Source: Limnochordales bacterium
Lineage (GTDB): Bacteria; Bacillota; Limnochordia; Limnochordales; DUMU01
DNA: 64,000 nucleotides
Assembly: GCA_014896315.1 (NCBI GenBank)
Contig: JADBKP010000003.1
Coordinates: forward strand, 246,134-310,133
Direction of reading: 5' to 3'
Shown here piece by piece: positions 1 through 64,000 of the stretch (its first letter is position 1; the number at the start of each line of letters is the position of its first letter). The notes below the pieces were generated by a model. The model was not told the DNA's origin. It saw nothing but the letters and a program-made list of their open reading frames with translations, and made no database searches. The translations under genes were made by a program, and so were the position numbers.

Positions 1-48
1 TCGTTTTCCGGCGGGACTGCCAATTTATAGACTCGAGTCTGTCAAATT

Positions 49-90
49 GCCGGGGGCGGGGAGCTGCTGAGTCCCGCCCCCGGCGCTTTT
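49..90. terminator. Strong GC-rich hairpin, probable terminator
   Basis: A perfect 12-bp inverted repeat (GCCGGGGGCGGG at 49-60 pairing with 73-84) with a 12-nt loop is followed on the plus strand by GCTTTT. It sits downstream of the minus-strand GH16 gene that ends at 139. The T-run is on the plus-strand side, so it would best stop a plus-strand gene lying left of the window, but it could serve both directions. Confidence 0.6.
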
Positions 91-138
91 CCCGGACCGA
101 GTCCTCCGGTACCTCCAGAGGCCCGGCCGGGTTGCCGG

Positions 139-1035
139 TCAATTCTCCGGCTGCTTCTGGTAAACCCTGATGTAGTCGATCTCCATCACCTGCGGGAAGG
201 TGGTGGTCTCGTCCGGATACCCGGGCCACCGCCCTCCCACGGCTAAGTTGACGATAAAGAAGTAGTCATGATCGTAGACCCATTCCCGCTCGGCGTAGCT
301 TGCTGGCATACGGTCCCGCCGCAACTCCTGGTATACGGTCTCGTCCACGAAAAACCTTATCACGCCTTCGCTCCATTCAATTCCAAACACGTGGAACTCC
401 TCGGAGAACTTCCGCCCGCCAGGCAGGGTATAGGAGGCACTGATGCCGGGACCGCCTGAGAGTGGTCCGTGTACAGTACCGTGGATCGTGTCCGGCTTGT
501 GGCCCACCAGCTCCATGATGTCGATCTCGCCGCAAGCGGGCCACCCCTTCTCACCGATATCCGCCCCCAGGAGCCAGATCGCCGGCCAGATTCCCCTCCC
601 CTCCGGGAGTCTGGCCCTCACTTCGATGCGACCGTAGCGGACTGTCACCTTGCCCCTGGTATTGAGCCGGGCAGAGGTGTAATAGTAGGTGCCAAAGCGG
701 TCGGTCCGCTGCTCTTTCTCCGCCTTTATCACAAGCTTGCCGTCCTGTATGTAAGCGTTGGTCGGATCGTCGGTGTAGTACTGCAGCTCTGCATTACCCC
801 AACCGGGAATACCGGCGGCGTGCCCGTTGCCAATGTCAAAGTTCCAGACGGAACGGTCGATCTCGGGGCCATCAAACTCCTCGCTCCAGACCAGCTGCCA
901 GCCACTCATCTCCGCTCTCTCCTTCCCCTCGCCCTCTGCTGCTCCCGAGCCCCCCGCTGCCAGTACACTGTCGGCTCCGCCTGAAGCGAGGGCAATCGCC
1001 AGGAGTGTCAACAGCAAACGCCACGTCCTGCCCAT
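139..1035 (-). CDS. Secreted GH16 family beta-glucanase (laminarinase/licheninase type)
   Basis: Endo-acting beta-glucan hydrolase of glycoside hydrolase family 16, expected outside the cell. Residues 1-27 form a signal peptide (basic start, then LLLTLLAIALA, cleavage near VLA-A). The catalytic signature GEIDIMELVG lies near residue 170, with the nucleophile and acid/base glutamates spaced E-x-D-x-x-E as in the family. The length of 298 residues is normal for a single GH16 domain with no carbohydrate-binding module. The ATG at 1035 follows GGGGGGAAG; a GTG directly before it is possible. It stands near several sugar-binding proteins, suggesting a role in feeding on glucans. The exact substrate (beta-1,3 or mixed-linkage) cannot be read from sequence. 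Confidence 0.93.
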   Translation of the reverse strand: MGRTWRLLLTLLAIALASGGADSVLAAGGSGAAEGEGKERAEMSGWQLVWSEEFDGPEIDRSVWNFDIGNGHAAGIPGWGNAELQYYTDDPTNAYIQDGKLVIKAEKEQRTDRFGTYYYTSARLNTRGKVTVRYGRIEVRARLPEGRGIWPAIWLLGADIGEKGWPACGEIDIMELVGHKPDTIHGTVHGPLSGGPGISASYTLPGGRKFSEEFHVFGIEWSEGVIRFFVDETVYQELRRDRMPASYAEREWVYDHDYFFIVNLAVGGRWPGYPDETTTFPQVMEIDYIRVYQKQPEN

Positions 1036-1087
1036 CACGTCTTCCCCCCGTCAGACACCAACAACCCCCCACCCGGCCGGGTCGTTT

Positions 1088-2647
1088 TCAACCCATCTTC
1101 AACCCGTACAGATCGCTGTACTTACCCTCGATGTACTCTAGATAAGGCTGGGGATCCAGGGGCCGTCCTGTAACCTTGCGCACCAGCTCCTGGGGCTCAA
1201 ACTTCGCACCGTGCACGTGAATCCGGCGGCGCAGCCACTCCTTCAGCATCATGAGCTCACCCCGGGCAATGGCCTGGGGGATCTCCGGCTCCTCCTGCAC
1301 CGCCTGGCGGTAGAACTGCACGGAAAGCACGTTCCCCAGCGTGTAGGTGGGGAAGTATCCGATCGACCCCATGGACCAGTGGATGTCCTGCAACACGCCC
1401 CGGGCCAGGTCCGGGGGCCGTATTCCCAGATAGCTTTCCATCTTGTCGTCCCAGGCCGCCGGCAATTCGCCAACCTCCAGCTGCCCGTTGAGCACCGCCC
1501 GCTCGAGCTCAAACCGGAGAAAGATGTGCAGGTTGTAAGTCACCTCGTCGGCTTCCGTGCGGATGAAGGAAGGTTTGACACGGTTGACCGCTCGGTAGAT
1601 CTGCTCAACGGTAACCCCGGCAAGCTGTGCCGGGAAGACCTCCCGGGCCACCGGCAGGAAAAACTGCCAGAACTCGCGGGAGCGGCCGACCACGTTCTCC
1701 CACAGGCGGGATTGCGACTCGTGAACTCCTAGAGAAGCCCCCTCCCCCAGGTGGGTGCGGGAGAGAGCACGAGGAATCCCCTGTTCATACAGGGCATGTC
1801 CGCCCTCATGAATGCTGGAAAAGAGCGCAGAAAGCGGGTCGTCCGGGATGATCCGGGTGGTTATACGTACATCGTCCGGGGAGAAGTGTATGGTAAAAGG
1901 ATGCGCCGACTTATCCTGCCGCCCGCGACTGAAGTCATAACCCATAGCCCGCAGCGCGCGCAGGGTGAGCTCCCATTGGCCTGCTTCGTCGTAGGGCTGA
2001 CGCAGGAAGGTGTCGTCGACCGCCCCTTTGCCCGCCCGGCTCGCCTCTCCGATCGCCCCCACCAGCGGGAGCAGTCGCTCTTTAAGCGCGGTGAAGAGAT
2101 GCTCCACCTCGGCAGTGCGCATGCCCGGCTCATAGAGATCAAGCAGAGCATCGTAACGCTCGTTTGGGTATCCCAAATGATCGGCAATCTCCCGGGCAAG
2201 GGCGAAAAGCCTCTCTAGATGAGGCTGGAAGAGACCGAAATCCTGCTTTTCCCGGGCCTCGGCCCAGACCACTTGGGCCACGGACGCCACCCTGGCCTGC
2301 TCTTCCACCAGCCTGGCAGGAAGCTTCCGCAGCTTCTCGTATTCCCGGGCCGTCACCCGAATGAGAGATGCTTCGTAACTTTCCGGATCAAGCTCTTCGA
2401 GGGCGGGTTTAAGCTTGGCCAGCAGTTCGCCTACCGCATCGGAGACGAAACGGGCATGCGCCAGGCGGGCCAGGGTACCCAGGACTTGCGCCCGGCTCTC
2501 CGAACCGCCGGTCGGCATATAGGTCTCCTGATCCCATCGCAACACCGCTCCGGCTCTCTCGAGGTCGACCACTTCCGCCACAATCTCTTCTAAGTCCCGA
2601 AAAGCCTGCTGGAGGTCTCGATCCATGTCGGCCAAGGATTGTACCAA
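1088..2647 (-). CDS. M32 family metallocarboxypeptidase (carboxypeptidase Taq)
   Basis: Cytosolic zinc carboxypeptidase that trims C-terminal residues from peptides. The HEGGH zinc motif (HEGGHALYEQG) lies near residue 280 and is followed about 25 residues later by HESQSRLWEN, which carries the third metal ligand of the family. WDQETYMP near residue 40 is typical of the M32 N-terminus. About 519 residues is the usual M32 length. The reading frame extends to a GTG at 2656, but that codon overlaps the Shine-Dalgarno AAGGAG; the TTG at 2647 has correct spacing and is preferred, while an ATG at 2626 is a further alternative. No signal peptide is seen. The gene follows a solute-binding protein on the same strand. 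Confidence 0.93.
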   Translation of the reverse strand: MVQSLADMDRDLQQAFRDLEEIVAEVVDLERAGAVLRWDQETYMPTGGSESRAQVLGTLARLAHARFVSDAVGELLAKLKPALEELDPESYEASLIRVTAREYEKLRKLPARLVEEQARVASVAQVVWAEAREKQDFGLFQPHLERLFALAREIADHLGYPNERYDALLDLYEPGMRTAEVEHLFTALKERLLPLVGAIGEASRAGKGAVDDTFLRQPYDEAGQWELTLRALRAMGYDFSRGRQDKSAHPFTIHFSPDDVRITTRIIPDDPLSALFSSIHEGGHALYEQGIPRALSRTHLGEGASLGVHESQSRLWENVVGRSREFWQFFLPVAREVFPAQLAGVTVEQIYRAVNRVKPSFIRTEADEVTYNLHIFLRFELERAVLNGQLEVGELPAAWDDKMESYLGIRPPDLARGVLQDIHWSMGSIGYFPTYTLGNVLSVQFYRQAVQEEPEIPQAIARGELMMLKEWLRRRIHVHGAKFEPQELVRKVTGRPLDPQPYLEYIEGKYSDLYGLKMG

Positions 2648-2664
2648 ACATACCACTCCTTCGA

Positions 2665-2700
2665 GCGGAGGCAGGCCGCTCCTACCCGGCCTGCCTCCGC
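2665..2700 (-). terminator. Perfect 13-bp inverted repeat after a binding-protein gene
   Basis: GCGGAGGCAGGCC at 2665-2677 pairs perfectly with 2688-2700 across a 10-nt loop. It lies between the stop of the solute-binding protein gene (2732) and the start of the M32 peptidase gene. No T-run follows on either strand, so it may be an mRNA stabiliser or a weak terminator instead of a standard intrinsic terminator. Confidence 0.45.
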
Positions 2701-2731
2701 CAGCTGCTTGGTGCTTGCCGCTTACTGCTGG

Positions 2732-4033
2732 CTACTTCTTCGCCCTCTGGAACTCGTTTACCTTGTTCTGGACCTTTTGCACCAGGTCGGCAGCGGCCTG
2801 AGCGGGGTTGGTCCCATCCCGCACCTGCCACATGGCCGTGGCAAAGTCTACGTCGGCGCTGGCGATTCCGTAGACCAGGTATTGCGCCTCCGACCACGCT
2901 CCCGGCAGGTTGGCGATGAAACCAGCAGCCCATGGCCGGTACGGGTCGTAGTAAGGCGACGAGAAGTCATCACGATTGACCGGCAGAGACTTGTGAGCGA
3001 GTGCGTGGCCGAGCGGAGTCACACCTTCGATCGGTTGCAGCGCCAGCCATTCGAGCAGTTTCCAGGCCTCCTGCTGGTGCTTGCTGCGGGCGTTGACCCC
3101 GAAGGCGTGGGCATAGTGGAATGCTCCGTTGCCACCCGGGCCTTTGGGGAAGACGGTCACCCCAAAGTCCTTCAAGTAGTCTCCTTTATAGTTCTCCTTT
3201 ATTATCCCGGACCACCACAGGTAACCAAAGCCATAGGGTATCTCGCCCCGGAAAAACCGGAGCAGCTGGTCCCACCCCTGGGACATGAATCCCTGAGGTC
3301 CGATCCAGCGAGGCACTATTGTAAGCAGATCCCGCAGCGGCTGACCTTCCAGTACCAGCCGGCCATTATTGTCGAAGACCTGGCCGCCCAGCGCCTTAAA
3401 CATGGTCCATCCAAATTGATTGAAACTCCACCACTCGCCATGCTCCACGAGTCCAGGCCGCTCTCGTCTCCCATCACCGGCAAACCGGGTCAACCGCAAC
3501 CCAAGCTTCTCCAGCTCATCCAGGGTTTGTGGATGGTTGGCAATACCAGCCTCATCCAGTCTCTGCTTATTGAACCACAGCCCGGTAACCATGTTCTCAG
3601 CTGGTATGCCGGCGAGGCGGCCGTTGTAGTTAACGGCAGCTACCAACACCGGGTAGAACTTCTGAGCTATACGATTGGCGAGATCGGCAGGAACGGGAGC
3701 GAGGAATCCTTCCCGATACAACTGCTGGATAAATTCGTCACTATGCTGGATGATGTCGGGGGCATTGCCTGCCACAAAGAGGGTAGTCAGTTTGCTTGTG
3801 TCCCACTCGGATCCGAGATTCTCGATCTTTACGTTGGGGTTGAGTTTTTCATAAAGGCGCAGGTATTCGTCGATGATGGTTTCGGTCCTCTCAAAGCCAC
3901 TGTAAATACGTATTACAATCTTTTCAGCAGCCAAAGCTGGTACTGCTAAAGTAGCTTCTAACCCTGCTACGGCTAACGACAACGCGGCCAACATGACAAA
4001 GGGGACAAGAACGCGCTGGAAGACTCTTCTCAT
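2732..4033 (-). CDS. ABC sugar-type extracellular solute-binding protein
   Basis: Family 1 (MalE/UgpB-like) periplasmic-type binding protein that delivers a carbohydrate to an ABC importer. Residues 1-35 are a signal peptide (MRRVFQRVLVP then a long Ala/Leu/Val stretch ending at PALA-AEK). The mature part begins with the family pattern EKIVIRIYSGFERTE and includes NYNGRLAGIPAE, a typical hinge-side segment. The ATG at 4033 has GGGAGGTG seven bases upstream; 32 residues of open frame before it are not coding. Length 433 fits the family. No permease genes lie next to it, so its partner must be elsewhere. The ligand is unknown. Confidence 0.9.
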   Translation of the reverse strand: MRRVFQRVLVPFVMLAALSLAVAGLEATLAVPALAAEKIVIRIYSGFERTETIIDEYLRLYEKLNPNVKIENLGSEWDTSKLTTLFVAGNAPDIIQHSDEFIQQLYREGFLAPVPADLANRIAQKFYPVLVAAVNYNGRLAGIPAENMVTGLWFNKQRLDEAGIANHPQTLDELEKLGLRLTRFAGDGRRERPGLVEHGEWWSFNQFGWTMFKALGGQVFDNNGRLVLEGQPLRDLLTIVPRWIGPQGFMSQGWDQLLRFFRGEIPYGFGYLWWSGIIKENYKGDYLKDFGVTVFPKGPGGNGAFHYAHAFGVNARSKHQQEAWKLLEWLALQPIEGVTPLGHALAHKSLPVNRDDFSSPYYDPYRPWAAGFIANLPGAWSEAQYLVYGIASADVDFATAMWQVRDGTNPAQAAADLVQKVQNKVNEFQRAKK

Positions 4034-4315
4034 CCAGGAGCACCTCCCAAATATGATGCCTGACAGCCCAGACAGCTCTCCGCACAGGTGTGCCAAGCTA
4101 TCCCCCGGTTCCGGTTGTCGTAGCTGCACTTAACCCTAAAAGGACGCCCCTCCCTTCGCACTTCCCTTCCTCCCGTGGCGACACTCCAGGTGGTGGGAAC
4201 GCTCCCATTTCTTCGCCATCGCTCTCTAAGTTCCTGCCCGGTCACGGGCAAGTTCTTAGAAGGGAAATCTGCTGGGGCACGGAAAAAGATCAGTGACAAG
4301 CGGGAGGGAAACCTC

Positions 4316-5614
4316 ATGGCCGATGAAGTGCCGTTAAGTACTCTACTGGCGCTCCTGACACTCCTGGTTTTTTCCAGTTTCTTCTCCGCTTCTGAGACCG
4401 CACTGATGAGCATAAACCGGCTGCGCTTGCGCCATCGCGCCGAGGAGGGCGACCACTCTGCCCGCCGGATGCTGGAGATGCTAACCAACCCAAGCCGGCT
4501 CATCAGCGCCATCCTGATCGGCAACAACCTGGTGAACATTGCCGCTTCGGCTCTGGCAACCGATGCTGCGCTCCGGCTCTTCGGACCGGCCGGAACGGGC
4601 ATCGCCACCGCTGCGATGACGGTTCTGATAATCACCTTCGGTGAAGTGCTACCCAAAACGCTGGCAGTTCACTATAGTGAGGTAATTGCCTTCTTCGTCG
4701 CTCCCCTGGTCCGGGCGGTCATGTGGCTGCTCGCCCCCTTGGTTTGGTTTTTCACGGCCCTCGGCAACGCCGCAGTGCGCCTCGTCGGCAAGCGGGGAGC
4801 GGAATCTTCCCACCCGAACCATCCCGTGACCCTGGGTGAGATCCGCACCATCGTCTCCGTGGGAGGCGAAACCGGCGCACTGGATGAGGAGCAGGAAAGC
4901 ATGCTGACCGGCGTGGTCGATCTCGAAGAGACCGAGGTCCAGCAGATTTTCGTCCCCCGCACCCGCATCGTCAGCATCTCTCGCCACGCCACCGTACGGG
5001 AGGCTGCCGAACTGCTCGCGCAGTACGGGTTCAGCAAGTTGCCCGTCTACGACGAGGAACCGGACAATTTTGTCGGTGTCGTCTTCGGCCAGCAAATCCT
5101 GAAAGCCCTGTTGAGCGGGCAGGAGGATATCCAGGTTGGCACACTGCTGCGTCCGGTGCTTACCGTTCCCGAGACGATGAAAGCCCGACGGCTCCTGGAG
5201 GAGATGCGCCGGAGCGGCTGCACGGTGGCGATCGCCGTAGATGAGTTCGGCACCACGAGCGGCATGGTCACTTTCCACGACCTCGTAGGGGAGGTGCTGG
5301 GCGAGATTCCTGGCCCGGGGAAGCCGGCGTCAGACGAAGAGCTGAAGCAGATCGATGAGTTTACCTGGGAGGCAAGTGGGGAGACCACCGTGCGGCACCT
5401 CAACCGCGAGCTCGACCTGGAGTTACCGGAGGAAGAGACAGTGACCGTGGGCGGCCTTGTGTTTCACCGGCTTGGGCGGCTGCCCCGGCCCGGCGACGAA
5501 GTGGAGGTCGAGGGGGTCAAGTTGCAGGTGCTGGAGGTGGCCGAGCGGCGAGTACGCCGCTTGCGCCTGCTGCTTCCACGGCCATCTGATCCCGGCTCCG
5601 AATCCAACCCGTAG
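4316..5614 (+). CDS. CNNM/HlyC-CorC family membrane protein with CBS domain pair
   Basis: Membrane protein of the hemolysin-C/CNNM group (B. subtilis YhdP/YqhB-like, 432 residues), linked in the family to divalent-cation (Mg2+) efflux or homeostasis. An N-terminal DUF21 domain with about four membrane helices covers residues 5-180 (SASETALMSINRLRLR and FGEVLPKTLAV are typical). Two CBS motifs follow (about 215-330, with VPRTRIVSI and FGTTSGMVTFHDLVGEVLGEI) and then a CorC_HlyC domain to the end. The ATG at 4316 has GGGAGGG upstream; 47 upstream codons in frame are not part of it. It is transcribed divergently from the solute-binding gene ending at 4033. No export of a hemolysin is implied. 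Confidence 0.92.
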   Translation: MADEVPLSTLLALLTLLVFSSFFSASETALMSINRLRLRHRAEEGDHSARRMLEMLTNPSRLISAILIGNNLVNIAASALATDAALRLFGPAGTGIATAAMTVLIITFGEVLPKTLAVHYSEVIAFFVAPLVRAVMWLLAPLVWFFTALGNAAVRLVGKRGAESSHPNHPVTLGEIRTIVSVGGETGALDEEQESMLTGVVDLEETEVQQIFVPRTRIVSISRHATVREAAELLAQYGFSKLPVYDEEPDNFVGVVFGQQILKALLSGQEDIQVGTLLRPVLTVPETMKARRLLEEMRRSGCTVAIAVDEFGTTSGMVTFHDLVGEVLGEIPGPGKPASDEELKQIDEFTWEASGETTVRHLNRELDLELPEEETVTVGGLVFHRLGRLPRPGDEVEVEGVKLQVLEVAERRVRRLRLLLPRPSDPGSESNP

Positions 5615-5623
5615 CCCGTGCTC

Positions 5624-5932
5624 TCATTTGAGCTTCTCTTCGACCGCCCTGATCTTGCCCTCCATGTCGTGGGCCGCATCCCGCCGGTCGTCAATCTTGA
5701 TTACCATCGAGACGCGCCGGGCGCCGGCAGCAACCACAGCCTCTTCCATATCCTGGATGGCGGCGAAAACCTCGCTCAGTTCACCCTCGATATTGGTGAA
5801 CATTGGGTCAAGGCGACTGCGCAACTGCGGATGACGGGCGAGGGCCCGCTGGGCGGCAGCCACGTAACGGCTGACACTGGTCTCCCCCGTTCCGATAGGT
5901 ACAATGCTCACAGCCGCAATCACTCTGGGCAT
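5624..5932 (-). CDS. MTH1187-family thiamine-binding protein (DUF77)
   Basis: Small cytosolic protein of 102 residues in the MTH1187/YkoF-like superfamily, whose members bind thiamine or related compounds. The family pattern is seen at the start (VIAAVSIVPIGTGETSVSRYV), in the middle (DPMFTNIEGEL) and near the end (RRVSMVIKIDDRRD). The ATG at 5932 has GGGAGG eight bases upstream; a TTG directly before it is less likely. It is convergent with the CBS-domain gene, with only nine bases between the stops. No thiamine genes are nearby, so its role here is inferred from family only. Confidence 0.85.
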   Translation of the reverse strand: MPRVIAAVSIVPIGTGETSVSRYVAAAQRALARHPQLRSRLDPMFTNIEGELSEVFAAIQDMEEAVVAAGARRVSMVIKIDDRRDAAHDMEGKIRAVEEKLK

Positions 5933-6105
5933 CAACGATTCCTCCCGGTCCCAATGTTGTCTGGAAACATTATGTCACCACTGCTCGCAGGCGGTAAGAG
6001 TTCCGACTGCAGAGAGCCGGACGATGACGCGAAAGGCAGGTACCGTACCACCGGAAGCACCAGGCGGTCGGCAAGCAGGGAAACGCTGCCAGACCGGCGA
6101 AAGCT

Positions 6106-7119
6106 GTGGCTGTGGCAGCAATTCAACCGGCAGAGGAGGGAAAGGCCACGCCTCCCCACATACTCGTCGTCGGAAGTATCAATATGGACCTGGTGGTCGA
6201 GGTTGAGCGTGCTCCCATCGCCGGAGAAACGATAATCGGCCGTGCTTTTCGCCAGGTGGCGGGAGGTAAGGGCGCCAACCAGGCACAGGCCGCTGCCAGG
6301 TTGGGAGCAGAAGTAAAGCTGGTCGGCCGGGTCGGGCAGGACTCGCTGGGTGAAACACGCCTGGCCGCTCTCCGGGCAGAAGGGATCGACACCAGCCGGG
6401 TCATCCGGGATTCCGCCCATCCCACCGGTGTGGCCCTGATCACAGTCGAGGCAGACGGACAGAATCGCATCGTCGTCGTCCCCGGTGCCAACGAAGCGGT
6501 GAGTCCGAGCGACATCGCCAGCGCCATCCCGCTTTTTGCCTGGGCGGATATGGTGGTCGTGCAGCTGGAGATACCCCTTGAGGCAGTAGATGCCGCTTTG
6601 AGCACAGCTGCAGCCCATCGGGTGCCCGTGCTGCTCAACCCCGCTCCCGCGCCGGCCACTTCCCTGCCCGATTCCTGGTGGCCGCGGATCTCCCTGCTTG
6701 TGCCAAACCAGACCGAGGCAGCAACGCTGACGGGGATAGATACCGGCTCTCCGGCGGGTATTGAGCAAGCCGCCCGGCAGCTGCTGGGCATGGGCGCAGG
6801 AGCAGTGATCATCACCGCGGGAGCGTCCGGAGCGTACGTTCTGAGCCGCCCCGGCAGCGCCGGAGCGGCGCCTGCCGGATGCTGGATTCCGGCATTCCCT
6901 GTCAGCCCGGTCGATACAGTCGGCGCCGGCGACGCCTTCTGCGGCGCGCTCGCCACACGGCTCGCCATGGGAGATGATCTGCTCGCAGCAGCCCGTTATG
7001 CTAGCGCCACCGCCGCCATCGCCATCACGCGTCCGGGGGCATCCGACTCCCTGCCGCGGGCAGACGAGGTGGAACAGTTCCTGGCGACCGGTCTTGTGCC
7101 ACCACCGGCAGCCACCTGA
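6106..7119 (+). CDS. rbsK: Ribokinase (PfkB family sugar kinase)
   Basis: ATP-dependent kinase converting D-ribose to ribose 5-phosphate. Motifs: N-terminal VVGSINMDLV, the glycine-rich substrate loop GGKGANQAQAAARLGAEV (PfkB signature 1), VPNQTEA, and the C-terminal PfkB signature 2 VDTVGAGDAFCGALA with the catalytic Asp in GAGD. Length 337 is slightly long because of the N-terminal tail. The start is uncertain: GTG codons at 6106 and 6112 lack a good Shine-Dalgarno, and GAGGAGGG at about 6131-6138 lies inside this tail. No ribose transporter is adjacent; the nearest genes are sugar-binding proteins, which fits pentose use. Ribokinase is the best call, but other PfkB kinases are possible. 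Confidence 0.88.
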   Translation: MAVAAIQPAEEGKATPPHILVVGSINMDLVVEVERAPIAGETIIGRAFRQVAGGKGANQAQAAARLGAEVKLVGRVGQDSLGETRLAALRAEGIDTSRVIRDSAHPTGVALITVEADGQNRIVVVPGANEAVSPSDIASAIPLFAWADMVVVQLEIPLEAVDAALSTAAAHRVPVLLNPAPAPATSLPDSWWPRISLLVPNQTEAATLTGIDTGSPAGIEQAARQLLGMGAGAVIITAGASGAYVLSRPGSAGAAPAGCWIPAFPVSPVDTVGAGDAFCGALATRLAMGDDLLAAARYASATAAIAITRPGASDSLPRADEVEQFLATGLVPPPAAT

Positions 7120-7120
7120 A

Positions 7121-7155
7121 GCAAGCGGGGACGGTTTCGCACCGTCCCCGCTTGC
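7121..7155. repeat. Perfect 15-bp inverted repeat between convergent genes
   Basis: GCAAGCGGGGACGGT (7121-7135) pairs perfectly with 7141-7155 across a 5-nt loop. It begins two bases after the ribokinase stop and faces the convergent binding-protein gene ending at 7247. Neither side has a T-run. It may act as a bidirectional terminator or be a REP-like dispersed element of the GGGGACGGT type. Confidence 0.6.
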
Positions 7156-7246
7156 GACCTGACGACGCCCTGTTTCCCTACTTCCCTCTTCCTCGCTCCT
7201 TCGGTGTCGCTCTTGCCGTCCCTGTCCCCTCAGGCTACGGTTTGCT

Positions 7247-8653
7247 TTAACGCCGCTTCTGCAGCCGGGCGGTGATGGTCTGGTCGAGCTCCTGCAGAGT
7301 TTGCTGCACCGGCTTCTGCCCGGCCCACATGGGGGCGAAACCCGATTCCACCAGCGGCCTGATATCGAGCCAGGAATCGATCACGTGGTCGATGGACTCC
7401 CGTCCGTACCGCTGCGACCCTTCCATAGCGATCAGCACCTCCTGCGGCGACATGTGCCCGGAGATGCTAGAGATGCGCTTGATATAGTCGACCACAGCCG
7501 ACCGGCGGGCCGGCGGGAAGACTGCTATCTCAGTGTAACTCTTCATCACTTCCTTGCTTGTCATGAACTTGACGAACTCCCACGCAGCTTCCTTATCCTT
7601 TGTTGCACTGCTGATCATCCACGGGTCGGTATAAACGATCGACGCCAGCTTAGTCTGGCTGGTGGCCCGGGGCACCGGCGCCATTCCCCAGCTGAACTTC
7701 CGCTTGTCCTTCTGTCCCAACATGCCCCAGGGGCCTTCGCCAAGCAGCATTCCCACCTGTCCGTTGTAGAAAGCCTGGGGCGGACCGACCGGGTTGTTGG
7801 GATCCCAGGCCACCTTCTCCTTAAAGATCAGATCAAGCGCAGCCTGATAGGCACGGACGTTCTCCGGCCGAGCAAAGGTGGTGCGGGTCGGATGGCCAGT
7901 GATGTACGCCTCCTCAGGAAACCAGTCACCGCCGAACATCCACGGGTACGCGATGTCAAGAAGACTCCAGTGAACGACCGAGACCCCGGCCTGGATCATC
8001 CGGTTACCACTGAACTTAACCATCTTCCGGGCGGCTTCCGCCATCCTCTCCCAGGTCCACGAAGTGTCGTCCCAGCTTATCGGTGGAGTCTTGAGTCCGG
8101 CGGCCTCCATCATATTTGCGTTGTAGAAAAGCCAGCTGCCCACCGACATAAAGGGCATGCCAAGTTGCTTTCCGCCTATACGGTAGGCGGCCCAGGCAGC
8201 CGGGAAGAAGTCCTCGATATCGAGCTCATCTTTGTCCCGTTCAACTAGCGGTTTCAAATCGAGAAGCCAGCCCAACCGCTCGTAGTTACGGATCGCACCG
8301 CCCTCTCCCCATACATCCGGCGGTGTACCGGCCGCCCACAGAGAGGTAAGCTTGTCCAGGTAGGCGCTGCCGGCATTGGTGATAACCTCGACATCGATAT
8401 CCGGATGCTTCTCCTCAAAGCGGGCAATCATCCGCATCTCCCAGTCGAGCAGGTATGCGTTGTCCGCCCCCAGATAGACGGTGATCTTGCGCGTTGGCTT
8501 CGCCTCTACCTCACCGGCCACGGACAGGAGCATGCTTATCGGCACCGCAGCCGTGACGGCAAATAGGAGGACGGCTGTTGCCCACTTGCGCCAGCCTTCA
8601 GCTACTTTCCCGGGATGCACGCCTGCCGATCTGACTCTACCACCGAACACCAT
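7247..8653 (-). CDS. ABC sugar-type extracellular solute-binding protein
   Basis: Family 1 solute-binding protein of 468 residues. A basic N-terminus (about residues 1-24) is followed by the hydrophobic segment WATAVLLFAVTAAVPISMLLS and a probable cleavage near VEA-KPT. The mature start RKITVYLGADNAYLLDWEMRMIARFEEKHPDIDVEV is typical of MalE/UgpB-like proteins, as is the C-terminal WEFVKFMTSKE. The ATG at 8653 has AAGGAGG at good spacing. It lies 87 bases downstream of a GPH-type sugar symporter gene on the same strand and may be co-transcribed with it. No permease or ATPase partner is near. Ligand unknown, presumably an oligosaccharide. Confidence 0.9.
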   Translation of the reverse strand: MVFGGRVRSAGVHPGKVAEGWRKWATAVLLFAVTAAVPISMLLSVAGEVEAKPTRKITVYLGADNAYLLDWEMRMIARFEEKHPDIDVEVITNAGSAYLDKLTSLWAAGTPPDVWGEGGAIRNYERLGWLLDLKPLVERDKDELDIEDFFPAAWAAYRIGGKQLGMPFMSVGSWLFYNANMMEAAGLKTPPISWDDTSWTWERMAEAARKMVKFSGNRMIQAGVSVVHWSLLDIAYPWMFGGDWFPEEAYITGHPTRTTFARPENVRAYQAALDLIFKEKVAWDPNNPVGPPQAFYNGQVGMLLGEGPWGMLGQKDKRKFSWGMAPVPRATSQTKLASIVYTDPWMISSATKDKEAAWEFVKFMTSKEVMKSYTEIAVFPPARRSAVVDYIKRISSISGHMSPQEVLIAMEGSQRYGRESIDHVIDSWLDIRPLVESGFAPMWAGQKPVQQTLQELDQTITARLQKRR

Positions 8654-8740
8654 TTGGGAACCTCCTTAGGGTGGTCTCTTTACCGCTGTTATTCGCCGTC
8701 GGAGTCAAATTCCCTGGGCACTTCTGTCTTTGAAGGATAC

Positions 8741-10066
8741 TTACTCCCGATTGGCAAGGGCTTCCCGGACCACTCGCAAGCGTGCACCATGGAGCGGGTA
8801 ATACCAGATGGCTACGAATGCGAGGAGCAAGAGCAGCGCCGGGATCCCGGAAAGGAGAAGCCGCATGACCATCAGCGCTGCTTGTGGCTGTACCGCCGCA
8901 TCCGGCACGTAACCGCTGGCGTCCAGAAGCCGCGTCACCAGAACCGCCTGGATCGAAATCCCCAAGCGGAAGATGAAGGCCTGGATTCCGAAGTACGCTC
9001 CCTCGCGGCGCTGTCCTACTCTAACCTCGTCTTCGTCGATGATATCGGCCAGCAGGACGTCAAAGAGCATCATCAAGGCGGCCAGAGCCACTCCTACGAG
9101 CGCCCCCGTTACCAGCGCGGTCAGAAGATCAGAGGCCAACCAGAATCCCCACAAAAAGATGGCAAAAAGGGCTGTGCCGACCAGCATCACGTGACGGGCG
9201 CCCTTGCGGATCGTGTACCTGCTCCAGAAAGGCATGGCCGCGAACGCAAAAGCAAAGACCGTAAGAAGAAGCAGCGACGTTTGAAAACTATCGAGGCCGA
9301 GGACATATTTCGTATAGAAAGGCAGGACCGCCGTCAGAATGAGAAAGACCAGCTGAACCAGGAAATTGCCGGCCACATAAAACGCAAAGGAACGGTTGGC
9401 TAAAGTGTAGCGAAGTGCGTCCACAAGGCCCAGCGGCGGCGCTGAGCCGGCCTGGCGGTTTGAAGAGCCTGCGTGCCGCTCCTGGCTGCCAAGAAGCGAG
9501 ATAAAGATCGAAATGCCGGAAATCAGGGCGAAGATCAGACCCATAGCAGGCCAACCCCAGCTACCGTAGATAGCGGGCGCAAGAGCGATGCCCAACACCA
9601 TACCGAGAATACCGAACATCTGCCGATAAGCGGACACCCGGCTTCTCTCCGCCAGTGACACAAACATCTCCGGAAAGAGAGCGGTCCAGTTTAGGATCAC
9701 TAGCGTGTACAGGCCATCCCAGAGGAAAACAAGCAGCGCATAGTAGGCAATCAACTTGCCGGCCTCAGCAGCTGTATAGGGCGGCCGCCACAATAAGTAG
9801 AAGGCGATCATCAGAGGTATGGTTCCCAGAGCTATGTAAGGCCTGCGCCGGCCAAAACGGGTAGACGTGCGGTCCGAAATCAGTCCGAAGAGAGGATCAT
9901 TGATGGCATTCCAGATACCGTAAAGAAACATCACGTTGCCTATGGCGATCTTCGCAGCCTTGAGAGTATCCACGTAGAAGAAGAGTATGTAAGTGTTGAA
10001 GGCCTGCGACAGGAGCGCAGACCCCAGTGAACCGAAGCTGTAGGCCAGTTTCCGCCACGTCTCCAT
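8741..10066 (-). CDS. GPH family (glycoside-pentoside-hexuronide) cation symporter, MFS type
   Basis: Integral membrane sugar:cation symporter (MelB/XynB-like) of 441 residues with about 12 membrane helices. Near the start it has the family features YSFGSLGSALLSQAFNTY and FLYGIWNAINDPLFGLISDRT, followed by RFGRRRPYI, the conserved basic loop between helices 2 and 3. The ATG at 10066 is preceded by AAGGAGG about 12 bases away; two upstream ATGs (10114, 10090) are in frame but less likely. Neighbours are a solute-binding protein (downstream) and a secreted GHL10 glycosidase (upstream), suggesting uptake of the sugars released. Substrate specificity cannot be called. Confidence 0.88.
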   Translation of the reverse strand: METWRKLAYSFGSLGSALLSQAFNTYILFFYVDTLKAAKIAIGNVMFLYGIWNAINDPLFGLISDRTSTRFGRRRPYIALGTIPLMIAFYLLWRPPYTAAEAGKLIAYYALLVFLWDGLYTLVILNWTALFPEMFVSLAERSRVSAYRQMFGILGMVLGIALAPAIYGSWGWPAMGLIFALISGISIFISLLGSQERHAGSSNRQAGSAPPLGLVDALRYTLANRSFAFYVAGNFLVQLVFLILTAVLPFYTKYVLGLDSFQTSLLLLTVFAFAFAAMPFWSRYTIRKGARHVMLVGTALFAIFLWGFWLASDLLTALVTGALVGVALAALMMLFDVLLADIIDEDEVRVGQRREGAYFGIQAFIFRLGISIQAVLVTRLLDASGYVPDAAVQPQAALMVMRLLLSGIPALLLLLAFVAIWYYPLHGARLRVVREALANRE

Positions 10067-10292
10067 GGGCACTCCACCCCTCCTTGCCATGGTATTCCAC
10101 GGCCTTGAGTGCAATCCTTGTTATCTGCCCGTGACTTTCGTATTCCGCTGCCGATATCAGCAAAGGGAAGGGGAGGCGATACGGCGATGTTTCCACCTGA
10201 TCCTGTGATCAGGATATGAGGATTGGCTAAGGCTGGTCGATGCGGCCCGCCTCCCCGGCCAAGCGGTTCGGCAGGCCGCAGCCGAAAGGTAG

Positions 10293-12269
10293 TCAAGAGC
10301 CATAACCGAGGCCAGCCGGACGCAGCCGCCAAGCCTCCGCCGCCGCGATGCTCCTCAGCTGCAACAGTTTCTCCCGAACCACGGACCAGAGGGCAAGCTC
10401 GGCGCTGACGGAGGGGGAGGTAGCGGTGCCTGAAGTGGCTGACGGCAAAGCTTCGAGCAACGACGCTGTGCTCTGCTGCAGCCTGTACCAGTCTATGTAC
10501 GTAGTCAGCCTTCCGACTGTCTGGCGCAGGGCCAGCACCCGGTTGAGGTAGCTTGCATGCCCGGCAACCACCTCAGCTGTCAGGCCGGCCGCCTCGGGTC
10601 TCTCCCGCACACCGTTCACCAGCAACGCCAGCTGGTTGACCACCGCACGCGCCCCTTCGGCCGGTGCGAGGACGGGGTTTATCGCCGGCTGCCGGAACGC
10701 CCCCTCCCGCAGCAACCGCCGATGCTCGAGGCGCAGATGCGGGTAGGCGAAGATCCGGTACCCGGCCGCCCCTTGCCGTTGAACGACACGAATCTGCTGC
10801 AACAGGCCAAGGGCACCCCAGGGCGACTCATCAATGGACAAGATCGAAAGGCTCGGGGCAAGCATGACCCGCCCCTGTGCCAGCTGGTCGACATTGATCA
10901 TTTCACGTCTCACAACCGCCGGATTGTCCGTATAGGTCAGGGGGGAGAGCAAGTTCGGAATCCGTCGCTCAACCCACACCGGCCAATTCTGGTGCAGAAG
11001 CAGAGCTTGCTGATACGTACCCCCTCCCCAGGGAGCAACTATGGGGGCGACCGAGACAGCCAGGCCGGGACGCTCCCGGCGGGCCGCCCCGACGACCCGG
11101 AAGAGAAGGCTCGAGATGATCTCCTGACGGAAAGAATTCCAGACCTGATACTCTGCCGGCAGATCCTCCGGGCGGAAATCGGCGCTCCCCCGGCGGCCGG
11201 CCGGGATCGGCTCCAGAGCGCGGGGGTCAAAGCCGTAGAGGTTTTGGAACTGTGCAACCGTCACCGGGTCGTAGCTGTAATCAAGATCAGTTCCGTAGTT
11301 GTTGGGATAGCGTACGTAGTCGAACTGCAGGCCGTCGACCTCATAACGACGGACCAGGTCGGAGATCTGGTTGGTGAGATAGTCGCGGACCTCCGGGTGG
11401 GCGGGGTTCAGCCAGACAAAGTTGTAGGGTACGGTCTGGAGCCTTCCGTCCTGCATCACCGCCGCCCAGTCGGGATGGCGGGAGAGTACCGGCCCCGGCT
11501 CTCCCGTCGCCGTAGCAAAGAGCAGCTTGATCCAGGGAAAGACCGCCAGTCCCTCCTCATGCGCAGCGGCAATCAGCTCTTGCAGGGGGTCAAGCCCGGC
11601 GGCTGCCAGCTCGGGAGCTTGTTCACCCCAGGAGGAGGGGTAGATCAGATATCCGTCATCCCGCAGCGTCTCAACAAAGAGGGCGTTGAAACCCGAACCC
11701 CTCGCCATGCTGGCCAGAAGCTCAAGATCGCCCTCGTTCGTGGCCATACGTGAAAGCGAGGAGGCATCTGTAGCCAGAATCCTGATCTCCACCGGCCGGG
11801 AAGGAATCAGAGAGATGTAGAGGTCGGCCAGGTCGGTTGCAAGACGGTTGATGGCCGACTCCAGCTGATCTGTCGAAAGTTGACCGGACTGTGTGGCGGA
11901 GATGTTACCTTCGCCTGCCGCCGGCTTCAGGATCCCCTGCTCGACCCTTCTTAACTCGGCCTCCACCTCCTGTATTCCCTGCGCCAGTGTTTGCCAGTCA
12001 TCTCCTAACTCGCCGATCAGGGCCCGCAGCGGTGCTTCGGCCGACATCTCCCTGATTTCAGGGAGAAGGCTGTTGATTCTCTCCCAGGTGGCCGCGGCTT
12101 CATGGGAGAGGCCGGCAGCCGGCGTTGTGCTCGTGGCAGCCGCTCCCGCATGACCCGGGCCGGCAGTTCCAACTGCTGCTCCCGTCAGGATCCCAACGAG
12201 AACGAGCAAGACCCGCGTCCCCATCCACCTGTGACCTGATCCCCAGCTTGTCACGCTTACCACCCCCAT
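10293..12269 (-). CDS. Secreted GHL10-type glycosidase (DUF187 family) with helical N-terminal region
   Basis: Exported protein of up to 658 residues. A signal segment (GTRVLLVLVGILTGAAVGTAG) is followed by a region of about 130 residues rich in helix-forming sequence (residues 50-180), then a TIM-barrel of the glycosyl-hydrolase-like 10 (DUF187) family. Family features are FNALFVETLRDDGYLIYPS, VFPWIKLLFA, HPDW, VWLNPAHPEVRDYL and the barrel segment VDGLQFDYVRYP. The C-terminus is another helical region. The start is unsure: ATG at 12269, GTG at 12254 (with GGGGGTGG before it) or ATG at 12224. A second, shorter homologue is at 60660-62042. The substrate is not established; some relatives act on peptidoglycan-like or polysaccharide glycans. 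Confidence 0.85.
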   Translation of the reverse strand: MGVVSVTSWGSGHRWMGTRVLLVLVGILTGAAVGTAGPGHAGAAATSTTPAAGLSHEAAATWERINSLLPEIREMSAEAPLRALIGELGDDWQTLAQGIQEVEAELRRVEQGILKPAAGEGNISATQSGQLSTDQLESAINRLATDLADLYISLIPSRPVEIRILATDASSLSRMATNEGDLELLASMARGSGFNALFVETLRDDGYLIYPSSWGEQAPELAAAGLDPLQELIAAAHEEGLAVFPWIKLLFATATGEPGPVLSRHPDWAAVMQDGRLQTVPYNFVWLNPAHPEVRDYLTNQISDLVRRYEVDGLQFDYVRYPNNYGTDLDYSYDPVTVAQFQNLYGFDPRALEPIPAGRRGSADFRPEDLPAEYQVWNSFRQEIISSLLFRVVGAARRERPGLAVSVAPIVAPWGGGTYQQALLLHQNWPVWVERRIPNLLSPLTYTDNPAVVRREMINVDQLAQGRVMLAPSLSILSIDESPWGALGLLQQIRVVQRQGAAGYRIFAYPHLRLEHRRLLREGAFRQPAINPVLAPAEGARAVVNQLALLVNGVRERPEAAGLTAEVVAGHASYLNRVLALRQTVGRLTTYIDWYRLQQSTASLLEALPSATSGTATSPSVSAELALWSVVREKLLQLRSIAAAEAWRLRPAGLGYGS

Positions 12270-12295
12270 GCTGCCACACCGCGCCGGGACTGAAT

Positions 12296-13691
12296 CTACC
12301 TGCTACCACGCACTGTCGTTCTCTTGGCCCAATAGTTGTCGAGAATCGTTTGAATCTCGCTGTTTATCCTCTTGAGGGCATTTTCAGGGTCAATTGAACC
12401 ACTTAGCGGTGCCCACAGCCCGTTGATTACGGCGTTGTAGATATCCATGTGAACTGGCAGTACCGGGAAAGCCACGTCATTGTCCAGGTACTTGATGATA
12501 AGCGGCCAATTGCTGCCGATTTTTCGCATATACTCCGGGTTGAGGTTGAACCGGCGGATGGAAGCGGGGCGCCCCTGTTGCAGCATGAAGTAGCCTGCCC
12601 CCCGTTCATCGGTGGTGATGAATTTGAGGAAGAGCCAGGCCGCCTCCTGCTTCTCCGGCGACAATCCCTTCGGGATGGCGTAGCCCCATCCCCATTGGAA
12701 ACCGGCAATACCGCGCGGCTTGGAGTTTCGGGTTGTTTTCGTTGTATGGGGCCGGCATCACACCCCAGTTGAAGTTCTTGGGGGCCTGGTCCAGGATCAC
12801 CCCTATGACACTGGGATGCCCACCAATCATGGCCTGCTTACCCTGGACGAAGGGACCTGCTGGAGTCTGGCCGGCCCGGAAGGCGTCGATGGCCGCCGCC
12901 CCTCCCAGCGCTTTCTGGTTGAGGTCGATGGCGACGAACCGCAGCGCCTCTATGGCTTCCTGGCTGTCGAAAAGCGCCCGCCGCCGGTCGTCGCTGATGA
13001 TCTGTCCGCCGTTGGCGTATGTCATATGCACTACCATCGGCGGATGGGTATCAATTGCCAGCTGGGTCACGCGCCCCTGGGCATTGATCCGGGTGAGCTT
13101 CCTGGCAGCCTGCTGGAAGGCGCGCCAGGTGACCGGCGGATGCTCCGGGTCGAGACCGGCCTCTTCGAACAATCGCTTGTTGTAGAAGTACATGCTCCCC
13201 TCACCCGAGACGCTGGGCAGCGGCAGGCTCCACAGTTCACCATCCCAGATGAAGGCCTGTACCTCGGCGGCGAAAAACTCCTTAAGGTCGAGCTTGTCCC
13301 GCTGAACGAACTGCGTGATCGGAATAATCGCCCCCATGTCCGACAGGGCCGCCAGCTCCTGCCGCAAGACCATGGTGAGCTCGGCCGGCGCACCGGCTGC
13401 ATAGGCAGCCAGGACCTTAGCGCTCCGGTCCGACCACCCCTGCACTTCGTTGCGCACATCGATCCAGGGGTATTCGGCCTCAAAACGGCGTATTACCTCA
13501 TCCATCCATTCTTTGCGGGGGCCATCCCACCAGTTCCAGAAACGGATGAGTACTTTCTGTTTGGTCGACGTTGCTCCCTCCGCCGCCGCTGCCGTCCCGC
13601 TTGCCGCCAAAGCAACGGCAGCCAGCCCCAGAAGCAAAGCTCCCAGCGTTCCCACCCACCCGATCGCTACTGCTCGCCGCGTCTTCCGCAT
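12296..13691 (-). pseudogene. ABC solute-binding protein with a single-base frameshift
   Basis: A sugar-type family 1 binding protein split over two frames. The N-terminal part (start ATG at 13691 with GGAGGT upstream; signal peptide through about residue 36) runs in frame to NENNP, then the frame changes and continues as SKPRGIAGFQWGWGYAIPKG to WLFLKFITTDERGAGYFMLQQGRPAS and a stop at 12296. Removing one T from the TTT at 12726-12728 (one A on the coding strand) restores a continuous protein of about 464 residues: NENNPNSKPRG. No other damage is visible. It could be a recent pseudogene or a base-calling error. The next gene upstream, 13769-15088, is a paralogue. Confidence 0.85.
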
Positions 13692-13768
13692 TTGCGCATT
13701 ACCTCCGCAGTTCCCCGGAATATGGCAAAGGCCGGGCAAGACCCGGCCCAAAACTGGATAACAGACCC

Positions 13769-15088
13769 TCACTTCCCGGCTTTGGATGCCCAGTACTTGT
13801 CGAGGATCGCCTGAATCTTCTCGTTCAGCTCGTTCAGACCGTTTCTTACATCCTTTTCGTTGTTGAGGATCTGGCCGCCGATCTCCTTTACGGTGTTGTA
13901 GACCTCCCCGTAATTGGGCCGCCAGTATTCAACCGGTATGGCGTACGGGGCTCCCTTGATGAAGACTAGCCAGTCCACGTCCGGACGCTGCTTCTTAAAC
14001 TGCTCGACAAAAAGCAAGGCACCATCCTTGGTCGGCGGGATAGCGTTGTACCCGTACACGGCCATTCCCGGCAGCACATCAGGACGGGACAGATACTTGA
14101 TCAGCTCCCAGGCGGCTTCGGGGTTGGGACCACCATTGATCATGTTGATGGTGTTGAGGTAGAGGAGAACCTTCGGGCCAGCGGGGCCGCGCGGCTTGGC
14201 CGCCAGGTCGAATTTCAGGTCCTTGCGGTTGATGTAGTTGCCGGCACGGGTGGTAAAGTCAATGAGCATGCCAGCGACGCCCCGATCGAAGGCGACACCG
14301 CCCAGGTTAAGTGCGAGGCGCTCCTGATAGGTAGGGCTGATGTGATATCTGAACTGAATATCCCGAGCCAGCTCGTACGCCTTTACCACCCCAGGAGAGT
14401 CGTACTGGGCCTTCCGGAAATCCGACGAGAAGGGGAACGAGCCGAAAGAGGCGGCAACCGTATCCAGGTGACCGATCCCGTCGATACCCCAGATCTCCGG
14501 AATACCGTCACCATTGGTGTCTTTGGTAAGCTTTTTGCCGTACTCTATGAATTTGTCCCACGTCCAGCTGGTATCGTTGTAGTCATGGGGAGGTTCGGGA
14601 AGACCGGCCTGGTTGAAAAGTTCAACGTTGTAGATAAGTGCATCGGTAAACATCGCAATTGGCAGACCGTACCGTTTCCCCTGAAACGTGCTGGCCTCAA
14701 GGGTCGGCTGGAAGTACTGGCTGAGATCGAACTTATCCCGGTTGATTAGCGGCGTGAGATCCTTCCAGACGCCCTGCTCTACGTACTGGTTTGAGGCATA
14801 CATGCCCGCCGACAGCCACATGTCGGGAACAGCACCGCTCACAAGAAGACTCTGGAACTTGGTGTACTGGGGCCACGGGACACGTATCGTCTCCACTTTG
14901 ACGCCGGGGTGAAGCTTCTCAAAGCCCTTCAGGACACTGTCTTGATACTTATTCCGCTCGTCCACTGCCTCTAGCGAAGTGAACACCTGCACCTTACCGC
15001 TGATCTGCGCAGCGCAGACCGGGATTGTTGCTGCCACGGCCAGCAGCACGGTCGTGGTCAATCCAGCGGCGATTCGCTTTAACCTCAC
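13769..15088 (-). CDS. ABC sugar-type extracellular solute-binding protein
   Basis: Family 1 solute-binding protein of about 439 residues. Signal peptide: RLKRIAAGLTTTVLLAVAATIPVCAAQ, with probable cleavage at CAA-QIS. The mature part begins GKVQVFTSLEAVDERN and contains NAIPPTKDGALLFVEQFKK near the C-terminus, as in other UgpB-like proteins. Start choice: the GTG at 15088 has GGGGGTG seven bases upstream; the frame also has a TTG at 15103. It lies 77 bases upstream of the frameshifted binding-protein gene on the same strand, so the two were probably one transcript. No permease lies beside it. The ligand is unknown. Confidence 0.88.
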   Translation of the reverse strand: MRLKRIAAGLTTTVLLAVAATIPVCAAQISGKVQVFTSLEAVDERNKYQDSVLKGFEKLHPGVKVETIRVPWPQYTKFQSLLVSGAVPDMWLSAGMYASNQYVEQGVWKDLTPLINRDKFDLSQYFQPTLEASTFQGKRYGLPIAMFTDALIYNVELFNQAGLPEPPHDYNDTSWTWDKFIEYGKKLTKDTNGDGIPEIWGIDGIGHLDTVAASFGSFPFSSDFRKAQYDSPGVVKAYELARDIQFRYHISPTYQERLALNLGGVAFDRGVAGMLIDFTTRAGNYINRKDLKFDLAAKPRGPAGPKVLLYLNTINMINGGPNPEAAWELIKYLSRPDVLPGMAVYGYNAIPPTKDGALLFVEQFKKQRPDVDWLVFIKGAPYAIPVEYWRPNYGEVYNTVKEIGGQILNNEKDVRNGLNELNEKIQAILDKYWASKAGK

Positions 15089-15284
15089 CTTTTGCACCCC
15101 CAATTACGTCTCTCGTCACTTCAACCTTGAATTCTCCACTGCTGGGAACTTTCCTCCCCGTTATCATCTTCTGACGGTGCAGTTCTACAGAGCCGGCCGA
15201 GCCGGAATCGGCTGACCCGCAGCAGGCCGGTACGCTTCCCCTGACCACCACAGCCCGCACCTGTGCAGACCGGCCGCGAACGCG

Positions 15285-15313
15285 AAAAAGGGACTGGTCA
15301 TCGGACCAATCCC
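15285..15313 (-). terminator. Intrinsic terminator of the hydrogenase operon
   Basis: On the minus strand GGGATTGGTC and GACCAGTCCC form a 10-bp stem with one G-T pair and the loop CGAT, followed at once by TTTTT. It lies 35 bases after the stop of the ECF-like gene (15348), the last gene of the hydCBA run. Confidence 0.75.
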
Positions 15314-15347
15314 CTCACCGGCTGCCTGCGTACCGGGTGCCCGCCTC

Positions 15348-15878
15348 TTACGATCTCTTGAGAACCGACCGTACGGCCGGCCAAAGGATGAGAACAATAA
15401 CCCCGCCGGTAAGGGCGGTGAAGAGTTGCGGCCACTGCATGGCTGCCGCCAGCTTGTCGGGAACATGAACGATCCGGGCGACGGCCAGAGCCAGGAAACC
15501 GGCTTTCAGGCCCGAGGCAAGGACCACACCGAGCACGCTCAGGAGAGCCCAGGCCCCGGCCCGAGCGACGAATCCGGCCACCGGCCGCTGGCTGAGCCAG
15601 AAAACCAGCACCAAGATGGCGTTACCCACGGCGATGAAGGGAACGAGGGGGGCTGCTGCCGGAGCCAGAATCCCCCGCCAGAGAGCGATGACGGGGGTGA
15701 GGGCTCCAACCACCACCCCGTACCCCGGAGGTGCCGACAAGGCGGTCATGTAGAGCACTGCATTGACGGCGCTCCCTGTGATCAATTGCGGCAGCCCCAG
15801 CATCTGCACGCTCATGGCCAGGGCTAGAAGCACCGCGCTGCGCGTCAGATACCGGACATGCTGACTGGCCTGCGACAT
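15348..15878 (-). CDS. ECF transporter S component-like membrane protein
   Basis: Integral membrane protein of 176 residues with about five or six helices, resembling substrate-binding S components of energy-coupling-factor vitamin/metal transporters: YLTRSAVLLALAMSVQMLGLPQLITGSAVNAVLYMTAL at the start, then two hydrophobic pairs and a basic end (VRSVLKRS). The ATG at 15878 has GGGAGG close upstream. It follows hydA on the same strand, with the hydA stop at 15935, and ends in a terminator, so it is part of the hydrogenase operon. That link suggests a role in supplying a cofactor or metal for the hydrogenase, but this is inference. No EcfA or EcfT gene is in the window. Confidence 0.75.
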   Translation of the reverse strand: MSQASQHVRYLTRSAVLLALAMSVQMLGLPQLITGSAVNAVLYMTALSAPPGYGVVVGALTPVIALWRGILAPAAAPLVPFIAVGNAILVLVFWLSQRPVAGFVARAGAWALLSVLGVVLASGLKAGFLALAVARIVHVPDKLAAAMQWPQLFTALTGGVIVLILWPAVRSVLKRS

Positions 15879-15934
15879 CTTGCCTCCCGTCCCGTCCCGG
15901 CATTCCTGGACCGTCGTGCAATCCTCCTGCCGCT

Positions 15935-17758
15935 TCAACCCTCTTTCTCCCGGGTAGCCGCGACCAGCTCATAGGCATCCTGGGGTTGGTAGTGGGTGTG
16001 CAGCAGGTGGTGCGCCGTGCTTGAACCCGGTTCACCCAGGAACTCTGCATACACCTTCTGAATTGCCGGGTTCCGATGCGACAGGCGGATCTCCTTCTTC
16101 TGGTCGATAGCGTACAGCCCCGCAGCCCTCTTTTGTGCATGCAAGCCGCGAGCTGCCTTCACTTCCGGACGCAGCTGCCCGCCGCCGTCCACACATCCGC
16201 CCGGGCAGGCCATCACTTCCACGAAGTCATACTGCTTGTACTCGCCCGACTCGAGCAACCGGCGGGCTCCGGCCAACCCGCTTACCACTGCACAACGCAC
16301 CGCCGTACCGTCTATGGTAATCGTTGCCGTGCGCAGGTTGTCCCAGCCGCGCACCGCCTCAAACTCGAGCGGCGCAGGATCCTTGCCCGAAACCAGGTAG
16401 TAGGCGGTACGGAGCGCAGCCTCGGCCACGCCACCGCTCGCTCCGAAGATGGCCCCCGCACCCGTCGACTCACCGAGGGGCGAATCGAACGGCTGCGGTT
16501 CGAGCTTGCCAGGATCGATACCGGCCTGCGCCATCAGGCGCTCCAGCTCGCGGCTGGTCAGAACGATGTCCACATCGGGCCTGCCATCACGGCCGAGTTC
16601 GGGGCGGCTCGCCTCAAACTTCTTCGCCGTGCAGGGCATGATGGAGACCACCGTAATGCGGGCCGGATCAACGCCGATCTTCTGAGCGTAGTATGTCTTC
16701 AGCAGCGCCCCCAGCATTCCCTGAGGCGACTTGCAGCTGGACAGGTGCTCGACCTGTTCCGGGAAGTAGAGTTCAACGAAGCGCACCCAGGCCGGGCAGC
16801 AGGAGGTGAAAATCGGCAGCCGTTCCCCCCGCTTGAACCGTTCCACAAACTCGTGGGTCTCCTCCATGATGGTCAGGTCGGCACTGAACTGAGTGTCGAA
16901 GACGGCCCGGAAACCGAGGGCCTTCAGCCCGGCCACAATTCGCTCCGAGAAGTCCTCAGGGATCTCGTCCCGGCTGACACCCCGACTGTCCGCCCAAGCC
17001 TCCCCCATGGTCACTCGCACGGCCGGCGCAATCTGAGCGACCACATACCGATCGGGATCGTTCAAGGCCTGCCAGACCCGGGCGGTATCATCATGCTCAG
17101 TCAGCGCACCCGTGGGACATACCACGGTGCACTGGCCACAGAAAGTGCAACCGCTCTCTGCCCACGGCATCTCAAACGGTGGGGAGACCTTCGTCTTAAT
17201 ACCCCGCCTCACCAGGCTTATGGCATTGACCTCCTGCACTTCCGAACAGACCCGGACGCACCGCTGACAGAGGACACACTTCTCCGGATCATAGGCAAGG
17301 GCCGGGCTGCTCAAATCCGGTTCAAAGTGGCGGAGCATCTCCTCATACTGTTTCTGCCGCACCCCGTACTCGGCTGCCAGCGCCTGCAACTCGCAGTCCC
17401 CCGACCTCTGGCAGAAGAGGCACTCATTGGGGTGGTCGCCAAGCAACAGCTGCAGTACCTCCCGGCGTGCCTCCCGAACCCGTGCCGAGTTGGTGTAGAT
17501 CTCCATGCCGTCCCGAACCGCAGTCGTGCAGGCAGTTTGCAACTTGGGGACTCCCGCAATCTCCACCAGGCAGAGTCGGCAGGCCCCGATACCCGGCAAC
17601 CCTTCGAGGTAGCAGAGGCTGGGAACAGAGAAACCGGCCTGCCGGAGTACTGTCAGGAGGTTTGCTCCCTCCGGGGCCCGCAGTACCTGCCCATTAACCT
17701 TAATCGTCACCATGGAAACGCTGGTGACCCCGTTTGCGTGAAGACTAGTCTCACTCAT
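15935..17758 (-). CDS. hydA: NAD-linked [FeFe] hydrogenase catalytic subunit HydA
   Basis: Catalytic subunit (607 residues) of a cytosolic trimeric, probably electron-bifurcating, hydrogenase that couples H2 with NADH and ferredoxin. Domains in order: [2Fe-2S] ferredoxin (residues 16-95, GIGACRLCLVEI), His-Cys type [4Fe-4S] (HPNECLFCQRSGDCELQ near 109-125), two [4Fe-4S] clusters (CVLCQRCVRVC near 161; CTFCGQCTVVCPTGAL near 204), then the H-cluster domain with all three motifs: L1 TSCCPAWVRF (318-327), L2 MPCTAKKFE (374-382), L3 EVMACPGGCVDGGGQ (514-528), and a short small-subunit region at the end. Gene order hydC-hydB-hydA. Length matches Thermotoga-type HydA. Confidence 0.97.
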   Translation of the reverse strand: MSETSLHANGVTSVSMVTIKVNGQVLRAPEGANLLTVLRQAGFSVPSLCYLEGLPGIGACRLCLVEIAGVPKLQTACTTAVRDGMEIYTNSARVREARREVLQLLLGDHPNECLFCQRSGDCELQALAAEYGVRQKQYEEMLRHFEPDLSSPALAYDPEKCVLCQRCVRVCSEVQEVNAISLVRRGIKTKVSPPFEMPWAESGCTFCGQCTVVCPTGALTEHDDTARVWQALNDPDRYVVAQIAPAVRVTMGEAWADSRGVSRDEIPEDFSERIVAGLKALGFRAVFDTQFSADLTIMEETHEFVERFKRGERLPIFTSCCPAWVRFVELYFPEQVEHLSSCKSPQGMLGALLKTYYAQKIGVDPARITVVSIMPCTAKKFEASRPELGRDGRPDVDIVLTSRELERLMAQAGIDPGKLEPQPFDSPLGESTGAGAIFGASGGVAEAALRTAYYLVSGKDPAPLEFEAVRGWDNLRTATITIDGTAVRCAVVSGLAGARRLLESGEYKQYDFVEVMACPGGCVDGGGQLRPEVKAARGLHAQKRAAGLYAIDQKKEIRLSHRNPAIQKVYAEFLGEPGSSTAHHLLHTHYQPQDAYELVAATREKEG

Positions 17759-17773
17759 GCTGCTACCCCCACC

Positions 17774-19765
17774 TCAGACAGCCTTGACCGCCCCGAAGTT
17801 GCATACCCGCAGACAGAGGGCACAGCGGATGCAGACATCCGGGTTGATATGGTACTTCTTGCCCTTTTCGCCGCCAATAGCTCCGCTGGGGCAGGACCGC
17901 GCGCACTGAGCACAGCCCTGGCAAAGCGCCTCATCGATGCTGTAGGTGAGCAGATCCGAGCAGCGTCCGGCCGGGCACCGGGCTTCCACCGCGTGGGTCA
18001 TGTACTCATCCCGGAAGTAGCGGAGGGTGCTCAGAACCGGGCTGGGAGCAGTCTGCCCCAAACCGCACAGGGACGTGTCCCGGATGGTCCGTCCCAACCT
18101 CTCAATCTCCTCCAGCAAGGCTGCCCGCTCTTCTGCGGTTTTCGCTGCACCCAGGCGACCGCCGTTCCATCCTGGCCTGTGCGTTATCTCCTCCAGGAGA
18201 TTGTAAAGACGCGCTATCCCCTCGCGGCAGGGCGTGCACTGGCCGCAAGACTCCTCCCGGGTGAAGTTGAGGAAGAAGCGGGCAACATCCACCATGCAGG
18301 TGGTGTCGTCCATAACCACCATACCGCCGGACCCCATGATCGCCCCGGCAGCAACCAGCGAGTCATAATCGACGGGAGTGTCAAGGAGTGCCTCCGGCAG
18401 GCATCCACCCGAGGGCCCTCCCATCTGCACGGCCTTGAACTTCCGGTCGCCCTCGATGCCGCCGCCGATCTTGAAGACGATATCCCGAATGGAGGTCCCC
18501 ATGGGTACCTCGATCAGGCCGCTCCAGCGCACCTTGCCGCTGAGAGCAAACACCTTGGTTCCCTTGCTCTTCTCCGTACCAATGGAAGCAAACCACTTGC
18601 CGCCCCGCTTCACGATATCGGGAATGTTGGCATATGTCTCGACGTTGTTGATGTTGGTCGGGCAGCCGAAGACGCCTCGCTCGGCCGGATACGGCGGCCG
18701 CGGCCGCGGCATTCCCCTCTTACCCTCGACGGAGGCGATCAGGGCGGTCTCTTCACCGCAGACAAACGCCCCGGCGCCTATTTTCAACTCGATGTCAAAT
18801 GAGAACGAGGTTCCCAGGATGTTTTCGCCGAGCAGCCCGTGCTCACGGGCTGACTCGATCGCCTTCCGCAGCCGCTCTACCGCGAGCGGGTACTCAGCCC
18901 GTACATAGATGAACCCGAAGCTGGCACCGATGGCATAAGCCGAAATGGTCATGCCCTCTAGGATGCGGAAGGGATCTCCTTCCAGGACGCTCCGGTCCAT
19001 GAAGGCGCCCGGGTCGCCCTCGTCGGCGTTGCAGATCACATACTTGGGTGAACCCTTTGCCTGCCGGGCCAGAGCCCATTTCTTACCGGTGGGGAAGCCG
19101 GCGCCACCGCGCCCCCGCAAGCCCGAAATGGTAACCTCTTCGATAACCTGCTCCGGGCTGAGCTCGAACAGGGCGCGCTGCAGACCGGCATAACCGCCAC
19201 GCTCCAGATACTCTTCCAGAGACTCGGGGTCGATGAGACCGCAGTTTTGCAGCACGATCCGGAGCTGGTGCCGCATCATGGGGTGGTCCTTAAGCAGCGG
19301 CAACCGACCGACGACTGGGAGTTCATTGGGACCAGGCTGAATGGGCGCGGTTAGCCACTCTTCTTCTGTTATGGAACGCCCTTCCATTTCCTCGAGAGAT
19401 GGCGGTTCTTCATATCCTGGAGTAACACCAAGGAGCATATCCCCCGGTACAACGCCGTTGTCCAGGTACTCGTGGAGCAAACGCTTGGCGTTCTTCTCGT
19501 TGACAGGGCCAAAGGAGAGGCGTGGCCGGCCTGGCAGCCAGACATCGACCATCACTTCCCACTTACACATGCCCATGCAACCCACCCGTTTGATCACGGC
19601 TGGGGTTCCACGGATGGCCAGCTCAGCCTCGAGAACTTGGATTACTTTTTCTGCACCGGCAGCCAACCCGCATGTTCCCGCGCCTACCAGGAAGTGGGGC
19701 TGCGCCACAACCTTGCGGGGCCTGTGCTGCTGTGCTGTCGGCCGGATCTGCAAGACCTGAGCCAT
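17774..19765 (-). CDS. hydB: NAD-linked [FeFe] hydrogenase flavin subunit HydB (NuoF-like)
   Basis: NuoF-like subunit (663 residues) that carries FMN and binds NAD(H) in the trimeric hydrogenase. It has an N-terminal thioredoxin-like [2Fe-2S] domain (residues 25-115; GAGTCGLAAGAEK and VGCMGMCKWE supply the cysteines), the FMN/NAD segment GLRGRGGAGFPTGKKWAL (about 215-232), a [4Fe-4S] site ESCGQCTPCREG, and two C-terminal ferredoxin motifs (CQGCAQCARSCPSG and CIRCALCLRVCNFGAV). This is the domain set of HydB proteins of electron-bifurcating hydrogenases, not plain respiratory NuoF. The ATG at 19765 has GGAGGAGAGG upstream, and the gene follows hydC by four bases. Confidence 0.96.
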   Translation of the reverse strand: MAQVLQIRPTAQQHRPRKVVAQPHFLVGAGTCGLAAGAEKVIQVLEAELAIRGTPAVIKRVGCMGMCKWEVMVDVWLPGRPRLSFGPVNEKNAKRLLHEYLDNGVVPGDMLLGVTPGYEEPPSLEEMEGRSITEEEWLTAPIQPGPNELPVVGRLPLLKDHPMMRHQLRIVLQNCGLIDPESLEEYLERGGYAGLQRALFELSPEQVIEEVTISGLRGRGGAGFPTGKKWALARQAKGSPKYVICNADEGDPGAFMDRSVLEGDPFRILEGMTISAYAIGASFGFIYVRAEYPLAVERLRKAIESAREHGLLGENILGTSFSFDIELKIGAGAFVCGEETALIASVEGKRGMPRPRPPYPAERGVFGCPTNINNVETYANIPDIVKRGGKWFASIGTEKSKGTKVFALSGKVRWSGLIEVPMGTSIRDIVFKIGGGIEGDRKFKAVQMGGPSGGCLPEALLDTPVDYDSLVAAGAIMGSGGMVVMDDTTCMVDVARFFLNFTREESCGQCTPCREGIARLYNLLEEITHRPGWNGGRLGAAKTAEERAALLEEIERLGRTIRDTSLCGLGQTAPSPVLSTLRYFRDEYMTHAVEARCPAGRCSDLLTYSIDEALCQGCAQCARSCPSGAIGGEKGKKYHINPDVCIRCALCLRVCNFGAVKAV

Positions 19766-19769
19766 AACC

Positions 19770-20213
19770 TTATCCTCTCCTCCGATAACGAGCGAGAATC
19801 CTCGGGATCTCCCGGGGGGTTACCCGTCCATAGACGTCATCTCCCACAACCATGGCCGGGGACATGCTGCAAGCACCCAGGCAAGCTACGGTCTCCAGGC
19901 TGAAAAGACCGTCCGGAGTCGTCTCTCCCGGCTCGATGCCCAGTTCGGAACGGAGCCGCTCCAAAAGCCCCTGACCGCCCTGCACATGACAGGCCGTGCC
20001 GGTGCAGACCCGGATCGGGTACTTCCCGGGCTTGGAAAGTTTAAAGAAATTATAGAAACTGGCCACCCCATAGGCCTGGGCGACCGAAATGCCTGCCGCC
20101 CGGGCACAACGGGCCACCTCTTCTCGCGGCAGATAACCGTACCGCTCCTGCACCTCCTGCAGCAGGACGATGATAGAGGGCCTCGTCTTGACCGGGCTGA
20201 CAACAGTGGCCAT
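19770..20213 (-). CDS. hydC: NAD-linked [FeFe] hydrogenase small subunit HydC (NuoE-like)
   Basis: NuoE-like thioredoxin-fold subunit (147 residues) binding one [2Fe-2S] cluster. The ligands are visible as CTGTACHVQGG and CLGACSMSPAMVV. The helical N-terminal part (PSIIVLLQEVQERYGYLPREEVARCARA) is typical of NuoE/HydC. The ATG at 20213 has GAGGAGG upstream. First gene of the operon hydC-hydB-hydA-ECF-like, separated from hydB by only four bases. The 200 bases before it hold a repeated ATCACTTGT motif that may be a control site. Confidence 0.95.
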   Translation of the reverse strand: MATVVSPVKTRPSIIVLLQEVQERYGYLPREEVARCARAAGISVAQAYGVASFYNFFKLSKPGKYPIRVCTGTACHVQGGQGLLERLRSELGIEPGETTPDGLFSLETVACLGACSMSPAMVVGDDVYGRVTPREIPRILARYRRRG

Positions 20214-20280
20214 GCCGCCTGCCTCCTCACTACGTTCTTAATCTACCGTGCTCCGGGGATGCTGGCTATTGATTCCTGAT

Positions 20281-20306
20281 ATCACTTGTGCACACAATCA
20301 CTTGTA
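20281..20306. promoter_or_regulatory. Possible operator upstream of hydC
   Basis: ATCACTTGT occurs twice as a direct repeat (20281-20289 and 20297-20305), and between them TTGTG-CA-CACAA forms a dyad (20286-20297). It lies about 70 bases before the hydC start codon on the divergent-facing side, in an AT-rich patch. It resembles the half-sites of redox regulator Rex (TTGTG/CACAA) but with the wrong spacing, so the protein that binds it, if any, is unknown. Confidence 0.35.
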
Positions 20307-20420
20307 CTATTATGATATATGCACCGCCGGGGAGCAAGGGGCTACCGGAAGAGGACGGTACAGCTTCAACGGCCAGGGATCGTTCTGCTCCGAAGCGCTG
20401 TGATTACAATGCCTAACAAT

Positions 20421-21021
20421 TTACATTTCTTCTGGTGCGGCCAGCCCGAGCAGTCTCAACCCGTTGCGGATCACTTGGCACGTCGTCCTCATGCGGGAGT
20501 AGACTCGCTTGAGATCCCGGACGCTCCAGTCCCGAAACTGTTGCCACAGCGCGGTGGCTTCCGGATCGCCCATTTCAAGCCGGCGAAACCAGGCCCGCCC
20601 CCTTCCTCCTCCAGCGCGGAATCCGCCTGCGCCTCCTGTGAAACCGGACGTAGAGGTCAAGCAGTTCGCACATGGGATGTTGCTGAACCCTACCTGGATC
20701 GCCCCAGCGTTTGTAAGCGGCGATGACCTGACCGAATTGCGTACCCCAGTCACCCAGTAACAGATCTTTATCACTTCGTAACCCAGCGCCTCAAAGATCC
20801 TCGACAGTGCCTGGCCTATCCTGGTGGTCCGGAGGTGGTGTATGCCAAAGCGTGTGGGAATGGCGCAATACCCGTGCCAGGGCGAAACAGGGCAGCGCAG
20901 ACCGCCCAACTCGGGACTGGGCGGGGTGGCGAGTTCAAGCCCTGCTACTTGCGCCTTCCGGCAGCAGCGGCCGAACGGCGGAGTTGATCCTCTCCTTGAG
21001 TGCCTCATGAAGCTGTTGCAT
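20421..21021 (-). pseudogene. argS: Degraded arginyl-tRNA synthetase gene
   Basis: About 600 bases on the minus strand carry scrambled pieces of class I arginyl-tRNA synthetase in the right order. The start is intact (ATG at 21021, GAGGTGG upstream, peptide MQQLHEALKERINSAVRPLL), followed by a stop and frame changes. Next come FALARVLR, then [23 protein letters not shown] (the HIGH region), then in another frame GDWGTQFG-like and AAYKRWGDP, then [20 protein letters not shown] with FRDWSVRDLKRVYSRM. It ends with LRLLGLAAPEEM, the C-terminal signature. The middle and most of the C-terminal half (about 350 residues, including KMSKS and the anticodon domain) is deleted. It must be nonfunctional. 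A working argS should exist elsewhere. Confidence 0.8.
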
Positions 21022-21745
21022 ATCCTGTCCACCTCGTTTGGCCGTGGACGTTGCATCTCTGGAGTTGCATTTGGCAGCCCTCTACATCGACGTTGCGACA
21101 CCGCAGAGTTGTTGCGAGGTGCTGCGGTATGTTGTTCCCAACCAGTTGTTGCGGGTGAGTTATTGCTACTCGCTTCGGTCGTGCGGGAGGACGGCCCGGT
21201 AGACGCGGAGATGGAGTTGCAGACCCCTTTGTTTCGGGCCAAGTATTGCGACGTAGCGAGCGGCCCGGGACCCAAGGCTATAAAAGTTTCAAACCCCTTT
21301 GTTACGGGTCAAGCGTTGCAACCGAGTCGGGAGCGCCCTCGCTTACCTGGGGCTCTGCCGATCCAGGAATGCCAGGAATTAAGATCCTGGGCGACTGGGC
21401 CCGATCCCGCGATTTTGGCAGGCACCAGACAGCACATTCAGAAAGATTTTCCAGTTGCCGATCTGCCTTGCCCCAAAAAGATCCCGTTGTCAAGTTGCAA
21501 GCTATGCAACCCAGCACTTCCCTGCCATCAGTTCGCCATCACGCCGGCAACTCCTGCAACACTTCCTCGAACGAGCAGGCAAGCCTACCCCGGCTGCATC
21601 GGCGCGACAGTTGCCGGAGTCCGCAAGTCAAGAACGGATCGGGTAGACCACAGAGTACAGGGAGCGCCCTAGGTATGACATCAAGACCGCGCCAGGAAAC
21701 AGACTAAACACCAACAACTCGAAAATCCTGCGTGGAGGGAGTTCA
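21022..21745. other. Gene-free 724-base stretch
   Basis: No coding sequence with a credible ribosome site or family resemblance is seen between the argS remnant and the small gene at 21746. Frames that are open across it have the composition of shadows. The stretch is rich in GTTGC and GCAAC words, and contains the repeat units described as a relic CRISPR array (21131-21322). Together with the broken argS it looks like a decaying accessory segment. Confidence 0.6.
21131..21322. CRISPR. Relic CRISPR-like array (two clear and one degenerate repeat)
   Basis: Two 37-nt units at 21216-21252 and 21286-21322 are 81 percent identical (30 of 37) and have typical CRISPR repeat form: they begin GTTGC/GTTTC, contain ACCCCTTTGTT and end GCGAC/GCAAC, so the ends are inverted. 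The spacer between them is 33 nt. A third, more degenerate 39-nt unit lies at 21131-21169 (starts GTTGT, ends ATTGCTAC), 46 nt before. A fourth possible unit is 21064-21099 (starts GTTGCA, ends TTGCGAC), 31 nt away. No cas gene is in the window. The divergence between repeats suggests a dead array, but chance similarity cannot be excluded. Confidence 0.42.
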
Positions 21746-21994
21746 ATGATAGAGTCGAATGGTAAGGAGAGGGCGGGCCAGGTCGGGGAGTACGGCGGAT
21801 CCACCGGCAGGGAACACTTCGGGTACAGGATTGCCTCACTGTCTCCCCGGCAACTGGAGATTGTCCAGGCTACTGAGAGCCTGCTCTCCCTGACCGCCGG
21901 AAAACGGCTCGTGGTGGTGGTATACGAATCGACCGCGGCGACCGGTGAGTTGCATAATGAGAGGCAAGATAATCAGGGCGGTAAGGACATTTAG
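21746..21994 (+). CDS. Small hypothetical protein (82 residues)
   Basis: Unrecognised. The ATG at 21746 follows GGAGGGAG with normal spacing, which supports translation. The central part (YRIASLSPRQLEIVQATESLLSLTAGKRLVVVVYE) looks like one helix then a beta-strand; the ends are polar and Gly-rich. No signal peptide or membrane helix. Its last 38 bases overlap the start of the CCA-adding enzyme gene (ATG at 21957) in another frame, suggesting translational coupling if both starts are right. It may be a real small cytosolic protein or an upstream frame of the cca transcript. Confidence 0.5.
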   Translation: MIESNGKERAGQVGEYGGSTGREHFGYRIASLSPRQLEIVQATESLLSLTAGKRLVVVVYESTAATGELHNERQDNQGGKDI

Positions 21995-23435
21995 AATATT
22001 CCAGCGGCCGGCTGCCCTGGCCGACGACAGCAGGCCCTTTCTCCTGCCCGGTGTCCCGGCCTGGGTGCTGACCGTCGCAACACGCCTGCAGGCCGCGGGA
22101 CACCAGGCCTTTCTCGTCGGCGGTTGCGTCCGCGACCGCCTGCTTGGCCGTGAACCCAAAGACTGGGACATTGCCACCGACGCCCGCCCGGAGCAGGTGC
22201 AACAGCTGTTTGAACATACGGTGCCGACGGGGATCAAGTATGGCACCGTAACGGTACTCGCTCCCCCTGGCACAACTCCGTCCCGGGTAGAAGTGACCAC
22301 CTTCCGCCGGGACATCGGAACCCGGGATCAGCGACATCCTGCCGAGGTGGTCTTCGGCAGTTCGCTGGTAGACGATCTGGCCCGGCGTGATTTCACCGTC
22401 AACGCCATGGCCTGGGACCCTCGGCCGGGCCACGAACGCCTGCTCGACCCGTGGAAGGGGCGGCAGGACCTGCAACGCCGGCTGATCCGCGCCGTCGGCA
22501 ACCCGCGTGAACGCTTCCGGGAAGATGCTCTGCGCATGCTGCGGGCAGTTCGCTTAGCCGCCGAGCTTGGCTTCCGTTTAGAAGCACGCACCCGGGCGGC
22601 AATCCGCCGGGAGGCTGCCGGGGTCGATGCCCTCAGCCGGGAAAGAGTCCGGGACGAGCTGCTCCGCATCCTCGCCTCTCCCGACCCCCAGTGGGCGCTC
22701 TGGGAGATGCAGGACCTGGGCCTGCTATTTCGTATCATCCCAGAACTCGAACCCACTTACCACCTGCCTCAGGCCAAGCCCGGCATCCTCTCGCTCCTCG
22801 ACCACCTGATCCGAACGGTACAGCACTGCCCCCCCGATCCCATCCTGCGGCTGGCAGCCTTGCTGCACGATATCGGCAAGCCAGCTACGCTTACCGTCGG
22901 GGAGACAATTCACTTCCACGGTCACGAGGTAGCAGGAGCAGAGATCGCGGCTGCCATCGCCCGCCGCCTCCGCCTTTCCCGGGCCGAGACTGAGCGTATC
23001 GAGTCCCTGATCCGCATGCATATGTTCTCCGTTGCCACGGTCACCCGCAAGACCCTGCGCCGATGGCTGGGGCAGTATGGCGAGGAATGGGTGCGCCAGC
23101 TCATCGCCCTGCGCCGGGCCGACAGCCTGGCCAGCGGCATGCCGGCAGACGAGCCCGACCCCTGGCTCGACCGTCTGGAGGATGAGCTAAACGAGATTCT
23201 GCACCGGTCCGAAGCGTTCCGCCTTGAAGATCTGGCGCTGGGCGGACGGGACGTTATGCGCATTCTCAACCTCAAGCCCGGCCCTGCGGTAGGAGAGGCG
23301 TTGCGTTATCTTTACGAACGGGTGCTGGAAGACCCCACCCTCAACACACCAGACAAACTGGGTGAGTTGCTGAAAGAATACTGGCGAAATCGTCAATCCA
23401 GCGGCGAAGAAGGAAGAACAAGCGAAAAGGCCTAA
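21957..23435 (+). CDS. cca: CCA tRNA nucleotidyltransferase / poly(A) polymerase family protein
   Basis: Adds or repairs the 3' CCA of tRNAs using CTP and ATP. About 492 residues. The class II nucleotidyltransferase head is clear: FLVGGCVRDRLLGREPKDWDIATDARPEQV, with the metal-binding D-x-D of DWDIA, then DFTVNAMAWD, RFREDALRMLRAVRLAAELGF. An HD domain follows (LLHDIGKPATLT, FHGHEVAGAEIAAAIARRLRLS). The C-terminal segment fits long clostridial CCA enzymes with an HD domain. The ATG at 21957 has GGTGAG upstream; a GTG at 21945 is also in frame. Confidence 0.92.
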   Translation: MRGKIIRAVRTFRIFQRPAALADDSRPFLLPGVPAWVLTVATRLQAAGHQAFLVGGCVRDRLLGREPKDWDIATDARPEQVQQLFEHTVPTGIKYGTVTVLAPPGTTPSRVEVTTFRRDIGTRDQRHPAEVVFGSSLVDDLARRDFTVNAMAWDPRPGHERLLDPWKGRQDLQRRLIRAVGNPRERFREDALRMLRAVRLAAELGFRLEARTRAAIRREAAGVDALSRERVRDELLRILASPDPQWALWEMQDLGLLFRIIPELEPTYHLPQAKPGILSLLDHLIRTVQHCPPDPILRLAALLHDIGKPATLTVGETIHFHGHEVAGAEIAAAIARRLRLSRAETERIESLIRMHMFSVATVTRKTLRRWLGQYGEEWVRQLIALRRADSLASGMPADEPDPWLDRLEDELNEILHRSEAFRLEDLALGGRDVMRILNLKPGPAVGEALRYLYERVLEDPTLNTPDKLGELLKEYWRNRQSSGEEGRTSEKA

Positions 23436-23557
23436 ACCTGGTGCAATAGTTCCGCTAGAGTAGCCTACGAGCTGCCGGCATGACCATCCAACTCTTGATG
23501 CGCAATGCTCCCAGGACTCGCTCGCACTTACTTGACACTCACGGCGGGGCCCGCCAG

Positions 23558-23586
23558 TTGCACCCGCAGGACATGCCGGGTATACT
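23558..23586 (+). promoter_or_regulatory. Candidate sigma-A promoter of the zinc-ribbon gene
   Basis: TTGCAC at 23558-23563 and TATACT at 23581-23586 are separated by 17 bases. The expected start of transcription lies close to the ribosome site GGAGGT (23595-23600) of the gene that starts at 23610, giving a very short leader. Confidence 0.35.
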
Positions 23587-23609
23587 CGCGCCCTGGAGGT
23601 GTTCTGTCC

Positions 23610-23882
23610 GTGCCCAGCTACGAGTTTCGCTGCAACCAATGCAACCGGGAATTTGTCGTAAAGATCAGCTACAGCGAGAAAAGCTCCGTACGGTGCCCAG
23701 ACTGCGGGAGCGGCGATCTCAAGGAGCTGTTCGGTCGCTATCATTTCATCGCCCCCGGCGTAGGGGCGCCGGACGTGGAGAAAAGCAGTTCCAACGGCGC
23801 CGGCTCCAAAGCTGCTGCCAGGTCCGGATCAGAATCAGGATCGGGCTGCAGCTGCGGCGGTTCCTGCTCCTGTGCTGTCTGA
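23610..23882 (+). CDS. FmdB-family zinc-ribbon protein
   Basis: Small protein (90 residues) of the FmdB putative regulatory family. It begins VPSYEFRCNQCNREFVVK and has the two zinc knuckles CNQC and CPDC (VRCPDCGSGDLKELF), the family's usual layout. The tail is flexible and ends in a Ser/Gly/Cys-rich segment (SGCSCGGSCSCAV), which may bind metal as in relatives. The GTG at 23610 has GGAGGT nine bases upstream; the open frame before it is not coding. Function is unknown beyond proposed regulation. Confidence 0.82.
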   Translation: MPSYEFRCNQCNREFVVKISYSEKSSVRCPDCGSGDLKELFGRYHFIAPGVGAPDVEKSSSNGAGSKAAARSGSESGSGCSCGGSCSCAV

Positions 23883-24001
23883 GCGGCTCGTTTGTCTGCT
23901 CGAGTAGCAGAGTGACTACCGGGCCGGGGAACCGCCAGGCTTTCCCGGACCCGGCCATACCGTATTTTGTTTCCGGCCGCCTGCCAAACCGCTTATCCCT
24001 C

Positions 24002-24328
24002 TCAAAGCACTAACGAGATCAACCAGGCGAGCAACGCGATAGGTGCTACCACGATCAGCAACGGCACAAGCAAGACAGCAACGCTAACCCCAAGAGCAAA
24101 GACTATGGCCATCAGGGCCACGAGCAAGGCAAGCCCCACCACCGGGGCAACTACGCCTGCAAGCACCAGTACCACAATGAGGCCGGCAACCAACGCCGAG
24201 AACGAGCCGACCAGGAATTTCAGCAAAGGACTCCGAGGCGTCCACGAGCCAATGCGGACATCCCAGTTTGCAGGACGCAAACCGTGCAGTTGAATGTGAA
24301 TCCTGCCGCCTTCGCTTATCTTTAACAC
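24002..24328 (-). CDS. Small membrane protein of unknown function
   Basis: Unrecognised 108-residue protein. The first 45 residues are soluble and polar (KISEGGRIHIQLHGLRP, then WDVRIGSWTPRSP). The rest is almost all hydrophobic: two or three membrane helices from FLVGSFSALVAGLIVVLVLAG to the C-terminus ALLAWLISLVL. The GTG at 24328 has GGAAGGAGG seven bases upstream; an ATG at 24355 lies before that ribosome site and is rejected. It stands alone, convergent with the FmdB gene and divergent from hflX. Confidence 0.65.
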   Translation of the reverse strand: MLKISEGGRIHIQLHGLRPANWDVRIGSWTPRSPLLKFLVGSFSALVAGLIVVLVLAGVVAPVVGLALLVALMAIVFALGVSVAVLLVPLLIVVAPIALLAWLISLVL

Positions 24329-24464
24329 GATGTAGCCTCCTTCCAGGAAGAACATTACGTCAGAATCCTCCAGTAAGTAACCTAGACAGCACAGGGGACA
24401 CGCAAAGCCAGATCATCCTCATCATCCTCAGCCGGTCGGGAAAAGCTCGGAATTGCCTTCGGCA

Positions 24465-24493
24465 TTGACGCTCTCTGCGTGGCAGACTAGACT
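24465..24493 (+). promoter_or_regulatory. Sigma-A-type promoter of hflX
   Basis: TTGACG (24465-24470) and TAGACT (24488-24493) are 17 bases apart, 31 bases before the hflX start codon. The ribosome site GGGGGGAG follows. Good match to the housekeeping consensus at -35, fair at -10. Confidence 0.55.
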
Positions 24494-24523
24494 TCAGGTG
24501 GCAATCACCGGGGGGAGTATTCC

Positions 24524-25888
24524 ATGCCGCGTCAACTCTACGAGACTGCCGACAGCCAACCGCAACGCGCCTTTCTGGTTGGCGTCGAACTGCCGACCAC
24601 CAGAAACTCGGGCTGGAGTGCCGAGGAATCGCTGGCGGAGCTGGCCCAGCTGGCCGACACTGCCGGTGCCATCGTGGTCGGCCGGACCATCCAGCGGCGG
24701 GCCGCTCCCGATCCGGCCACTTACATAGGTGAAGGCAAGGCCTACGAGATCGAGGCAGAGCGAGCGGTCCTCGACTTCGACCTGGTGATCTTCGACGATG
24801 AGATATCCGCAGTTCAACAGCGGAATCTCGAGCAGATCATCGGCTGTGCCATTATCGACCGCACCACGCTCATCCTTGACATCTTCGCCCGGCGGGCGAG
24901 GACCTACGAAGCCAAGCTCCAGGTAGAGCTGGCCCAGCTCCAGTACCGCCTCACCCGCCTGGCCGGCAAGGGCGTCGACCTGTCCCGCCTGGGTGCGGGC
25001 ATCGGCACGCGCGGTCCCGGCGAGACCAAGCTCGAGACCGACCGGCGCCGTATCCGCGACCGCATCAGCCATCTGCAGGCCGAGCTGCGCGAGGTAGCCG
25101 CCCACCGCGAGCGCCTGCGCCGCGAACGCACCGGCAAGATCCCGGTAGTTGCCCTGACCGGCTACACCAACGCCGGCAAGTCCACCCTGCACCGAGCGCT
25201 GGCCAGCTCGGACGTCCAGGTGGAAGACCGCCTCTTTGCTACGCTGGATCCCACCGCGCGCCGGGTCGATCCGCCCGGTGGTGGTGAACCTTTCATCCTC
25301 GTAGATACGGTCGGTTTCATCCAGAAGCTGCCCCACCAGCTGGTAGCAGCTTTCCGTTCCACGCTGGAGGAAGTTATATCCGCCGATCTGATTCTGCATG
25401 TGGTCGACACGGCACACCCCAAGATGGCGGAGCAGATGGCAACCGTCAACCATGTCCTGCGTGAACTGGAGGCTGCCCAACGTTCTGCCGGCCGCAACTC
25501 CGACAACTCCTCAGCCGGCTACGACAGCATGCCTGCGAGCCGCCCGCAGATCATCGTCTTCAACAAGATCGACAAGCTTCCCGACCGGGAACTGGCGGAA
25601 CATCTGGTAAAGCAGCATCCCGGCAGTGTGGCGGTGAGTGCGTTGACCGGCGAGAACCTCGACCACCTGCTTGAGGCCATAGATCGGGCACTGGCCAACC
25701 GAAGGCAGATCATAGACGTCGTCGTCCCCTACTCTGCATCCGGCTGGGTCGCCTGGCTACACGAACGGGGCCAGGTCCTGGTGGAGGAGCATACTGCTGA
25801 AGGAACCCGTCTGCGGGTGGAGCTCCAGACCGGCCTCGCCCACCAGGTGCTGGCCCGGCTGCGGACTGCAATGAAGGGGAAGCCTTGA
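24524..25888 (+). CDS. hflX: GTPase HflX
   Basis: Ribosome-associated GTPase (454 residues) that splits stalled or inactive ribosomes. The N-terminal HflX domain (residues 15-200) holds YIGEGKAYEIEAE and the glycine-rich linker RLGAGIGTRGPGETKLETDRR. The GTPase domain has G1 GYTNAGKST, the switch/G3 region DTVGFIQKLPHQLVAAFRSTLEE, and G4 NKIDKL. The C-terminal ASGWVAWLHERGQVL is typical. The ATG at 24524 follows GGGGGGAG. Monocistronic, with its own promoter-like sequence. Confidence 0.96.
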   Translation: MPRQLYETADSQPQRAFLVGVELPTTRNSGWSAEESLAELAQLADTAGAIVVGRTIQRRAAPDPATYIGEGKAYEIEAERAVLDFDLVIFDDEISAVQQRNLEQIIGCAIIDRTTLILDIFARRARTYEAKLQVELAQLQYRLTRLAGKGVDLSRLGAGIGTRGPGETKLETDRRRIRDRISHLQAELREVAAHRERLRRERTGKIPVVALTGYTNAGKSTLHRALASSDVQVEDRLFATLDPTARRVDPPGGGEPFILVDTVGFIQKLPHQLVAAFRSTLEEVISADLILHVVDTAHPKMAEQMATVNHVLRELEAAQRSAGRNSDNSSAGYDSMPASRPQIIVFNKIDKLPDRELAEHLVKQHPGSVAVSALTGENLDHLLEAIDRALANRRQIIDVVVPYSASGWVAWLHERGQVLVEEHTAEGTRLRVELQTGLAHQVLARLRTAMKGKP

Positions 25889-25950
25889 CAACCCCCCTCT
25901 TGCACTCTCTCTTTCCGTCTCATCCATTGTGACATGGAGTCAAAACGAAG

Positions 25951-26973
25951 CTAGCGCGGTTCCTCTGGCTGCGGCGGCGGAGTCGGCTCACCAGGCTCGG
26001 CCAGTTCACTCGGATCAGGAGCTGAAGGCGGCTCAGTACCTGCCGCCACCCGCAAGCGGGCCAGGATTTCATCGGGATTCACGCCTGCACGGACACCTTC
26101 TTTGATTATCTCCACGGCCAGCCGCATGTCGGTGCCGGCCGCCAGATTGAGGTTGAGTTGCTGCAGGACCTGCACCACCCAGCCATACTCATACCCGTGG
26201 CTGAGGGCAAACTGGAGGGACGAGTGTAGCTGGGCGGCCAGGTTCATCTCCAGCTCGACGGAGACTTCCGCCTCGCCGTCTGCCAGGGAGACGATCCCCA
26301 CCTGTCCCCGCTGATGCTCTTCCTGCTGGCCCGGGGGTGAGCCGGCCGCGAAGCGGATCCTCAGGCGGAGCTGATTGCGTACCTCGGCCTGCTCCCGCTC
26401 TCGTTGCTTGTCCCTTTCCTCGTCTCCGTGCCGGTCCTTATCCCGGTCCTCGCCCTGATCCTGATTCTGGTCCTGCTCCTGCTCGCGATTCTGTTCGCGG
26501 TCACGGCTCCGATCCCGATCATGCTCGCGGTCCTGCCCGCGATCGTTTTCCGCATCCCCTATGCCAGGTTTATCTACAACTTCGTCGTCATCATCGGGTT
26601 GATCCTGCGAACCATCTCCCGGTCCCACCTCGTCTTCCTCTTCGTCCCCCTGATCCTTGTCCTCGACCTCGTGACCATCTCCCGACCGTCCTTTCTCATC
26701 GTCTCTCGGACTGTATCCCGGACTTGAGCGCTTGGCCTCCCTATCCCCCGCAGCCAAAGCCCGGGCGTGAAACGCCGCCCCACCGCTCCCGGCCGCCTCT
26801 CCGCTTGTGAGGCTTTCTTCCCGAAGACTAGCGGCCTGGACCGGCAGCGACACGGCCGGGATCAACGCCGCCACTACCACCAGGGCCAGGAACGCCGTCA
26901 ACAGCGCTGCTGCCATGCTACGGGCAGAACCGGTCATCTCCGTCCCCGTCCTGACGCTCTGCCTGCCAATCAT
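25951..26973 (-). CDS. Secreted protein with a highly charged low-complexity middle
   Basis: Unrecognised, 340 residues. N-terminal signal or anchor (SMAAALLTAFLALVVVAALIPAVSLPVQA) with likely cleavage after VQA. Residues 75-205 are almost only D, E, R, K, Q, N and G (for example DREQNREQEQDQNQDQGEDR), predicted disordered. Residues 205-310 look folded and mostly helical (AEVSVELEMNLAAQLHSSLQ, VVQVLQQLNLNLAAGTDMR), and the tail is Pro/Glu-rich. The folded part resembles domains seen in clostridial exported proteins of unknown role, but I cannot name the family. The ATG has AAGGAGGG eight bases upstream. Function unknown; cell-surface or matrix role is only a guess. Confidence 0.7.
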   Translation of the reverse strand: MIGRQSVRTGTEMTGSARSMAAALLTAFLALVVVAALIPAVSLPVQAASLREESLTSGEAAGSGGAAFHARALAAGDREAKRSSPGYSPRDDEKGRSGDGHEVEDKDQGDEEEDEVGPGDGSQDQPDDDDEVVDKPGIGDAENDRGQDREHDRDRSRDREQNREQEQDQNQDQGEDRDKDRHGDEERDKQREREQAEVRNQLRLRIRFAAGSPPGQQEEHQRGQVGIVSLADGEAEVSVELEMNLAAQLHSSLQFALSHGYEYGWVVQVLQQLNLNLAAGTDMRLAVEIIKEGVRAGVNPDEILARLRVAAGTEPPSAPDPSELAEPGEPTPPPQPEEPR

Positions 26974-27194
26974 ACATCCGACCCTCCTTCTCGTCTCTTG
27001 CTTCTGTTATTATCGGCAACCTGCCGTTCACCGTTAACCTATCGCCGGACTCGCCGCGCCGGCTATGGCGTGACGCGCTTGCAGGCGGACCTGCAGGAGG
27101 AAAGGAAGCACCGGAGGTAGAAACGCTTTACTAATTATCGACGAAGCCGCAAGGCCTGGTACGAGCCGGGCCGGCGGGAAAGGTGGCCCGAAAG

Positions 27195-28007
27195 ATGAAA
27201 ATTGGCGTCGTCACAGTTAACCTGCACGTGGGCTGGCCTGCTTGCATACAGACGGCCGCGCAGATAGGTGCAGAAGGGGTGTCGGTGCGAGTGAACGGCG
27301 AGGAGTTGCGCCCCGACCTCACCGCTGCGGAGGCGGAAGAGGTACGGGAGCTAGTAGCCCGCCACGGGCTGATCCTCGCCTCCACCTGCGGGGAAGTGGG
27401 AGGATTCGCCCAGGAAGAACACTGGCAACAACGATTGGATACGACTCTCAGGTGTCTGCAGGCCAGCGCTCTGCTGGGGGCACCGGTAATGACCGCCCAC
27501 GTGGGCGTGATTCCCGAAGACCGGGAGCACCCTACCTGGCGACGCATCTTCCAGGCCTTGCAGGCAATCGGCGAAGTCTGCGAAAAAGTACAAGTGAAGT
27601 TTGCCATCGAGACCGGCCCAGAGCATCCCGCCGTTCTGCGGGATATGCTGGAGAGGCTCGGCAACCCCTACGTGGGCGTCAACTTTGACCCGGCGAACCT
27701 GGTGATGCGCGGCTGGTCCCCCCAGGCGGGGGTACGGATCTTGCGTGAGTACATATTCCATACCCACGCCAAGGACGGTCGGTGCCTCTCCGCCACCTCC
27801 TACAAGGAGCTGCCGCTGGGTGAGGGCGACGTCTGCTACCCGCTCTACCTGCAAGCGCTCCAGGAGATAGGGTTTGACGGCTTCCTTGCCATTGAACGGG
27901 AGACCGGAAACGACCGGGTGGGTGATATGCGGCGGGGGATCGAGTTCTTGCGCCGGGAACTGGCCAACCTGCCCCCGCTCCCGCGGACCAGTGCCGGTCT
28001 GGCCTAA
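27195..28007 (+). CDS. Sugar phosphate isomerase/epimerase-like TIM-barrel protein
   Basis: AP-endonuclease-2 / xylose-isomerase-like TIM barrel (270 residues). Visible barrel elements: IGVVTVNLHVGWPACIQTAAQIGAEGVSVR, TCGEVGGF, PVMTAHVGVIPED, VKFAIETGPEHPAVL, VGVNFDPANLVMRGWSP, REYIFHTHAKDG, and GFLAIERETGNDRVGDM. The Glu, Asp and His residues that bind the metal are in these strands. The ATG at 27195 is favoured, with AAAGGTGG upstream; a GTG at 27183 is in frame. Likely isomerises or epimerises a sugar or sugar acid; substrate unknown. Confidence 0.85.
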   Translation: MKIGVVTVNLHVGWPACIQTAAQIGAEGVSVRVNGEELRPDLTAAEAEEVRELVARHGLILASTCGEVGGFAQEEHWQQRLDTTLRCLQASALLGAPVMTAHVGVIPEDREHPTWRRIFQALQAIGEVCEKVQVKFAIETGPEHPAVLRDMLERLGNPYVGVNFDPANLVMRGWSPQAGVRILREYIFHTHAKDGRCLSATSYKELPLGEGDVCYPLYLQALQEIGFDGFLAIERETGNDRVGDMRRGIEFLRRELANLPPLPRTSAGLA

Positions 28008-28032
28008 ACGTGCCTGGCGGTGGCGGGGCGGG

Positions 28033-29178
28033 TCAATCGCCCCGCTTGCGCAACCGACAGATGAAGAATCCCTCCATAAGTTCGGATGGAAGGATGCGGA
28101 CTGCCAGTCCGACGGCAGGAGGATAGCCATCCAACCGGCGGCCGGTGCCGTCCGTACCGGCCGCCATCGCCTCCGGTAGCACTTCCGTAAGCAGCGCTTC
28201 CCGGCTGAGCCCTGCAGCCCGGCTGATCTGGATCTGGCAGGGCTCTATCTCCATCTTGCTGCCGAACTGGCGGAGTGCCCACGCGATCAGATCCTCATTC
28301 TCCGCTCGTGAGAGCGTACAGGTAGAATAAACCAGCACACCTCCGGGACGCAGTGCCTCCCAGGCACTGACAAAGAGCCGTCGCTGCAAGGCCGCCATTC
28401 TCTCCACCATCGCCGGCGTCCAGTACTGGTAGGAACGGGGATCCTCCAGCAAGAAGAGACCCTCTCCGCTGCAGGGCGCATCCAGCAGCACCCGGTCGAA
28501 CTGTTGCCTACCTGGCCGTGGTCCTTGCTGCGAACCCTGCTGCGCCCTCGGCCCGCGCCCGAACTGCGTGGCATCCATCTGTACCGTCCTGGCGATGGTG
28601 ACTCCCTGGACGCGCAGGTTGTGCTGAAGACGGCCAAGGCGGATGGGGTTTTTGTCACAGGCGACTATCTCGCCGGCATTCCCCATAAGCGCAGCCATCT
28701 GCGTCGTCTTCGAACCGGGAGCGGCCGTCAGGTCGAGCACCCTTTCCCCCGGTTGCGGAGCAAGCACCAGGGGCGGCAGCATGCTGGAGAGACTCTGCAG
28801 ATAGATGCGGCCTTCTTGATAAGCCGAGGTCTTTGCCAGATCTCGTTCCCTGACGCCAGGCGTCGTTACCACCAGGGCATCGGCGTACCAGGCAACCGGT
28901 TCGGTGGCAATGCCCTGCGCGGCCAGTTCCGCTCTGACGGCGGCTGCGAGGTCACCAGTCTCGGCAGCTTCTTTCCCGCCGCCCTCATTCGCTGGATTTG
29001 CGGCCACCCGCAAGCGGTTCACACGGAGGGTGACAGGGCGGGTGACCGCAAATCCTCTCAGTATGCGCTCAACCAGCAGGGCGGGAAAGTCGGCATACAA
29101 CCTGTCTATGAAGTCGCGCGGGAGGTGGCGCAGAACGTCATTGATAGAGAGACTCTTCACCCGACCGTACTCAGCCAT
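28033..29178 (-). CDS. 16S rRNA (cytosine-C5)-methyltransferase, RsmF/RsmB type
   Basis: S-adenosylmethionine-dependent m5C methyltransferase of the NOL1/NOP2/Sun family, 381 residues. An N-terminal segment is followed by the Rossmann fold with DLTAAPGSKTTQMAALM (SAM binding), LLDAPCSGEGLF and the catalytic-cysteine motif YSTCTLSRAENE. The protein is shorter than E. coli RsmF (479 residues), and no separate C-terminal RNA-binding (PUA-like) part is clear, though GYPPAVGLAVRILPSELMEGFFICRL fits the last strand region. It overlaps the ABC-2 permease gene by eight bases. Which cytosine it modifies is unknown. Confidence 0.88.
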   Translation of the reverse strand: MAEYGRVKSLSINDVLRHLPRDFIDRLYADFPALLVERILRGFAVTRPVTLRVNRLRVAANPANEGGGKEAAETGDLAAAVRAELAAQGIATEPVAWYADALVVTTPGVRERDLAKTSAYQEGRIYLQSLSSMLPPLVLAPQPGERVLDLTAAPGSKTTQMAALMGNAGEIVACDKNPIRLGRLQHNLRVQGVTIARTVQMDATQFGRGPRAQQGSQQGPRPGRQQFDRVLLDAPCSGEGLFLLEDPRSYQYWTPAMVERMAALQRRLFVSAWEALRPGGVLVYSTCTLSRAENEDLIAWALRQFGSKMEIEPCQIQISRAAGLSREALLTEVLPEAMAAGTDGTGRRLDGYPPAVGLAVRILPSELMEGFFICRLRKRGD

Positions 29179-30004
29179 TTCGCTTCAGCTTGCCCGTACG
29201 AAGGGCATACATTTCACCGGCCCGGAAGATCAAGTAACCTACCGGTATAAAGAAGAAGGCAAAGCCGGCCAGGCGCAAGAGGTCCGGCAGCAACTCGGCC
29301 AGACCAGCTCCCTGCAAGAGGGCCGCCCGCTCGGCCCGCAGGGTGTAGGTGGCAGGAGAGAGCGCCGACAGCGGCTGCAACCATCTGGGCAGGACCGACA
29401 CATCATAGTAGACTCCGGAGATGAGCAGAATGAAGCCCTGGACGATGTGGGCTGCCTGCGAACCCTTCTCCGGTGACATAAGTGGCAGGACGGCCGCGAT
29501 CAGTCCAAGGCCGATGAAAGAGAAGCTGGACACACAAAGGACCAGCAGTGCCGACAAGAGGTTGGCCGCCTCTAGCTGCAGGTCGAGGAAGGAGACCAGC
29601 GCCAGCAGGACCACTGTGGTCCGCAGCAGCCCATAGAGTACCGCCCACCACGAGGCACCGAGTAGATAGGTGAGCCGGTGGATGGGAGCCATAAAGGTAT
29701 ACTCGATGGTCCCCTCCCACCTCTCCCACTGCACCGATTGCGCCACCTCATTGAAGAGTACCGAAAGAAAGCCCCACAAGAGCGCACCTATCACCAGGTA
29801 GAGCACGACCTGCGGTCCTTGCCCCACACCGATAAAGGCGATGGTAAGCGCGTTGACCACATTGTAGAAAAGGTCCACCACCTCCCAGCTGAGGTAGCGG
29901 CGCAAAAGACTGAAGTTACGCTCTACCAGACCCCAGCCGGCCAGGATCTCCTGACGCCAGCGTCCGCGGCGGTTCAGAGGCAATAGCTGCGTTGCGCCTT
30001 TCAT
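29171..30004 (-). CDS. ABC-2 type transporter permease
   Basis: Integral membrane component (277 residues) of an ABC exporter. Six membrane helices are visible, including VVLYLVIGALLWGFLSVLF and FSFIGLGLIAAVLPLMS; the C-terminal region has the ABC-2 pattern GFILLISGVYYDVSVLPRWLQPLSALSPATYTL. The ATG at 30004 overlaps the stop of the ATPase gene (ATGA), so the two are translationally coupled. It is expected to pair with the ATPase at 30001-30960. Cargo unknown; drug, lipid or polysaccharide export are all possible. Confidence 0.87.
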   Translation of the reverse strand: MKGATQLLPLNRRGRWRQEILAGWGLVERNFSLLRRYLSWEVVDLFYNVVNALTIAFIGVGQGPQVVLYLVIGALLWGFLSVLFNEVAQSVQWERWEGTIEYTFMAPIHRLTYLLGASWWAVLYGLLRTTVVLLALVSFLDLQLEAANLLSALLVLCVSSFSFIGLGLIAAVLPLMSPEKGSQAAHIVQGFILLISGVYYDVSVLPRWLQPLSALSPATYTLRAERAALLQGAGLAELLPDLLRLAGFAFFFIPVGYLIFRAGEMYALRTGKLKRNG

Positions 30005-30960
30005 GCGTTCTCTGCCGTCTCCTCTTCCATCAGATTGCCCGTCACGGCAAAGAAGACATCTTCCATGCTGGCGTCCTCCCGGCCGCACCAGGTCCGCTTC
30101 AATTCGGCCGGTGTACCCAGGGCCTTCACCTCGCCCGCCTCCATGATTGCGACCCGGTCACACAGGCGGTCTACTTCGTCCATGTCGTGGCTGGTCAGCA
30201 CAACCGTAGCCTGACGCTCCCGGTTGATCTCCTGAACGAATTCCTGCACTTCCCGGCGGGAACGGGGGTCAAGACCCGTGGTCGGTTCATCAAGTAGCAT
30301 GACCACCGGTGAGGTGAGCAGAGCTCGAGCGATGGCAACTTTCTGCTGCTGGCCGCGGGATAGATACTCCATGGGTTCGTGAAACTTGCTGCGCTTCAAT
30401 CCCAGACGGTCCAGGATGGCGCGTACCTCACAAGCAGCCCGGTCCGGAGGAAGCCCGTAGAGCCGTGCTGCGTAGCGCAGATTTTCCCAGGGCGAGAGTT
30501 TCTTGAAGAATGCAGCTTCCACCGACACCCGGTTGATGTACCTGCGCACCAGAGTCGCCTCTTTGACCACATCATGCCCGAAAATGTAAATGTTACCAGC
30601 ATCGGGCAAGAGAAGGGTCGCCATCAGTCGGATCAACGTCGACTTGCCGGAACCGTTCTGGCCCAGGATGCCGATGATCTCGCCCGGATACACCTGCAGC
30701 GTCACCGCCCGAACCGCATCCACCCGGCGTCTGCGGCCGCGGCGACGGGCGAGAAATGGCAAAAGCAGCTGACGGCCATCCCGAACACCGGCTTCGTCGG
30801 GCCCGCTCAGGTCAGCATCGCCGACCTCAACAAAACTCTTGCTCACATTGACACATTCGATGGCCAAGCCAGATGCTCGGTCCGGAACCGGCTGGCTTCC
30901 CTCGGCTTGCCCGTATTGATTGATAGCGAGAAGAACCGGATTCCTGCCGCTGCTGCTCAT
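30001..30960 (-). CDS. ABC transporter ATP-binding protein (ABC-2 exporter)
   Basis: ATPase of the exporter, 319 residues. Walker A GQNGSGKST, signature LSRGQQQKVAIAR, Walker B VMLLDEPTTGLDPRSR, and switch His in LTSHDMDEVDRL. The first 65 residues are an unusual N-terminal extension, including a basic patch FLARRRGRRRRVDAV placed before the first strand of the ABC fold. The ATG at 30960 has AAGGAGG upstream. Coupled by an ATGA overlap to the permease. Confidence 0.9.
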   Translation of the reverse strand: MSSSGRNPVLLAINQYGQAEGSQPVPDRASGLAIECVNVSKSFVEVGDADLSGPDEAGVRDGRQLLLPFLARRRGRRRRVDAVRAVTLQVYPGEIIGILGQNGSGKSTLIRLMATLLLPDAGNIYIFGHDVVKEATLVRRYINRVSVEAAFFKKLSPWENLRYAARLYGLPPDRAACEVRAILDRLGLKRSKFHEPMEYLSRGQQQKVAIARALLTSPVVMLLDEPTTGLDPRSRREVQEFVQEINRERQATVVLTSHDMDEVDRLCDRVAIMEAGEVKALGTPAELKRTWCGREDASMEDVFFAVTGNLMEEETAENA

Positions 30961-31184
30961 GCTTGCGTTCCTCCTTGGAGCGATGCGCCCCATATCAGGA
31001 ATCTTACCACAGCCCCGGCTTCCTCTTGCTGGCGAAGAACCCGTAGACACAAAGCCGCCCGGAATGGACCTGATAATCCATCCCGGGCACGCCCATCGTC
31101 AATCCCAGGGCCGCCTACCCCAACAGAGCAGTGCGGCCTGTGCCTCATGCCTCACTTTGCTTCCTGTCAGGCTCTTGCCGAGCC

Positions 31185-32591
31185 TTAGCTGACCGGTGTC
31201 ACTGCCACCGGCCCGAGCTCGACGCTACGCTTCTCCAGCCAGCGGATGGCGTTCTCGAGGTCCTGGGCCTTGTAGATCGTGTACCACTGATCCCACACGA
31301 AGGTATCGCCCGGCTCGGCATGGAGCGCCCAGTTGCCCTTCTCCATGTCAGGCTCGAGCTCAACCTTGATGCCATTGTCCAGCCGGCGCTGCACTATCTC
31401 CTGGGCCACCCAGCGGAAGTAGATGGTCCGCCACTCGCTCTCCAGCTGCCAGCCAAGCCCCTTGATCTTATCGGCCAGACCCTCGGGGAGCGCGGGCGGG
31501 TTAACTATGATCTCCGCCACCCCCATCCCTTGGGAGGCAGAGTAATTGGTCCGCCACTTCTCGACGCTGGCGAATATGTAGGAAGCGCCCCAGAAAGGCG
31601 GCTGGGGACCGCGGGTGTCGGCAAAGGCGATGTACGGCTTCCCATCTACCTCGACAACCGCGCCCTTCTCCCGATAGTACTCAACGCTGGTCTTGCCCTC
31701 TTCCTCGGCAAAGTCCAGCCACCGGAAGGGAACCAACACGTGGCGGGCATCCTTGGCATCTGCCATGACTGCGTTGACGATCGTGCCCAGCTTGGTGAAA
31801 TCGGTGTACGCCTTGATGGATGCTGTGGTTCTGACCCGGATATCACCGGTAGCGTAGATGGCGATCACCACGCCAACCCGCAGCCCGGGGAAGAGGTCGC
31901 TCGCATACTGCTGCACTACCGCCACCCGCGCCGGACCGGGCTTGAGGACACGTCCCTGTACGATGCGGAGCGGTTCTTCCAGGGTCGTACGCTCCTCATG
32001 GGGACCGAGGCTGCCACCCGACCAGTAGCGGCTCTGAGGAAAGCCTGCAAAGCGAACAAGCCCGAGGTCTTTAATGTAGGTCTGCTCCACACCGGCAAAG
32101 CGGGTTACGTTTACCGTACCAAACCGCGTTACCTCTGCGGCCATCCCTCCGTCCTGAGAGAGGATCCTAAACTCGCCGTCCTGGCCGCTTTCCACCGTGA
32201 AGGCCGCCGGATACTGGGGAACATCGGCCCACTCGTCGTCAGTGACCTTGATCGTCACCGGACCGCTGGCGATGAAGGCGATCTCGTCAGCCCGGGAAAG
32301 CTCGCCGTTGAGATCCACATCGTCGATCTGGAAGGGGATCTCCTTACCGGCCGCATCGATCACCCGCAGCGTGTCCCAGTTGACAAAGAAGTCCTTATCC
32401 AGCTGATCCCGGACATCTCCCAGCGGAATCGCCACCGGAACCGGCTGGCCGCTGACGCTCTTTACGTCTACGGCAAAGCTCCTTTCCTCGGCCGAAACCG
32501 TCACGGCGGAGGCACCCAGAACCAGGGCCAGGAAAAGCAGCAACCAAACAGTAGGCATCAGACGATAGGTAAGGTTCTTCCGCTTCTCCAT
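31185..32591 (-). CDS. Secreted DUF4861-like protein
   Basis: Exported protein of 468 residues. Signal peptide: MEKRKNLTYRL then MPTVWLLLFLALVLGASA, cleavage near VSA-EER. The mature protein begins with a beta-rich domain (VPVAIPLGDVRDQLDKDFF, then LRVIDAAGKEIPFQIDDVDLNGELSRADEIAFIA) that matches the start of DUF4861 proteins, a group found with polysaccharide-degrading enzymes. The rest is a long beta-rich region (GFPQSRYWSGGSLGPHEERTT). The match is by eye and moderate. It lies between the ABC-2 exporter and a solute-binding protein, all minus strand. Function unknown; a glycan-related role is an inference. Confidence 0.65.
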   Translation of the reverse strand: MEKRKNLTYRLMPTVWLLLFLALVLGASAVTVSAEERSFAVDVKSVSGQPVPVAIPLGDVRDQLDKDFFVNWDTLRVIDAAGKEIPFQIDDVDLNGELSRADEIAFIASGPVTIKVTDDEWADVPQYPAAFTVESGQDGEFRILSQDGGMAAEVTRFGTVNVTRFAGVEQTYIKDLGLVRFAGFPQSRYWSGGSLGPHEERTTLEEPLRIVQGRVLKPGPARVAVVQQYASDLFPGLRVGVVIAIYATGDIRVRTTASIKAYTDFTKLGTIVNAVMADAKDARHVLVPFRWLDFAEEEGKTSVEYYREKGAVVEVDGKPYIAFADTRGPQPPFWGASYIFASVEKWRTNYSASQGMGVAEIIVNPPALPEGLADKIKGLGWQLESEWRTIYFRWVAQEIVQRRLDNGIKVELEPDMEKGNWALHAEPGDTFVWDQWYTIYKAQDLENAIRWLEKRSVELGPVAVTPVS

Positions 32592-32739
32592 GCCTTATTC
32601 CCCTCTCCTGCGTTTGGCATTGCTTCCGAGCAACTGCTTCTGCCCTGCCAACTCCGATCTCCCGGCATTCTCCCAGTTACACTTGCCAGATCAGTTCCCG
32701 CATTCTCACCCCCCTCCCCTCTCACGAAGTCATTTCCCG

Positions 32740-34035
32740 TTAGAAGAGCAGTTTGTCGACCCGCTCAACGGCAGTCTTCACGGCCGCTTCTACCGACTTC
32801 TTGCCCGTGATAGCGGCGACAAACTCCGCGCTGATCGCCCGGAAGATCTCCTGGGTGTTAGGAACGATGTCGAGCCCCCGCGTGTGGGCCATGTTGAGCG
32901 CGAAGGGCAGGCCCAGGGGATTGGCCTTAAACCAGGCAGCAAACGCCGGGTGCCGGGCCAGGTCCTCCCGCACGGGGAAGCGTCCGCTGGCCAGAAGTAT
33001 CTGTTCGTTTTCCGGCTCGAGCATGAATTTCACAAACTCCCAGGCTTCTTTGGGATGTGCCGCCTGTTTGGGGATGGCCAACCCCTTCATGTTGAAGTAG
33101 GTGTACGGAGGCTGAGGCCCGTCGTAGTCGTCAGGAACAAGAATAGGAGCAACATTCCACTTGAACTTGGCCTGTTCACGATAGAGCACGATGGCTACCT
33201 GGCCGTAGCGCTGGGTGAAAATCTTCTGCTGGACGAAACCATCGCCACTGATCGGATCCTGTGGCACGAACTTGTAGCGGACCATGTCGGCGAAGAACTG
33301 AAAAACATTACGGGCAAACTCGTTGTCGAAAGCAGCACGGTTATTGCGTACCAGGGTCTTTCCTCCCGACGCGGCCAGGTAGAAGCAGTAGAAGTCGCCG
33401 ATGCGGGAATCCCAGGGATCAACAGTCTGGCTCACGTCAATGCTGGCCACTTTGATCGACTGTAGTTTGCGGCTGAGTTCGATGAACTTACCGTAAGTCT
33501 TAGGAAACGATGGCCATCCGACTCGATCCATCAGATCCTCGTTGTACTCGATCATAGTGATCTCAGCTTGCCAGGGAATCAAGTAATAGTGGCCATCGCG
33601 CAAACGGTATGTGCGGGTTATGTTTTGTGCCGTCCGTTTCTCGAGAACATTCCAGAAATCACTGAACTGATCGAGTGCGAGCAGAGCTCCGTCTCTGGCA
33701 AAGCTCGCCATGGGGCCGGCCGCCATAGCTGTGAAGAGATCAGGCGCTTTACCACCGGCCATGCGGATCAACAGGATCTGTTCGGCCAGACTCCCCTCGG
33801 GAATCATCTCGACCTTAATCCGGACATCCTTGTGTGTGGCATTCCACCGTTCGGCCATGGCAGCCACGACGTCGTATTCCGATTGAGCCGGCCCGGTCAG
33901 AACCTCAACTGTGACAGGGGCCGCCCAAACCGCCGTCGATCCGGCACCTACCGCCCCTGCCACCCCCAGCGTCATCGTCACTACCAGGGCAATCATCGGC
34001 GAGAGTCTCAAGTGCGCCGGCATCGGCAATCCCAT
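32740..34035 (-). CDS. ABC sugar-type extracellular solute-binding protein
   Basis: Fifth family 1 binding protein of the window (431 residues). Signal peptide: LSPMIALVVTMTLGVAGAVGAGSTAVWA. The mature start VTVEVLTGPAQSEYDVVAAMAERWNATHKDVRIKVEMIP and the C-terminal HPKEAWEFVKFMLEPENEQILLASGRFPVRED are typical of the MalE/UgpB family. The ATG at 34035 has AAGGAG upstream. It lies just downstream of a LacI-type regulator on the same strand, so its expression is probably controlled by that protein. No permease genes are adjacent. Ligand unknown. Confidence 0.9.
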   Translation of the reverse strand: MGLPMPAHLRLSPMIALVVTMTLGVAGAVGAGSTAVWAAPVTVEVLTGPAQSEYDVVAAMAERWNATHKDVRIKVEMIPEGSLAEQILLIRMAGGKAPDLFTAMAAGPMASFARDGALLALDQFSDFWNVLEKRTAQNITRTYRLRDGHYYLIPWQAEITMIEYNEDLMDRVGWPSFPKTYGKFIELSRKLQSIKVASIDVSQTVDPWDSRIGDFYCFYLAASGGKTLVRNNRAAFDNEFARNVFQFFADMVRYKFVPQDPISGDGFVQQKIFTQRYGQVAIVLYREQAKFKWNVAPILVPDDYDGPQPPYTYFNMKGLAIPKQAAHPKEAWEFVKFMLEPENEQILLASGRFPVREDLARHPAFAAWFKANPLGLPFALNMAHTRGLDIVPNTQEIFRAISAEFVAAITGKKSVEAAVKTAVERVDKLLF

Positions 34036-34253
34036 GCAACCAACTCCTTTCCTGCGAACCGTAGGGGTTGAGTTGTGGCAAACTCCGCCTCAAGGAGATG
34101 CAACAAGCGAACCGGTACTCGCCTTTTGCTGGAGTCGCTCTCACCCCCTCGGGCTGCTCTCTGCTGCCTGCGCCGAACTCCGCCAACCGTCCCGACTCTC
34201 CAGGTAAGACTTCCAGCTGAGTAAGCCTGCAGCTTATGCTCAAAACCCCGTTT

Positions 34254-35300
34254 TCAGACGGTACAGCCGCAGGACTGCCGAACTACCAACTCGGTGCCTA
34301 CCAGTACGGTCTGTCCCGCCACCGGCGGGGCGGCCACATCCCCGGCGACCATCCCCAGCAGCACGCGGGCGGCTGCCACCCCGATCCGGTCGGTAAAGAC
34401 CCGCACGGTAGTGAGGGGAGGGGTAGCCTCCGCAGCCATGGCCACATCATCGAAGCCAACGATCGCCAGATCCTGCGGTATCCGGAACCCCTGGTCTTTG
34501 GCAGCTCGTAACGCCCCCAGGGCCATGGCATCGTTTGCACAAAAGAGCGCTTGCGGCATGGGCTCACCCGTCGTCCGCACTTCTTCCAACAGGCGTAGCA
34601 GCGCCTGGTACCCACTGGCTTCGGTCGTCTCCGGCATCGACACGACCCGAGCACCGCCTTCGGCTCCGGCCAAAGCCAGGGCGCCGGCGTAACCGAAGTA
34701 GCGGTTGCGACTGCTCGGCCATGTGAGCGGCCCACAAAGGCAAGCAAAGCGGCGATAGCCATGGGTCAGCAGGTGTTGAACTGCCTGTGCCGCCCCTCCC
34801 TGGTCATCGCCGGCGACGACCGGCGTATTGGGTAGTTCGGGATCACGGTTGTCAATCAGCACCAGGGGCAAGCCCTGCGCTGCTACCTCGCGTACCAGCT
34901 CCGCCGGTACCTCCGGCCCGGCCAGAAGGAACCCGCCCAATCGGCCGCTACCGACCAGCCGACGCAGGTGCTCGGCCTCCATCTCTCCTACGGGCAGCGG
35001 CACCAGCTGGTACCCATGCCGCCCGAGTTCAGCACTGGCCGCGTACAGCACTGCGGAGTAGAAAGGATCTTCGTTTCGCCGCACCCGGTGGTATCGAACA
35101 ATGAAGCCGAAGGAGTCCGGCTGCGCCGACGTGAGCCGCCGCGCCGAGTCATTGGGCACGAACCCAAGACGCGCAGCGGCAGCCAAAACGCGGGCGCGCG
35201 TCTTCTCACCCACACCCTCTTTATCATTGAGAACACGGGAGACGGTGGCGACCGACACCCCCGCTTCTGCCGCCACATCTCTAATGGTACGCCGCGCCAC
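34254..35300 (-). CDS. LacI family transcriptional regulator
   Basis: DNA-binding regulator of sugar genes (348 residues). The helix-turn-helix head is intact (TIRDVAAEAGVSVATVSRVLNDKEGVGEKTR) with the LacI hinge region LTSAQPDSFGFIV. The rest is a periplasmic-binding-protein-like effector domain (ALFCANDAMALGALRAAKDQGFRIPQDLAIVGFDDV, LTTVRVFTDRIGVAAARVLL). The GTG at 35300 has AAAGGCGG upstream. Probably represses the binding-protein gene downstream and perhaps itself. GTAAC half-sites at 35318-35322 and 35337-35341 near its own start could be an operator. Confidence 0.92.
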   Translation of the reverse strand: MARRTIRDVAAEAGVSVATVSRVLNDKEGVGEKTRARVLAAAARLGFVPNDSARRLTSAQPDSFGFIVRYHRVRRNEDPFYSAVLYAASAELGRHGYQLVPLPVGEMEAEHLRRLVGSGRLGGFLLAGPEVPAELVREVAAQGLPLVLIDNRDPELPNTPVVAGDDQGGAAQAVQHLLTHGYRRFACLCGPLTWPSSRNRYFGYAGALALAGAEGGARVVSMPETTEASGYQALLRLLEEVRTTGEPMPQALFCANDAMALGALRAAKDQGFRIPQDLAIVGFDDVAMAAEATPPLTTVRVFTDRIGVAAARVLLGMVAGDVAAPPVAGQTVLVGTELVVRQSCGCTV

Positions 35301-35317
35301 TCACCGACCGCCTTTGC

Positions 35318-35341
35318 GTAACCGTTTTCTCTTTTTGTTAC
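35318..35341. promoter_or_regulatory. Possible LacI-family operator
   Basis: GTAAC (35318-35322) and its inverse GTTAC (35337-35341) flank an AT-rich 14-base centre, 18 bases upstream of the LacI-type gene start. Position fits autoregulation; the spacing is longer than in classic LacI operators, so this is weak. Confidence 0.25.
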
Positions 35342-35492
35342 ATACGCCAGCCACAGCATAATTCCTTCCGGCCGGCCGCGGGAAATCAGCCCTGCAGTCC
35401 TATAACCCCGGACCCAGGAAATGAATACTCCTGCCCCGGGGTCAGACAAGGGCAGACAAAAGAATTAAGGCCGACCCCGAAGGAGGATACTA

Positions 35493-35579
35493 ATGGGACG
35501 TTTCGATGATAAGTTCGCTTTCGTGCTTTTCCTTATTCTGGTCCTCTTGCTGTTGGGTGATGACGGAAAGCACCTGTAA
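35493..35579 (+). CDS. Membrane microprotein 1 (YjcZ-like, 28 residues)
   Basis: Short gene with AAGGAGG six bases before the ATG. The 28-residue product has a polar head (MGRFDDKF), one hydrophobic helix (AFVLFLILVLLLLG) and an acidic/polar tail (DDGKHL). It is the first of three tandem copies that share the form F-V-x-F-L-I-L-I-L-L-x-L-G-D-D/N. It resembles the YjcZ-type sporulation microproteins of Bacillota (short Gly/aromatic head and a single helix), but that assignment is inferred from shape. Conservation between the three copies and three good ribosome sites argue that it is translated. Confidence 0.7.
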   Translation: MGRFDDKFAFVLFLILVLLLLGDDGKHL

Positions 35580-35613
35580 GCTGGCGTAGCTAGCAGTGGT
35601 CTGGCGGGGGGCG

Positions 35614-35641
35614 GTGTCCGGTACCGGAAGGGTGGGGACAC
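35614..35641. repeat. Inverted repeat between microprotein genes 1 and 2
   Basis: GTGTCC (35614-35619) pairs with GGACAC (35636-35641), with a TCCGGTACCGGA palindrome inside and a partial overlap with GGGACACTGTCCC. It may be a terminator-like or REP-like element between the first and second microprotein genes. Confidence 0.3.
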
Positions 35642-35765
35642 TGTCCCTCGCTTTGTGGATTTCGGCCCGTGCTCTCATACCACGCGAACCATGTTGAACG
35701 TATGTTGTTGGCGGTCGCGGGGAGACCGGATGCCCCGCTACCAACCTTGAACAGGGGGGATAGAA

Positions 35766-35855
35766 ATGCCGGACGGATTAGGTGGATTCTTTGGCGGTCG
35801 CTGGGCTTTCGTGATCTTTCTGATTCTTATTCTGTTGATCCTCGGCGACAACTAG
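35766..35855 (+). CDS. Membrane microprotein 2 (YjcZ-like, 29 residues)
   Basis: The ATG is preceded by GGGGGGATAGAA, a good ribosome site. The 29-residue product starts with a Gly/Phe-rich head (MPDGLGGFFGGR), followed by one hydrophobic helix WAFVIFLILILLILGD and an Asn end. The core is identical to that of microprotein 3 and close to that of microprotein 1. One-helix membrane protein, likely inserted without a signal peptide. Function unknown; YjcZ-like sporulation proteins are the closest type I can name. Confidence 0.75.
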   Translation: MPDGLGGFFGGRWAFVIFLILILLILGDN

Positions 35856-35908
35856 CACTGATCGGCAGCTGAAGCCAGTTCAGCTCTGGGAGGAAAGGAG
35901 GAGAGTGG

Positions 35909-35989
35909 ATGGGCGGCTTCGTGTTCGGTCCCCGGTGGGCGTTTGTGATCTTCCTGATCCTTATTCTCCTCATCCTGGGTGACGACTAG
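35909..35989 (+). CDS. Membrane microprotein 3 (YjcZ-like, 26 residues)
   Basis: The ATG follows AAGGAGGAGAGTGG. The 26-residue product has the head MGGFVFGPR, the helix WAFVIFLILILLILGD and one more Asp. Same helix and near-identical codon sequence as microprotein 2, so the two are recent duplicates. It ends 47 bases before the stop of the convergent ABC ATPase gene (36037). All three microprotein genes are on the plus strand while all large neighbours are on the minus strand. Confidence 0.75.
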   Translation: MGGFVFGPRWAFVIFLILILLILGDD

Positions 35990-36036
35990 CTGCAGCGGTA
36001 TCCATCGACCTGGGCCATCCCGCACCGCGGGGTGGC

Positions 36037-37254
36037 CTATGTTTGTTTGTCGATTCTTCTTTCGGAGACCGGGTCGAAGAGGTATTGATGCCCCGGTGAC
36101 CAGGCCAGGAAGTACTGATCACCGATCTGGAGCTGTAGAGTTGCCGGAACGACCGCCCGTATACAAATCCTGGCCGTGTCCGAGCTGCAGATAGCAGGAG
36201 CAAGTTCAACCAGCTTGTACCAGCCCTGAAACTGGATTGCCGCCACCTTAAACTCCGGCGTCACTATACTTCCTGTGGGAAAGCCCCCAGGGTCGGACCC
36301 GAGAAGAATTTGTTCGGGACGGACACAAACAAGCACCACGTCCCTTCCCTTTCCCTCGCCGGCCATCCACCGCATAACGCCCGCAGCCTCTCCCTCGGCC
36401 AGGGGCAACTCCCATTCCCCCAGCGCCGGAACGCGAAGGCTCCTGCAAGGAGATGAAACAGCCCTCGCCTCGAGAACGTTAGGTGGCAGCGGGCTGAAGC
36501 CCCGGGCCACAGCCAGGTGGCGCGGATCTGTATAGAGCGCCTCAGGTGCGCCCCCCTGAAGTACCTGACCTTCTGACAGATAGACCACCTCATCGGCAAG
36601 GGCGAGCGCTGTCATGGCATCCGCCACCGACCAAATCACCACCGGGGTGAGATCCATTTCGTCAAGGAGTCTCCGCACGAGGGTTACAAGTTCCTGCCGG
36701 GTACCGGTCGGGAACGAGGTCAGAGGGTCGTCGAGCAGCAGTACCCGCGGCCGGGAAGCAAAGCTGCGGGCAAGTGCTACCCGGAAAGCTTCGGGCGGCG
36801 CCAGCTCCTGTGGGTATCGCTCCAGGAGCCGCTCCACTCCGCACGCTTCCGCAAACAACCGAACCTGGTCTTCCACGTCGGCTCGGAGCTTACCCTTCCA
36901 CCACCTGCCACCAGCACCTTGCCGAAAAAGCACCCCGGCAGCGATCTGCCGGCTGACCGAAAGATGGGGCCAGAGGGCGAAGTCGTGCCCGATCATTGCC
37001 ATCGAGCGCTCCGGCACCGGAAGCCGATCAATCCGTCGCCCGTCGAGCCGGATCTCGCCGGAGTCCAACTCCTCGAGACCCGCCAGGCAGCGCAGGAGCA
37101 ACGTCTTGCCCGCGCCTTCTGGGCCGGCCACCATAGTCAGGCGTCCGGACTGCGCCCGCAGTGAAACGTCCCGCAACAGGGGCACTTGGGTGGCCTCGGC
37201 GGCACCAGCCGCAGACCTGCGCCACTTGTTCAGACCGGTTACAGTCAGTTCCAC
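36037..37254 (-). CDS. Degenerate ABC importer ATPase (Fe/thiamine/spermidine type)
   Basis: ATPase-like protein of 405 residues with the layout of FbpC/PotA-type importers: ABC domain (residues 20-250) then a beta-rich TOBE-like end. Walker A is intact (GPEGAGKT). Other key residues are changed: the Q-loop Gln is His (GHDFALWPH), the LSGGQ signature reads LAPPEA, the Walker B glutamate is Asp (LLLDDPL), the D-loop is TSFP, and the switch histidine is replaced (VVIWSVADAM). The GTG at 37254 has GGAGGTG upstream. It would pair with the two permeases upstream in the same strand order. It may bind ATP but hydrolyse it poorly, or act as a regulatory subunit. No binding-protein gene adjoins. Confidence 0.78.
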   Translation of the reverse strand: MELTVTGLNKWRRSAAGAAEATQVPLLRDVSLRAQSGRLTMVAGPEGAGKTLLLRCLAGLEELDSGEIRLDGRRIDRLPVPERSMAMIGHDFALWPHLSVSRQIAAGVLFRQGAGGRWWKGKLRADVEDQVRLFAEACGVERLLERYPQELAPPEAFRVALARSFASRPRVLLLDDPLTSFPTGTRQELVTLVRRLLDEMDLTPVVIWSVADAMTALALADEVVYLSEGQVLQGGAPEALYTDPRHLAVARGFSPLPPNVLEARAVSSPCRSLRVPALGEWELPLAEGEAAGVMRWMAGEGKGRDVVLVCVRPEQILLGSDPGGFPTGSIVTPEFKVAAIQFQGWYKLVELAPAICSSDTARICIRAVVPATLQLQIGDQYFLAWSPGHQYLFDPVSERRIDKQT

Positions 37255-37296
37255 ACCCCATTCACCTCCAGTCCAGCAGCCGCTGTAAACCCGGCA

Positions 37297-38157
37297 CTAC
37301 CCACCCAGCGCCCGCGGGCGCGTGCGACTGCCTCCCTCGTTCCACAGCCCAAAGAGCCTGTGCCCCGCAACCAGCAACAAGAGCCACCCCGGCAAGGCGA
37401 GAACGAGGGCGGCCAAAGCCACCAGCGCCGGCGGCGCGGCGGTGATTCCCGGTTCGGACCACCAGCGATAGACCACCGCTCCGACCGTAGGCGTCAGGGG
37501 TAACAGCAAGGAGGCCAGCAGAACCTCGTTTGCCATCCCGACCAGGAACAGTCCCCCTGTGATCAGCACGTCCCGCCAGACCAGCGGCCAGACAACCCGC
37601 CGCCGCGCCTGCGCAGGTGAAAGTCCCAGCAGCCAGGCAGCCTCCTCCCAACCTTGGGGGAGACGGCGGAAAAGCAGATACCCCATTCCTGCCGCCCAGG
37701 GAGTACCGAAAGCTGCATATACCAGCGTCAAAACGGCCGCGGGCGCATGCGCCCGCACGGTCCGCGAGATCTCAAGTACGGGTATGCCCACGGCTACGGC
37801 CGGGAGTAGCCGGGTCAGGAGCAACAGGACGATCAGGTCCCGGGTCCGGGTAGTGGCCGCAGCTTCTGGCGGGCGGGCCGGTGCCGCTCGCTCCCACTGC
37901 ACCAGCCTCCAGCCGGCGGGAAGGCCAAGGAGCAGGGCGATGGCTGCGGCGGGTATGGCTACCACCAGCATGTTGGCCAGGGCGAGCAAGAGCCGGGGGC
38001 GCAGGAAGAAGAGCTGACGCAGGCCGGCAAGGAACGGGCCGGGCCAGGGCGCCGGTTCTGTGACCCAAAGCAGAAGGGAAAGAAGGGGAACGTAGAGCAG
38101 GCCGGCCACAAGCAGTGCGACAAGTGCAAGCAATAGTTTGACTAGCTGCCTAGACAC
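37297..38157 (-). CDS. ABC transporter permease (importer type)
   Basis: Binding-protein-dependent permease of about 286 residues with six membrane helices. The EAA-loop that contacts the ATPase is recognisable: WEEAAWLLGLSPAQARRRVVWPLVW. The rest fits the FbpB/ThiP-half type (GAVVYRWWSEPGITAAPPAL near the end). Two starts are possible: TTG at 38175 or GTG at 38157. The GTG overlaps the stop of the other permease gene (GTGTCTAG) and has GGAGTGG upstream, so it is preferred. Forms a system with the ATPase below and permease above. Confidence 0.78.
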   Translation of the reverse strand: MSRQLVKLLLALVALLVAGLLYVPLLSLLLWVTEPAPWPGPFLAGLRQLFFLRPRLLLALANMLVVAIPAAAIALLLGLPAGWRLVQWERAAPARPPEAAATTRTRDLIVLLLLTRLLPAVAVGIPVLEISRTVRAHAPAAVLTLVYAAFGTPWAAGMGYLLFRRLPQGWEEAAWLLGLSPAQARRRVVWPLVWRDVLITGGLFLVGMANEVLLASLLLPLTPTVGAVVYRWWSEPGITAAPPALVALAALVLALPGWLLLLVAGHRLFGLWNEGGSRTRPRALGG

Positions 38158-39034
38158 CGCTGCCACTCCGTTCAACAGGCAGTACGGCGATGGTGACGTC
38201 TCGCCCCTGCCTGCCCGCGGCCCGCAAGGGTGGAATCAGCAAGACCAGACAGGCCACGCCGAGAAGCAGTACCACCAGCATGCTGATCCAGGCTACTGCC
38301 GGGACGCGACGATACGCTCCGGCATGTTCCAGTATCTGTTCAAGAAGCAAGGGGGGACGTGAACCCGGGAAGAGTAACAACCCTGCGGCATAGAGCTGGA
38401 TGCCCTGCAAGAAACGGACAAGCAGTCCCACCCGCCAGAAAGGGCGTAGTGCAGAGAAGAGAAACCCCCATAAGACCGGTCCCCGGGCTCCCAGAAGCCG
38501 AACGGTCTCGATCTCGGCGGCGCTTAACTGGCTCAGGCCGGCAAGAAGTATGAGCGAAAGTACGGGCCAGCCACGCCATGCGTCTACCAGTGCCAGCAGA
38601 GCTGCCGGATTGGCCTGCAGCACCCCACCCAGCCAAGAGAGGCTTCGCCGCGCCAGCACCAGATACCAGGACGCAGCCGCTGTAAATTCGGGAAGGAGGA
38701 GAACGGCTGCAAGCCCATAGAGGATAACCCTGCTGCCCGGCAACCGCAGCCAGAGCCAGAAAGAGGTGAGTCCGGCCAGAACGGCCGAGCCGGCGGTCGC
38801 GGCCAGGGCGACCCCTAGAGTGAAAGCTACGGTGTTCCAGAAGTCCCGGTTAGCCGCCACCATCTGCCAGCCAAAGATCCCCGGCCGGAGTATCGCCTGT
38901 ACCAGTCCGAAAAGCAACGGAGCAAACAACATAACGCCCAGGTAAAGCAGGGCAAAAAGCAACGCCGGGTGCCACCACGAGGATCTCAAATGAACACCGG
39001 CACCTGCCGGGCGCTCTGTGGGCCGAAGCGGCAT
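38150..39034 (-). CDS. ABC transporter permease (importer type)
   Basis: Second permease of the system, 294 residues, six membrane helices (PALLFALLYLGVMLFAPLLFGLVQ at the start). The EAA-loop is SAAEIETVRLLGARGPVLWGFLF. It overlaps the next permease gene by eight bases, so both are translated together. The ATG at 39034 has GGGGTG upstream. The pair resembles the two permease halves of iron, sulfate or thiamine-type importers. Substrate unknown. Confidence 0.78.
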   Translation of the reverse strand: MPLRPTERPAGAGVHLRSSWWHPALLFALLYLGVMLFAPLLFGLVQAILRPGIFGWQMVAANRDFWNTVAFTLGVALAATAGSAVLAGLTSFWLWLRLPGSRVILYGLAAVLLLPEFTAAASWYLVLARRSLSWLGGVLQANPAALLALVDAWRGWPVLSLILLAGLSQLSAAEIETVRLLGARGPVLWGFLFSALRPFWRVGLLVRFLQGIQLYAAGLLLFPGSRPPLLLEQILEHAGAYRRVPAVAWISMLVVLLLGVACLVLLIPPLRAAGRQGRDVTIAVLPVERSGSGV

Positions 39035-39070
39035 AAGAACACCCCGGTCTTAATATGCCCGCATTTGGCT

Positions 39071-40036
39071 TCACCGCTCCCCCGCCTCGCGTTTCCGTAG
39101 CTTTTCCAGGGCACGGGCGAACTCTGGCGGCAACGGTTCAGTAAATTGAAGGAACTCGCCCGTCCGCGGGTGCACAAACCCCAGTGTCCCGGCGTGCAAG
39201 GCCTGGCCACTCAATCCCAACCACTCCCGGTCGTCCCGCAGAAGATGCGGCGGACAGTAAAGGGGGTCGCCCGCCACGGGATGGCCAAAAGTAGAAAGAT
39301 GCACCCGGATCTGGTGCGTACGCCCGGTGGCAAGGCGGAGCTCGAGAAGGGAGTGATTGGTAAACCGTTCTACCAGACGGTAATGGGTTATTGCCGGTTT
39401 GCCCTTTTCCGGCGGTACGACCGCCAGGCGCACACGGTCTACAGGATGCCGGCCTATCGCTCCCGCAAGCACGCCGGATTCGGGGTCGGGCACACCATGC
39501 ACCAGCGCCTGGTAAACCCGCTTAACCGAGTGCTCCCGCAGCTGCGCCGCAAGCGACCGGTAAGCCAGCTCGGTCTTGGCCACCATCAGCAGGCCGGAGG
39601 TGTCTTTGTCAAGCCGGTGAACTATACCCGGACGAAACTCGGCATCCGGATGAACGTAGAGCGTCGTTCCGCGCCCGAGGAGCGCATTGACCAGCGTTCC
39701 ACCTGGGTGTCCGGGGGCGGGATGAGCAGGCATCCCTGCCGGCTTGGCTACCACCAGCAGGTCGTCATCCTCGTAAACGACCTTGATGGGAATATCCTCG
39801 GGTGCCGCCGATAAGGGCGGACGTGGCAGTGCGCGAGCCTCGATCCGATCCCCGGGCTGGACATAAGCGGCCGGTTTGGTAGTCACCGCGCCGTTCACCG
39901 TGACCGCACCCTGCCGGATCCACTCCTGTACCAGGGCGCGGCTGGCACCGATCGCGGTCGCCAACACCCGGTCCAGGCGGCCGGCTTCGGCGGCCACAAG
40001 GGTTATCAGTGATGGCGAGCCGGTTGGCGTCGTCAT
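39071..40036 (-). CDS. rluD: Pseudouridine synthase, RluD/RsuA family (RluA type)
   Basis: Makes pseudouridine in 23S rRNA (321 residues). An S4 RNA-binding domain lies at residues 15-60 (RLDRVLATAIGASRALVQEWI, then GAVTVNGAVTTKPAAYVQPGD), followed by the catalytic domain with the key Asp in GIVHRLDKDTSGLLMVAKT. The C-terminal part has RTHQIRVHLSTFGHPVAGDPLY. The ATG overlaps the lspA stop (ATGA). This lspA-rluD pair is conserved across Bacillota (ylyB). Confidence 0.95.
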   Translation of the reverse strand: MTTPTGSPSLITLVAAEAGRLDRVLATAIGASRALVQEWIRQGAVTVNGAVTTKPAAYVQPGDRIEARALPRPPLSAAPEDIPIKVVYEDDDLLVVAKPAGMPAHPAPGHPGGTLVNALLGRGTTLYVHPDAEFRPGIVHRLDKDTSGLLMVAKTELAYRSLAAQLREHSVKRVYQALVHGVPDPESGVLAGAIGRHPVDRVRLAVVPPEKGKPAITHYRLVERFTNHSLLELRLATGRTHQIRVHLSTFGHPVAGDPLYCPPHLLRDDREWLGLSGQALHAGTLGFVHPRTGEFLQFTEPLPPEFARALEKLRKREAGER

Positions 40037-40563
40037 TTTCTGGCGGTTCTCTCCGTGCGGGAAAGCTCAAGCTGCCGGTTTTCCTGCCACCAGATGCCCA
40101 GCACTATCAGGATAGTCCCCAACACCAGGGCAGCATCGGCCAGATTGAAGACCGGCCAGTGCGGTATGTCGATGAAATCGATGACGTAGCCCAGGCGCAC
40201 CCGATCGATCAGATTGCCTGCGGTCCCGCCGGTCACGAGAGCCGCTCCCAGATCGGCAGGCCTGGCGGTCGCACGAGAAAGCTGCCGGCGAAAGAGGAAG
40301 ATGCCGATCAGCAAGATCACGGAAGTAGCGATGGAGAGAAACCGGTAGCCGGGCAAAAGGCCGAAGGCCGAGCCCCGGTTGTGAACCAGGCTCAGGGAGA
40401 GAAACGGTGGCAGAAGCGGGAGCGAGGAATAGGGGGAGAGCGTCGCACTGGCCGCCACCTTACTGCACTGGTCGGCCAGGAGTGTAAACGCCAAGAGACC
40501 CCAAGCCAGTCGCCGGCGTCGGATCTCCTCGGTGCCGGCCTTTGTCGATTCAACGACGACGAT
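40033..40563 (-). CDS. lspA: Lipoprotein signal peptidase LspA, possibly with an ATC start
   Basis: Aspartic protease of the inner membrane that cleaves lipoprotein signal peptides. Conserved parts: NRGSAFGLLPG, then GGTAGNLIDRVRLGYVIDFIDI and FNLADAALVLGTI with the two catalytic aspartates. The first frame-allowed standard start is a TTG at 40494, which leaves only 153 residues and cuts the first helix (ADQCSK is normally mid-helix). Upstream in frame the peptide VVVESTKAGTEEIRRRRLAWGLLAF completes a normal basic tail and helix. An AGGAGGAG ribosome site lies eight bases before an ATC at 40563. That codon is the best-placed start (176 residues). An ATT/ATC start is rare but known. Confidence 0.9.
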   Translation of the reverse strand: MVVVESTKAGTEEIRRRRLAWGLLAFTLLADQCSKVAASATLSPYSSLPLLPPFLSLSLVHNRGSAFGLLPGYRFLSIATSVILLIGIFLFRRQLSRATARPADLGAALVTGGTAGNLIDRVRLGYVIDFIDIPHWPVFNLADAALVLGTILIVLGIWWQENRQLELSRTERTARK

Positions 40564-40602
40564 GGCCCTCTCCTCCTGACTCCTGCATCTAACATCTGAT
40601 CA

Positions 40603-41304
40603 TCATTGCTGAGGGTGGTGCCCGCCGCCCTTTGCAGGCTCGGGATAGATCAGCTCCGGATCAGTGACCCCGGTTGCCGCCAGATCGACCACCGCGTCCA
40701 CCGGCTCGACTGCTCCGGTGTCCTCATCTGTGTCGGAGAGCTCCCCGTGCTCCACCGCCTCCGGAATGTCCTGAGGCGAATTGGCATTCCCGTACCTGGC
40801 CACGTCCTGCCAAGCATCTTCGCCGTCATAGCCGGTGTATCCTTCTCCATCCCGAACGACATATCCCCACTGAAACGGTTCTTCCTGAACCCCATGTATC
40901 GTGTCATGTGCTTTCTCCTCGGCCACCTGACAAGTATAACAAAACACCGCGTAGGGCCTTGCTGCCAGGCGCTCCCTTCCAATCGGGCGGCCGCAACGAT
41001 CGCATATGCCATACGTTCCTGCATCCAGCTTCTGTAGCGCTCGCTCGATCAGTTCCAGCATATGACGGGCCTGGAGCCGCAACGTCACATCCTTTTCCCG
41101 TTCAAACGTCTCCGTGGCCAGGTCCGATGTGTGGTTGTCGTAGGCGGACAACTCACCCACCGAGCTCAGCAACGGTTCACCCAGCTGGCGGTCATTCATG
41201 CCCTGCACCCTCTCCCGCAGGCGTTCGGCCTCGGCCCGCAGGTAGGTCCGGATATCCTCCGGGTCAGCAGGCAGAATGTCGTCCGTACCGCGATGGTGAG
41301 CCAA
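40603..41304 (-). CDS. TraR/DksA-type zinc-finger protein (YteA-like)
   Basis: Cytosolic 233-residue protein with an N-terminal helical region (residues 15-90, EDIRTYLRAEAERLRERVQGMND; AYDNHTSDLATETFEREKDVTL, typical of the YteA/YocK family) and a C4 zinc finger CDRCGRPIGRERLAARPYAVFCYTC. Such proteins bind RNA polymerase or act in sporulation-related regulation. The C-terminal third is acidic and poorly conserved. Start is TTG at 41304 with AAGGGGG upstream. In Bacillus the ylyA/dksA-like gene lies at the same place between ileS and lspA, which this order matches. Confidence 0.9.
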   Translation of the reverse strand: MAHHRGTDDILPADPEDIRTYLRAEAERLRERVQGMNDRQLGEPLLSSVGELSAYDNHTSDLATETFEREKDVTLRLQARHMLELIERALQKLDAGTYGICDRCGRPIGRERLAARPYAVFCYTCQVAEEKAHDTIHGVQEEPFQWGYVVRDGEGYTGYDGEDAWQDVARYGNANSPQDIPEAVEHGELSDTDEDTGAVEPVDAVVDLAATGVTDPELIYPEPAKGGGHHPQQ

Positions 41305-41432
41305 CCCGGTTAACCCCCTTCTGCTTTTCCTTCCGATCGCCGGCCACGGCCGAGGAAGGCGGGCGTGGCAGAACTGCCGCTGAGCCCCTGCCGTCAGCGG
41401 CCAGGGTCCGGGCCAACCCGCAACGGCTCTCT

Positions 41433-41813
41433 CTAAAGGCCCGGCGGCCGCAACTGCAGCTCCCGTTCGACGATGCGGGTAATATCGGCGATGAACTCCC
41501 CGATCACCGGCAGGTTGAGGGAGGCAAGCCGCCCGAGAAAGTAAATCACCAGGGCCGCTACGGCAGTGAAGCCAATGGCCGTGCCCACTCCCCGCATCAT
41601 CCCGCTGGCCAGGCTGAGCAGCAACATCCGCCGTGGTCGGCGGTAGAGCTCAACCAGCTCCGCCAGGCTCGAACGCTCGAGAGCGTCAGCCAGCCGCTCC
41701 ATCTGCGTCAAGAGGAAGTCTCGATCGGAGCCGGCGGCCGATCGCCGGGACTCTTCCCGCATCATTCCCTCCCTCTCCTGAGGCTGCCGATCATCCCGCT
41801 CGGCGGGGCTCAT
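41433..41813 (-). CDS. DUF5665 membrane protein
   Basis: 126-residue protein. The first 45 residues are charged (ERDDRQPQEREGMMREESRR). The family part is LTQMERLADALERSSLAELVELYRRPRRMLLLSLASGMMRGVGTAIGFTAVAALVIYFLGRLASLNLPVIGEFI, with one or two membrane helices, matching DUF5665 of clostridial genomes. The ATG at 41813 has AAGGGAG upstream; earlier frame upstream overlaps the ileS end and is not coding. Function unknown. It follows ileS directly in the same transcription unit. Confidence 0.85.
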   Translation of the reverse strand: MSPAERDDRQPQEREGMMREESRRSAAGSDRDFLLTQMERLADALERSSLAELVELYRRPRRMLLLSLASGMMRGVGTAIGFTAVAALVIYFLGRLASLNLPVIGEFIADITRIVERELQLRPPGL

Positions 41814-41902
41814 ACCATGCTCCCTTTCCGCGGTTAGCGTAACCGGACGCCTGCGGCCGAACGCAACCATTCTCCACCGGCACTGGCATCCTGGCGATAC
41901 TG

Positions 41903-44900
41903 CTACTCGGCGGCCTCCGCCTCCATCCGGGCTACAGCCTCTGTGCAGCGGTCGCACAGGTCGGGATAGCGCGGGTCGCTACCCACCTTGCCCCATTTCC
42001 AGCAACGGGCGCACTTGCTGCCCGGGTGCTTTTCCACCAGCACCCGCACCCCTTCGTCCTCCTCAAGGGGTAGGACAACGCCCGTTCGGTCGGCCGTGGT
42101 CGTCGCCGCCGCAGTCATCGCTTCTGCCGGTGCCGCCTGAACCCGAACTGGCCCGAGCACAACTTCCGACACCAGGAAAAGATCGGCCAACTCCTCCGGG
42201 CTGAAGTGCGTAAGGGTCTCCTGGGCCTCGGAGGCGAGCGGCTCTATACGGACCAGCGCCTCCAGTGAACCGCCAATCAGATCACTGCTACGGGCCGCTT
42301 CGATGGCCCGCAAGACCACCCGCCGGATCTCCAGGAGCCTGGCCCAGCGACGTTCCTCCTCCGGCGTCAGGTAGTCGCAGACCGGCTTGCTCCAGCGGCG
42401 CAGGTGGATGCTCTCCTCCACGGCGGGTGTCCCGTCCAGCACCCGGGCTTCCGTCGCTCCCGGAAGACGCCGCAACGCCTGCCAGATCTCATCGGCGGTG
42501 AATACCAGGACCGGAGCTATGCACTCCGCGAGCAGCTGCAGGATCCGGTAGAGGGTGGTCTGCGCTGCCCGACGTCGCCGTGAGTCACGCAGGTCGGTAT
42601 AAAGGCGGTCCTTCAGCACGTCCAGGTAGAAGCCGCCCATGTCGACGGCGCAGAAGTCGTGCATACCATGGAATACCATGTGAAATTCAAACTCCCGGTA
42701 CGCCCGCTGCAACCTCTCGGCAAGCTTTCCCGCCTGCTGGAGAGCGAAGCGATCCAGCTCGGTCAGTTCCTCCCGCCCGACCGCATCCCGGCGCGGGTCG
42801 AAGTCGTGGAGGTTCCCCAGGATGAACCGGGCGGTGTTGCGGATGCGGCGGTACACCTCGGCCATCTGGGCAAGAATAGACGGCGAAACCCGGATGTCTC
42901 CCCGGTAGTCGGCCGACGACACCCAAAGGCGGAGGATATCCGCGCCGAAGTTCTTGATCACCTCTTCGGGATACACGACGTTACCCAGGGACTTGGACAT
43001 CTTGCGGCCTTCGCCGTCAACGATGAAGCCATGGGTGAGGACCGCACGGTAGGGTGCAGCCCCCCGGGTAGCTACAGCCGTCAGCAGCGAAGACTGGAAC
43101 CAACCCCGATGCTGGTCACTGCCCTCAAGGTAGATGTCAGCCGGCCACCGCAACTCGGGATGCTGCTCGAGGACCGCGGCGTGCGACGAGCCCGAGTCAA
43201 ACCAGACATCCATGATATCTTTCTCTTTCCGGAACTCTGTCGCCCCACAGCGCGGGCAGCGGGTACCGGGCGGCAGGATCTCTTCCGCTTCCCGGGCGAA
43301 CCAGGCGTCCGAACCTTCCTGGGCGAAGAGCTGTGCTACCGCTTCGATGCTCTCGGCAGTAACAAGGGATTCACCGCAGGCCCGGCAGTAGAAGACGGGG
43401 ATCGGTACACCCCACACCCGCTGGCGGGAGATGCACCAGTCGTGCCGCTCAGCCACCATATTGCGGATGCGCTCCTTGCCCCACTCGGGTACCCACTTGA
43501 CCTGATCAATCGCATAAAGAGCAGCGTCACGGAAGCCGTCCACTGAGGCAAACCACTGCTCCGTGGCCCGGAAGACGACAGGATTCTTACAACGCCAGCA
43601 GTGGGGATACTGGTGCACTATGCTGTCCCGCCAGAGCAACGTCCCTTCGGCCAGGAGATCGGAGATGATCACCTCGTTGGCTTGCCCGAGCTCAAGGCCC
43701 TGGTACTTGCCCGCTTCCTGCGTGAAGTGCCCCCGGGCGTCCACCGGAGCAAAGACCGGCAGGCCGTAACGCATGCCGACGTCATAGTCTTCAAGGCCAT
43801 GGCCGGGGGCGGTATGAACCACGCCCGTGCCCTGCTCCAGCGTGACATGCTCGGCGAGGATGAAGGGAGAGAGTTCGCCCGCACCGACGTTGACCGGCCG
43901 GCGGGCAACCAGCACCTCGAGCTCCTCCCCCCGCCAGCGTCCCAGCTCCCGCCAGCGCTCCCAGCCCAACGTCCTGGCCACCTGGCTGAGCAGCCCGGCA
44001 GCCAGCAGATACCGTTCACCGGAACGATGCTTACGTTCGGCCGGCTCGAGCTTCTCACCCTCATCCTCCACTTCCACCAGCACGTACTCGAGGTCCGGGT
44101 GAAGTGCTACCGCCTCATCCGCCGGCAAGGTCCACGGGGTGGTCGTCCAAACCAGGACAAACGTATGTCCGGGTCGGTAGAGCTCAGACCAGCCGGCGGG
44201 TATCCTGGCACTCATTTCCTTTTCGTCATCTGCCCGACCGGCCTGGCCATCGCGCCCCAGGACCGGGACACCACCACGGCCGCTTCCCGGCGGCAGAATC
44301 GGAAAGCGAAGGTAGATAGAGGGGGACTTGCGGTCATCGTACTCGATCTCAGCTTCCGCCAGCGAGGTTTCGCAATGCGGACACCAGTAGACCGGCTTCA
44401 AGCCTTTGTAGATGTAACCGCGCCGTACCATCTCGCCGAAAACCCGAACCTGGGCCGCCTCGTATTCCGGTTTCAGCGTAAGGTAAGGGTTATCCCAGTC
44501 ACCCCAAACCCCCAGCCGCCGGAACTCGTCTCGCTGGATCTGCACGTACTTTAGTGCATACTCCCGGCAGCGCCGGCGGAACTCAACCACCGGAAGCTGG
44601 TGGCGGTCAAAGCCGAGCTCCTGTTCCATCCGGACTTCGATAGGAAGCCCGTGGGTATCCCAGCCGGGCACGTACGGCGCCCGGTACCCATCCATACTGC
44701 GTGAACGGATAACGATGTCCTTGAGAATCTTGTTGAAGGCCGTTCCGATGTGGATATGGCCGTTGGCATAAGGTGGGCCGTCATGCAAGACAAAAAGCGG
44801 GCGTCCCTCGGCCTTCCCCTTCTCCTGAAGCTTGTGGTAGAGATCTGCCTCCTCCCAGGCCTTCAACATCTCCGGTTCACGCTGGGGAAGGTTGGCTTTC

Positions 44901-45040
44901 ATGGGAAAGTCAGTTTGGGGGAGGTGTACCGTCCTCTGGTACCGCCCCTCCTTCCCCCCGGGTCGTCTTGCGCCCTTTCCTGTCGCTTCTGCTTGAACGG
45001 TTACCGGTCGTGCCTGGCTTGCCATGTTGACCTCGGACAT
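41903..45040 (-). CDS. ileS: Isoleucyl-tRNA synthetase
   Basis: Charges tRNA-Ile with isoleucine. 1045 residues. Class I signatures: HIGH region ([20 protein letters not shown]) and KMSKS ([17 protein letters not shown]). The C-terminus carries the zinc-binding pattern CARCWKW and CDRC of the bacterial type. Proofreading CP1 domain lies in the middle ([18 protein letters not shown]). The ATG at 45040 has AGGAGT upstream. The T-box leader upstream shows isoleucine-responsive control. Divided from divIVA by this leader, but in the same direction. Confidence 0.98.
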   Translation of the reverse strand: [1045 protein letters not shown]

Positions 45041-45079
45041 ACTCCTATCCCCTTTGCCAATACCTCTAATTTGCCTGGA

Positions 45080-45383
45080 AAAAATAAAACCCGTCCCCAT
45101 GGGACGGGATCATTCCCGCGGTACCACCCAGATTGCCCGCACCGCCGGAGTCGACATGGCACCTCCCGCTTTCTTTGCCATGCCCAACGTCGGACCACTC
45201 TTTAGCTTTAACGGGCTCGCCCGCCCCCGGCTACTTGCCGCACACCCTTTGCCGCTTTCGCCGGGAGAGCTCCAGGATGATCTTCGCCAGGCTTCTGGCC
45301 ACCGCGCTCCCACCTGCCGCGGCTCTCTTTAGGCCGACCGCCCGCTACTCTTCCCTTCATCGCCTCTGCTAATCGTGTATCGT
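45080..45383 (-). ncRNA. T-box riboswitch (isoleucine specifier) upstream of ileS
   Basis: A 5' leader between the divIVA stop and ileS. The universally conserved T-box GGGTGGTACCGCGG is at 45116-45129 (minus strand), followed by the intrinsic terminator CCCGTCCC-ATG-GGGACGGG with TTTTATTTTT at 45080-45108. Near the 5' end there is an AGAGTAG motif (45346-45352) and the AG-rich Stem I. The specifier region GAAGATCATCC has an ATC (Ile) codon at 45279-45281 (a second ATC follows). It reads uncharged tRNA-Ile and turns transcription of ileS on. Confidence 0.93.
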
Positions 45384-46052
45384 CTATTTTACCATTTGCT
45401 CATTGCCGGCGTCAATTGCCCACCGGGTGTCGGGTTGCTCACGCTGCTCCGTCTTTTCCCATAGCCTTTCCAGCGACAGTTCTTTTACTGCTTTTTCTAA
45501 TACTGATTCCTGCAGTACCAGCGATTGAACCAGCTCGGCTAGACTGGCCGCCAGCTGCTCGAGCCCCTTGCGGTAGCTTGCTCCCTCACGCAAGAGATCC
45601 AGCATAACCCCCTGCCACTGATGTATCGTGGCGGCCAGCTCCCTCCTGATCTCCTCCGCCCTGGTCTCAGCCCGGGCCAGCTGCAACTGGGCCTCGCTCT
45701 GGGCCTGCGCCTTGATGCGGCTGGCCTCCTCCTGGGCTTCCTGGATGATTCTCTCGGCCCGTTCACGCGCCGACTCAAGTAGCAGACGTGAATGGCGCTC
45801 GGCTCCGGCTTTCAACTCTGCGGCCAGTGCCTGCGTCTCCTCGAGCATCTCCTGTACTTTCGTTTCGTTCTGCCGGTAGACGCTGATCTGGTGGCGAAGA
45901 TGCTCGACCTCATCTTTGAGAGCCTTGTTCTCGTTAAACAGTGCCTCGTACTCGTTGACGACTCGTGCCAGGAAATCGTCAACTTCCTTCTCACTGTAGC
46001 CGCGGAACACCACATGAAACTCGGCTTCGTGAATATCACGGGGTGTTAACAT
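45384..46052 (-). CDS. divIVA: Cell-division/septation protein DivIVA
   Basis: Coiled-coil protein (222 residues) that marks curved membrane at poles and septa. N-terminal membrane-binding motif MLTPRDIHEAEFHVVFRGYSEKEVDDFLARVV is typical, then a long coiled coil (NEYEALFNENKALKDEVEHLRHQ to about residue 180). The ATG at 46052 has GGAGGG upstream. It sits between ylmH and ileS as in other Bacillota. Confidence 0.94.
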   Translation of the reverse strand: MLTPRDIHEAEFHVVFRGYSEKEVDDFLARVVNEYEALFNENKALKDEVEHLRHQISVYRQNETKVQEMLEETQALAAELKAGAERHSRLLLESARERAERIIQEAQEEASRIKAQAQSEAQLQLARAETRAEEIRRELAATIHQWQGVMLDLLREGASYRKGLEQLAASLAELVQSLVLQESVLEKAVKELSLERLWEKTEQREQPDTRWAIDAGNEQMVK

Positions 46053-46085
46053 GGGATAAGCCCTCCTGCATCCCTCGCCCTGCTG

Positions 46086-46886
46086 CTACAGGTATCGCAC
46101 CAGTCTGACTACAGTCCGCCCCTTCCTGGACGAACCCTCCAACGCCTCCACCACCACCCGTCCCCTCCCACGCAGGGAGATGGTGTCTCCTACTTTGACG
46201 GGATGCGCCGGATCGTCCTGCAGCTTCCAGTTTAGCTTCACCCTGGCCGTGCGGATCTCCCGAGCCATCCGGCTGCGAGAGAGGGCAAACCCTGCCGCCG
46301 CCACCGCATCGAGGCGGAGGGAGGCCACAAAGGCCCGTATCTCCTTACGGCGCTGGTTGGGCGGAGCAAGGGCTTCCACGTCGATGAGAGAGATCTGTAC
46401 CGGCCAACGCCCCGCCCGCCGCCACCGGGCCAGCACTTCCTCCACTGCCTCCGGCGCCACCACCAGCTGGCAGGATCGGCCATCCTCCTGCGGCAGCAAA
46501 TCCCCCAGCTTCTCCCCGGCAATGCCGGTCGCACGCAAGGCCGCCTCCCAGTCGACCTTCACCGTTCCCTGCCCGTCTTCTTCCAGACTGTCTTCCGCCT
46601 CGACGGCCAGCCTTGCCTCTACCGCAGCCAGGATGGAAGGAAGGTCCTCTTCCGGAAGATAGTCGGGGTAGATATGCAGCCGGCAGCGGGCCGCCCCGGC
46701 ATACCCGCCCTCCCAGCGGTGAAGCAGACCGGCAGCCCCATCAAGCAGCGCCTGGGCCAAAGGCCGGAACTCTGGCGCGATAAACCCGGTCGCCTGCGGC
46801 TCTTGCAAAGCTTCGGCCCGGCGCCGTGCCTCCTGTACCATCTCTGTTACGCGGCTCTCTTCGTCGCCAGTCACCAGCGCATCCAT
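46086..46886 (-). CDS. ylmH: YlmH-family RNA-binding protein with S4 domain
   Basis: 266-residue protein of the division cluster. The C-terminal S4 domain is recognisable (IRAFVASLRLDAVAAAGFALSRSRMAREIRTARVKLNWKLQDDPAHPVKVGDTISLRGRGRVVVEALEG). The N-terminal part has the YlmH-type fold (FIAPEFRPLAQALLDG, LHIYPDYLPEE). In Bacillus the homologue is linked to cell division and ribosome rescue. The ATG at 46886 has AGAGGA upstream; its start lies four bases after the ylmG stop, indicating co-transcription. Confidence 0.92.
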   Translation of the reverse strand: MDALVTGDEESRVTEMVQEARRRAEALQEPQATGFIAPEFRPLAQALLDGAAGLLHRWEGGYAGAARCRLHIYPDYLPEEDLPSILAAVEARLAVEAEDSLEEDGQGTVKVDWEAALRATGIAGEKLGDLLPQEDGRSCQLVVAPEAVEEVLARWRRAGRWPVQISLIDVEALAPPNQRRKEIRAFVASLRLDAVAAAGFALSRSRMAREIRTARVKLNWKLQDDPAHPVKVGDTISLRGRGRVVVEALEGSSRKGRTVVRLVRYL

Positions 46887-46890
46887 TCCT

Positions 46891-47181
46891 CTAGTAACCT
46901 CCGTTGGCCAGTCGCCACAGCAGGCTGGCTATCAGCGCCCACCCCTGGTCGAGCACCAGCAACGCCACCATCGGTGAGAAGTCGAGACCGCCGAGCGGCG
47001 GCAAAAATGAGCGGAAGATCCGCAAGTAGGGCTCGGTCATCACGTCCAGGGCTCGCACCACCGGATGGTACCAGTCCCGCACAAACCAGGAAAGCACGAT
47101 CCGAGCGACAATGAGCAGTTCATAGATGCGCACGATACTGGCACCCAGATTGATAAGGAACGCAACTAGATCGGCGTTCAT
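46891..47181 (-). CDS. ylmG: YggT-family membrane protein YlmG
   Basis: 96-residue protein with two membrane helices (residues 4-28 and 68-90). Family motifs: LIVARIVLSWFVRDWYHPVVRALDVMTEPYLRIFRSFLPPLGGLDFSPMVALLVLD, the diagnostic YggT signature. Involved with cell-division or membrane organisation in Bacillota. Located between proC and ylmH as usual. Confidence 0.93.
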   Translation of the reverse strand: MNADLVAFLINLGASIVRIYELLIVARIVLSWFVRDWYHPVVRALDVMTEPYLRIFRSFLPPLGGLDFSPMVALLVLDQGWALIASLLWRLANGGY

Positions 47182-47257
47182 CCTTCACCTCCGGTCTCCG
47201 CCCGATAGCCAGGCCGCATGCCTGACGCGCCACGGCCGCTACCGAACTGCGTTTCGG

Positions 47258-48139
47258 TCACGCTTTGCCCTCTGTCCGGGTCGCGGTGCGCAACGCCGCG
47301 GCGCGGGCCGATTGGGCCAGCTCCTGTGAACGGCGTGCTGCCTGGGTCACCGCCTCCCAAATAGCTCCCCTGACCCCCCTGCTCTCCAGCACCTGCAACC
47401 CGGCAGCCGTGGTTCCTGCAGGCGACATTACCGCCGCGCGCAAAACGGCTGGCGACTCTCCCGTTTCCAGTACCAGACGGGCTGCCCCGAGCAGGGTCTG
47501 CGCCGCCAGTTCTTCGGCGACCTGGCGCGGCAGGCCGGCTGCCACACCTCCGTCAGCCAGAGCCTCGAGAATCAGCAATGCATAAGCCGGTCCTGAGCCG
47601 CTCAACCCGGTGACGGCATGTAGCAGCGCTTCGGGCAGCCGCACTACTCGCCCTACGGAACGGAAGATCGCCTCAGCCACGGCCAGCTGTGCCGGGGTCA
47701 CCCAGCGGCCGGCGCTGATGGCGGTGGCCGATTCGCGTACCCGGTTGGCGATGTTCGGCATCGCCCGGACCACAGGCGTTCCCTGCGGTACGACCGCCTC
47801 CAGCGTCTCAAGCTCGACCCCGGCTGCCACCGAAATAACCAGCCTTTCGCGAGAGAGAACCGAAGCTATCTCGGCCAACACCCTCAAAACCACGTCAGGT
47901 TTGACCGCCAGCAGCACTACCTCGGCCTGCCCGGCCGCTTCCCGGTTGTCAGCAGTGGCGACCAGCCCGGGCAGCTGTGCTGCCGCCTCCCGCCGCGCCG
48001 GATCAGGATCGGCAACCACGATCCTGTCCGGTGTATAAACCCTCGCCTCGACCAGCCCCCGAACCATGGATAGGCCGAGTGCCCCGGCCCCGATCACAGC
48101 GAGGCGTCCCCCTGCAGTTTCCACGGTCATCCCAGCCAC
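47258..48139 (-). CDS. proC: Pyrroline-5-carboxylate reductase
   Basis: Last step of proline synthesis: reduces pyrroline-5-carboxylate with NADPH or NADH. 293 residues. NADP-binding N-terminus AVIGAGALGLSMVRGLVEARV, LLAVKPDVVLRVL, VISVAAGVELETLE, VVRAMPNIANRV, then GSGPAYALLILEALADGGVAAGLPR and SPAGTTAAGLQVLE, all normal proC motifs. The GTG at 48139 has GGGAGG upstream; an ATG nine bases inside is an alternative. Found between sepF and ylmG, a common order in Clostridia. Confidence 0.95.
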   Translation of the reverse strand: MAGMTVETAGGRLAVIGAGALGLSMVRGLVEARVYTPDRIVVADPDPARREAAAQLPGLVATADNREAAGQAEVVLLAVKPDVVLRVLAEIASVLSRERLVISVAAGVELETLEAVVPQGTPVVRAMPNIANRVRESATAISAGRWVTPAQLAVAEAIFRSVGRVVRLPEALLHAVTGLSGSGPAYALLILEALADGGVAAGLPRQVAEELAAQTLLGAARLVLETGESPAVLRAAVMSPAGTTAAGLQVLESRGVRGAIWEAVTQAARRSQELAQSARAAALRTATRTEGKA

Positions 48140-48205
48140 ACGTCAAAGCCTCCCGTCCTGCCTGACTTCACCCGGCTCAGCGGCCGCCCGCCGTCAGAAG
48201 CCCTG

Positions 48206-48841
48206 CTAGCCCCTGCGCCCGCCGTTGTCGCTCCGGCCGAGCCCGCCGGTACCGCCGGTACGCAGGCCCGGCGTCCCGGGAGTCTGCGCCTGCGGCCCTG
48301 AGGCCAGGAACTCCCGCAGCGTCAGCCTATCTCTATGTTCACTGGCGCTCTCTGCATCCAGGCTTCCGGCGGCCGCCGCCTGTTGGCGGCTCTGGCGCAA
48401 TTCGATGCGGGGGTCGGTCTCAATTGAAACATTGCTCGGAACAACCAGGAAGATACCCTCACCCACCCGCTGGATCTTCCCGTCCAGCGCGTAGGCCGTA
48501 CCGCTCAAGAAGTCCACTATCTTGCGAGCCAGGTCGCGGTCGACCCGGTCCAGGCAGACAACAACCGGACGCCGATTCTTCACATGATCGGCTACGGCCT
48601 GGACCTCTTCAAAAGTGAGCGGTTCTTGAACCACCAGCTTCTGCGGAAGCTGACCGGGAATGCTCACCAGTTGCCCCCGCTTTCCCTGACCCCAGCGGCG
48701 AGCGGTCTCTACCGCCTCCCGCGCTTCTCCCGGATCTACAGAAGGTTCCTGAACCTGAACCGGCTCCTCCCGCTCGTCTTCCTCTTCTTCCAGCTCTTCC
48801 CTGACGCCCAGGAAGCCGAGTATTTTATCCCAAAATCCCAT
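48206..48841 (-). CDS. sepF: Cell-division protein SepF
   Basis: 211-residue FtsZ-interacting protein that helps form the Z-ring. N-terminal amphipathic membrane anchor MGFWDKILGFLGV, an acidic linker (EELEEEEDEREE), then the conserved SepF domain ADHVKNRRPVVVCLDRVDRDLARKIVDFLSGTAYALDGKIQRVGEGIFLVVPSNVSI. A longer than usual C-terminal tail is Gly/Arg-rich and probably disordered. The ATG at 48841 is used; a GTG two codons upstream is in frame. Confidence 0.93.
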   Translation of the reverse strand: MGFWDKILGFLGVREELEEEEDEREEPVQVQEPSVDPGEAREAVETARRWGQGKRGQLVSIPGQLPQKLVVQEPLTFEEVQAVADHVKNRRPVVVCLDRVDRDLARKIVDFLSGTAYALDGKIQRVGEGIFLVVPSNVSIETDPRIELRQSRQQAAAAGSLDAESASEHRDRLTLREFLASGPQAQTPGTPGLRTGGTGGLGRSDNGGRRG

Positions 48842-48913
48842 CGCCACCGCCCTCTTCGTCCGGCAAGCATACTGTTTACTACCTTCTCTAGGAAAGAGGA
48901 ATTCCCTCCCGTT

Positions 48914-50191
48914 TTACAGCTGCCAACGTACCGCCCAGCCGGGATTGGTCACAACCCTTGCTCCCGCCGGCACACCCTCCACGGCCGCCAGTCCATCCTC
49001 GAGCCCCAACCAGGTAGCAAAAGGCCCGTCAGGTATGGGAGGAGCAGGCCGGTTGGTATCTGACTGACCGGCTCCGCCGGACAGGGCTACGAGCTGCCCA
49101 AGCCTCTTCAGCAGATGCATCCGTCTTTGCCAGGCTGCCCCCGCTGCGCCTGTGCTCCCCGGACTGACCTGCACCGCGGCCATTCTTTCGGTCCAGGCAG
49201 TATTCCCTGCCTCTGCTCGCGTGGCGGCTACCTGCGCCCGCTCGGACCAGACCGCCAGGAGCTTCACCGGTGTCCACAGCGGCCGCATCCCGCCCTGCGC
49301 CGGGCGCAGGAAAAGACCAAGCCGCCCGTGACGCACCCAGAGCGAGGAGAGCGGTACGACCCGGCCAGAACCGGTCACGGTTGTCACAAGCTTCACATCG
49401 ATCAGGCGAGTATCCAGCAAACTTTCGGGAAGCGAACTCAGGCGCAGCTGCACGACCACCTCTCCCCCGTCCACCGCGGGGGGACTCCAGCCCTGCACCC
49501 TCGCCTCAGCGGTGGCCATCGCCACCGATTGCGGTGAATCAGCCTCTCCCGGTGGATAAGCTACGACCGTGACTGAGCTTCCGGGCGGTGGCAACCACCC
49601 GGCAGCGGTTGCGGATAGCCAGGCGAAGAGCGTCGCACCGGCAGGTTGTACCAGCCGACCGATGGGGTCGCCGCCCCTGACCCAGGCCCCACTCTCCCGG
49701 CGAACCAGCAGTGCTCCGACAGAACCGCCCATCTGCGCCACTTGCGGGCGGTGGGGTGCCCGTTCGAGCTCGGAGGCAGCCCAGAGTGTTTCTTGCCCGT
49801 CCCAGGAGAAGCGGACGATCCCGGAACGGGGAGCAACCACCACGGTCTCCCCTACCGTCGCCACCGCCTGCTGCCCCAGCACCCACTCACCATCTTCCAC
49901 TTCCGGACGAAAGCGGCCGGCAAGGGGGGCACGCAGAACCTCTTCTTCTCTCAGTACCAGCCCTTCACCCAATCCCTCGGCCAGCAGGGGTGCCGGGCGG
50001 GCAGGTACGGTTCGCAGCAAGAGCGGGGCGATCCAGCCGGGCCACAGCCAGGCCAGGAGGGAGTAGCCAAGAACCAGCGACAGGCCCAGCACGATCCAGA
50101 TGCCGGGCTGCCACCCATCCCACCACCGGCGCCGGCGGTGCTCCGGAAAGTCCCGGTGCCCTCTGCGCCGCCGCCTGGAAGCCAGGTGCAC
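48914..50191 (-). CDS. HlyD-family membrane-associated protein
   Basis: 425-residue protein with a very basic head (RRRRRGHRDFPEHRRRRWWDG), one membrane helix (GIWIVLGLSLVLGYSLLAWLWPG) and a long beta-rich extracellular part typical of HlyD-type adaptor barrels (LLAEGLGEGLVLREEEVLRAPLAGRFRPEVEDGEWVLGQQAVATVGET), with helical stretches near the end. Such a protein just upstream of sepF is common in Clostridia. It is probably part of the division-linked operon; function unknown. Start GTG at 50191 is uncertain. Confidence 0.75.
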   Translation of the reverse strand: MHLASRRRRRGHRDFPEHRRRRWWDGWQPGIWIVLGLSLVLGYSLLAWLWPGWIAPLLLRTVPARPAPLLAEGLGEGLVLREEEVLRAPLAGRFRPEVEDGEWVLGQQAVATVGETVVVAPRSGIVRFSWDGQETLWAASELERAPHRPQVAQMGGSVGALLVRRESGAWVRGGDPIGRLVQPAGATLFAWLSATAAGWLPPPGSSVTVVAYPPGEADSPQSVAMATAEARVQGWSPPAVDGGEVVVQLRLSSLPESLLDTRLIDVKLVTTVTGSGRVVPLSSLWVRHGRLGLFLRPAQGGMRPLWTPVKLLAVWSERAQVAATRAEAGNTAWTERMAAVQVSPGSTGAAGAAWQRRMHLLKRLGQLVALSGGAGQSDTNRPAPPIPDGPFATWLGLEDGLAAVEGVPAGARVVTNPGWAVRWQL

Positions 50192-50217
50192 AATCCGCCC
50201 ATGCTCTGATATGGCCC

Positions 50218-50922
50218 TCAGCCTCCCAGATAAGCCCGGCGCACCTCGGGGTTGGCCGCCACCTCCTGCGCCGCCCCGGCCATTACCAGCTCGCCGCTTT
50301 GCAGAACGTAGGCGCGATGACCGATGCGTAGCGCCTGGTTGGCATTCTGTTCAACCAGCAGAATGGTGGTGCCGGCCTTGTTGATCTCCTGAATGACGCG
50401 GAAGATCTCGGCTACCAGCAGGGGGGCAAGCCCCATGGAAGGTTCATCCAGGAGCAAAAGGCGCGGTTTGGCCATCAATCCCCTGCCGATGGCCAGCATC
50501 TGCTGTTCGCCGCCGGAGAGCGTGCCGGCCAGTTGCCTCTCCCTCTCCTTCAACCGCGGAAAGAGGTGGTATACCATCTCCCGATCGGCCTCGATTCCCC
50601 GCCGGTCCCGGCGCAAATACGCCCCCAGATCGAGATTCTCCCGGACGGTCATGGTGGCAAAGATGCGGCGACCCTCCGGCACATGAACTATCCCCCGGGC
50701 CACGATGTCATCCGCCCGCAACCCGTGTATGGGCTTGCCGTCCCAGAGGATCTTGCCCGAGCGGGCCCGCACCAACCCGGATATGGCCCGAAGTGTAGTG
50801 CTCTTCCCTGCCCCGTTTGCCCCGATCAGAGTCACGATCTCGGCCGGCTCAACCACCAGAGAGATCCCTTTGAGGGCGTGGATGCCGCCGTAGTACACGT
50901 GCAGGTCTTGCAGCTCCAGCAT
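50218..50922 (-). CDS. livF: Branched-chain amino acid ABC transporter ATP-binding protein LivF
   Basis: Second ATPase of the LIV-type importer (234 residues). Walker A GANGAGKST, signature LSGGEQQMLAIGRGL, Walker B LLLLDEPSMGLAP, and switch region LLVEQNANQAL, which is specific to LivF. The start overlaps the livG stop (ATGA). Confidence 0.95.
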   Translation of the reverse strand: MLELQDLHVYYGGIHALKGISLVVEPAEIVTLIGANGAGKSTTLRAISGLVRARSGKILWDGKPIHGLRADDIVARGIVHVPEGRRIFATMTVRENLDLGAYLRRDRRGIEADREMVYHLFPRLKERERQLAGTLSGGEQQMLAIGRGLMAKPRLLLLDEPSMGLAPLLVAEIFRVIQEINKAGTTILLVEQNANQALRIGHRAYVLQSGELVMAGAAQEVAANPEVRRAYLGG

Positions 50923-51707
50923 CAGACCACCGCCTCCCCGCCCAGATACGCCTGGATCACCCTGGGATTAGACCGGATCTCCTCGGGTGAACCTTCGGCG
51001 ATGGTCTGGCCATAGTCCAGCACGATGATACGCGGGGCTATCTGCATTACGAGCCGCATGTCGTGTTCAATAAGGATAACCGTCAGGTTGAACTTCTCCT
51101 GTATCATGCGGATCAGCTGCGTGAGCTCGTCTGTCTCCTGCGGATTCATACCGGCCGCCGGTTCATCCAGAAGCAGCAGTACCGGACGGGTAGCCAGGGC
51201 GCGGGCGATCTCAAGCCGCCGCTGCTCACCGTAGGGTAGGGTGCGGGCCTTCTGCCGGGCTCTGTGCGCCAGGCCGACCAGTTCCAGTAGCTCGTAGCTC
51301 TCTTCGGTAATACGCTTCTCCTCGCGTCGAAAGCGCGGCAGACGCAGGATCGCCTCGGCCAGCGTCGCTTTCTGGCGAAGATGGGCAGCAATGCGGACGT
51401 TGTCCAGGGCATCCAGATCCCGAAAGAGCCGGATGTTCTGGAAGGTACGGGCAATACCGGCCCGAGCTATGCGGTGGGGTGGCCAGCCCGTAATATCCGT
51501 CTCCTTGAGCCGGATCAAACCGCGGGTTGGACGGTAGACACCGGTCAGGCAGTTGAAGATCGTGCTCTTTCCTGCTCCGTTCGGGCCGATCAGCGCCACG
51601 AGCTCACCCGGAGTCAGGCTCAGGTTAAAGTTGGCCACGGCTACCAACCCGCCGAAGGCCATGGTCAACCCCCGCACGTCCAGGAGCGGTACTGTCGGAT
51701 CTACCAT
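50922..51707 (-). CDS. livG: Branched-chain amino acid ABC transporter ATP-binding protein LivG
   Basis: First ATPase of the LIV-type importer (261 residues). Walker A GPNGAGKST, signature LPYGEQRRLEIARAL, Walker B LLLLDEPAAGMN, switch His in LIEHDMRLVM. It overlaps the livM gene by seven bases and livF by one, so the genes are translated as a unit. Confidence 0.95.
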   Translation of the reverse strand: MVDPTVPLLDVRGLTMAFGGLVAVANFNLSLTPGELVALIGPNGAGKSTIFNCLTGVYRPTRGLIRLKETDITGWPPHRIARAGIARTFQNIRLFRDLDALDNVRIAAHLRQKATLAEAILRLPRFRREEKRITEESYELLELVGLAHRARQKARTLPYGEQRRLEIARALATRPVLLLLDEPAAGMNPQETDELTQLIRMIQEKFNLTVILIEHDMRLVMQIAPRIIVLDYGQTIAEGSPEEIRSNPRVIQAYLGGEAVV

Positions 51708-52759
51708 TGCCCTGCCACCTCCCGCGGCGAACCTGTTGCGCCTGCTTTGTCCGGCATCGCTAATCCACCCCGGCCGCTGCCCCCGGGCTTCCCGGGTAGA
51801 CCACCTGGCCCGTTTGTTCTGTCACCCAAAAGCTGCCAGATCTCGACCTGCCCGAAGAGGCCGGACGGACGCAGGAGCATGACGAGGATGAGGAGAGCTG
51901 AATAGATCACCATCCGGTAGTCGGCAAAGCCGCGCAAGAACTCGGGCAGGGCAGTGAGCAAGACGGCAGCTACCACCGAACCGGAGAAACTGCCAAGCCC
52001 ACCCAGGACAACCATCATCAAGATCTCAATGGACTTGAGGATGCCAAACTGGGAAGGGTCGATGAAGAGCAGGTAGTGAGCAAAGAGCCCGCCGGCTACC
52101 CCGGCAAAGAAAGAGCCGATGGCGAAAGCAAGGACCTTGTAGTAAGTGGTGGGTACGCCTACCGTCTCGGCCGCGAACTCGTCCTCCCGTACCGCCAGCA
52201 ACGCCCGTCCCGGGCTGGACCGGATGAAGTTGGAAAGAACGAGGAGGGTGACCACCACCGCCCCCTCAACCCAGAAGAAATTGGTGTAGGGGGGCATACC
52301 GGAAAAACCGAAAGCTCCGCCGGTGATCGGCAGATTGACGATGATCACCCGGATGATCTCACCTAGGCCGAGCGTGGCGATGGCCAGGTAGTCACCCCTG
52401 AGCCGCAGGGTGGGGATACCCACACCCAGGCCGACCAGCGCCGCGGCAAGCCCCCCGGCTATGAGGGCAGGAAGGAAAGGCAGACTCCGCAGGGTTGTGA
52501 GAAGCGCGGAGACATAAGCGCCGATGGCCATGAAACCAGCGTGGCCTATGGCAAACTGGCCAGCAAATCCGTTGATCAGATTGAGGCTGGTGGCCAGAAT
52601 GATGTTGATTCCCATAACCGTGAGAATGCCAAGTATGTAGAAGTCGATTCGCCCCTGGTAGGCCCAAAGATTCACCGCAGCGAGCAGCAAGAGCCCCGCC
52701 CCCAGCAAGGCGAATCGCAGCCAGCGCCACCAGGTATTGTGCTTAGCGGATCTGTCCAT
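51701..52759 (-). CDS. livM: Branched-chain amino acid ABC transporter permease LivM
   Basis: Membrane permease (352 residues, about ten helices) of the LIV-type importer. Typical segments: ILTVMGINIILATSLNLINGFAGQFAIGHAGFMAIGAYVSA, PTLRLRGDYLAIATLGLGEIIRVII, and the C-terminal VLGGLGSFSGSVVAAVLLTALPEFL. The gene follows livH by three bases. Confidence 0.95.
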   Translation of the reverse strand: MDRSAKHNTWWRWLRFALLGAGLLLLAAVNLWAYQGRIDFYILGILTVMGINIILATSLNLINGFAGQFAIGHAGFMAIGAYVSALLTTLRSLPFLPALIAGGLAAALVGLGVGIPTLRLRGDYLAIATLGLGEIIRVIIVNLPITGGAFGFSGMPPYTNFFWVEGAVVVTLLVLSNFIRSSPGRALLAVREDEFAAETVGVPTTYYKVLAFAIGSFFAGVAGGLFAHYLLFIDPSQFGILKSIEILMMVVLGGLGSFSGSVVAAVLLTALPEFLRGFADYRMVIYSALLILVMLLRPSGLFGQVEIWQLLGDRTNGPGGLPGKPGGSGRGGLAMPDKAGATGSPREVAGQW

Positions 52760-52762
52760 GGT

Positions 52763-53641
52763 TCACGCCTTCTCCTCCGCTGTCTTACCCAGAATGCCTG
52801 TGGGCTTAAGCAGCAAGATCATGATCAGAATGGCGAAGGCGACGGCATCCTTCCAGCTCGAACTAATAAAGGCGACTACCAGCACCTCGGCTACGCCGAT
52901 CGCCAGCCCCCCGAGCATCGCGCCGGGAATCAAGCCGATACCTCCGAGCACCGCCGCCACGAACGCTTTCAGGCCCGGCATGAAGCCCATCAACGGGTCG
53001 ATGCGGGTGTAGTAGATACCGACCAGCACCCCGGCGGCCGCCGCCAACGCCGAACCCAATACGAAGGTAAAAGCGATAACCCGGTCCACGTTGATCCCCA
53101 TCAGCCGGCTGGCTTCGGTATCCTCGGCCACCGCCCGCATCGCTTTGCCCATTCGGGTACGGGTAACGATAAACTGCAAAAGCATCATAAGAACAACTGA
53201 CGTGGCGATAATGACCAGTTGCCGGTTGTTGACGATAAGAGGACCGACCTGATAGGTCTCAAGTCTGATCAGTTCGGGAAAGGCCCGCGGATCGGGCCGC
53301 AGGATGAGAATGCCCAGATTCTCGAGCAACAGTGAGACGCCGATGGCGGTAATAAGTGCGGCGATTCGCGGTGCATTCCGCAATGGTCGATAAGCAACGC
53401 GTTCGATTACCAGCCCGAAGAGGGCGGCCACCAGCATGGCAAAGCAAAGCGCCGGGAGGAAGCCCCAGCCGAAGGCCGTGGCGGCAAAGAAACCGGCAAA
53501 AGCGCCGACCATGTAGACGTCGCCATGGGCGAAATTGATCAGCTTGAGGACTCCGTAAACCATGGTGTAGCCAAGGGCGATCAGCGCGTAGATACTTCCT
53601 AACGATATACCGTTTACCAATTGCTGTAACACTTCTGCCAT
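52763..53641 (-). CDS. livH: Branched-chain amino acid ABC transporter permease LivH
   Basis: Membrane permease (292 residues) of the LIV-type importer. Motifs: QQLVNGISLGSIYALIALGYTMVYGVLKLINFAHGDVYMVGAF, MGKAMRAVAEDTEASRLMGIN and AVLGGIGLIPGAMLGGLAIGVAE. The ATG at 53641 has GAGGTGAGGG upstream. It is separated from livJ by a terminator-like hairpin. Confidence 0.95.
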   Translation of the reverse strand: MAEVLQQLVNGISLGSIYALIALGYTMVYGVLKLINFAHGDVYMVGAFAGFFAATAFGWGFLPALCFAMLVAALFGLVIERVAYRPLRNAPRIAALITAIGVSLLLENLGILILRPDPRAFPELIRLETYQVGPLIVNNRQLVIIATSVVLMMLLQFIVTRTRMGKAMRAVAEDTEASRLMGINVDRVIAFTFVLGSALAAAAGVLVGIYYTRIDPLMGFMPGLKAFVAAVLGGIGLIPGAMLGGLAIGVAEVLVVAFISSSWKDAVAFAILIMILLLKPTGILGKTAEEKA

Positions 53642-53715
53642 CTCTTTGCCCTCACCTCAGCGACATGCGGCCAGCTCAGTCCGACATCTGCGGCGTGGCA
53701 ATGAGTAAGCCGCTC

Positions 53716-53756
53716 AAAAATGGGAAAAGGCGGCCGCATACATTGCCGGCCGCCTT
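53716..53756 (-). terminator. Intrinsic terminator between livJ and livH
   Basis: On the minus strand AAGGCGGCCG and CGGCCGCCTT form a ten-bp perfect stem with a ten-base loop, followed by TTCCCATTTTT. It lies after the livJ stop and before livH, so part of the transcripts would end after the binding protein, raising its level over the membrane parts. Confidence 0.75.
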
Positions 53757-53824
53757 ACCTTCCCTAGCGGTGCTTTTGGCGGAGTGCTCCGCCTGCTCCC
53801 TTCGCCGGCCAAAGACTCTCATCC

Positions 53825-55033
53825 TCAGGGCTTAATCGAGGTTACTATCTCGTGGCCGTTTTTCGTAACCCGCAGGATCAGAGCGGTTTTGATCGGGTCA
53901 CGGTTCTCATCAAACGTGATATACCCCGTGACACCATGGAAATCCTTCAAGCCGGAGAGCGCCTGCCGGATGCCTTCCCGCACTCCCTGCAGATCGCTCA
54001 CCTTATGCCTGGCCAGTGCTCTCTCAATGGCATCAGCCATCACCGCCGCTGCATCCCAGGCCAGAGCGGCCAGGGCATCGGGGGTCTTCCCATACGCAGC
54101 CCGGTACTTCTGCTGGAATTCCACGGCCAGGGGGTCTTTGGTCAGCGGGCTGTAGTGGTTGGTGAAATAAGAGCCGACGATCGCATCGCCACCGATCTCG
54201 AGCAACTGGTCGGAGTCAAAGCCGTCCGGCCCGAGCAGCGGCAGGTTCACGCCCAGCTGCCGTGCCTGCTTGGCGATGAGACCGGCTGCGGTGTAGTAAA
54301 CAGGGGTATAGATGGCCTGAGCACCAGATCTGCGGATTCGGGTCAACTGGGCACTGAAATCCTGATCGCCCTTGCCGTAGGCCTCCTCGGCCACGATCAT
54401 TCCGCCGAGCTTAGTAAAGTACTCCTTGAACGAGTTCGCCAGGCCTTTGCTGTACGTATCGGTGTTTTCGTAGAGAATGGCGACCCGGGAGATCTTCAGC
54501 TCTTCCCGGGCAAACTTGGCCATCACTTTACCCTGGAAGTCGTCCACAAAGCAGGTACGGAAGATGTACGGACCGATATCGGTCAGCCCCTCCTGCGTCG
54601 CCGTCGGGCTCAGCATCGGCACTTTCATGCTATTGGCAATGGGGGCGGCTGCCCGCATCGGCCCCGAGGTGGTCGTACCGATGATGGCGGCGACCTGGTC
54701 CCGGGTTATCAGCCGGCGCACGGCGTTGACCGCCTCACTGGCATCTCCCTTGTCGTCGAGGGCGATGACGTCGATCTTGACTCCCCGGATACCGCCCTTG
54801 GCATTGACCTCTTTGAAATAAAGTTCGACCGCGTTCTTGACCGAGATGCCGTAGGTAGCAGAATCACCGGAAAGAGGACCGACCACACCTATCTTGATGG
54901 TTTGCGCCGCCCAGACCTCGGAGGAGAACAAGGCGAGGCCGGCCAGAAGGAACGCAACGAGAACCATCCCGCATCGGCCTGCCCACCGAGCAGGCAATGC
55001 TATCCGGCGTCGCCGACAAGCGCGTTTTGCCAT
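53825..55033 (-). CDS. livJ: Branched-chain amino acid-type ABC substrate-binding protein (LivJ/LivK)
   Basis: Secreted or lipid-linked binding protein of 402 residues. Signal peptide (about residues 1-42): a basic head (MAKRACRRRRIALPARWAGRCG) then MVLVAFLLAGLALFSSEVWA-AQ. The mature part IKIGVVGPLSGDSATYGISVKNAVELYFKEVNAKGGI is typical of LivJ, and VAAIIGTTTSGPMRAAAPIANSMKVPMLSPTATQ and RVAILYENTDTYSKGLANSFKE match the family. The ATG at 55033 has AAGGGG upstream. A strong promoter stands upstream. The four other liv genes follow in the same direction. The exact amino acid is not known. Confidence 0.94.
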   Translation of the reverse strand: MAKRACRRRRIALPARWAGRCGMVLVAFLLAGLALFSSEVWAAQTIKIGVVGPLSGDSATYGISVKNAVELYFKEVNAKGGIRGVKIDVIALDDKGDASEAVNAVRRLITRDQVAAIIGTTTSGPMRAAAPIANSMKVPMLSPTATQEGLTDIGPYIFRTCFVDDFQGKVMAKFAREELKISRVAILYENTDTYSKGLANSFKEYFTKLGGMIVAEEAYGKGDQDFSAQLTRIRRSGAQAIYTPVYYTAAGLIAKQARQLGVNLPLLGPDGFDSDQLLEIGGDAIVGSYFTNHYSPLTKDPLAVEFQQKYRAAYGKTPDALAALAWDAAAVMADAIERALARHKVSDLQGVREGIRQALSGLKDFHGVTGYITFDENRDPIKTALILRVTKNGHEIVTSIKP

Positions 55034-55102
55034 GCACTATTACCCCTTCCTACCCAGGCTCAGATCAGCAGGACCATTCCCTGCTTCTACTGGTTATGCG
55101 TG

Positions 55103-55131
55103 ATTATACACAGCGCAGGCATGGAGGTCAA
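55103..55131 (-). promoter_or_regulatory. Sigma-A-type promoter of the liv operon
   Basis: Reading the minus strand, TTGACC at 55131-55126 and TATAAT at 55108-55103 are exactly 17 bases apart, about 70 bases before the livJ start codon. Near-consensus housekeeping promoter. Confidence 0.8.
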
Positions 55132-55252
55132 TCAGCACCAAGTGCCTTCTTTCGCTGCGCGAAAGTGTAGTTTTTATCTTGGAAACCGCGTAATCGGTAA
55201 GCAGGCGGTTGAGTTATTACTAGTGAAACTAATTACCAACAAACCCACCAGC

Positions 55253-56083
55253 TTATCTGAGATAGAAGAGGGTAAGAGCACCAAGCACGAACAAATAGAC
55301 AGCAAAGGGGAGCAAACGACCCCGAGTGACTTGCCGGATTAAGAGGCGAATGGCAATATATCCCGCCAGCAGGGCACAGAACGCACCGGCAAGATAGAAA
55401 ACAAGCATATCCCTGCTGGAACTGATCGCCGCCACGAATTCCGGCGCTTCCAGCAGACCTGCTCCTGCAATCACCGGCATTGAAAGAAGGAAGGAGAACC
55501 GCGCCGCTCCTTCACGCGACAGGCCCGCCACCAGACCAGCGGTAATCGTACTGCCGGACCGGGATACCCCGGGGAAGATGGCGACGGCCTGGGCGATCCC
55601 GACCAGAAGGCTCTGCCCGAGGGTGGGGATCTCAGCGTGCCGGTCCACCGGTCGCGTCCGCCCCACCATGTCGGCGGCCAGAAGAAACAGGGAGGTCGCC
55701 CAGAAGTAAAGCCCGATGGTCCGGGGGCTTGCCAGAAGTAACTCTACCTCATCTTCAAGCAGGACCCCCGCCAGGCCCGCAGGAATCGAGCCGATGAGCA
55801 GAGCAAGTAGCAAGGAGAGCTGTTGTCTTCTTTCTGCGGCCTCCCCTTTCCACGTACCCGGCACGACGAGGCTGGCAGTGGCCCGGGCCAGTTTGACTAC
55901 CTCCTGCCGGTAGGCTACAACTACCGCCACCAGAGTGGCTACGTGCAGAAGCACATCAAAAGCAAGGCCGGGCGTCACGCCCAGGACGGCCTGCGTCAAG
56001 GCAAGGTGCCCCGACGAGGAGACCGGCAGAAACTCCGTCAAGCCCTGGACAAGCCCAAGCAGGACTGCATACCACAGCGACAT
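55253..56083 (-). CDS. uppP: Undecaprenyl-diphosphatase UppP (BacA)
   Basis: Integral membrane phosphatase (276 residues, about eight helices) that recycles the undecaprenyl carrier for peptidoglycan synthesis; it also gives bacitracin resistance. Family signatures: LVQGLTEFLPVSSSGHLALTQ near the start and AQAVAIFPGVSRSGSTITAGL in the middle. The ATG at 56083 has GGGGGTGG upstream. Confidence 0.95.
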   Translation of the reverse strand: MSLWYAVLLGLVQGLTEFLPVSSSGHLALTQAVLGVTPGLAFDVLLHVATLVAVVVAYRQEVVKLARATASLVVPGTWKGEAAERRQQLSLLLALLIGSIPAGLAGVLLEDEVELLLASPRTIGLYFWATSLFLLAADMVGRTRPVDRHAEIPTLGQSLLVGIAQAVAIFPGVSRSGSTITAGLVAGLSREGAARFSFLLSMPVIAGAGLLEAPEFVAAISSSRDMLVFYLAGAFCALLAGYIAIRLLIRQVTRGRLLPFAVYLFVLGALTLFYLR

Positions 56084-56150
56084 TCGGCCACCCCCGCAAC
56101 ACTTTACCCATCATCCGTGACAGATCTGCTGCCAGCACGGATGCTGGGCT

Positions 56151-57188
56151 CTATTCGCTGCCGGCCACCAGCTTCCTGCCCACAGGGCACTTTCTGGCGG
56201 CCCGCCCATCCTCACCCCCTCCTGTCAGCCACGCCGCTGCCCCAAGCAGGTGGTGCCTGAAACGAAGGGCGATTGTGGCGGTAAAAACGTTGAAAAAGGT
56301 ATGGGCGTTGGCCACCTGCCGTTCCGGGCTTCCTGCCCACCGCAAAAGCCACGGAGTCAGCACTCCCAGCCAGGGTAGCACCACAAGCACGCCGAAGAGA
56401 TTAAAGAGAAAGTCGGCTACGGCCGCGCGTCGCGAGCTCACCTGGGTGCCGACACTGGTGAGCAGGCCCTGGCAGGAGGTACCGACGTTAGCTCCCAGCA
56501 CCACCGCGACAGCGGCAGGAAGGGGCAGAAGCCCACGGGCGTACGCCACCATAGCTAACCCGACCGTCGCCGTGCTGCTTTGCAGGGCGGCAGCCACTAC
56601 CATACCCAGGCCGGCCGACGCCCACGGCGAACCGGAAAAACGCCGGACGACGGCCACCGCTTCCGGCTGCGCCGCCCAGGCAGCAGCCACCACCGACATG
56701 GCCTCGATCCCCCAGAAAAGTCCCCCGAGGCCTTCCAGGGCGCCGCCGGCGCCCCACAACCGTGGATTGCACCGGAAAGCTCCAAGAAAGAACAGGAGCG
56801 TCCCTGTCAGAATCAGAGGACCGATCAGGCCTGACCAGGAGAGGGTAGCGAGCTGCGCGGTGAAGGTGGTACCGATGTTTGCTCCCAGAATGACGGCAAA
56901 GCCCTGGCTTTCACTGAAAATGCCTGCATGGACCAGGGCTATGCTGCTGGCGGCTGTGATACCACTTGAATGTAGCAGGGCGGAGACAATAGCTCCCAGG
57001 GCGAAGGCCCGTGCCGGCGTGGCCGCCAGCTGCTTGAGCATGCGCTCCGCCGTACCGCCAGCGACGCTCTCAAGAGAGCGGGCGAGCAACCGCACGCCGA
57101 GCAGAAATACTGCCAGACCCCACAAAAAGGCAAGTGGGAGCGGCAAGCCCTGCCACCAGTGGGCCGACGGTTGCAGGTCAGGCCACAT
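56151..57188 (-). CDS. Na+/phosphate cotransporter family protein (PhoU-less NptA type)
   Basis: Membrane protein of about 345 residues with two inverted repeats of the Na/Pi-cotransporter family. The QSS-like signatures are ALLHSSGITAASSIALVHAG and AALQSSTATVGLAMVAYA, and the glycine motifs are GANIGTTFTAQLATLS and GANVGTSCQGLLTS. The C-terminal PhoU-like regulatory domain found in many relatives is missing; the protein ends soon after the helices, so it may be a short type. The ATG at 57188 has GGAGGG ten bases upstream; the TTG at 57206 is less likely. Confidence 0.9.
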   Translation of the reverse strand: MWPDLQPSAHWWQGLPLPLAFLWGLAVFLLGVRLLARSLESVAGGTAERMLKQLAATPARAFALGAIVSALLHSSGITAASSIALVHAGIFSESQGFAVILGANIGTTFTAQLATLSWSGLIGPLILTGTLLFFLGAFRCNPRLWGAGGALEGLGGLFWGIEAMSVVAAAWAAQPEAVAVVRRFSGSPWASAGLGMVVAAALQSSTATVGLAMVAYARGLLPLPAAVAVVLGANVGTSCQGLLTSVGTQVSSRRAAVADFLFNLFGVLVVLPWLGVLTPWLLRWAGSPERQVANAHTFFNVFTATIALRFRHHLLGAAAWLTGGGEDGRAARKCPVGRKLVAGSE

Positions 57189-57227
57189 ACGGTGGCGTCC
57201 CTCCAACTCAACCGGGTTACTTTGATA

Positions 57228-57551
57228 CTACGTGGGCATGGTGAGCGAAAAGAACGGCCAGATGGCGCCGGGTTGGAAGGCAGGATGGAGGTAGGCCGAC
57301 GGATTGCTGCTGATTACCCGGACTACCTCATATGCACCGAGCGGATCTCCCTCAAGCGGACGAACCACCAGCAACACATCACTGAGGCGCACCTCTCGTT
57401 CACCGGTGGCGGACCGACCGAGCAGGTCATTGCCCCACCCGGGGCCGGGTTGCACGTCCGGCTCAAGAAGCAGTGGCTGGTCAACCCACGGGGCGGTGGC
57501 CTCCCGCTCCTCACCGAAGAGTATTTCGGGGGGAACGATAGTGTACAGCAT
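57228..57551 (-). CDS. ylzJ: YlzJ-like protein
   Basis: Small protein (107 residues) of the YlzJ family, found next to tepA in spore-forming Bacillota. The diagnostic head is MLYTIVPPEILFGEE, followed by LSDVLLVVRPLEGDPLGAYEVVRVISSNP. The ATG at 57551 follows GGGGGTGAGAG; the frame overlaps the end of tepA by a few bases with a possible GTG at 57560. Role unknown. Confidence 0.85.
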   Translation of the reverse strand: MLYTIVPPEILFGEEREATAPWVDQPLLLEPDVQPGPGWGNDLLGRSATGEREVRLSDVLLVVRPLEGDPLGAYEVVRVISSNPSAYLHPAFQPGAIWPFFSLTMPT

Positions 57552-57556
57552 CTCTC

Positions 57557-58495
57557 TCACCCCCGGCCGTTACCAGATTGCGGATCGGCCCAGGGCCGGG
57601 AGCAGACCACAGCGGTCGCATCCTGGGTACTCGCAGGGGGGACTTGCGCTGGGGCCCCGGACGGCAGGCCCGGCTTCGCTGCTCCGGCCTGATGTATCAA
57701 CTCCCGCAGCTTGGCCAGCGCATCGGAAACCCCGCCCACCGCGTCTATCAATCCCACTTCCACTGCCTCGCTGCCAACCAGCACCGACCCCACGTCACGG
57801 ACCAGGTCACCGGTACGGAACATCAGCTCGCGCAACTTCTCTTTGGAGATCCGCGAGTTGTCGGTGATGAAGCGGATGATCCGTTCCTGGACCTTATCTA
57901 GATAGTCGAGCATCTGTGGCACGCCGACCACAAGCCCGGTCAACCTGACCGGGTGAATGGTCATGCTGGCCGTCGGCGCTATGAACGAATAATCCGCTGC
58001 GACCGCGATAGGGACGCCGATGGAGTGCCCGCCGCCGAGTATCAGCGAAACCGTCGGTTTGCTCAATGAACGAATCATCTCAGCAATAGCCAGGCCCGCC
58101 TCGATGTCCCCCCCGACCGTGTTCAAGAGCACCAGCAGCCCTTTTATCTGCGAACTCTGCTCGATCGCCACAAGCTGCGGAATCAGATGCTCGTACTTAG
58201 TAGTCTTGTTTTTGGGCGGCAGAGCAAAATGCCCTTCCACCTGCCCGATGATGGAAAGCATGTGAATGTCATCCTGCAGTGGCGGGGGCGGTTGCAACTG
58301 ACCGGTCTGCTGCAGCGTCTGCAGGCGCAACTGCTCTGCCTCCGCAGTCCCGGCCCCAACTGTTGTCCCACCCGGTGCCCCCATCAGAATCTCTCGCCAA
58401 CCCATACTCTCCTGGCCCCCCGCAGGATTTTGCTCTTCAATGCCAAATCTCCATCGGTATCCAGGCTCCACCTTGCCCCGTTTGACCGCGGCCAT
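57557..58495 (-). CDS. tepA: Translocation-enhancing protein TepA (ClpP-like serine protease)
   Basis: ClpP-fold protein of about 312 residues, needed in Bacillus for efficient preprotein export and germination-related processing (YmfB/TepA). The ClpP domain runs from about residue 80: [25 protein letters not shown], then the serine motif [22 protein letters not shown], and [18 protein letters not shown]. The first 70 residues are variable. The ATG at 58495 has GGAAAG upstream; other in-frame starts lie at 58534 and 58405. It runs in the same direction as ylzJ. Confidence 0.9.
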
Positions 58496-58554
58496 CCCCA
58501 AACCGCTTTCCTGGATCAGCCAGGACCGGACCAAAGGAGAAGCGCAGCAGCCTC

Positions 58555-60249
58555 ATGAGCAGTTTCACCCGCGCACGGATAAACCATACTCGCTATCGTC
58601 ACGGGCTCGCCGCGGTCGCGGTCAGCTTGATCCTTGGTGCGGCAGGCCCGCCGGCCAGCGCCAGCCTGGCGGGCTCAGGCGACCGGGCTTCCGGTCTGGA
58701 AGAGTGGCTCGCGCGGCTCCACGCCCCCGGTGAAGTGCTCCTCTCAGTGGCGCTCAGCCGGGATGCGGGGCTGAGCTCCGATTTCAACCACTCGCAACTC
58801 TCTCTCTCCGCCCCGCAGGGCCTCCTCCTCATCGATTCTGAGTCGGGAGCAGTGCTGCTGGAGACCGGTCCCGGCGAAACGGTGCAGTTCATGGCGGGGG
58901 AGGGGGGAGTCATAGCGATACCTGGGGTTGCCAGCGCAGCACAGCCCACCCTGGAGTCGGACCCAGCTGCACCCGCTGCCCCCGATACACCCGCGCCGGC
59001 GATCCTTCCCCTCACCGCCCCGGGTTTCCTGGTGATGGCGCGTCAGGTTGGCGAACCCGTCACCGTCCTGGAGCTGTCGCGGCCAGGCGGCGGACCGAGC
59101 GCCCGCTACCGGGGTGCTCTGCTCGTCCTCCCCAGCGACAAGGCAGGATACCTCTGGCTGGTGAACCGGGTCGGACTCGAGTCCTACCTGCGGGGGGTCG
59201 TCCCGGTAGAGATGCCGGTCTCCTTCTCCCTGGAGGCACTCAAAGCCCAGGCCGTCGTGGCCAGGACGTACGCCCTCTACCAGTACAGCCGCGGTCGCGG
59301 CTATGCGAACGGATTGGCCGGCCTCTGCGACGGGCCCTCCTGCCAGGTCTACTACGGAGCCGGGGTGGAACGAGCTCGCTCGGACCAGGCAGTGGAGGAG
59401 ACTGCCGGGCTTGTCATCACATATGAAGGTGAACCGATACCGGCCTACTACTCGTCGACGGCCGGAGGGCACACCGAATCAGCAGCGTTGCTCTGGGGGA
59501 ACGGTGCGGCGGGGGGCGCTGCAGCCGCCGACAAGATTCCGTACCTGCGCGGCGTACCCGACGATCCCCAATGGGCCTCCTTTGACGATGAGGAACGTTT
59601 CCGGAGCTTCCTGGCGGAGCGGCCCGCCTCGTTCGACGACGGTTCACCGTATTACCGCTGGGAGTATACATGGACGCGTGCAGAGCTTGAGGCGCACTTG
59701 AAGAAGGTACTACCGCAACTTCCGGCACGGGCAGCATCCTTCACCCCGCGGTCCGTCCCTGCCACCACGGAGGGGGCAACCATAGCGCCGGCCAACCCTC
59801 CCGCCCCCTCCATTTACCTGCAGGATATCGTCCCGGTACGACGAGGCGTTTCCGGTCGGCTGTTAGCGCTGGAGATCGTCACCGTCGAAGGAAGTTGGAC
59901 CGTTCAGGGAGAGCTCTATATCCGCCGTCTCTTCCCCGTGCCGCGGCTCGGACAGCTGCCCAGCTCCGCCGCCGCCTTCGATTTCGTCCGGGATAGCTCC
60001 GGTGTCATCGAGCAGGTGAGGGTGACGGGCACGGGATCAGGACACGGCGTGGGACTTTCCCAGTACGGAGCTGACGGCATGGCCCGCCGGGGATACCAGT
60101 TTACCGACATCATCGCTCACTACTTCCCCGGAACCGAGACCCGCCATTGGTCCGCCCCGTCGCAATCCCAGGCAGGAAGTCCCGCTTCCGCACGGAATGA
60201 AGGGAACGACGACGAAAGCGGAACTGAGAAAGAGGAGGGGGCCGCATGA
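58555..60249 (+). CDS. SpoIID/LytB domain protein
   Basis: Exported protein of 564 residues. Signal peptide (about residues 1-36): HGLAAVAVSLILGAAGPPASA. The SpoIID core has LRGVVPVEMPVSFSLEALKAQAVVARTYALYQ, TAGLVITYEGEPIPAYYSSTAGGHTESA, and the C-terminal catalytic-looking part GTGSGHGVGLSQYGADGMARRGYQFTDIIAHYFPG. Such proteins act on peptidoglycan glycans in sporulation or cell-wall remodelling. The ATG at 58555 has AAGGAG somewhat far upstream. The last four bases overlap the next gene start (ATGA). Confidence 0.92.
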   Translation: MSSFTRARINHTRYRHGLAAVAVSLILGAAGPPASASLAGSGDRASGLEEWLARLHAPGEVLLSVALSRDAGLSSDFNHSQLSLSAPQGLLLIDSESGAVLLETGPGETVQFMAGEGGVIAIPGVASAAQPTLESDPAAPAAPDTPAPAILPLTAPGFLVMARQVGEPVTVLELSRPGGGPSARYRGALLVLPSDKAGYLWLVNRVGLESYLRGVVPVEMPVSFSLEALKAQAVVARTYALYQYSRGRGYANGLAGLCDGPSCQVYYGAGVERARSDQAVEETAGLVITYEGEPIPAYYSSTAGGHTESAALLWGNGAAGGAAAADKIPYLRGVPDDPQWASFDDEERFRSFLAERPASFDDGSPYYRWEYTWTRAELEAHLKKVLPQLPARAASFTPRSVPATTEGATIAPANPPAPSIYLQDIVPVRRGVSGRLLALEIVTVEGSWTVQGELYIRRLFPVPRLGQLPSSAAAFDFVRDSSGVIEQVRVTGTGSGHGVGLSQYGADGMARRGYQFTDIIAHYFPGTETRHWSAPSQSQAGSPASARNEGNDDESGTEKEEGAA

Positions 60250-60545
60250 GTAACGGATTTCCGTTCCCGGGGGAAGTGCAGGTTATACCCAGTGCCGGCG
60301 CACCAGGCACTCCGGTGCGGATAGAGATTCGCCTCTCTGACGACGCTCCGCCCATCAGCAGGGTGGAGGCAGAGGTGGTCGGCTACGGCATACGCTACCC
60401 GATCTACGGTGCCGGGCGCAAGTTTGCGGCAGATGTCCAGGTACCCCATGAGGCGCCTCCCGGCCGCTACCAGATCATTTTCAGCGCTTATACTCCCAGC
60501 GGCGAGGCATCGCAGGGCGAGCGGGTCGAGTTTACAGTCATCTGA
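60246..60545 (+). CDS. Small Ig-like domain protein coupled to the SpoIID gene
   Basis: 99-residue protein of one beta-sandwich: VQVIPSAGAPGTPVRIEIRLSD and FAADVQVPHEAPPGRYQIIFSAYTPSGEASQGERVEFTVI, like an Ig/fibronectin-type module. No signal peptide is seen, which is odd for such a domain next to an exported protein. Its ATG overlaps the stop of the SpoIID gene (ATGA), so both are made together. It may bind the SpoIID protein or a cell-wall partner. Not assigned to a named family. Confidence 0.75.
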   Translation: MSNGFPFPGEVQVIPSAGAPGTPVRIEIRLSDDAPPISRVEAEVVGYGIRYPIYGAGRKFAADVQVPHEAPPGRYQIIFSAYTPSGEASQGERVEFTVI

Positions 60546-60586
60546 GCCCGGGTACCGGCCTCGACTCTCCTGCTGCGAAAAGTGAA

Positions 60587-60633
60587 AGCAGCCGGGAGCG
60601 AATCACCTTCAGGTGAATCGCTTGCCGGCTGCT
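60587..60633. terminator. Bidirectional terminator hairpin
   Basis: AGCAGCCGG with AGCGA and TCACCT pairs with the mirror AGGTGA, TCGCT and CCGGCTGCT to form a long, nearly perfect stem-loop between two convergent genes (ending 60545 and 60660). On the minus side it is followed by TTTCACTTTT, on the plus side by CTTGAAAG. Confidence 0.7.
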
Positions 60634-60659
60634 CTTGAAAGTTCAGCGAATCCTAATTC

Positions 60660-62042
60660 CTACTGCGACAGGTCGGTGTTATCCTCGGTCGGTGAAGCCG
60701 GAGGCATCGTGGGCGTTGCAGGCGCCTCGTCAGGTGTTGAACTGCCGTCAGGAACGGCAAGATCTTCTGCACCCACGGCAGCTTCGGAAGTGGCGGGCAC
60801 GCTCTGCTGCGGCTGCTGCTGCGGCAGAAAGCCCAGTTTGGTCGCGAGATCCGTCAGGTAGCCGGGCATGCTGGCCATCGACGCATAGTCGAAATAGACC
60901 ACCCCGCTCGCCCCGGCGTTCAAGGCCCGCCGTGTCTGTTCAACCAGTTCATCCACCTGGTAGAGAAGCTTGTAGGCCCCGAGGCCGGCCCAGATCTCGC
61001 CCTTGCCCTTGCGGGCAACGGCCATCTTAATCTGGGATTCTACCAGGGAGGTATTGGTGTTGTACGCCATTGGGACCGCCACGTCGATATAGCCTTCTTT
61101 GAGCCACAGGGGCCAGTCCTGCGCCTTATCCGAACCGGCGGTATAGACGTCGGCAAAGACCGCCGCCGAGATGAGCACGTCCGGGCGGATAGCCTTTACC
61201 GCCTCATGGACCATGCGCACCGTTTCCGTCACGTTGCTGCGCCGGAACTTCTCCCAGGCAGCGTCAAGTTGCCCAACCTTGGCCGTCCCCAGCTCATTGC
61301 GCAGCTCTGTGCGGCGCTGGCGCAGATCCAGCGGGTCGACTCCGTACTGCTGCTTGAAGATCTCCCGGACCTTCGGATTGTAACCATAGTTTCGGCCGGG
61401 ATACCGGACGAAGTCGTGATGGACCCCGTCCACCGGGTATTTCTTCACCACCTCAACAAAGCGCGAGACCACCCACTCCCGCACCTCCGGCAGCCCCGGA
61501 TCCACATAAGCCCCTTCCAGGTCGCCGGGGCGGTTTACCGCCAGCGACGGATCGGCCGTGCTGATCCCCTGGTAGTTGTAGGTGATCCATTCCGGATGCT
61601 GGTTGACTACGTGTTGTGGCCAGGCGGGTGAACCCCCGAGGTTGTAGACAAAAAAGTCATTGAGCCACGCGTGCACCTTCAGCCCGCGAGCATGGGCCAG
61701 TTCTAAAACGGTAGCGAGTGGATCGAAGTCCTTCGGCGCCCAGATGAGCTCTTCTGCCGGTGGCATGATCTCCGACCGGAAGTAAGCATCACCCCTCCCG
61801 GAGACCTGGACAATCAGCGTGTTGAAGCCATGGGTAACCGCGTCGTCCACGAACCTCTCGATGGACTCACGACTCGTCAGAGCAGTGCGTACCACCCACA
61901 TAGCCCGTATTTGCTCGGGCATTCCCGCTTCATCCCCCTGAGCCTGCACTCCGACCAGACTTGCAACGACGGCTACCATGGCCACAACGGCCACCAGCAC
62001 TAAAGCCCGGCGGTATCGGTGGTCGGTCACCATCGACCTCAT
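60660..62042 (-). CDS. Secreted GHL10-type glycosidase (DUF187 family)
   Basis: Exported protein of about 460 residues. Signal segment: RALVLVAVVAMVAVVASLVGVQA. The TIM-barrel is typical of glycosyl-hydrolase-like 10: IRAMWVVRTALTSRESIERFVDDAVTHGFNTLIVQVSGRGDAYF, AHARGLKVHAWLNDFF, HPEWITYN, VDPGLPEVREWVVSRFVEVVKKYPVDGVHHDFVRYPG and YIDVAVPMAYNTNT. The C-terminus is Pro/Ala/Thr-rich and disordered. The ATG at 62042 has GGAGGAGG upstream. It is a paralogue of the longer protein at 10293. Substrate unknown. Confidence 0.9.
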   Translation of the reverse strand: MRSMVTDHRYRRALVLVAVVAMVAVVASLVGVQAQGDEAGMPEQIRAMWVVRTALTSRESIERFVDDAVTHGFNTLIVQVSGRGDAYFRSEIMPPAEELIWAPKDFDPLATVLELAHARGLKVHAWLNDFFVYNLGGSPAWPQHVVNQHPEWITYNYQGISTADPSLAVNRPGDLEGAYVDPGLPEVREWVVSRFVEVVKKYPVDGVHHDFVRYPGRNYGYNPKVREIFKQQYGVDPLDLRQRRTELRNELGTAKVGQLDAAWEKFRRSNVTETVRMVHEAVKAIRPDVLISAAVFADVYTAGSDKAQDWPLWLKEGYIDVAVPMAYNTNTSLVESQIKMAVARKGKGEIWAGLGAYKLLYQVDELVEQTRRALNAGASGVVYFDYASMASMPGYLTDLATKLGFLPQQQPQQSVPATSEAAVGAEDLAVPDGSSTPDEAPATPTMPPASPTEDNTDLSQ

Positions 62043-62112
62043 CCGGCAATCCTCCTCCAACCCTCCACCGCCTCGCCAGACACTGAGGATGCGGCAGGAA
62101 GGGTATCACTTG

Positions 62113-62868
62113 TCACTTGCTCAGAAGGTACTTTATGATGTTGATTGCCAGCTGCTGTAGCTCTGGTTGATCAGCACCGCCGGGCGTGAAGATCATGTCA
62201 CCGATATAGATGACGTTACCCGCCGGGCCTTCGATAATAGCGCCGTTATTCTCGGGAACTGCCTGCGAGGGCGTCAGCTGGTCCTCGTCGTACCATTCGG
62301 CGAGGATCTTTGCTCCTCCCCGCACCGTATTCACCATCGCCCAGTAGCGCGGGAAGCGGATAAACTCCGGCAGCCCTGCGAAGATGGGATGATCTTTGGC
62401 GACAACCCTGGCATAGGCGTGCTTAGGGGCAGCACCGAACCAGGCTACGTAAGCAATGCCGATCTCGTCGGCCAGCTGGTAGCTCTCATCCCGGACCTTC
62501 TGGTTTTTATCGTCACGGAACGAGGTCTGGCCCAATGCAAGGAGCCTCCCGCCCCGGCCCAGGAACTCCTGTACCGCCGCCACTTCCGCCGGGGACATAC
62601 GACGCGTGTTGGGCAGTATCAGTACCTTGGCATCGCCCAGGTTACCGGCTTCCAGGTCTTCAACACTGATCTCGGTGAAAGAGAAACCGCCAGCCTGCAG
62701 AGTGGAGCGTAACACATCCATATCGGCTTCGTAGTCCCAACCGACTTCGGTGTACCAGTCGGCAGTTCGCTGGCTATTGAGGACGGCCACGTCGGCCGCC
62801 TGGGCCGCACCACCCAGCGCGACCAGAAGCAAGAAGGCGCATACGGCTCCCAGCAATCGCTTCACCAT
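62113..62868 (-). CDS. Secreted GATase/ThuA-like protein
   Basis: Exported 251-residue protein. Signal peptide: MVKRLLGAVCAFLLLVALGGAAQA. The fold resembles a class I glutamine-amidotransferase-like (ThuA or trimerisation) domain: LRSTLQAGGFSFTEISVEDLEAG, AKVLILPNTRRMSPAEVAAVQEFLGRGGRLLALGQ, HPIFAGLPEFIRFPRYWAMVN, and VIYIGDMIFTPGGADQPELQQLAINIIKYLL. The Cys nucleophile of true amidotransferases is not visible, so a binding or structural role is more likely. It is 70 bases upstream of the GHL10 gene on the same strand, and the pair probably act together on a glycan. Confidence 0.78.
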   Translation of the reverse strand: MVKRLLGAVCAFLLLVALGGAAQAADVAVLNSQRTADWYTEVGWDYEADMDVLRSTLQAGGFSFTEISVEDLEAGNLGDAKVLILPNTRRMSPAEVAAVQEFLGRGGRLLALGQTSFRDDKNQKVRDESYQLADEIGIAYVAWFGAAPKHAYARVVAKDHPIFAGLPEFIRFPRYWAMVNTVRGGAKILAEWYDEDQLTPSQAVPENNGAIIEGPAGNVIYIGDMIFTPGGADQPELQQLAINIIKYLLSK

Positions 62869-63191
62869 TATTCCCTCCCGCTCATCCTGTTTGAACCGGC
62901 CCTAGAAAAACCGGTCCTTTTGGAGTTCGCTGGTCGAAGGCAAATTCCTCCTATACTTCTGAATCGAGTGGCTCGCCGGTGGCGTCCGAAGAAGGCAGAA
63001 GGCGGATGGAAGAGATATTAGAAGCTAGCGCCATTTAGTTCTCGGCCAACGCCCCCCAGGCCAGATAACGGCGATTTACATTTCTTCCTGTTTTTGGTTA
63101 GACTGGAGATGCCGCCTCAGCCGTCATGCCGGACACCTGGACCCGGAGCACAAGTTCCAACCCAGCACTCAGGACAAAGGAGGACGTATGG
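62869..63191. other. Gene-free stretch before the Gly-rich exported protein
   Basis: No coding sequence is supported in these 323 bases. They separate the divergent GATase-like gene from the gene at 63192. A weak promoter-like pair for the plus strand (TTTACA and TTAGAC, 17 bases apart, around 63074-63103) and the ribosome site AAAGGAGG before 63192 are all I can see. Confidence 0.4.
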
Positions 63192-63695
63192 ATGAGCTTC
63201 GGGACTCAGGCAATGGCAATGTCAAAGATGTGCCGATGCAAGTGGTTTGCCCTGGTCGTAGTAGCCGGCATTGCTCTCGCCCTCGTTACTCAACCGGTCG
63301 CGGCCAAAGCGGCTTTCAGTAACGTCACTGCGGCCTCACCCCAGTCAGACTCTTCGCTGTCGGAAACAGAGCTGGCGACCGCAATGGCGCTGGTCGGCTG
63401 GGGTGAATTGTTGACCGAAGATGAGATGAAGAGCATTAGCGGCGGCGTCAGCCCGGTACTCGTCGGTGCCGGACTCGGAGCACTTTCCAGCGGTGTCTCC
63501 TACGGCCTAAATGCTCTACGAACGGGCACGTGGGACTGGGGCGACTTCGCTTCTAACGTCGGCAGCGGCGCACTGGGCGGCGCAGCTGCAGGTCTCATCC
63601 CCGGCTCATCCGCCCTGTCCGAGACCGCGCGTACCATAGGTGCCGCGGTTGTTGGGACGGTAAGCAGCTGGTTCGCGGACTGGTTCGGATGGTGA
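63192..63695 (+). CDS. Exported Gly-rich bacteriocin-like protein with a double-glycine motif
   Basis: 167-residue protein, unrecognised by family. The ATG at 63192 has AAAGGAGG eight bases upstream; a frame extension of 22 codons before it is not coding. A Sec-type signal is seen (CKWFALVVVAGIALALVTQPVAAKA, about residues 16-40). The linker ends in ELLTEDEMKSISGG (72-85), shaped like a double-glycine leader of class II bacteriocins, and the last 82 residues are Gly/Ala/Ser-rich and hydrophobic with many GxxxG pairs (VGAGLGALSSGVSYGL; SGALGGAAAGLIPG) and end in WFADWFGW. This is like bacteriocin core peptides, but no immunity or export gene is visible before the window ends. Confidence 0.7.
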   Translation: MSFGTQAMAMSKMCRCKWFALVVVAGIALALVTQPVAAKAAFSNVTAASPQSDSSLSETELATAMALVGWGELLTEDEMKSISGGVSPVLVGAGLGALSSGVSYGLNALRTGTWDWGDFASNVGSGALGGAAAGLIPGSSALSETARTIGAAVVGTVSSWFADWFGW

Positions 63696-63738
63696 AGTAC
63701 ACGCCAGGTCAGCCTGCATGGTAACTTTACCGGCTCCC

Positions 63739-63787
63739 GAGGGGCTTTGCACATCCTCCGGCTCAAGCGGGAGGGCTGAAGCCCCTC
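63739..63787. terminator. Stem-loop after the Gly-rich protein gene
   Basis: GAGGGGCTT (63739-63747) pairs perfectly with AAGCCCCTC (63779-63787) over a 31-base loop, with TTACC and GGTAA flanks that extend the pairing loosely. It lies 44 bases after the stop of the exported protein gene. A T-run is lacking, so it may be a structured leader of the next gene or a terminator-like stem. Confidence 0.45.
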
Positions 63788-63823
63788 GGTAATCCTACCC
63801 TCGGCCCATGAGGAGGTGACCGT

Positions 63824-64000
63824 TTGGACTTCTGGGACATCTTATCGATTCTCGTGGGCGCCTGTGTGTTCTCCTGGCTCATGGCCTGGTGGCAGCATGC
63901 AAAAAACGGCCTTCCCTGGCCGGAGGCGATCCGGCTCGGCATCATTCAGGCTACCGGATGGGCTCTCTTCTTCACCTTCTTCCAATTGCTTCTGCTGCCC
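63824..64000 (+). CDS. Membrane protein, partial (runs off the window)
   Basis: Start of an unrecognised gene: TTG at 63824 with GGAGGTG about ten bases upstream, 59 codons in frame to the window end. The product has two hydrophobic segments (ILSILVGACVFSWLMAWW near residues 6-23 and GIIQATGWALFFTFFQLLLL near 40-59) with a short WPEAIRL loop between. It follows the Gly-rich exported protein, so it could be an immunity, modification or transport partner, but nothing in the visible part proves this. Confidence 0.55.
   Translation, partial: MDFWDILSILVGACVFSWLMAWWQHAKNGLPWPEAIRLGIIQATGWALFFTFFQLLLLP

Follow-up and report, generated by a model that had tools for sequence, protein, structure and literature searches.

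Background

SpoVM of Bacillus subtilis is a protein of 26 residues that is made in the mother cell under sigma-E and binds surfaces through an amphipathic helix. Type I toxin-antitoxin systems also encode very small proteins with one hydrophobic helix, in tandem copies, and these toxins usually diverge fast. Another group is the YjcZ family (PF09680), whose tiny products have a glycine-rich head and one helix ending at glycine, with several paralogues per genome; in B. subtilis, the sigma-K regulon includes yjcZ (PMC517825). The sigma-K consensus of B. subtilis consists of KCACM and GCATANNNTA, published as KCACM-N15-GCATANNNTA (PMC3416734), with a box spacing of 14-16 nucleotides (PMC517825). 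In C. difficile, sigma-E and sigma-K have similar -10 boxes and are told apart by the -35 element, ATA for sigma-E and AC for sigma-K (PMC3789822).

Here we analyse three tandem genes for single-helix microproteins in a stretch of 64,000 nucleotides (hereafter the window) from a genome of the order Limnochordales. The genome falls in DUMU01, a family of this order (PMC11456536), and Limnochorda pilosa is, to go by an entry in the reference list of the same article (PMC11456536), described as a spore former in one of the papers cited there. We propose, with a probability of about 75%, that the three genes belong to a family of late mother-cell sporulation microproteins under sigma-K, which would help the final assembly of the spore envelope. 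The main addition of this work is the family itself, widespread and unregistered, together with its putative sigma-K promoter signature.

Three microprotein genes in the window

Three plus-strand frames starting with ATG occupy positions 35493-35989 as given in a preliminary description of this DNA: copy 1 at 35493-35579 (28 aa, MGRFDDKFAFVLFLILVLLLLGDDGKHL), copy 2 at 35766-35855 (29 aa, MPDGLGGFFGGRWAFVIFLILILLILGDN) and copy 3 at 35909-35989 (26 aa, MGGFVFGPRWAFVIFLILILLILGDD). Each has its own strong ribosome site on the same strand, namely AAGGAGG (35480-35486), AGGGGGG (35753-35759) and AAAGGAGG (35894-35901), respectively. The larger genes on either side, at 34254-35300 for a LacI-type regulator and at 36037-37254 for an ABC ATPase, are both on the minus strand, also as described. 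Just 3' of copy 3, a predicted intrinsic-terminator-like hairpin of 13 pairs followed by T-rich TGTTTGTTTG (36011-36039, plus strand) closes the plus-strand microprotein unit. In the interval that separates copy 1 from the LacI-type gene, the plus strand also has a sigma-70-like promoter match, TTGTTA-N16-CATAAT at 35335-35362; it is a single consensus match, with a chance expectation of 0.3.

In a search with the family profile described below, copy 1 was recovered at E=2.5e-10, copy 2 at E=6.5e-15 and copy 3 at E=8.5e-15, each of the three being itself included in the profile. Copies 2 and 3 share 17 identical residues (RWAFVIFLILILLILGD) despite 10 nucleotide differences in their coding DNA, which argues against a recent DNA duplication and for selection at the protein level. 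On the basis of these E values, the identity between copies 2 and 3 and the relatives found in other genomes, the three genes are real and conserved, and their repeated pattern lies far beyond chance, as had been suspected from the frames alone. The near-identical helix of copies 2 and 3 and the divergence of copy 1 were likewise recovered. The Phe/Gly-rich head that had been attributed to all three products, however, is found in copies 2 and 3 only, copy 1 lacking it and carrying a longer tail, DDGKHL.

A widespread family under protein-level selection

A protein search of the window's own genome yielded five clear copies, three of them at the locus and the other two on contigs C16 and C1, respectively. 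A genome of the same genus holds 5-6 copies, most of them in a tandem cluster on public record DUMU01000033.1 (Bacillota bacterium isolate AS04akNAM_94); a scan of genome contigs returned this locus only. Further members occur elsewhere in the order. A profile built from 21 members was then run at E<=1e-4 over 399 sampled Bacillota genomes, 89 of which gave matches. The family is thus present in about one fifth of the sampled Bacillota genomes, frequently as several copies, but is not represented by a model in Pfam, NCBIfam or PHROGs. When 59 members were scanned against these three collections there was no credible match, all hits being weak and most of them to unrelated transmembrane stretches; the window proteins, scanned against Pfam and NCBIfam, likewise gave only weak matches, mostly of this kind. 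No relevant paper came up when the literature was searched for the helix string; an uncurated cluster may exist in small-protein catalogues such as sORFdb.

The products follow a common plan, with a short Gly/aromatic head, a Leu/Ile-rich helix of 14-15 residues and a short, usually acidic tail. Members of the family are 20-47 residues long; the 95 read in detail have a median length of 28 and 81 of them start with ATG; a ribosome site precedes all 95 genes examined, the choice of start having favoured such sites. Invariant or nearly invariant residues are concentrated in the helix, the family core being AFxxFLILILLLLGD, and most tails open with G-D, S-D, S-N or G-N directly after it. At least two copies are present at 24 of 61 loci. 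The acidic C-terminus and the tandem arrangement, which had been regarded as distinctive of the present locus, are thus traits of the family.

Conservation in relatives with purifying selection at the codon level, which the preliminary description had named as support, was found. For the helix codons, pooled pN/pS comes to about 0.2; differences at the three codon positions amount to 0.27/0.04/0.58 within the window's taxonomic family. The family is under protein-level selection, and we infer that the three genes of the locus are paralogues within a widespread Bacillota family of single-helix microproteins with a predicted membrane location.

Link to sporulation genomes

The same 399 genomes were searched for SpoIVA (PF09547), which is present in 336 of them and in 87 of the 89 microprotein carriers (Fisher p=1e-5, uncorrected for phylogeny). 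The two carriers in which SpoIVA was not found are incomplete assemblies (75% and 61%), and SpoIVA is present in other genomes of their taxonomic family. The microprotein family is nearly restricted to genomes with spoIVA. The reverse relation is loose, since 249 SpoIVA-positive genomes gave no match to the microprotein profile. All 14 genomes of the window's order, including the window's own, have spoIVA and a sigK-family gene (the latter above the curated cut-off in 13), and the microprotein was not found in nine of these 14; two taxonomic families of the order with sporulation genes yielded none. Its absence from relatives bearing sporulation genes marks the microprotein as accessory rather than as part of the core sporulation machinery.

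Sigma-K-type promoters across the family

Promoter patterns were counted upstream of 83 family genes, drawn from about 40 genomes, and in dinucleotide-preserving shuffles of these regions (n=200). The pattern AC-N15..17-CATANNNT[AT] is present in 25 of the 83, against 0.9 expected, and none of the 200 shuffles reached 25; sigma-E, sigma-F/G, sigma-A and sigma-H patterns showed no enrichment in the same upstreams relative to the shuffles. With spacing left free between 8 and 25, a sharp peak appeared at N17 (22 genes), other spacings being represented by 0-6 genes. The -35 element in the family reads GTAAC[CA], and the boxes lie at a median of 49 nt 5' of the start codon. The published KCACM and GCATANNNTA boxes with their spacing are equivalent to AC-N17-CATANNNTA, the peak spacing in the family, and an AC in the -35 element is what separates sigma-K from sigma-E (PMC3789822). 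A leave-one-out matrix recognised 40 of the 83 upstreams at p<0.01.

Motif density in family upstreams is 33-fold that in the loci overall, and among 233 large neighbours with a ribosome site just 8 are preceded by it (Fisher p=3.6e-10 versus the family). One of these eight (L109:3143-4681, plus strand) lies about 2.3 kb away from two microprotein genes; its product combines three SipL/SPOCS domains with a LysM domain, a coat-assembly type of protein, and its promoter supports the reading of the motif as sigma-K. Many family members appear to stand behind promoters of the AC-N17-CATANNNTA type, as judged from motif content.

Candidate promoters at the locus

In the window's own order, a GC-shifted box, C[AG]TANNNT[AG], occurs in 10 of 17 upstreams against 0.68 expected, and CGTANNNTG in 7 of 17 against 0.26; since the sequences that brought this box to notice also served to count it, these figures overstate its significance, and it is put forward as a hypothesis for the GC-rich genomes of the order. 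Its background in the window is about 0.03 per 95 nt per strand. Within the window, copy 2 alone has a candidate sigma-K-type promoter, which would serve copies 2 and 3: ATACCACG-N14-CGTATGTTG at 35677-35707 (plus strand), a GC-shifted version of CATANNNTA with its -10 box 67 nt 5' of copy 2. This candidate departs from the consensus at the -10 box (CGTATGTTG), its -35 element is in imperfect register, and its leave-one-out p is 0.075 under a matrix that models AT-rich promoters. A copy from the same genus (G001) has GGATCCAG-N14-CGTATGTTG, so that CGTATGTTG is common to both. No convincing sigma-K box was found upstream of copy 1 (leave-one-out p=0.39). Copies 2 and 3 are probably carried on one transcript, from the box at about 35677-35707 to the terminator at 36011-36039, and transcription of the locus copies by sigma-K is a prediction.

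Comparison with YjcZ, SpoVM and other small membrane proteins

The preliminary description had placed the products close to YjcZ-type sporulation microproteins. The sporulation part of this proposal and the YjcZ-like shape are supported, given the sigma-K-type promoters, the presence of SpoIVA in 87 of 89 carriers and the place of yjcZ in the sigma-K regulon (PMC517825), but membership in the YjcZ family is not. In both families the proteins are tiny, the head is rich in Gly, the single helix ends at Gly and a genome has several paralogues. Control by sigma-K, known for B. subtilis yjcZ from the regulon (PMC517825), would be common to both, to judge from the motif enrichment in the microprotein family; several YjcZ genes that we fetched have similar sigma-K-type boxes. 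They differ in the tail, acidic in the microproteins and aromatic in YjcZ, in the helix motif (FALIVVLFILLIIVG in YjcZ vs AFxxFLILILLLLG), in the failure of the YjcZ model to recognise the microproteins and in the genomes that they occupy.

It could be argued that the microproteins do belong to PF09680, as far-diverged members that keep its ancestry and its role. Their common size and plan (a Gly/Tyr/Phe head and one helix ending at Gly), the shared promoter class (PMC517825) and a profile-profile alignment (hhalign) that runs in register would fit such a kinship. The probability of that alignment is, however, only 35.8%, over a composition-biased helix, and the helices themselves differ in motif. 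Searches with the YjcZ model, suggested earlier for these frames and extended to the own genome and the phylum, gave no match in carriers; PF09680 had none in the own genome even at E<=10, and the nine YjcZ-bearing genomes among the 399 show no overlap with the microprotein carriers. Membership in YjcZ/PF09680 is not supported by these results, and a common ancestry with the same role appears unlikely. The microprotein family likely works in the same setting as YjcZ, though it is a non-member by the available tests. With SpoVM the microproteins would share very small size and synthesis in the sporulating mother cell, as predicted from their promoters; they differ in that their helix is fully hydrophobic instead of amphipathic, and their promoters are of the sigma-K type instead of sigma-E.

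A vegetative function, for instance as regulators of a neighbouring transporter, with the sporulation link as an accident of phylogeny, might be suggested by the genes that flank the window copies, for a LacI-type regulator on one side and an ABC ATPase on the other, but those neighbours are on the opposite strand, no neighbour is kept across relatives and the family is enriched in sigma-K-type promoters, which together make this reading very unlikely. Less probable still are hydrophobic toxins of type I toxin-antitoxin systems, held in check by antisense RNAs: tandem single hydrophobic helices of 26-29 residues with strong ribosome sites resemble such toxins, but the promoters are sigma-K-type and not vegetative, the family is nearly exclusive to genomes with spoIVA, its helix is tightly conserved across many taxonomic families, and Rfam gave no match, antisense RNA families included, on either strand of 35301-36060.

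Proposed role in late sporulation

If the family acts in the late mother cell as we propose, RNA polymerase with sigma-K would direct synthesis of the peptides late in sporulation, and each would enter, with its single helix, either the membrane of the mother cell or the outer membrane of the forespore. There they may pack through the unusually invariant face of the helix and contribute to the final assembly of the spore envelope, be it the outer membrane, the coat or the exosporium; membrane location, helix packing and envelope role are all predictions from the conserved plan. At the present locus, copy 3 would ride on the transcript of copy 2, and copy 1 would be a diverged paralogue without a recognisable promoter.

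A comparison of 161 neighbour proteins with Pfam revealed no conserved neighbour gene, no family being found in more than four of them. Spore-type matches in the top families listed comprise three Mn-catalases, one Coat_F and one GerA, which lend faint support to a role in the spore envelope. The assignment to sigma-K gives the family a concrete time and cell of action, and opens a hidden part of spore formation outside Bacilli to direct test.

Other proteins noticed

In the regions L044 (G000:C17:167284-167334) and L043 (G001:C9:207121-207174), longer Pro/Gly-rich proteins have the helix of the microproteins close to their C-terminus (segment ES[TQ]AFLLFLILILLILAF), both with a CATANNNTG box 5' of a GGGGGG ribosome site. 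A second type of paralogue, mostly of 44-55 residues and with an NP[FY]xLFLILILLLL helix and a polar tail, is encoded near microproteins at L103, L105, L108, L109, L117, L119, L134 and L139. One could speculate, though we regard it as doubtful, that AFxxFLILILL serves as a membrane module specific to spores and is shared by several proteins of the late mother cell, namely the microproteins of 20-47 residues, the NP[FY]xLFLILILLLL proteins of 44-55 residues and the Pro/Gly-rich proteins of L043 and L044, whose helices, packed with each other, would tether the outer layers of the spore to the outer membrane of the forespore. If true, such tethering would operate in a large share of spore formers outside Bacilli.

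Near the microproteins of one taxonomic family, a further protein is also conserved (LLPLTxQDxQMxxxLKPxL..., about 185 residues), for which two tested sequences had no Pfam match. Possibly an unrecorded late sporulation protein, it has its own sigma-K-type promoter and is encoded at L139:2367-2927 and L137:2476-3021 (plus strand) and at L105:2642-3205 and L143:2072-2626 (minus strand).
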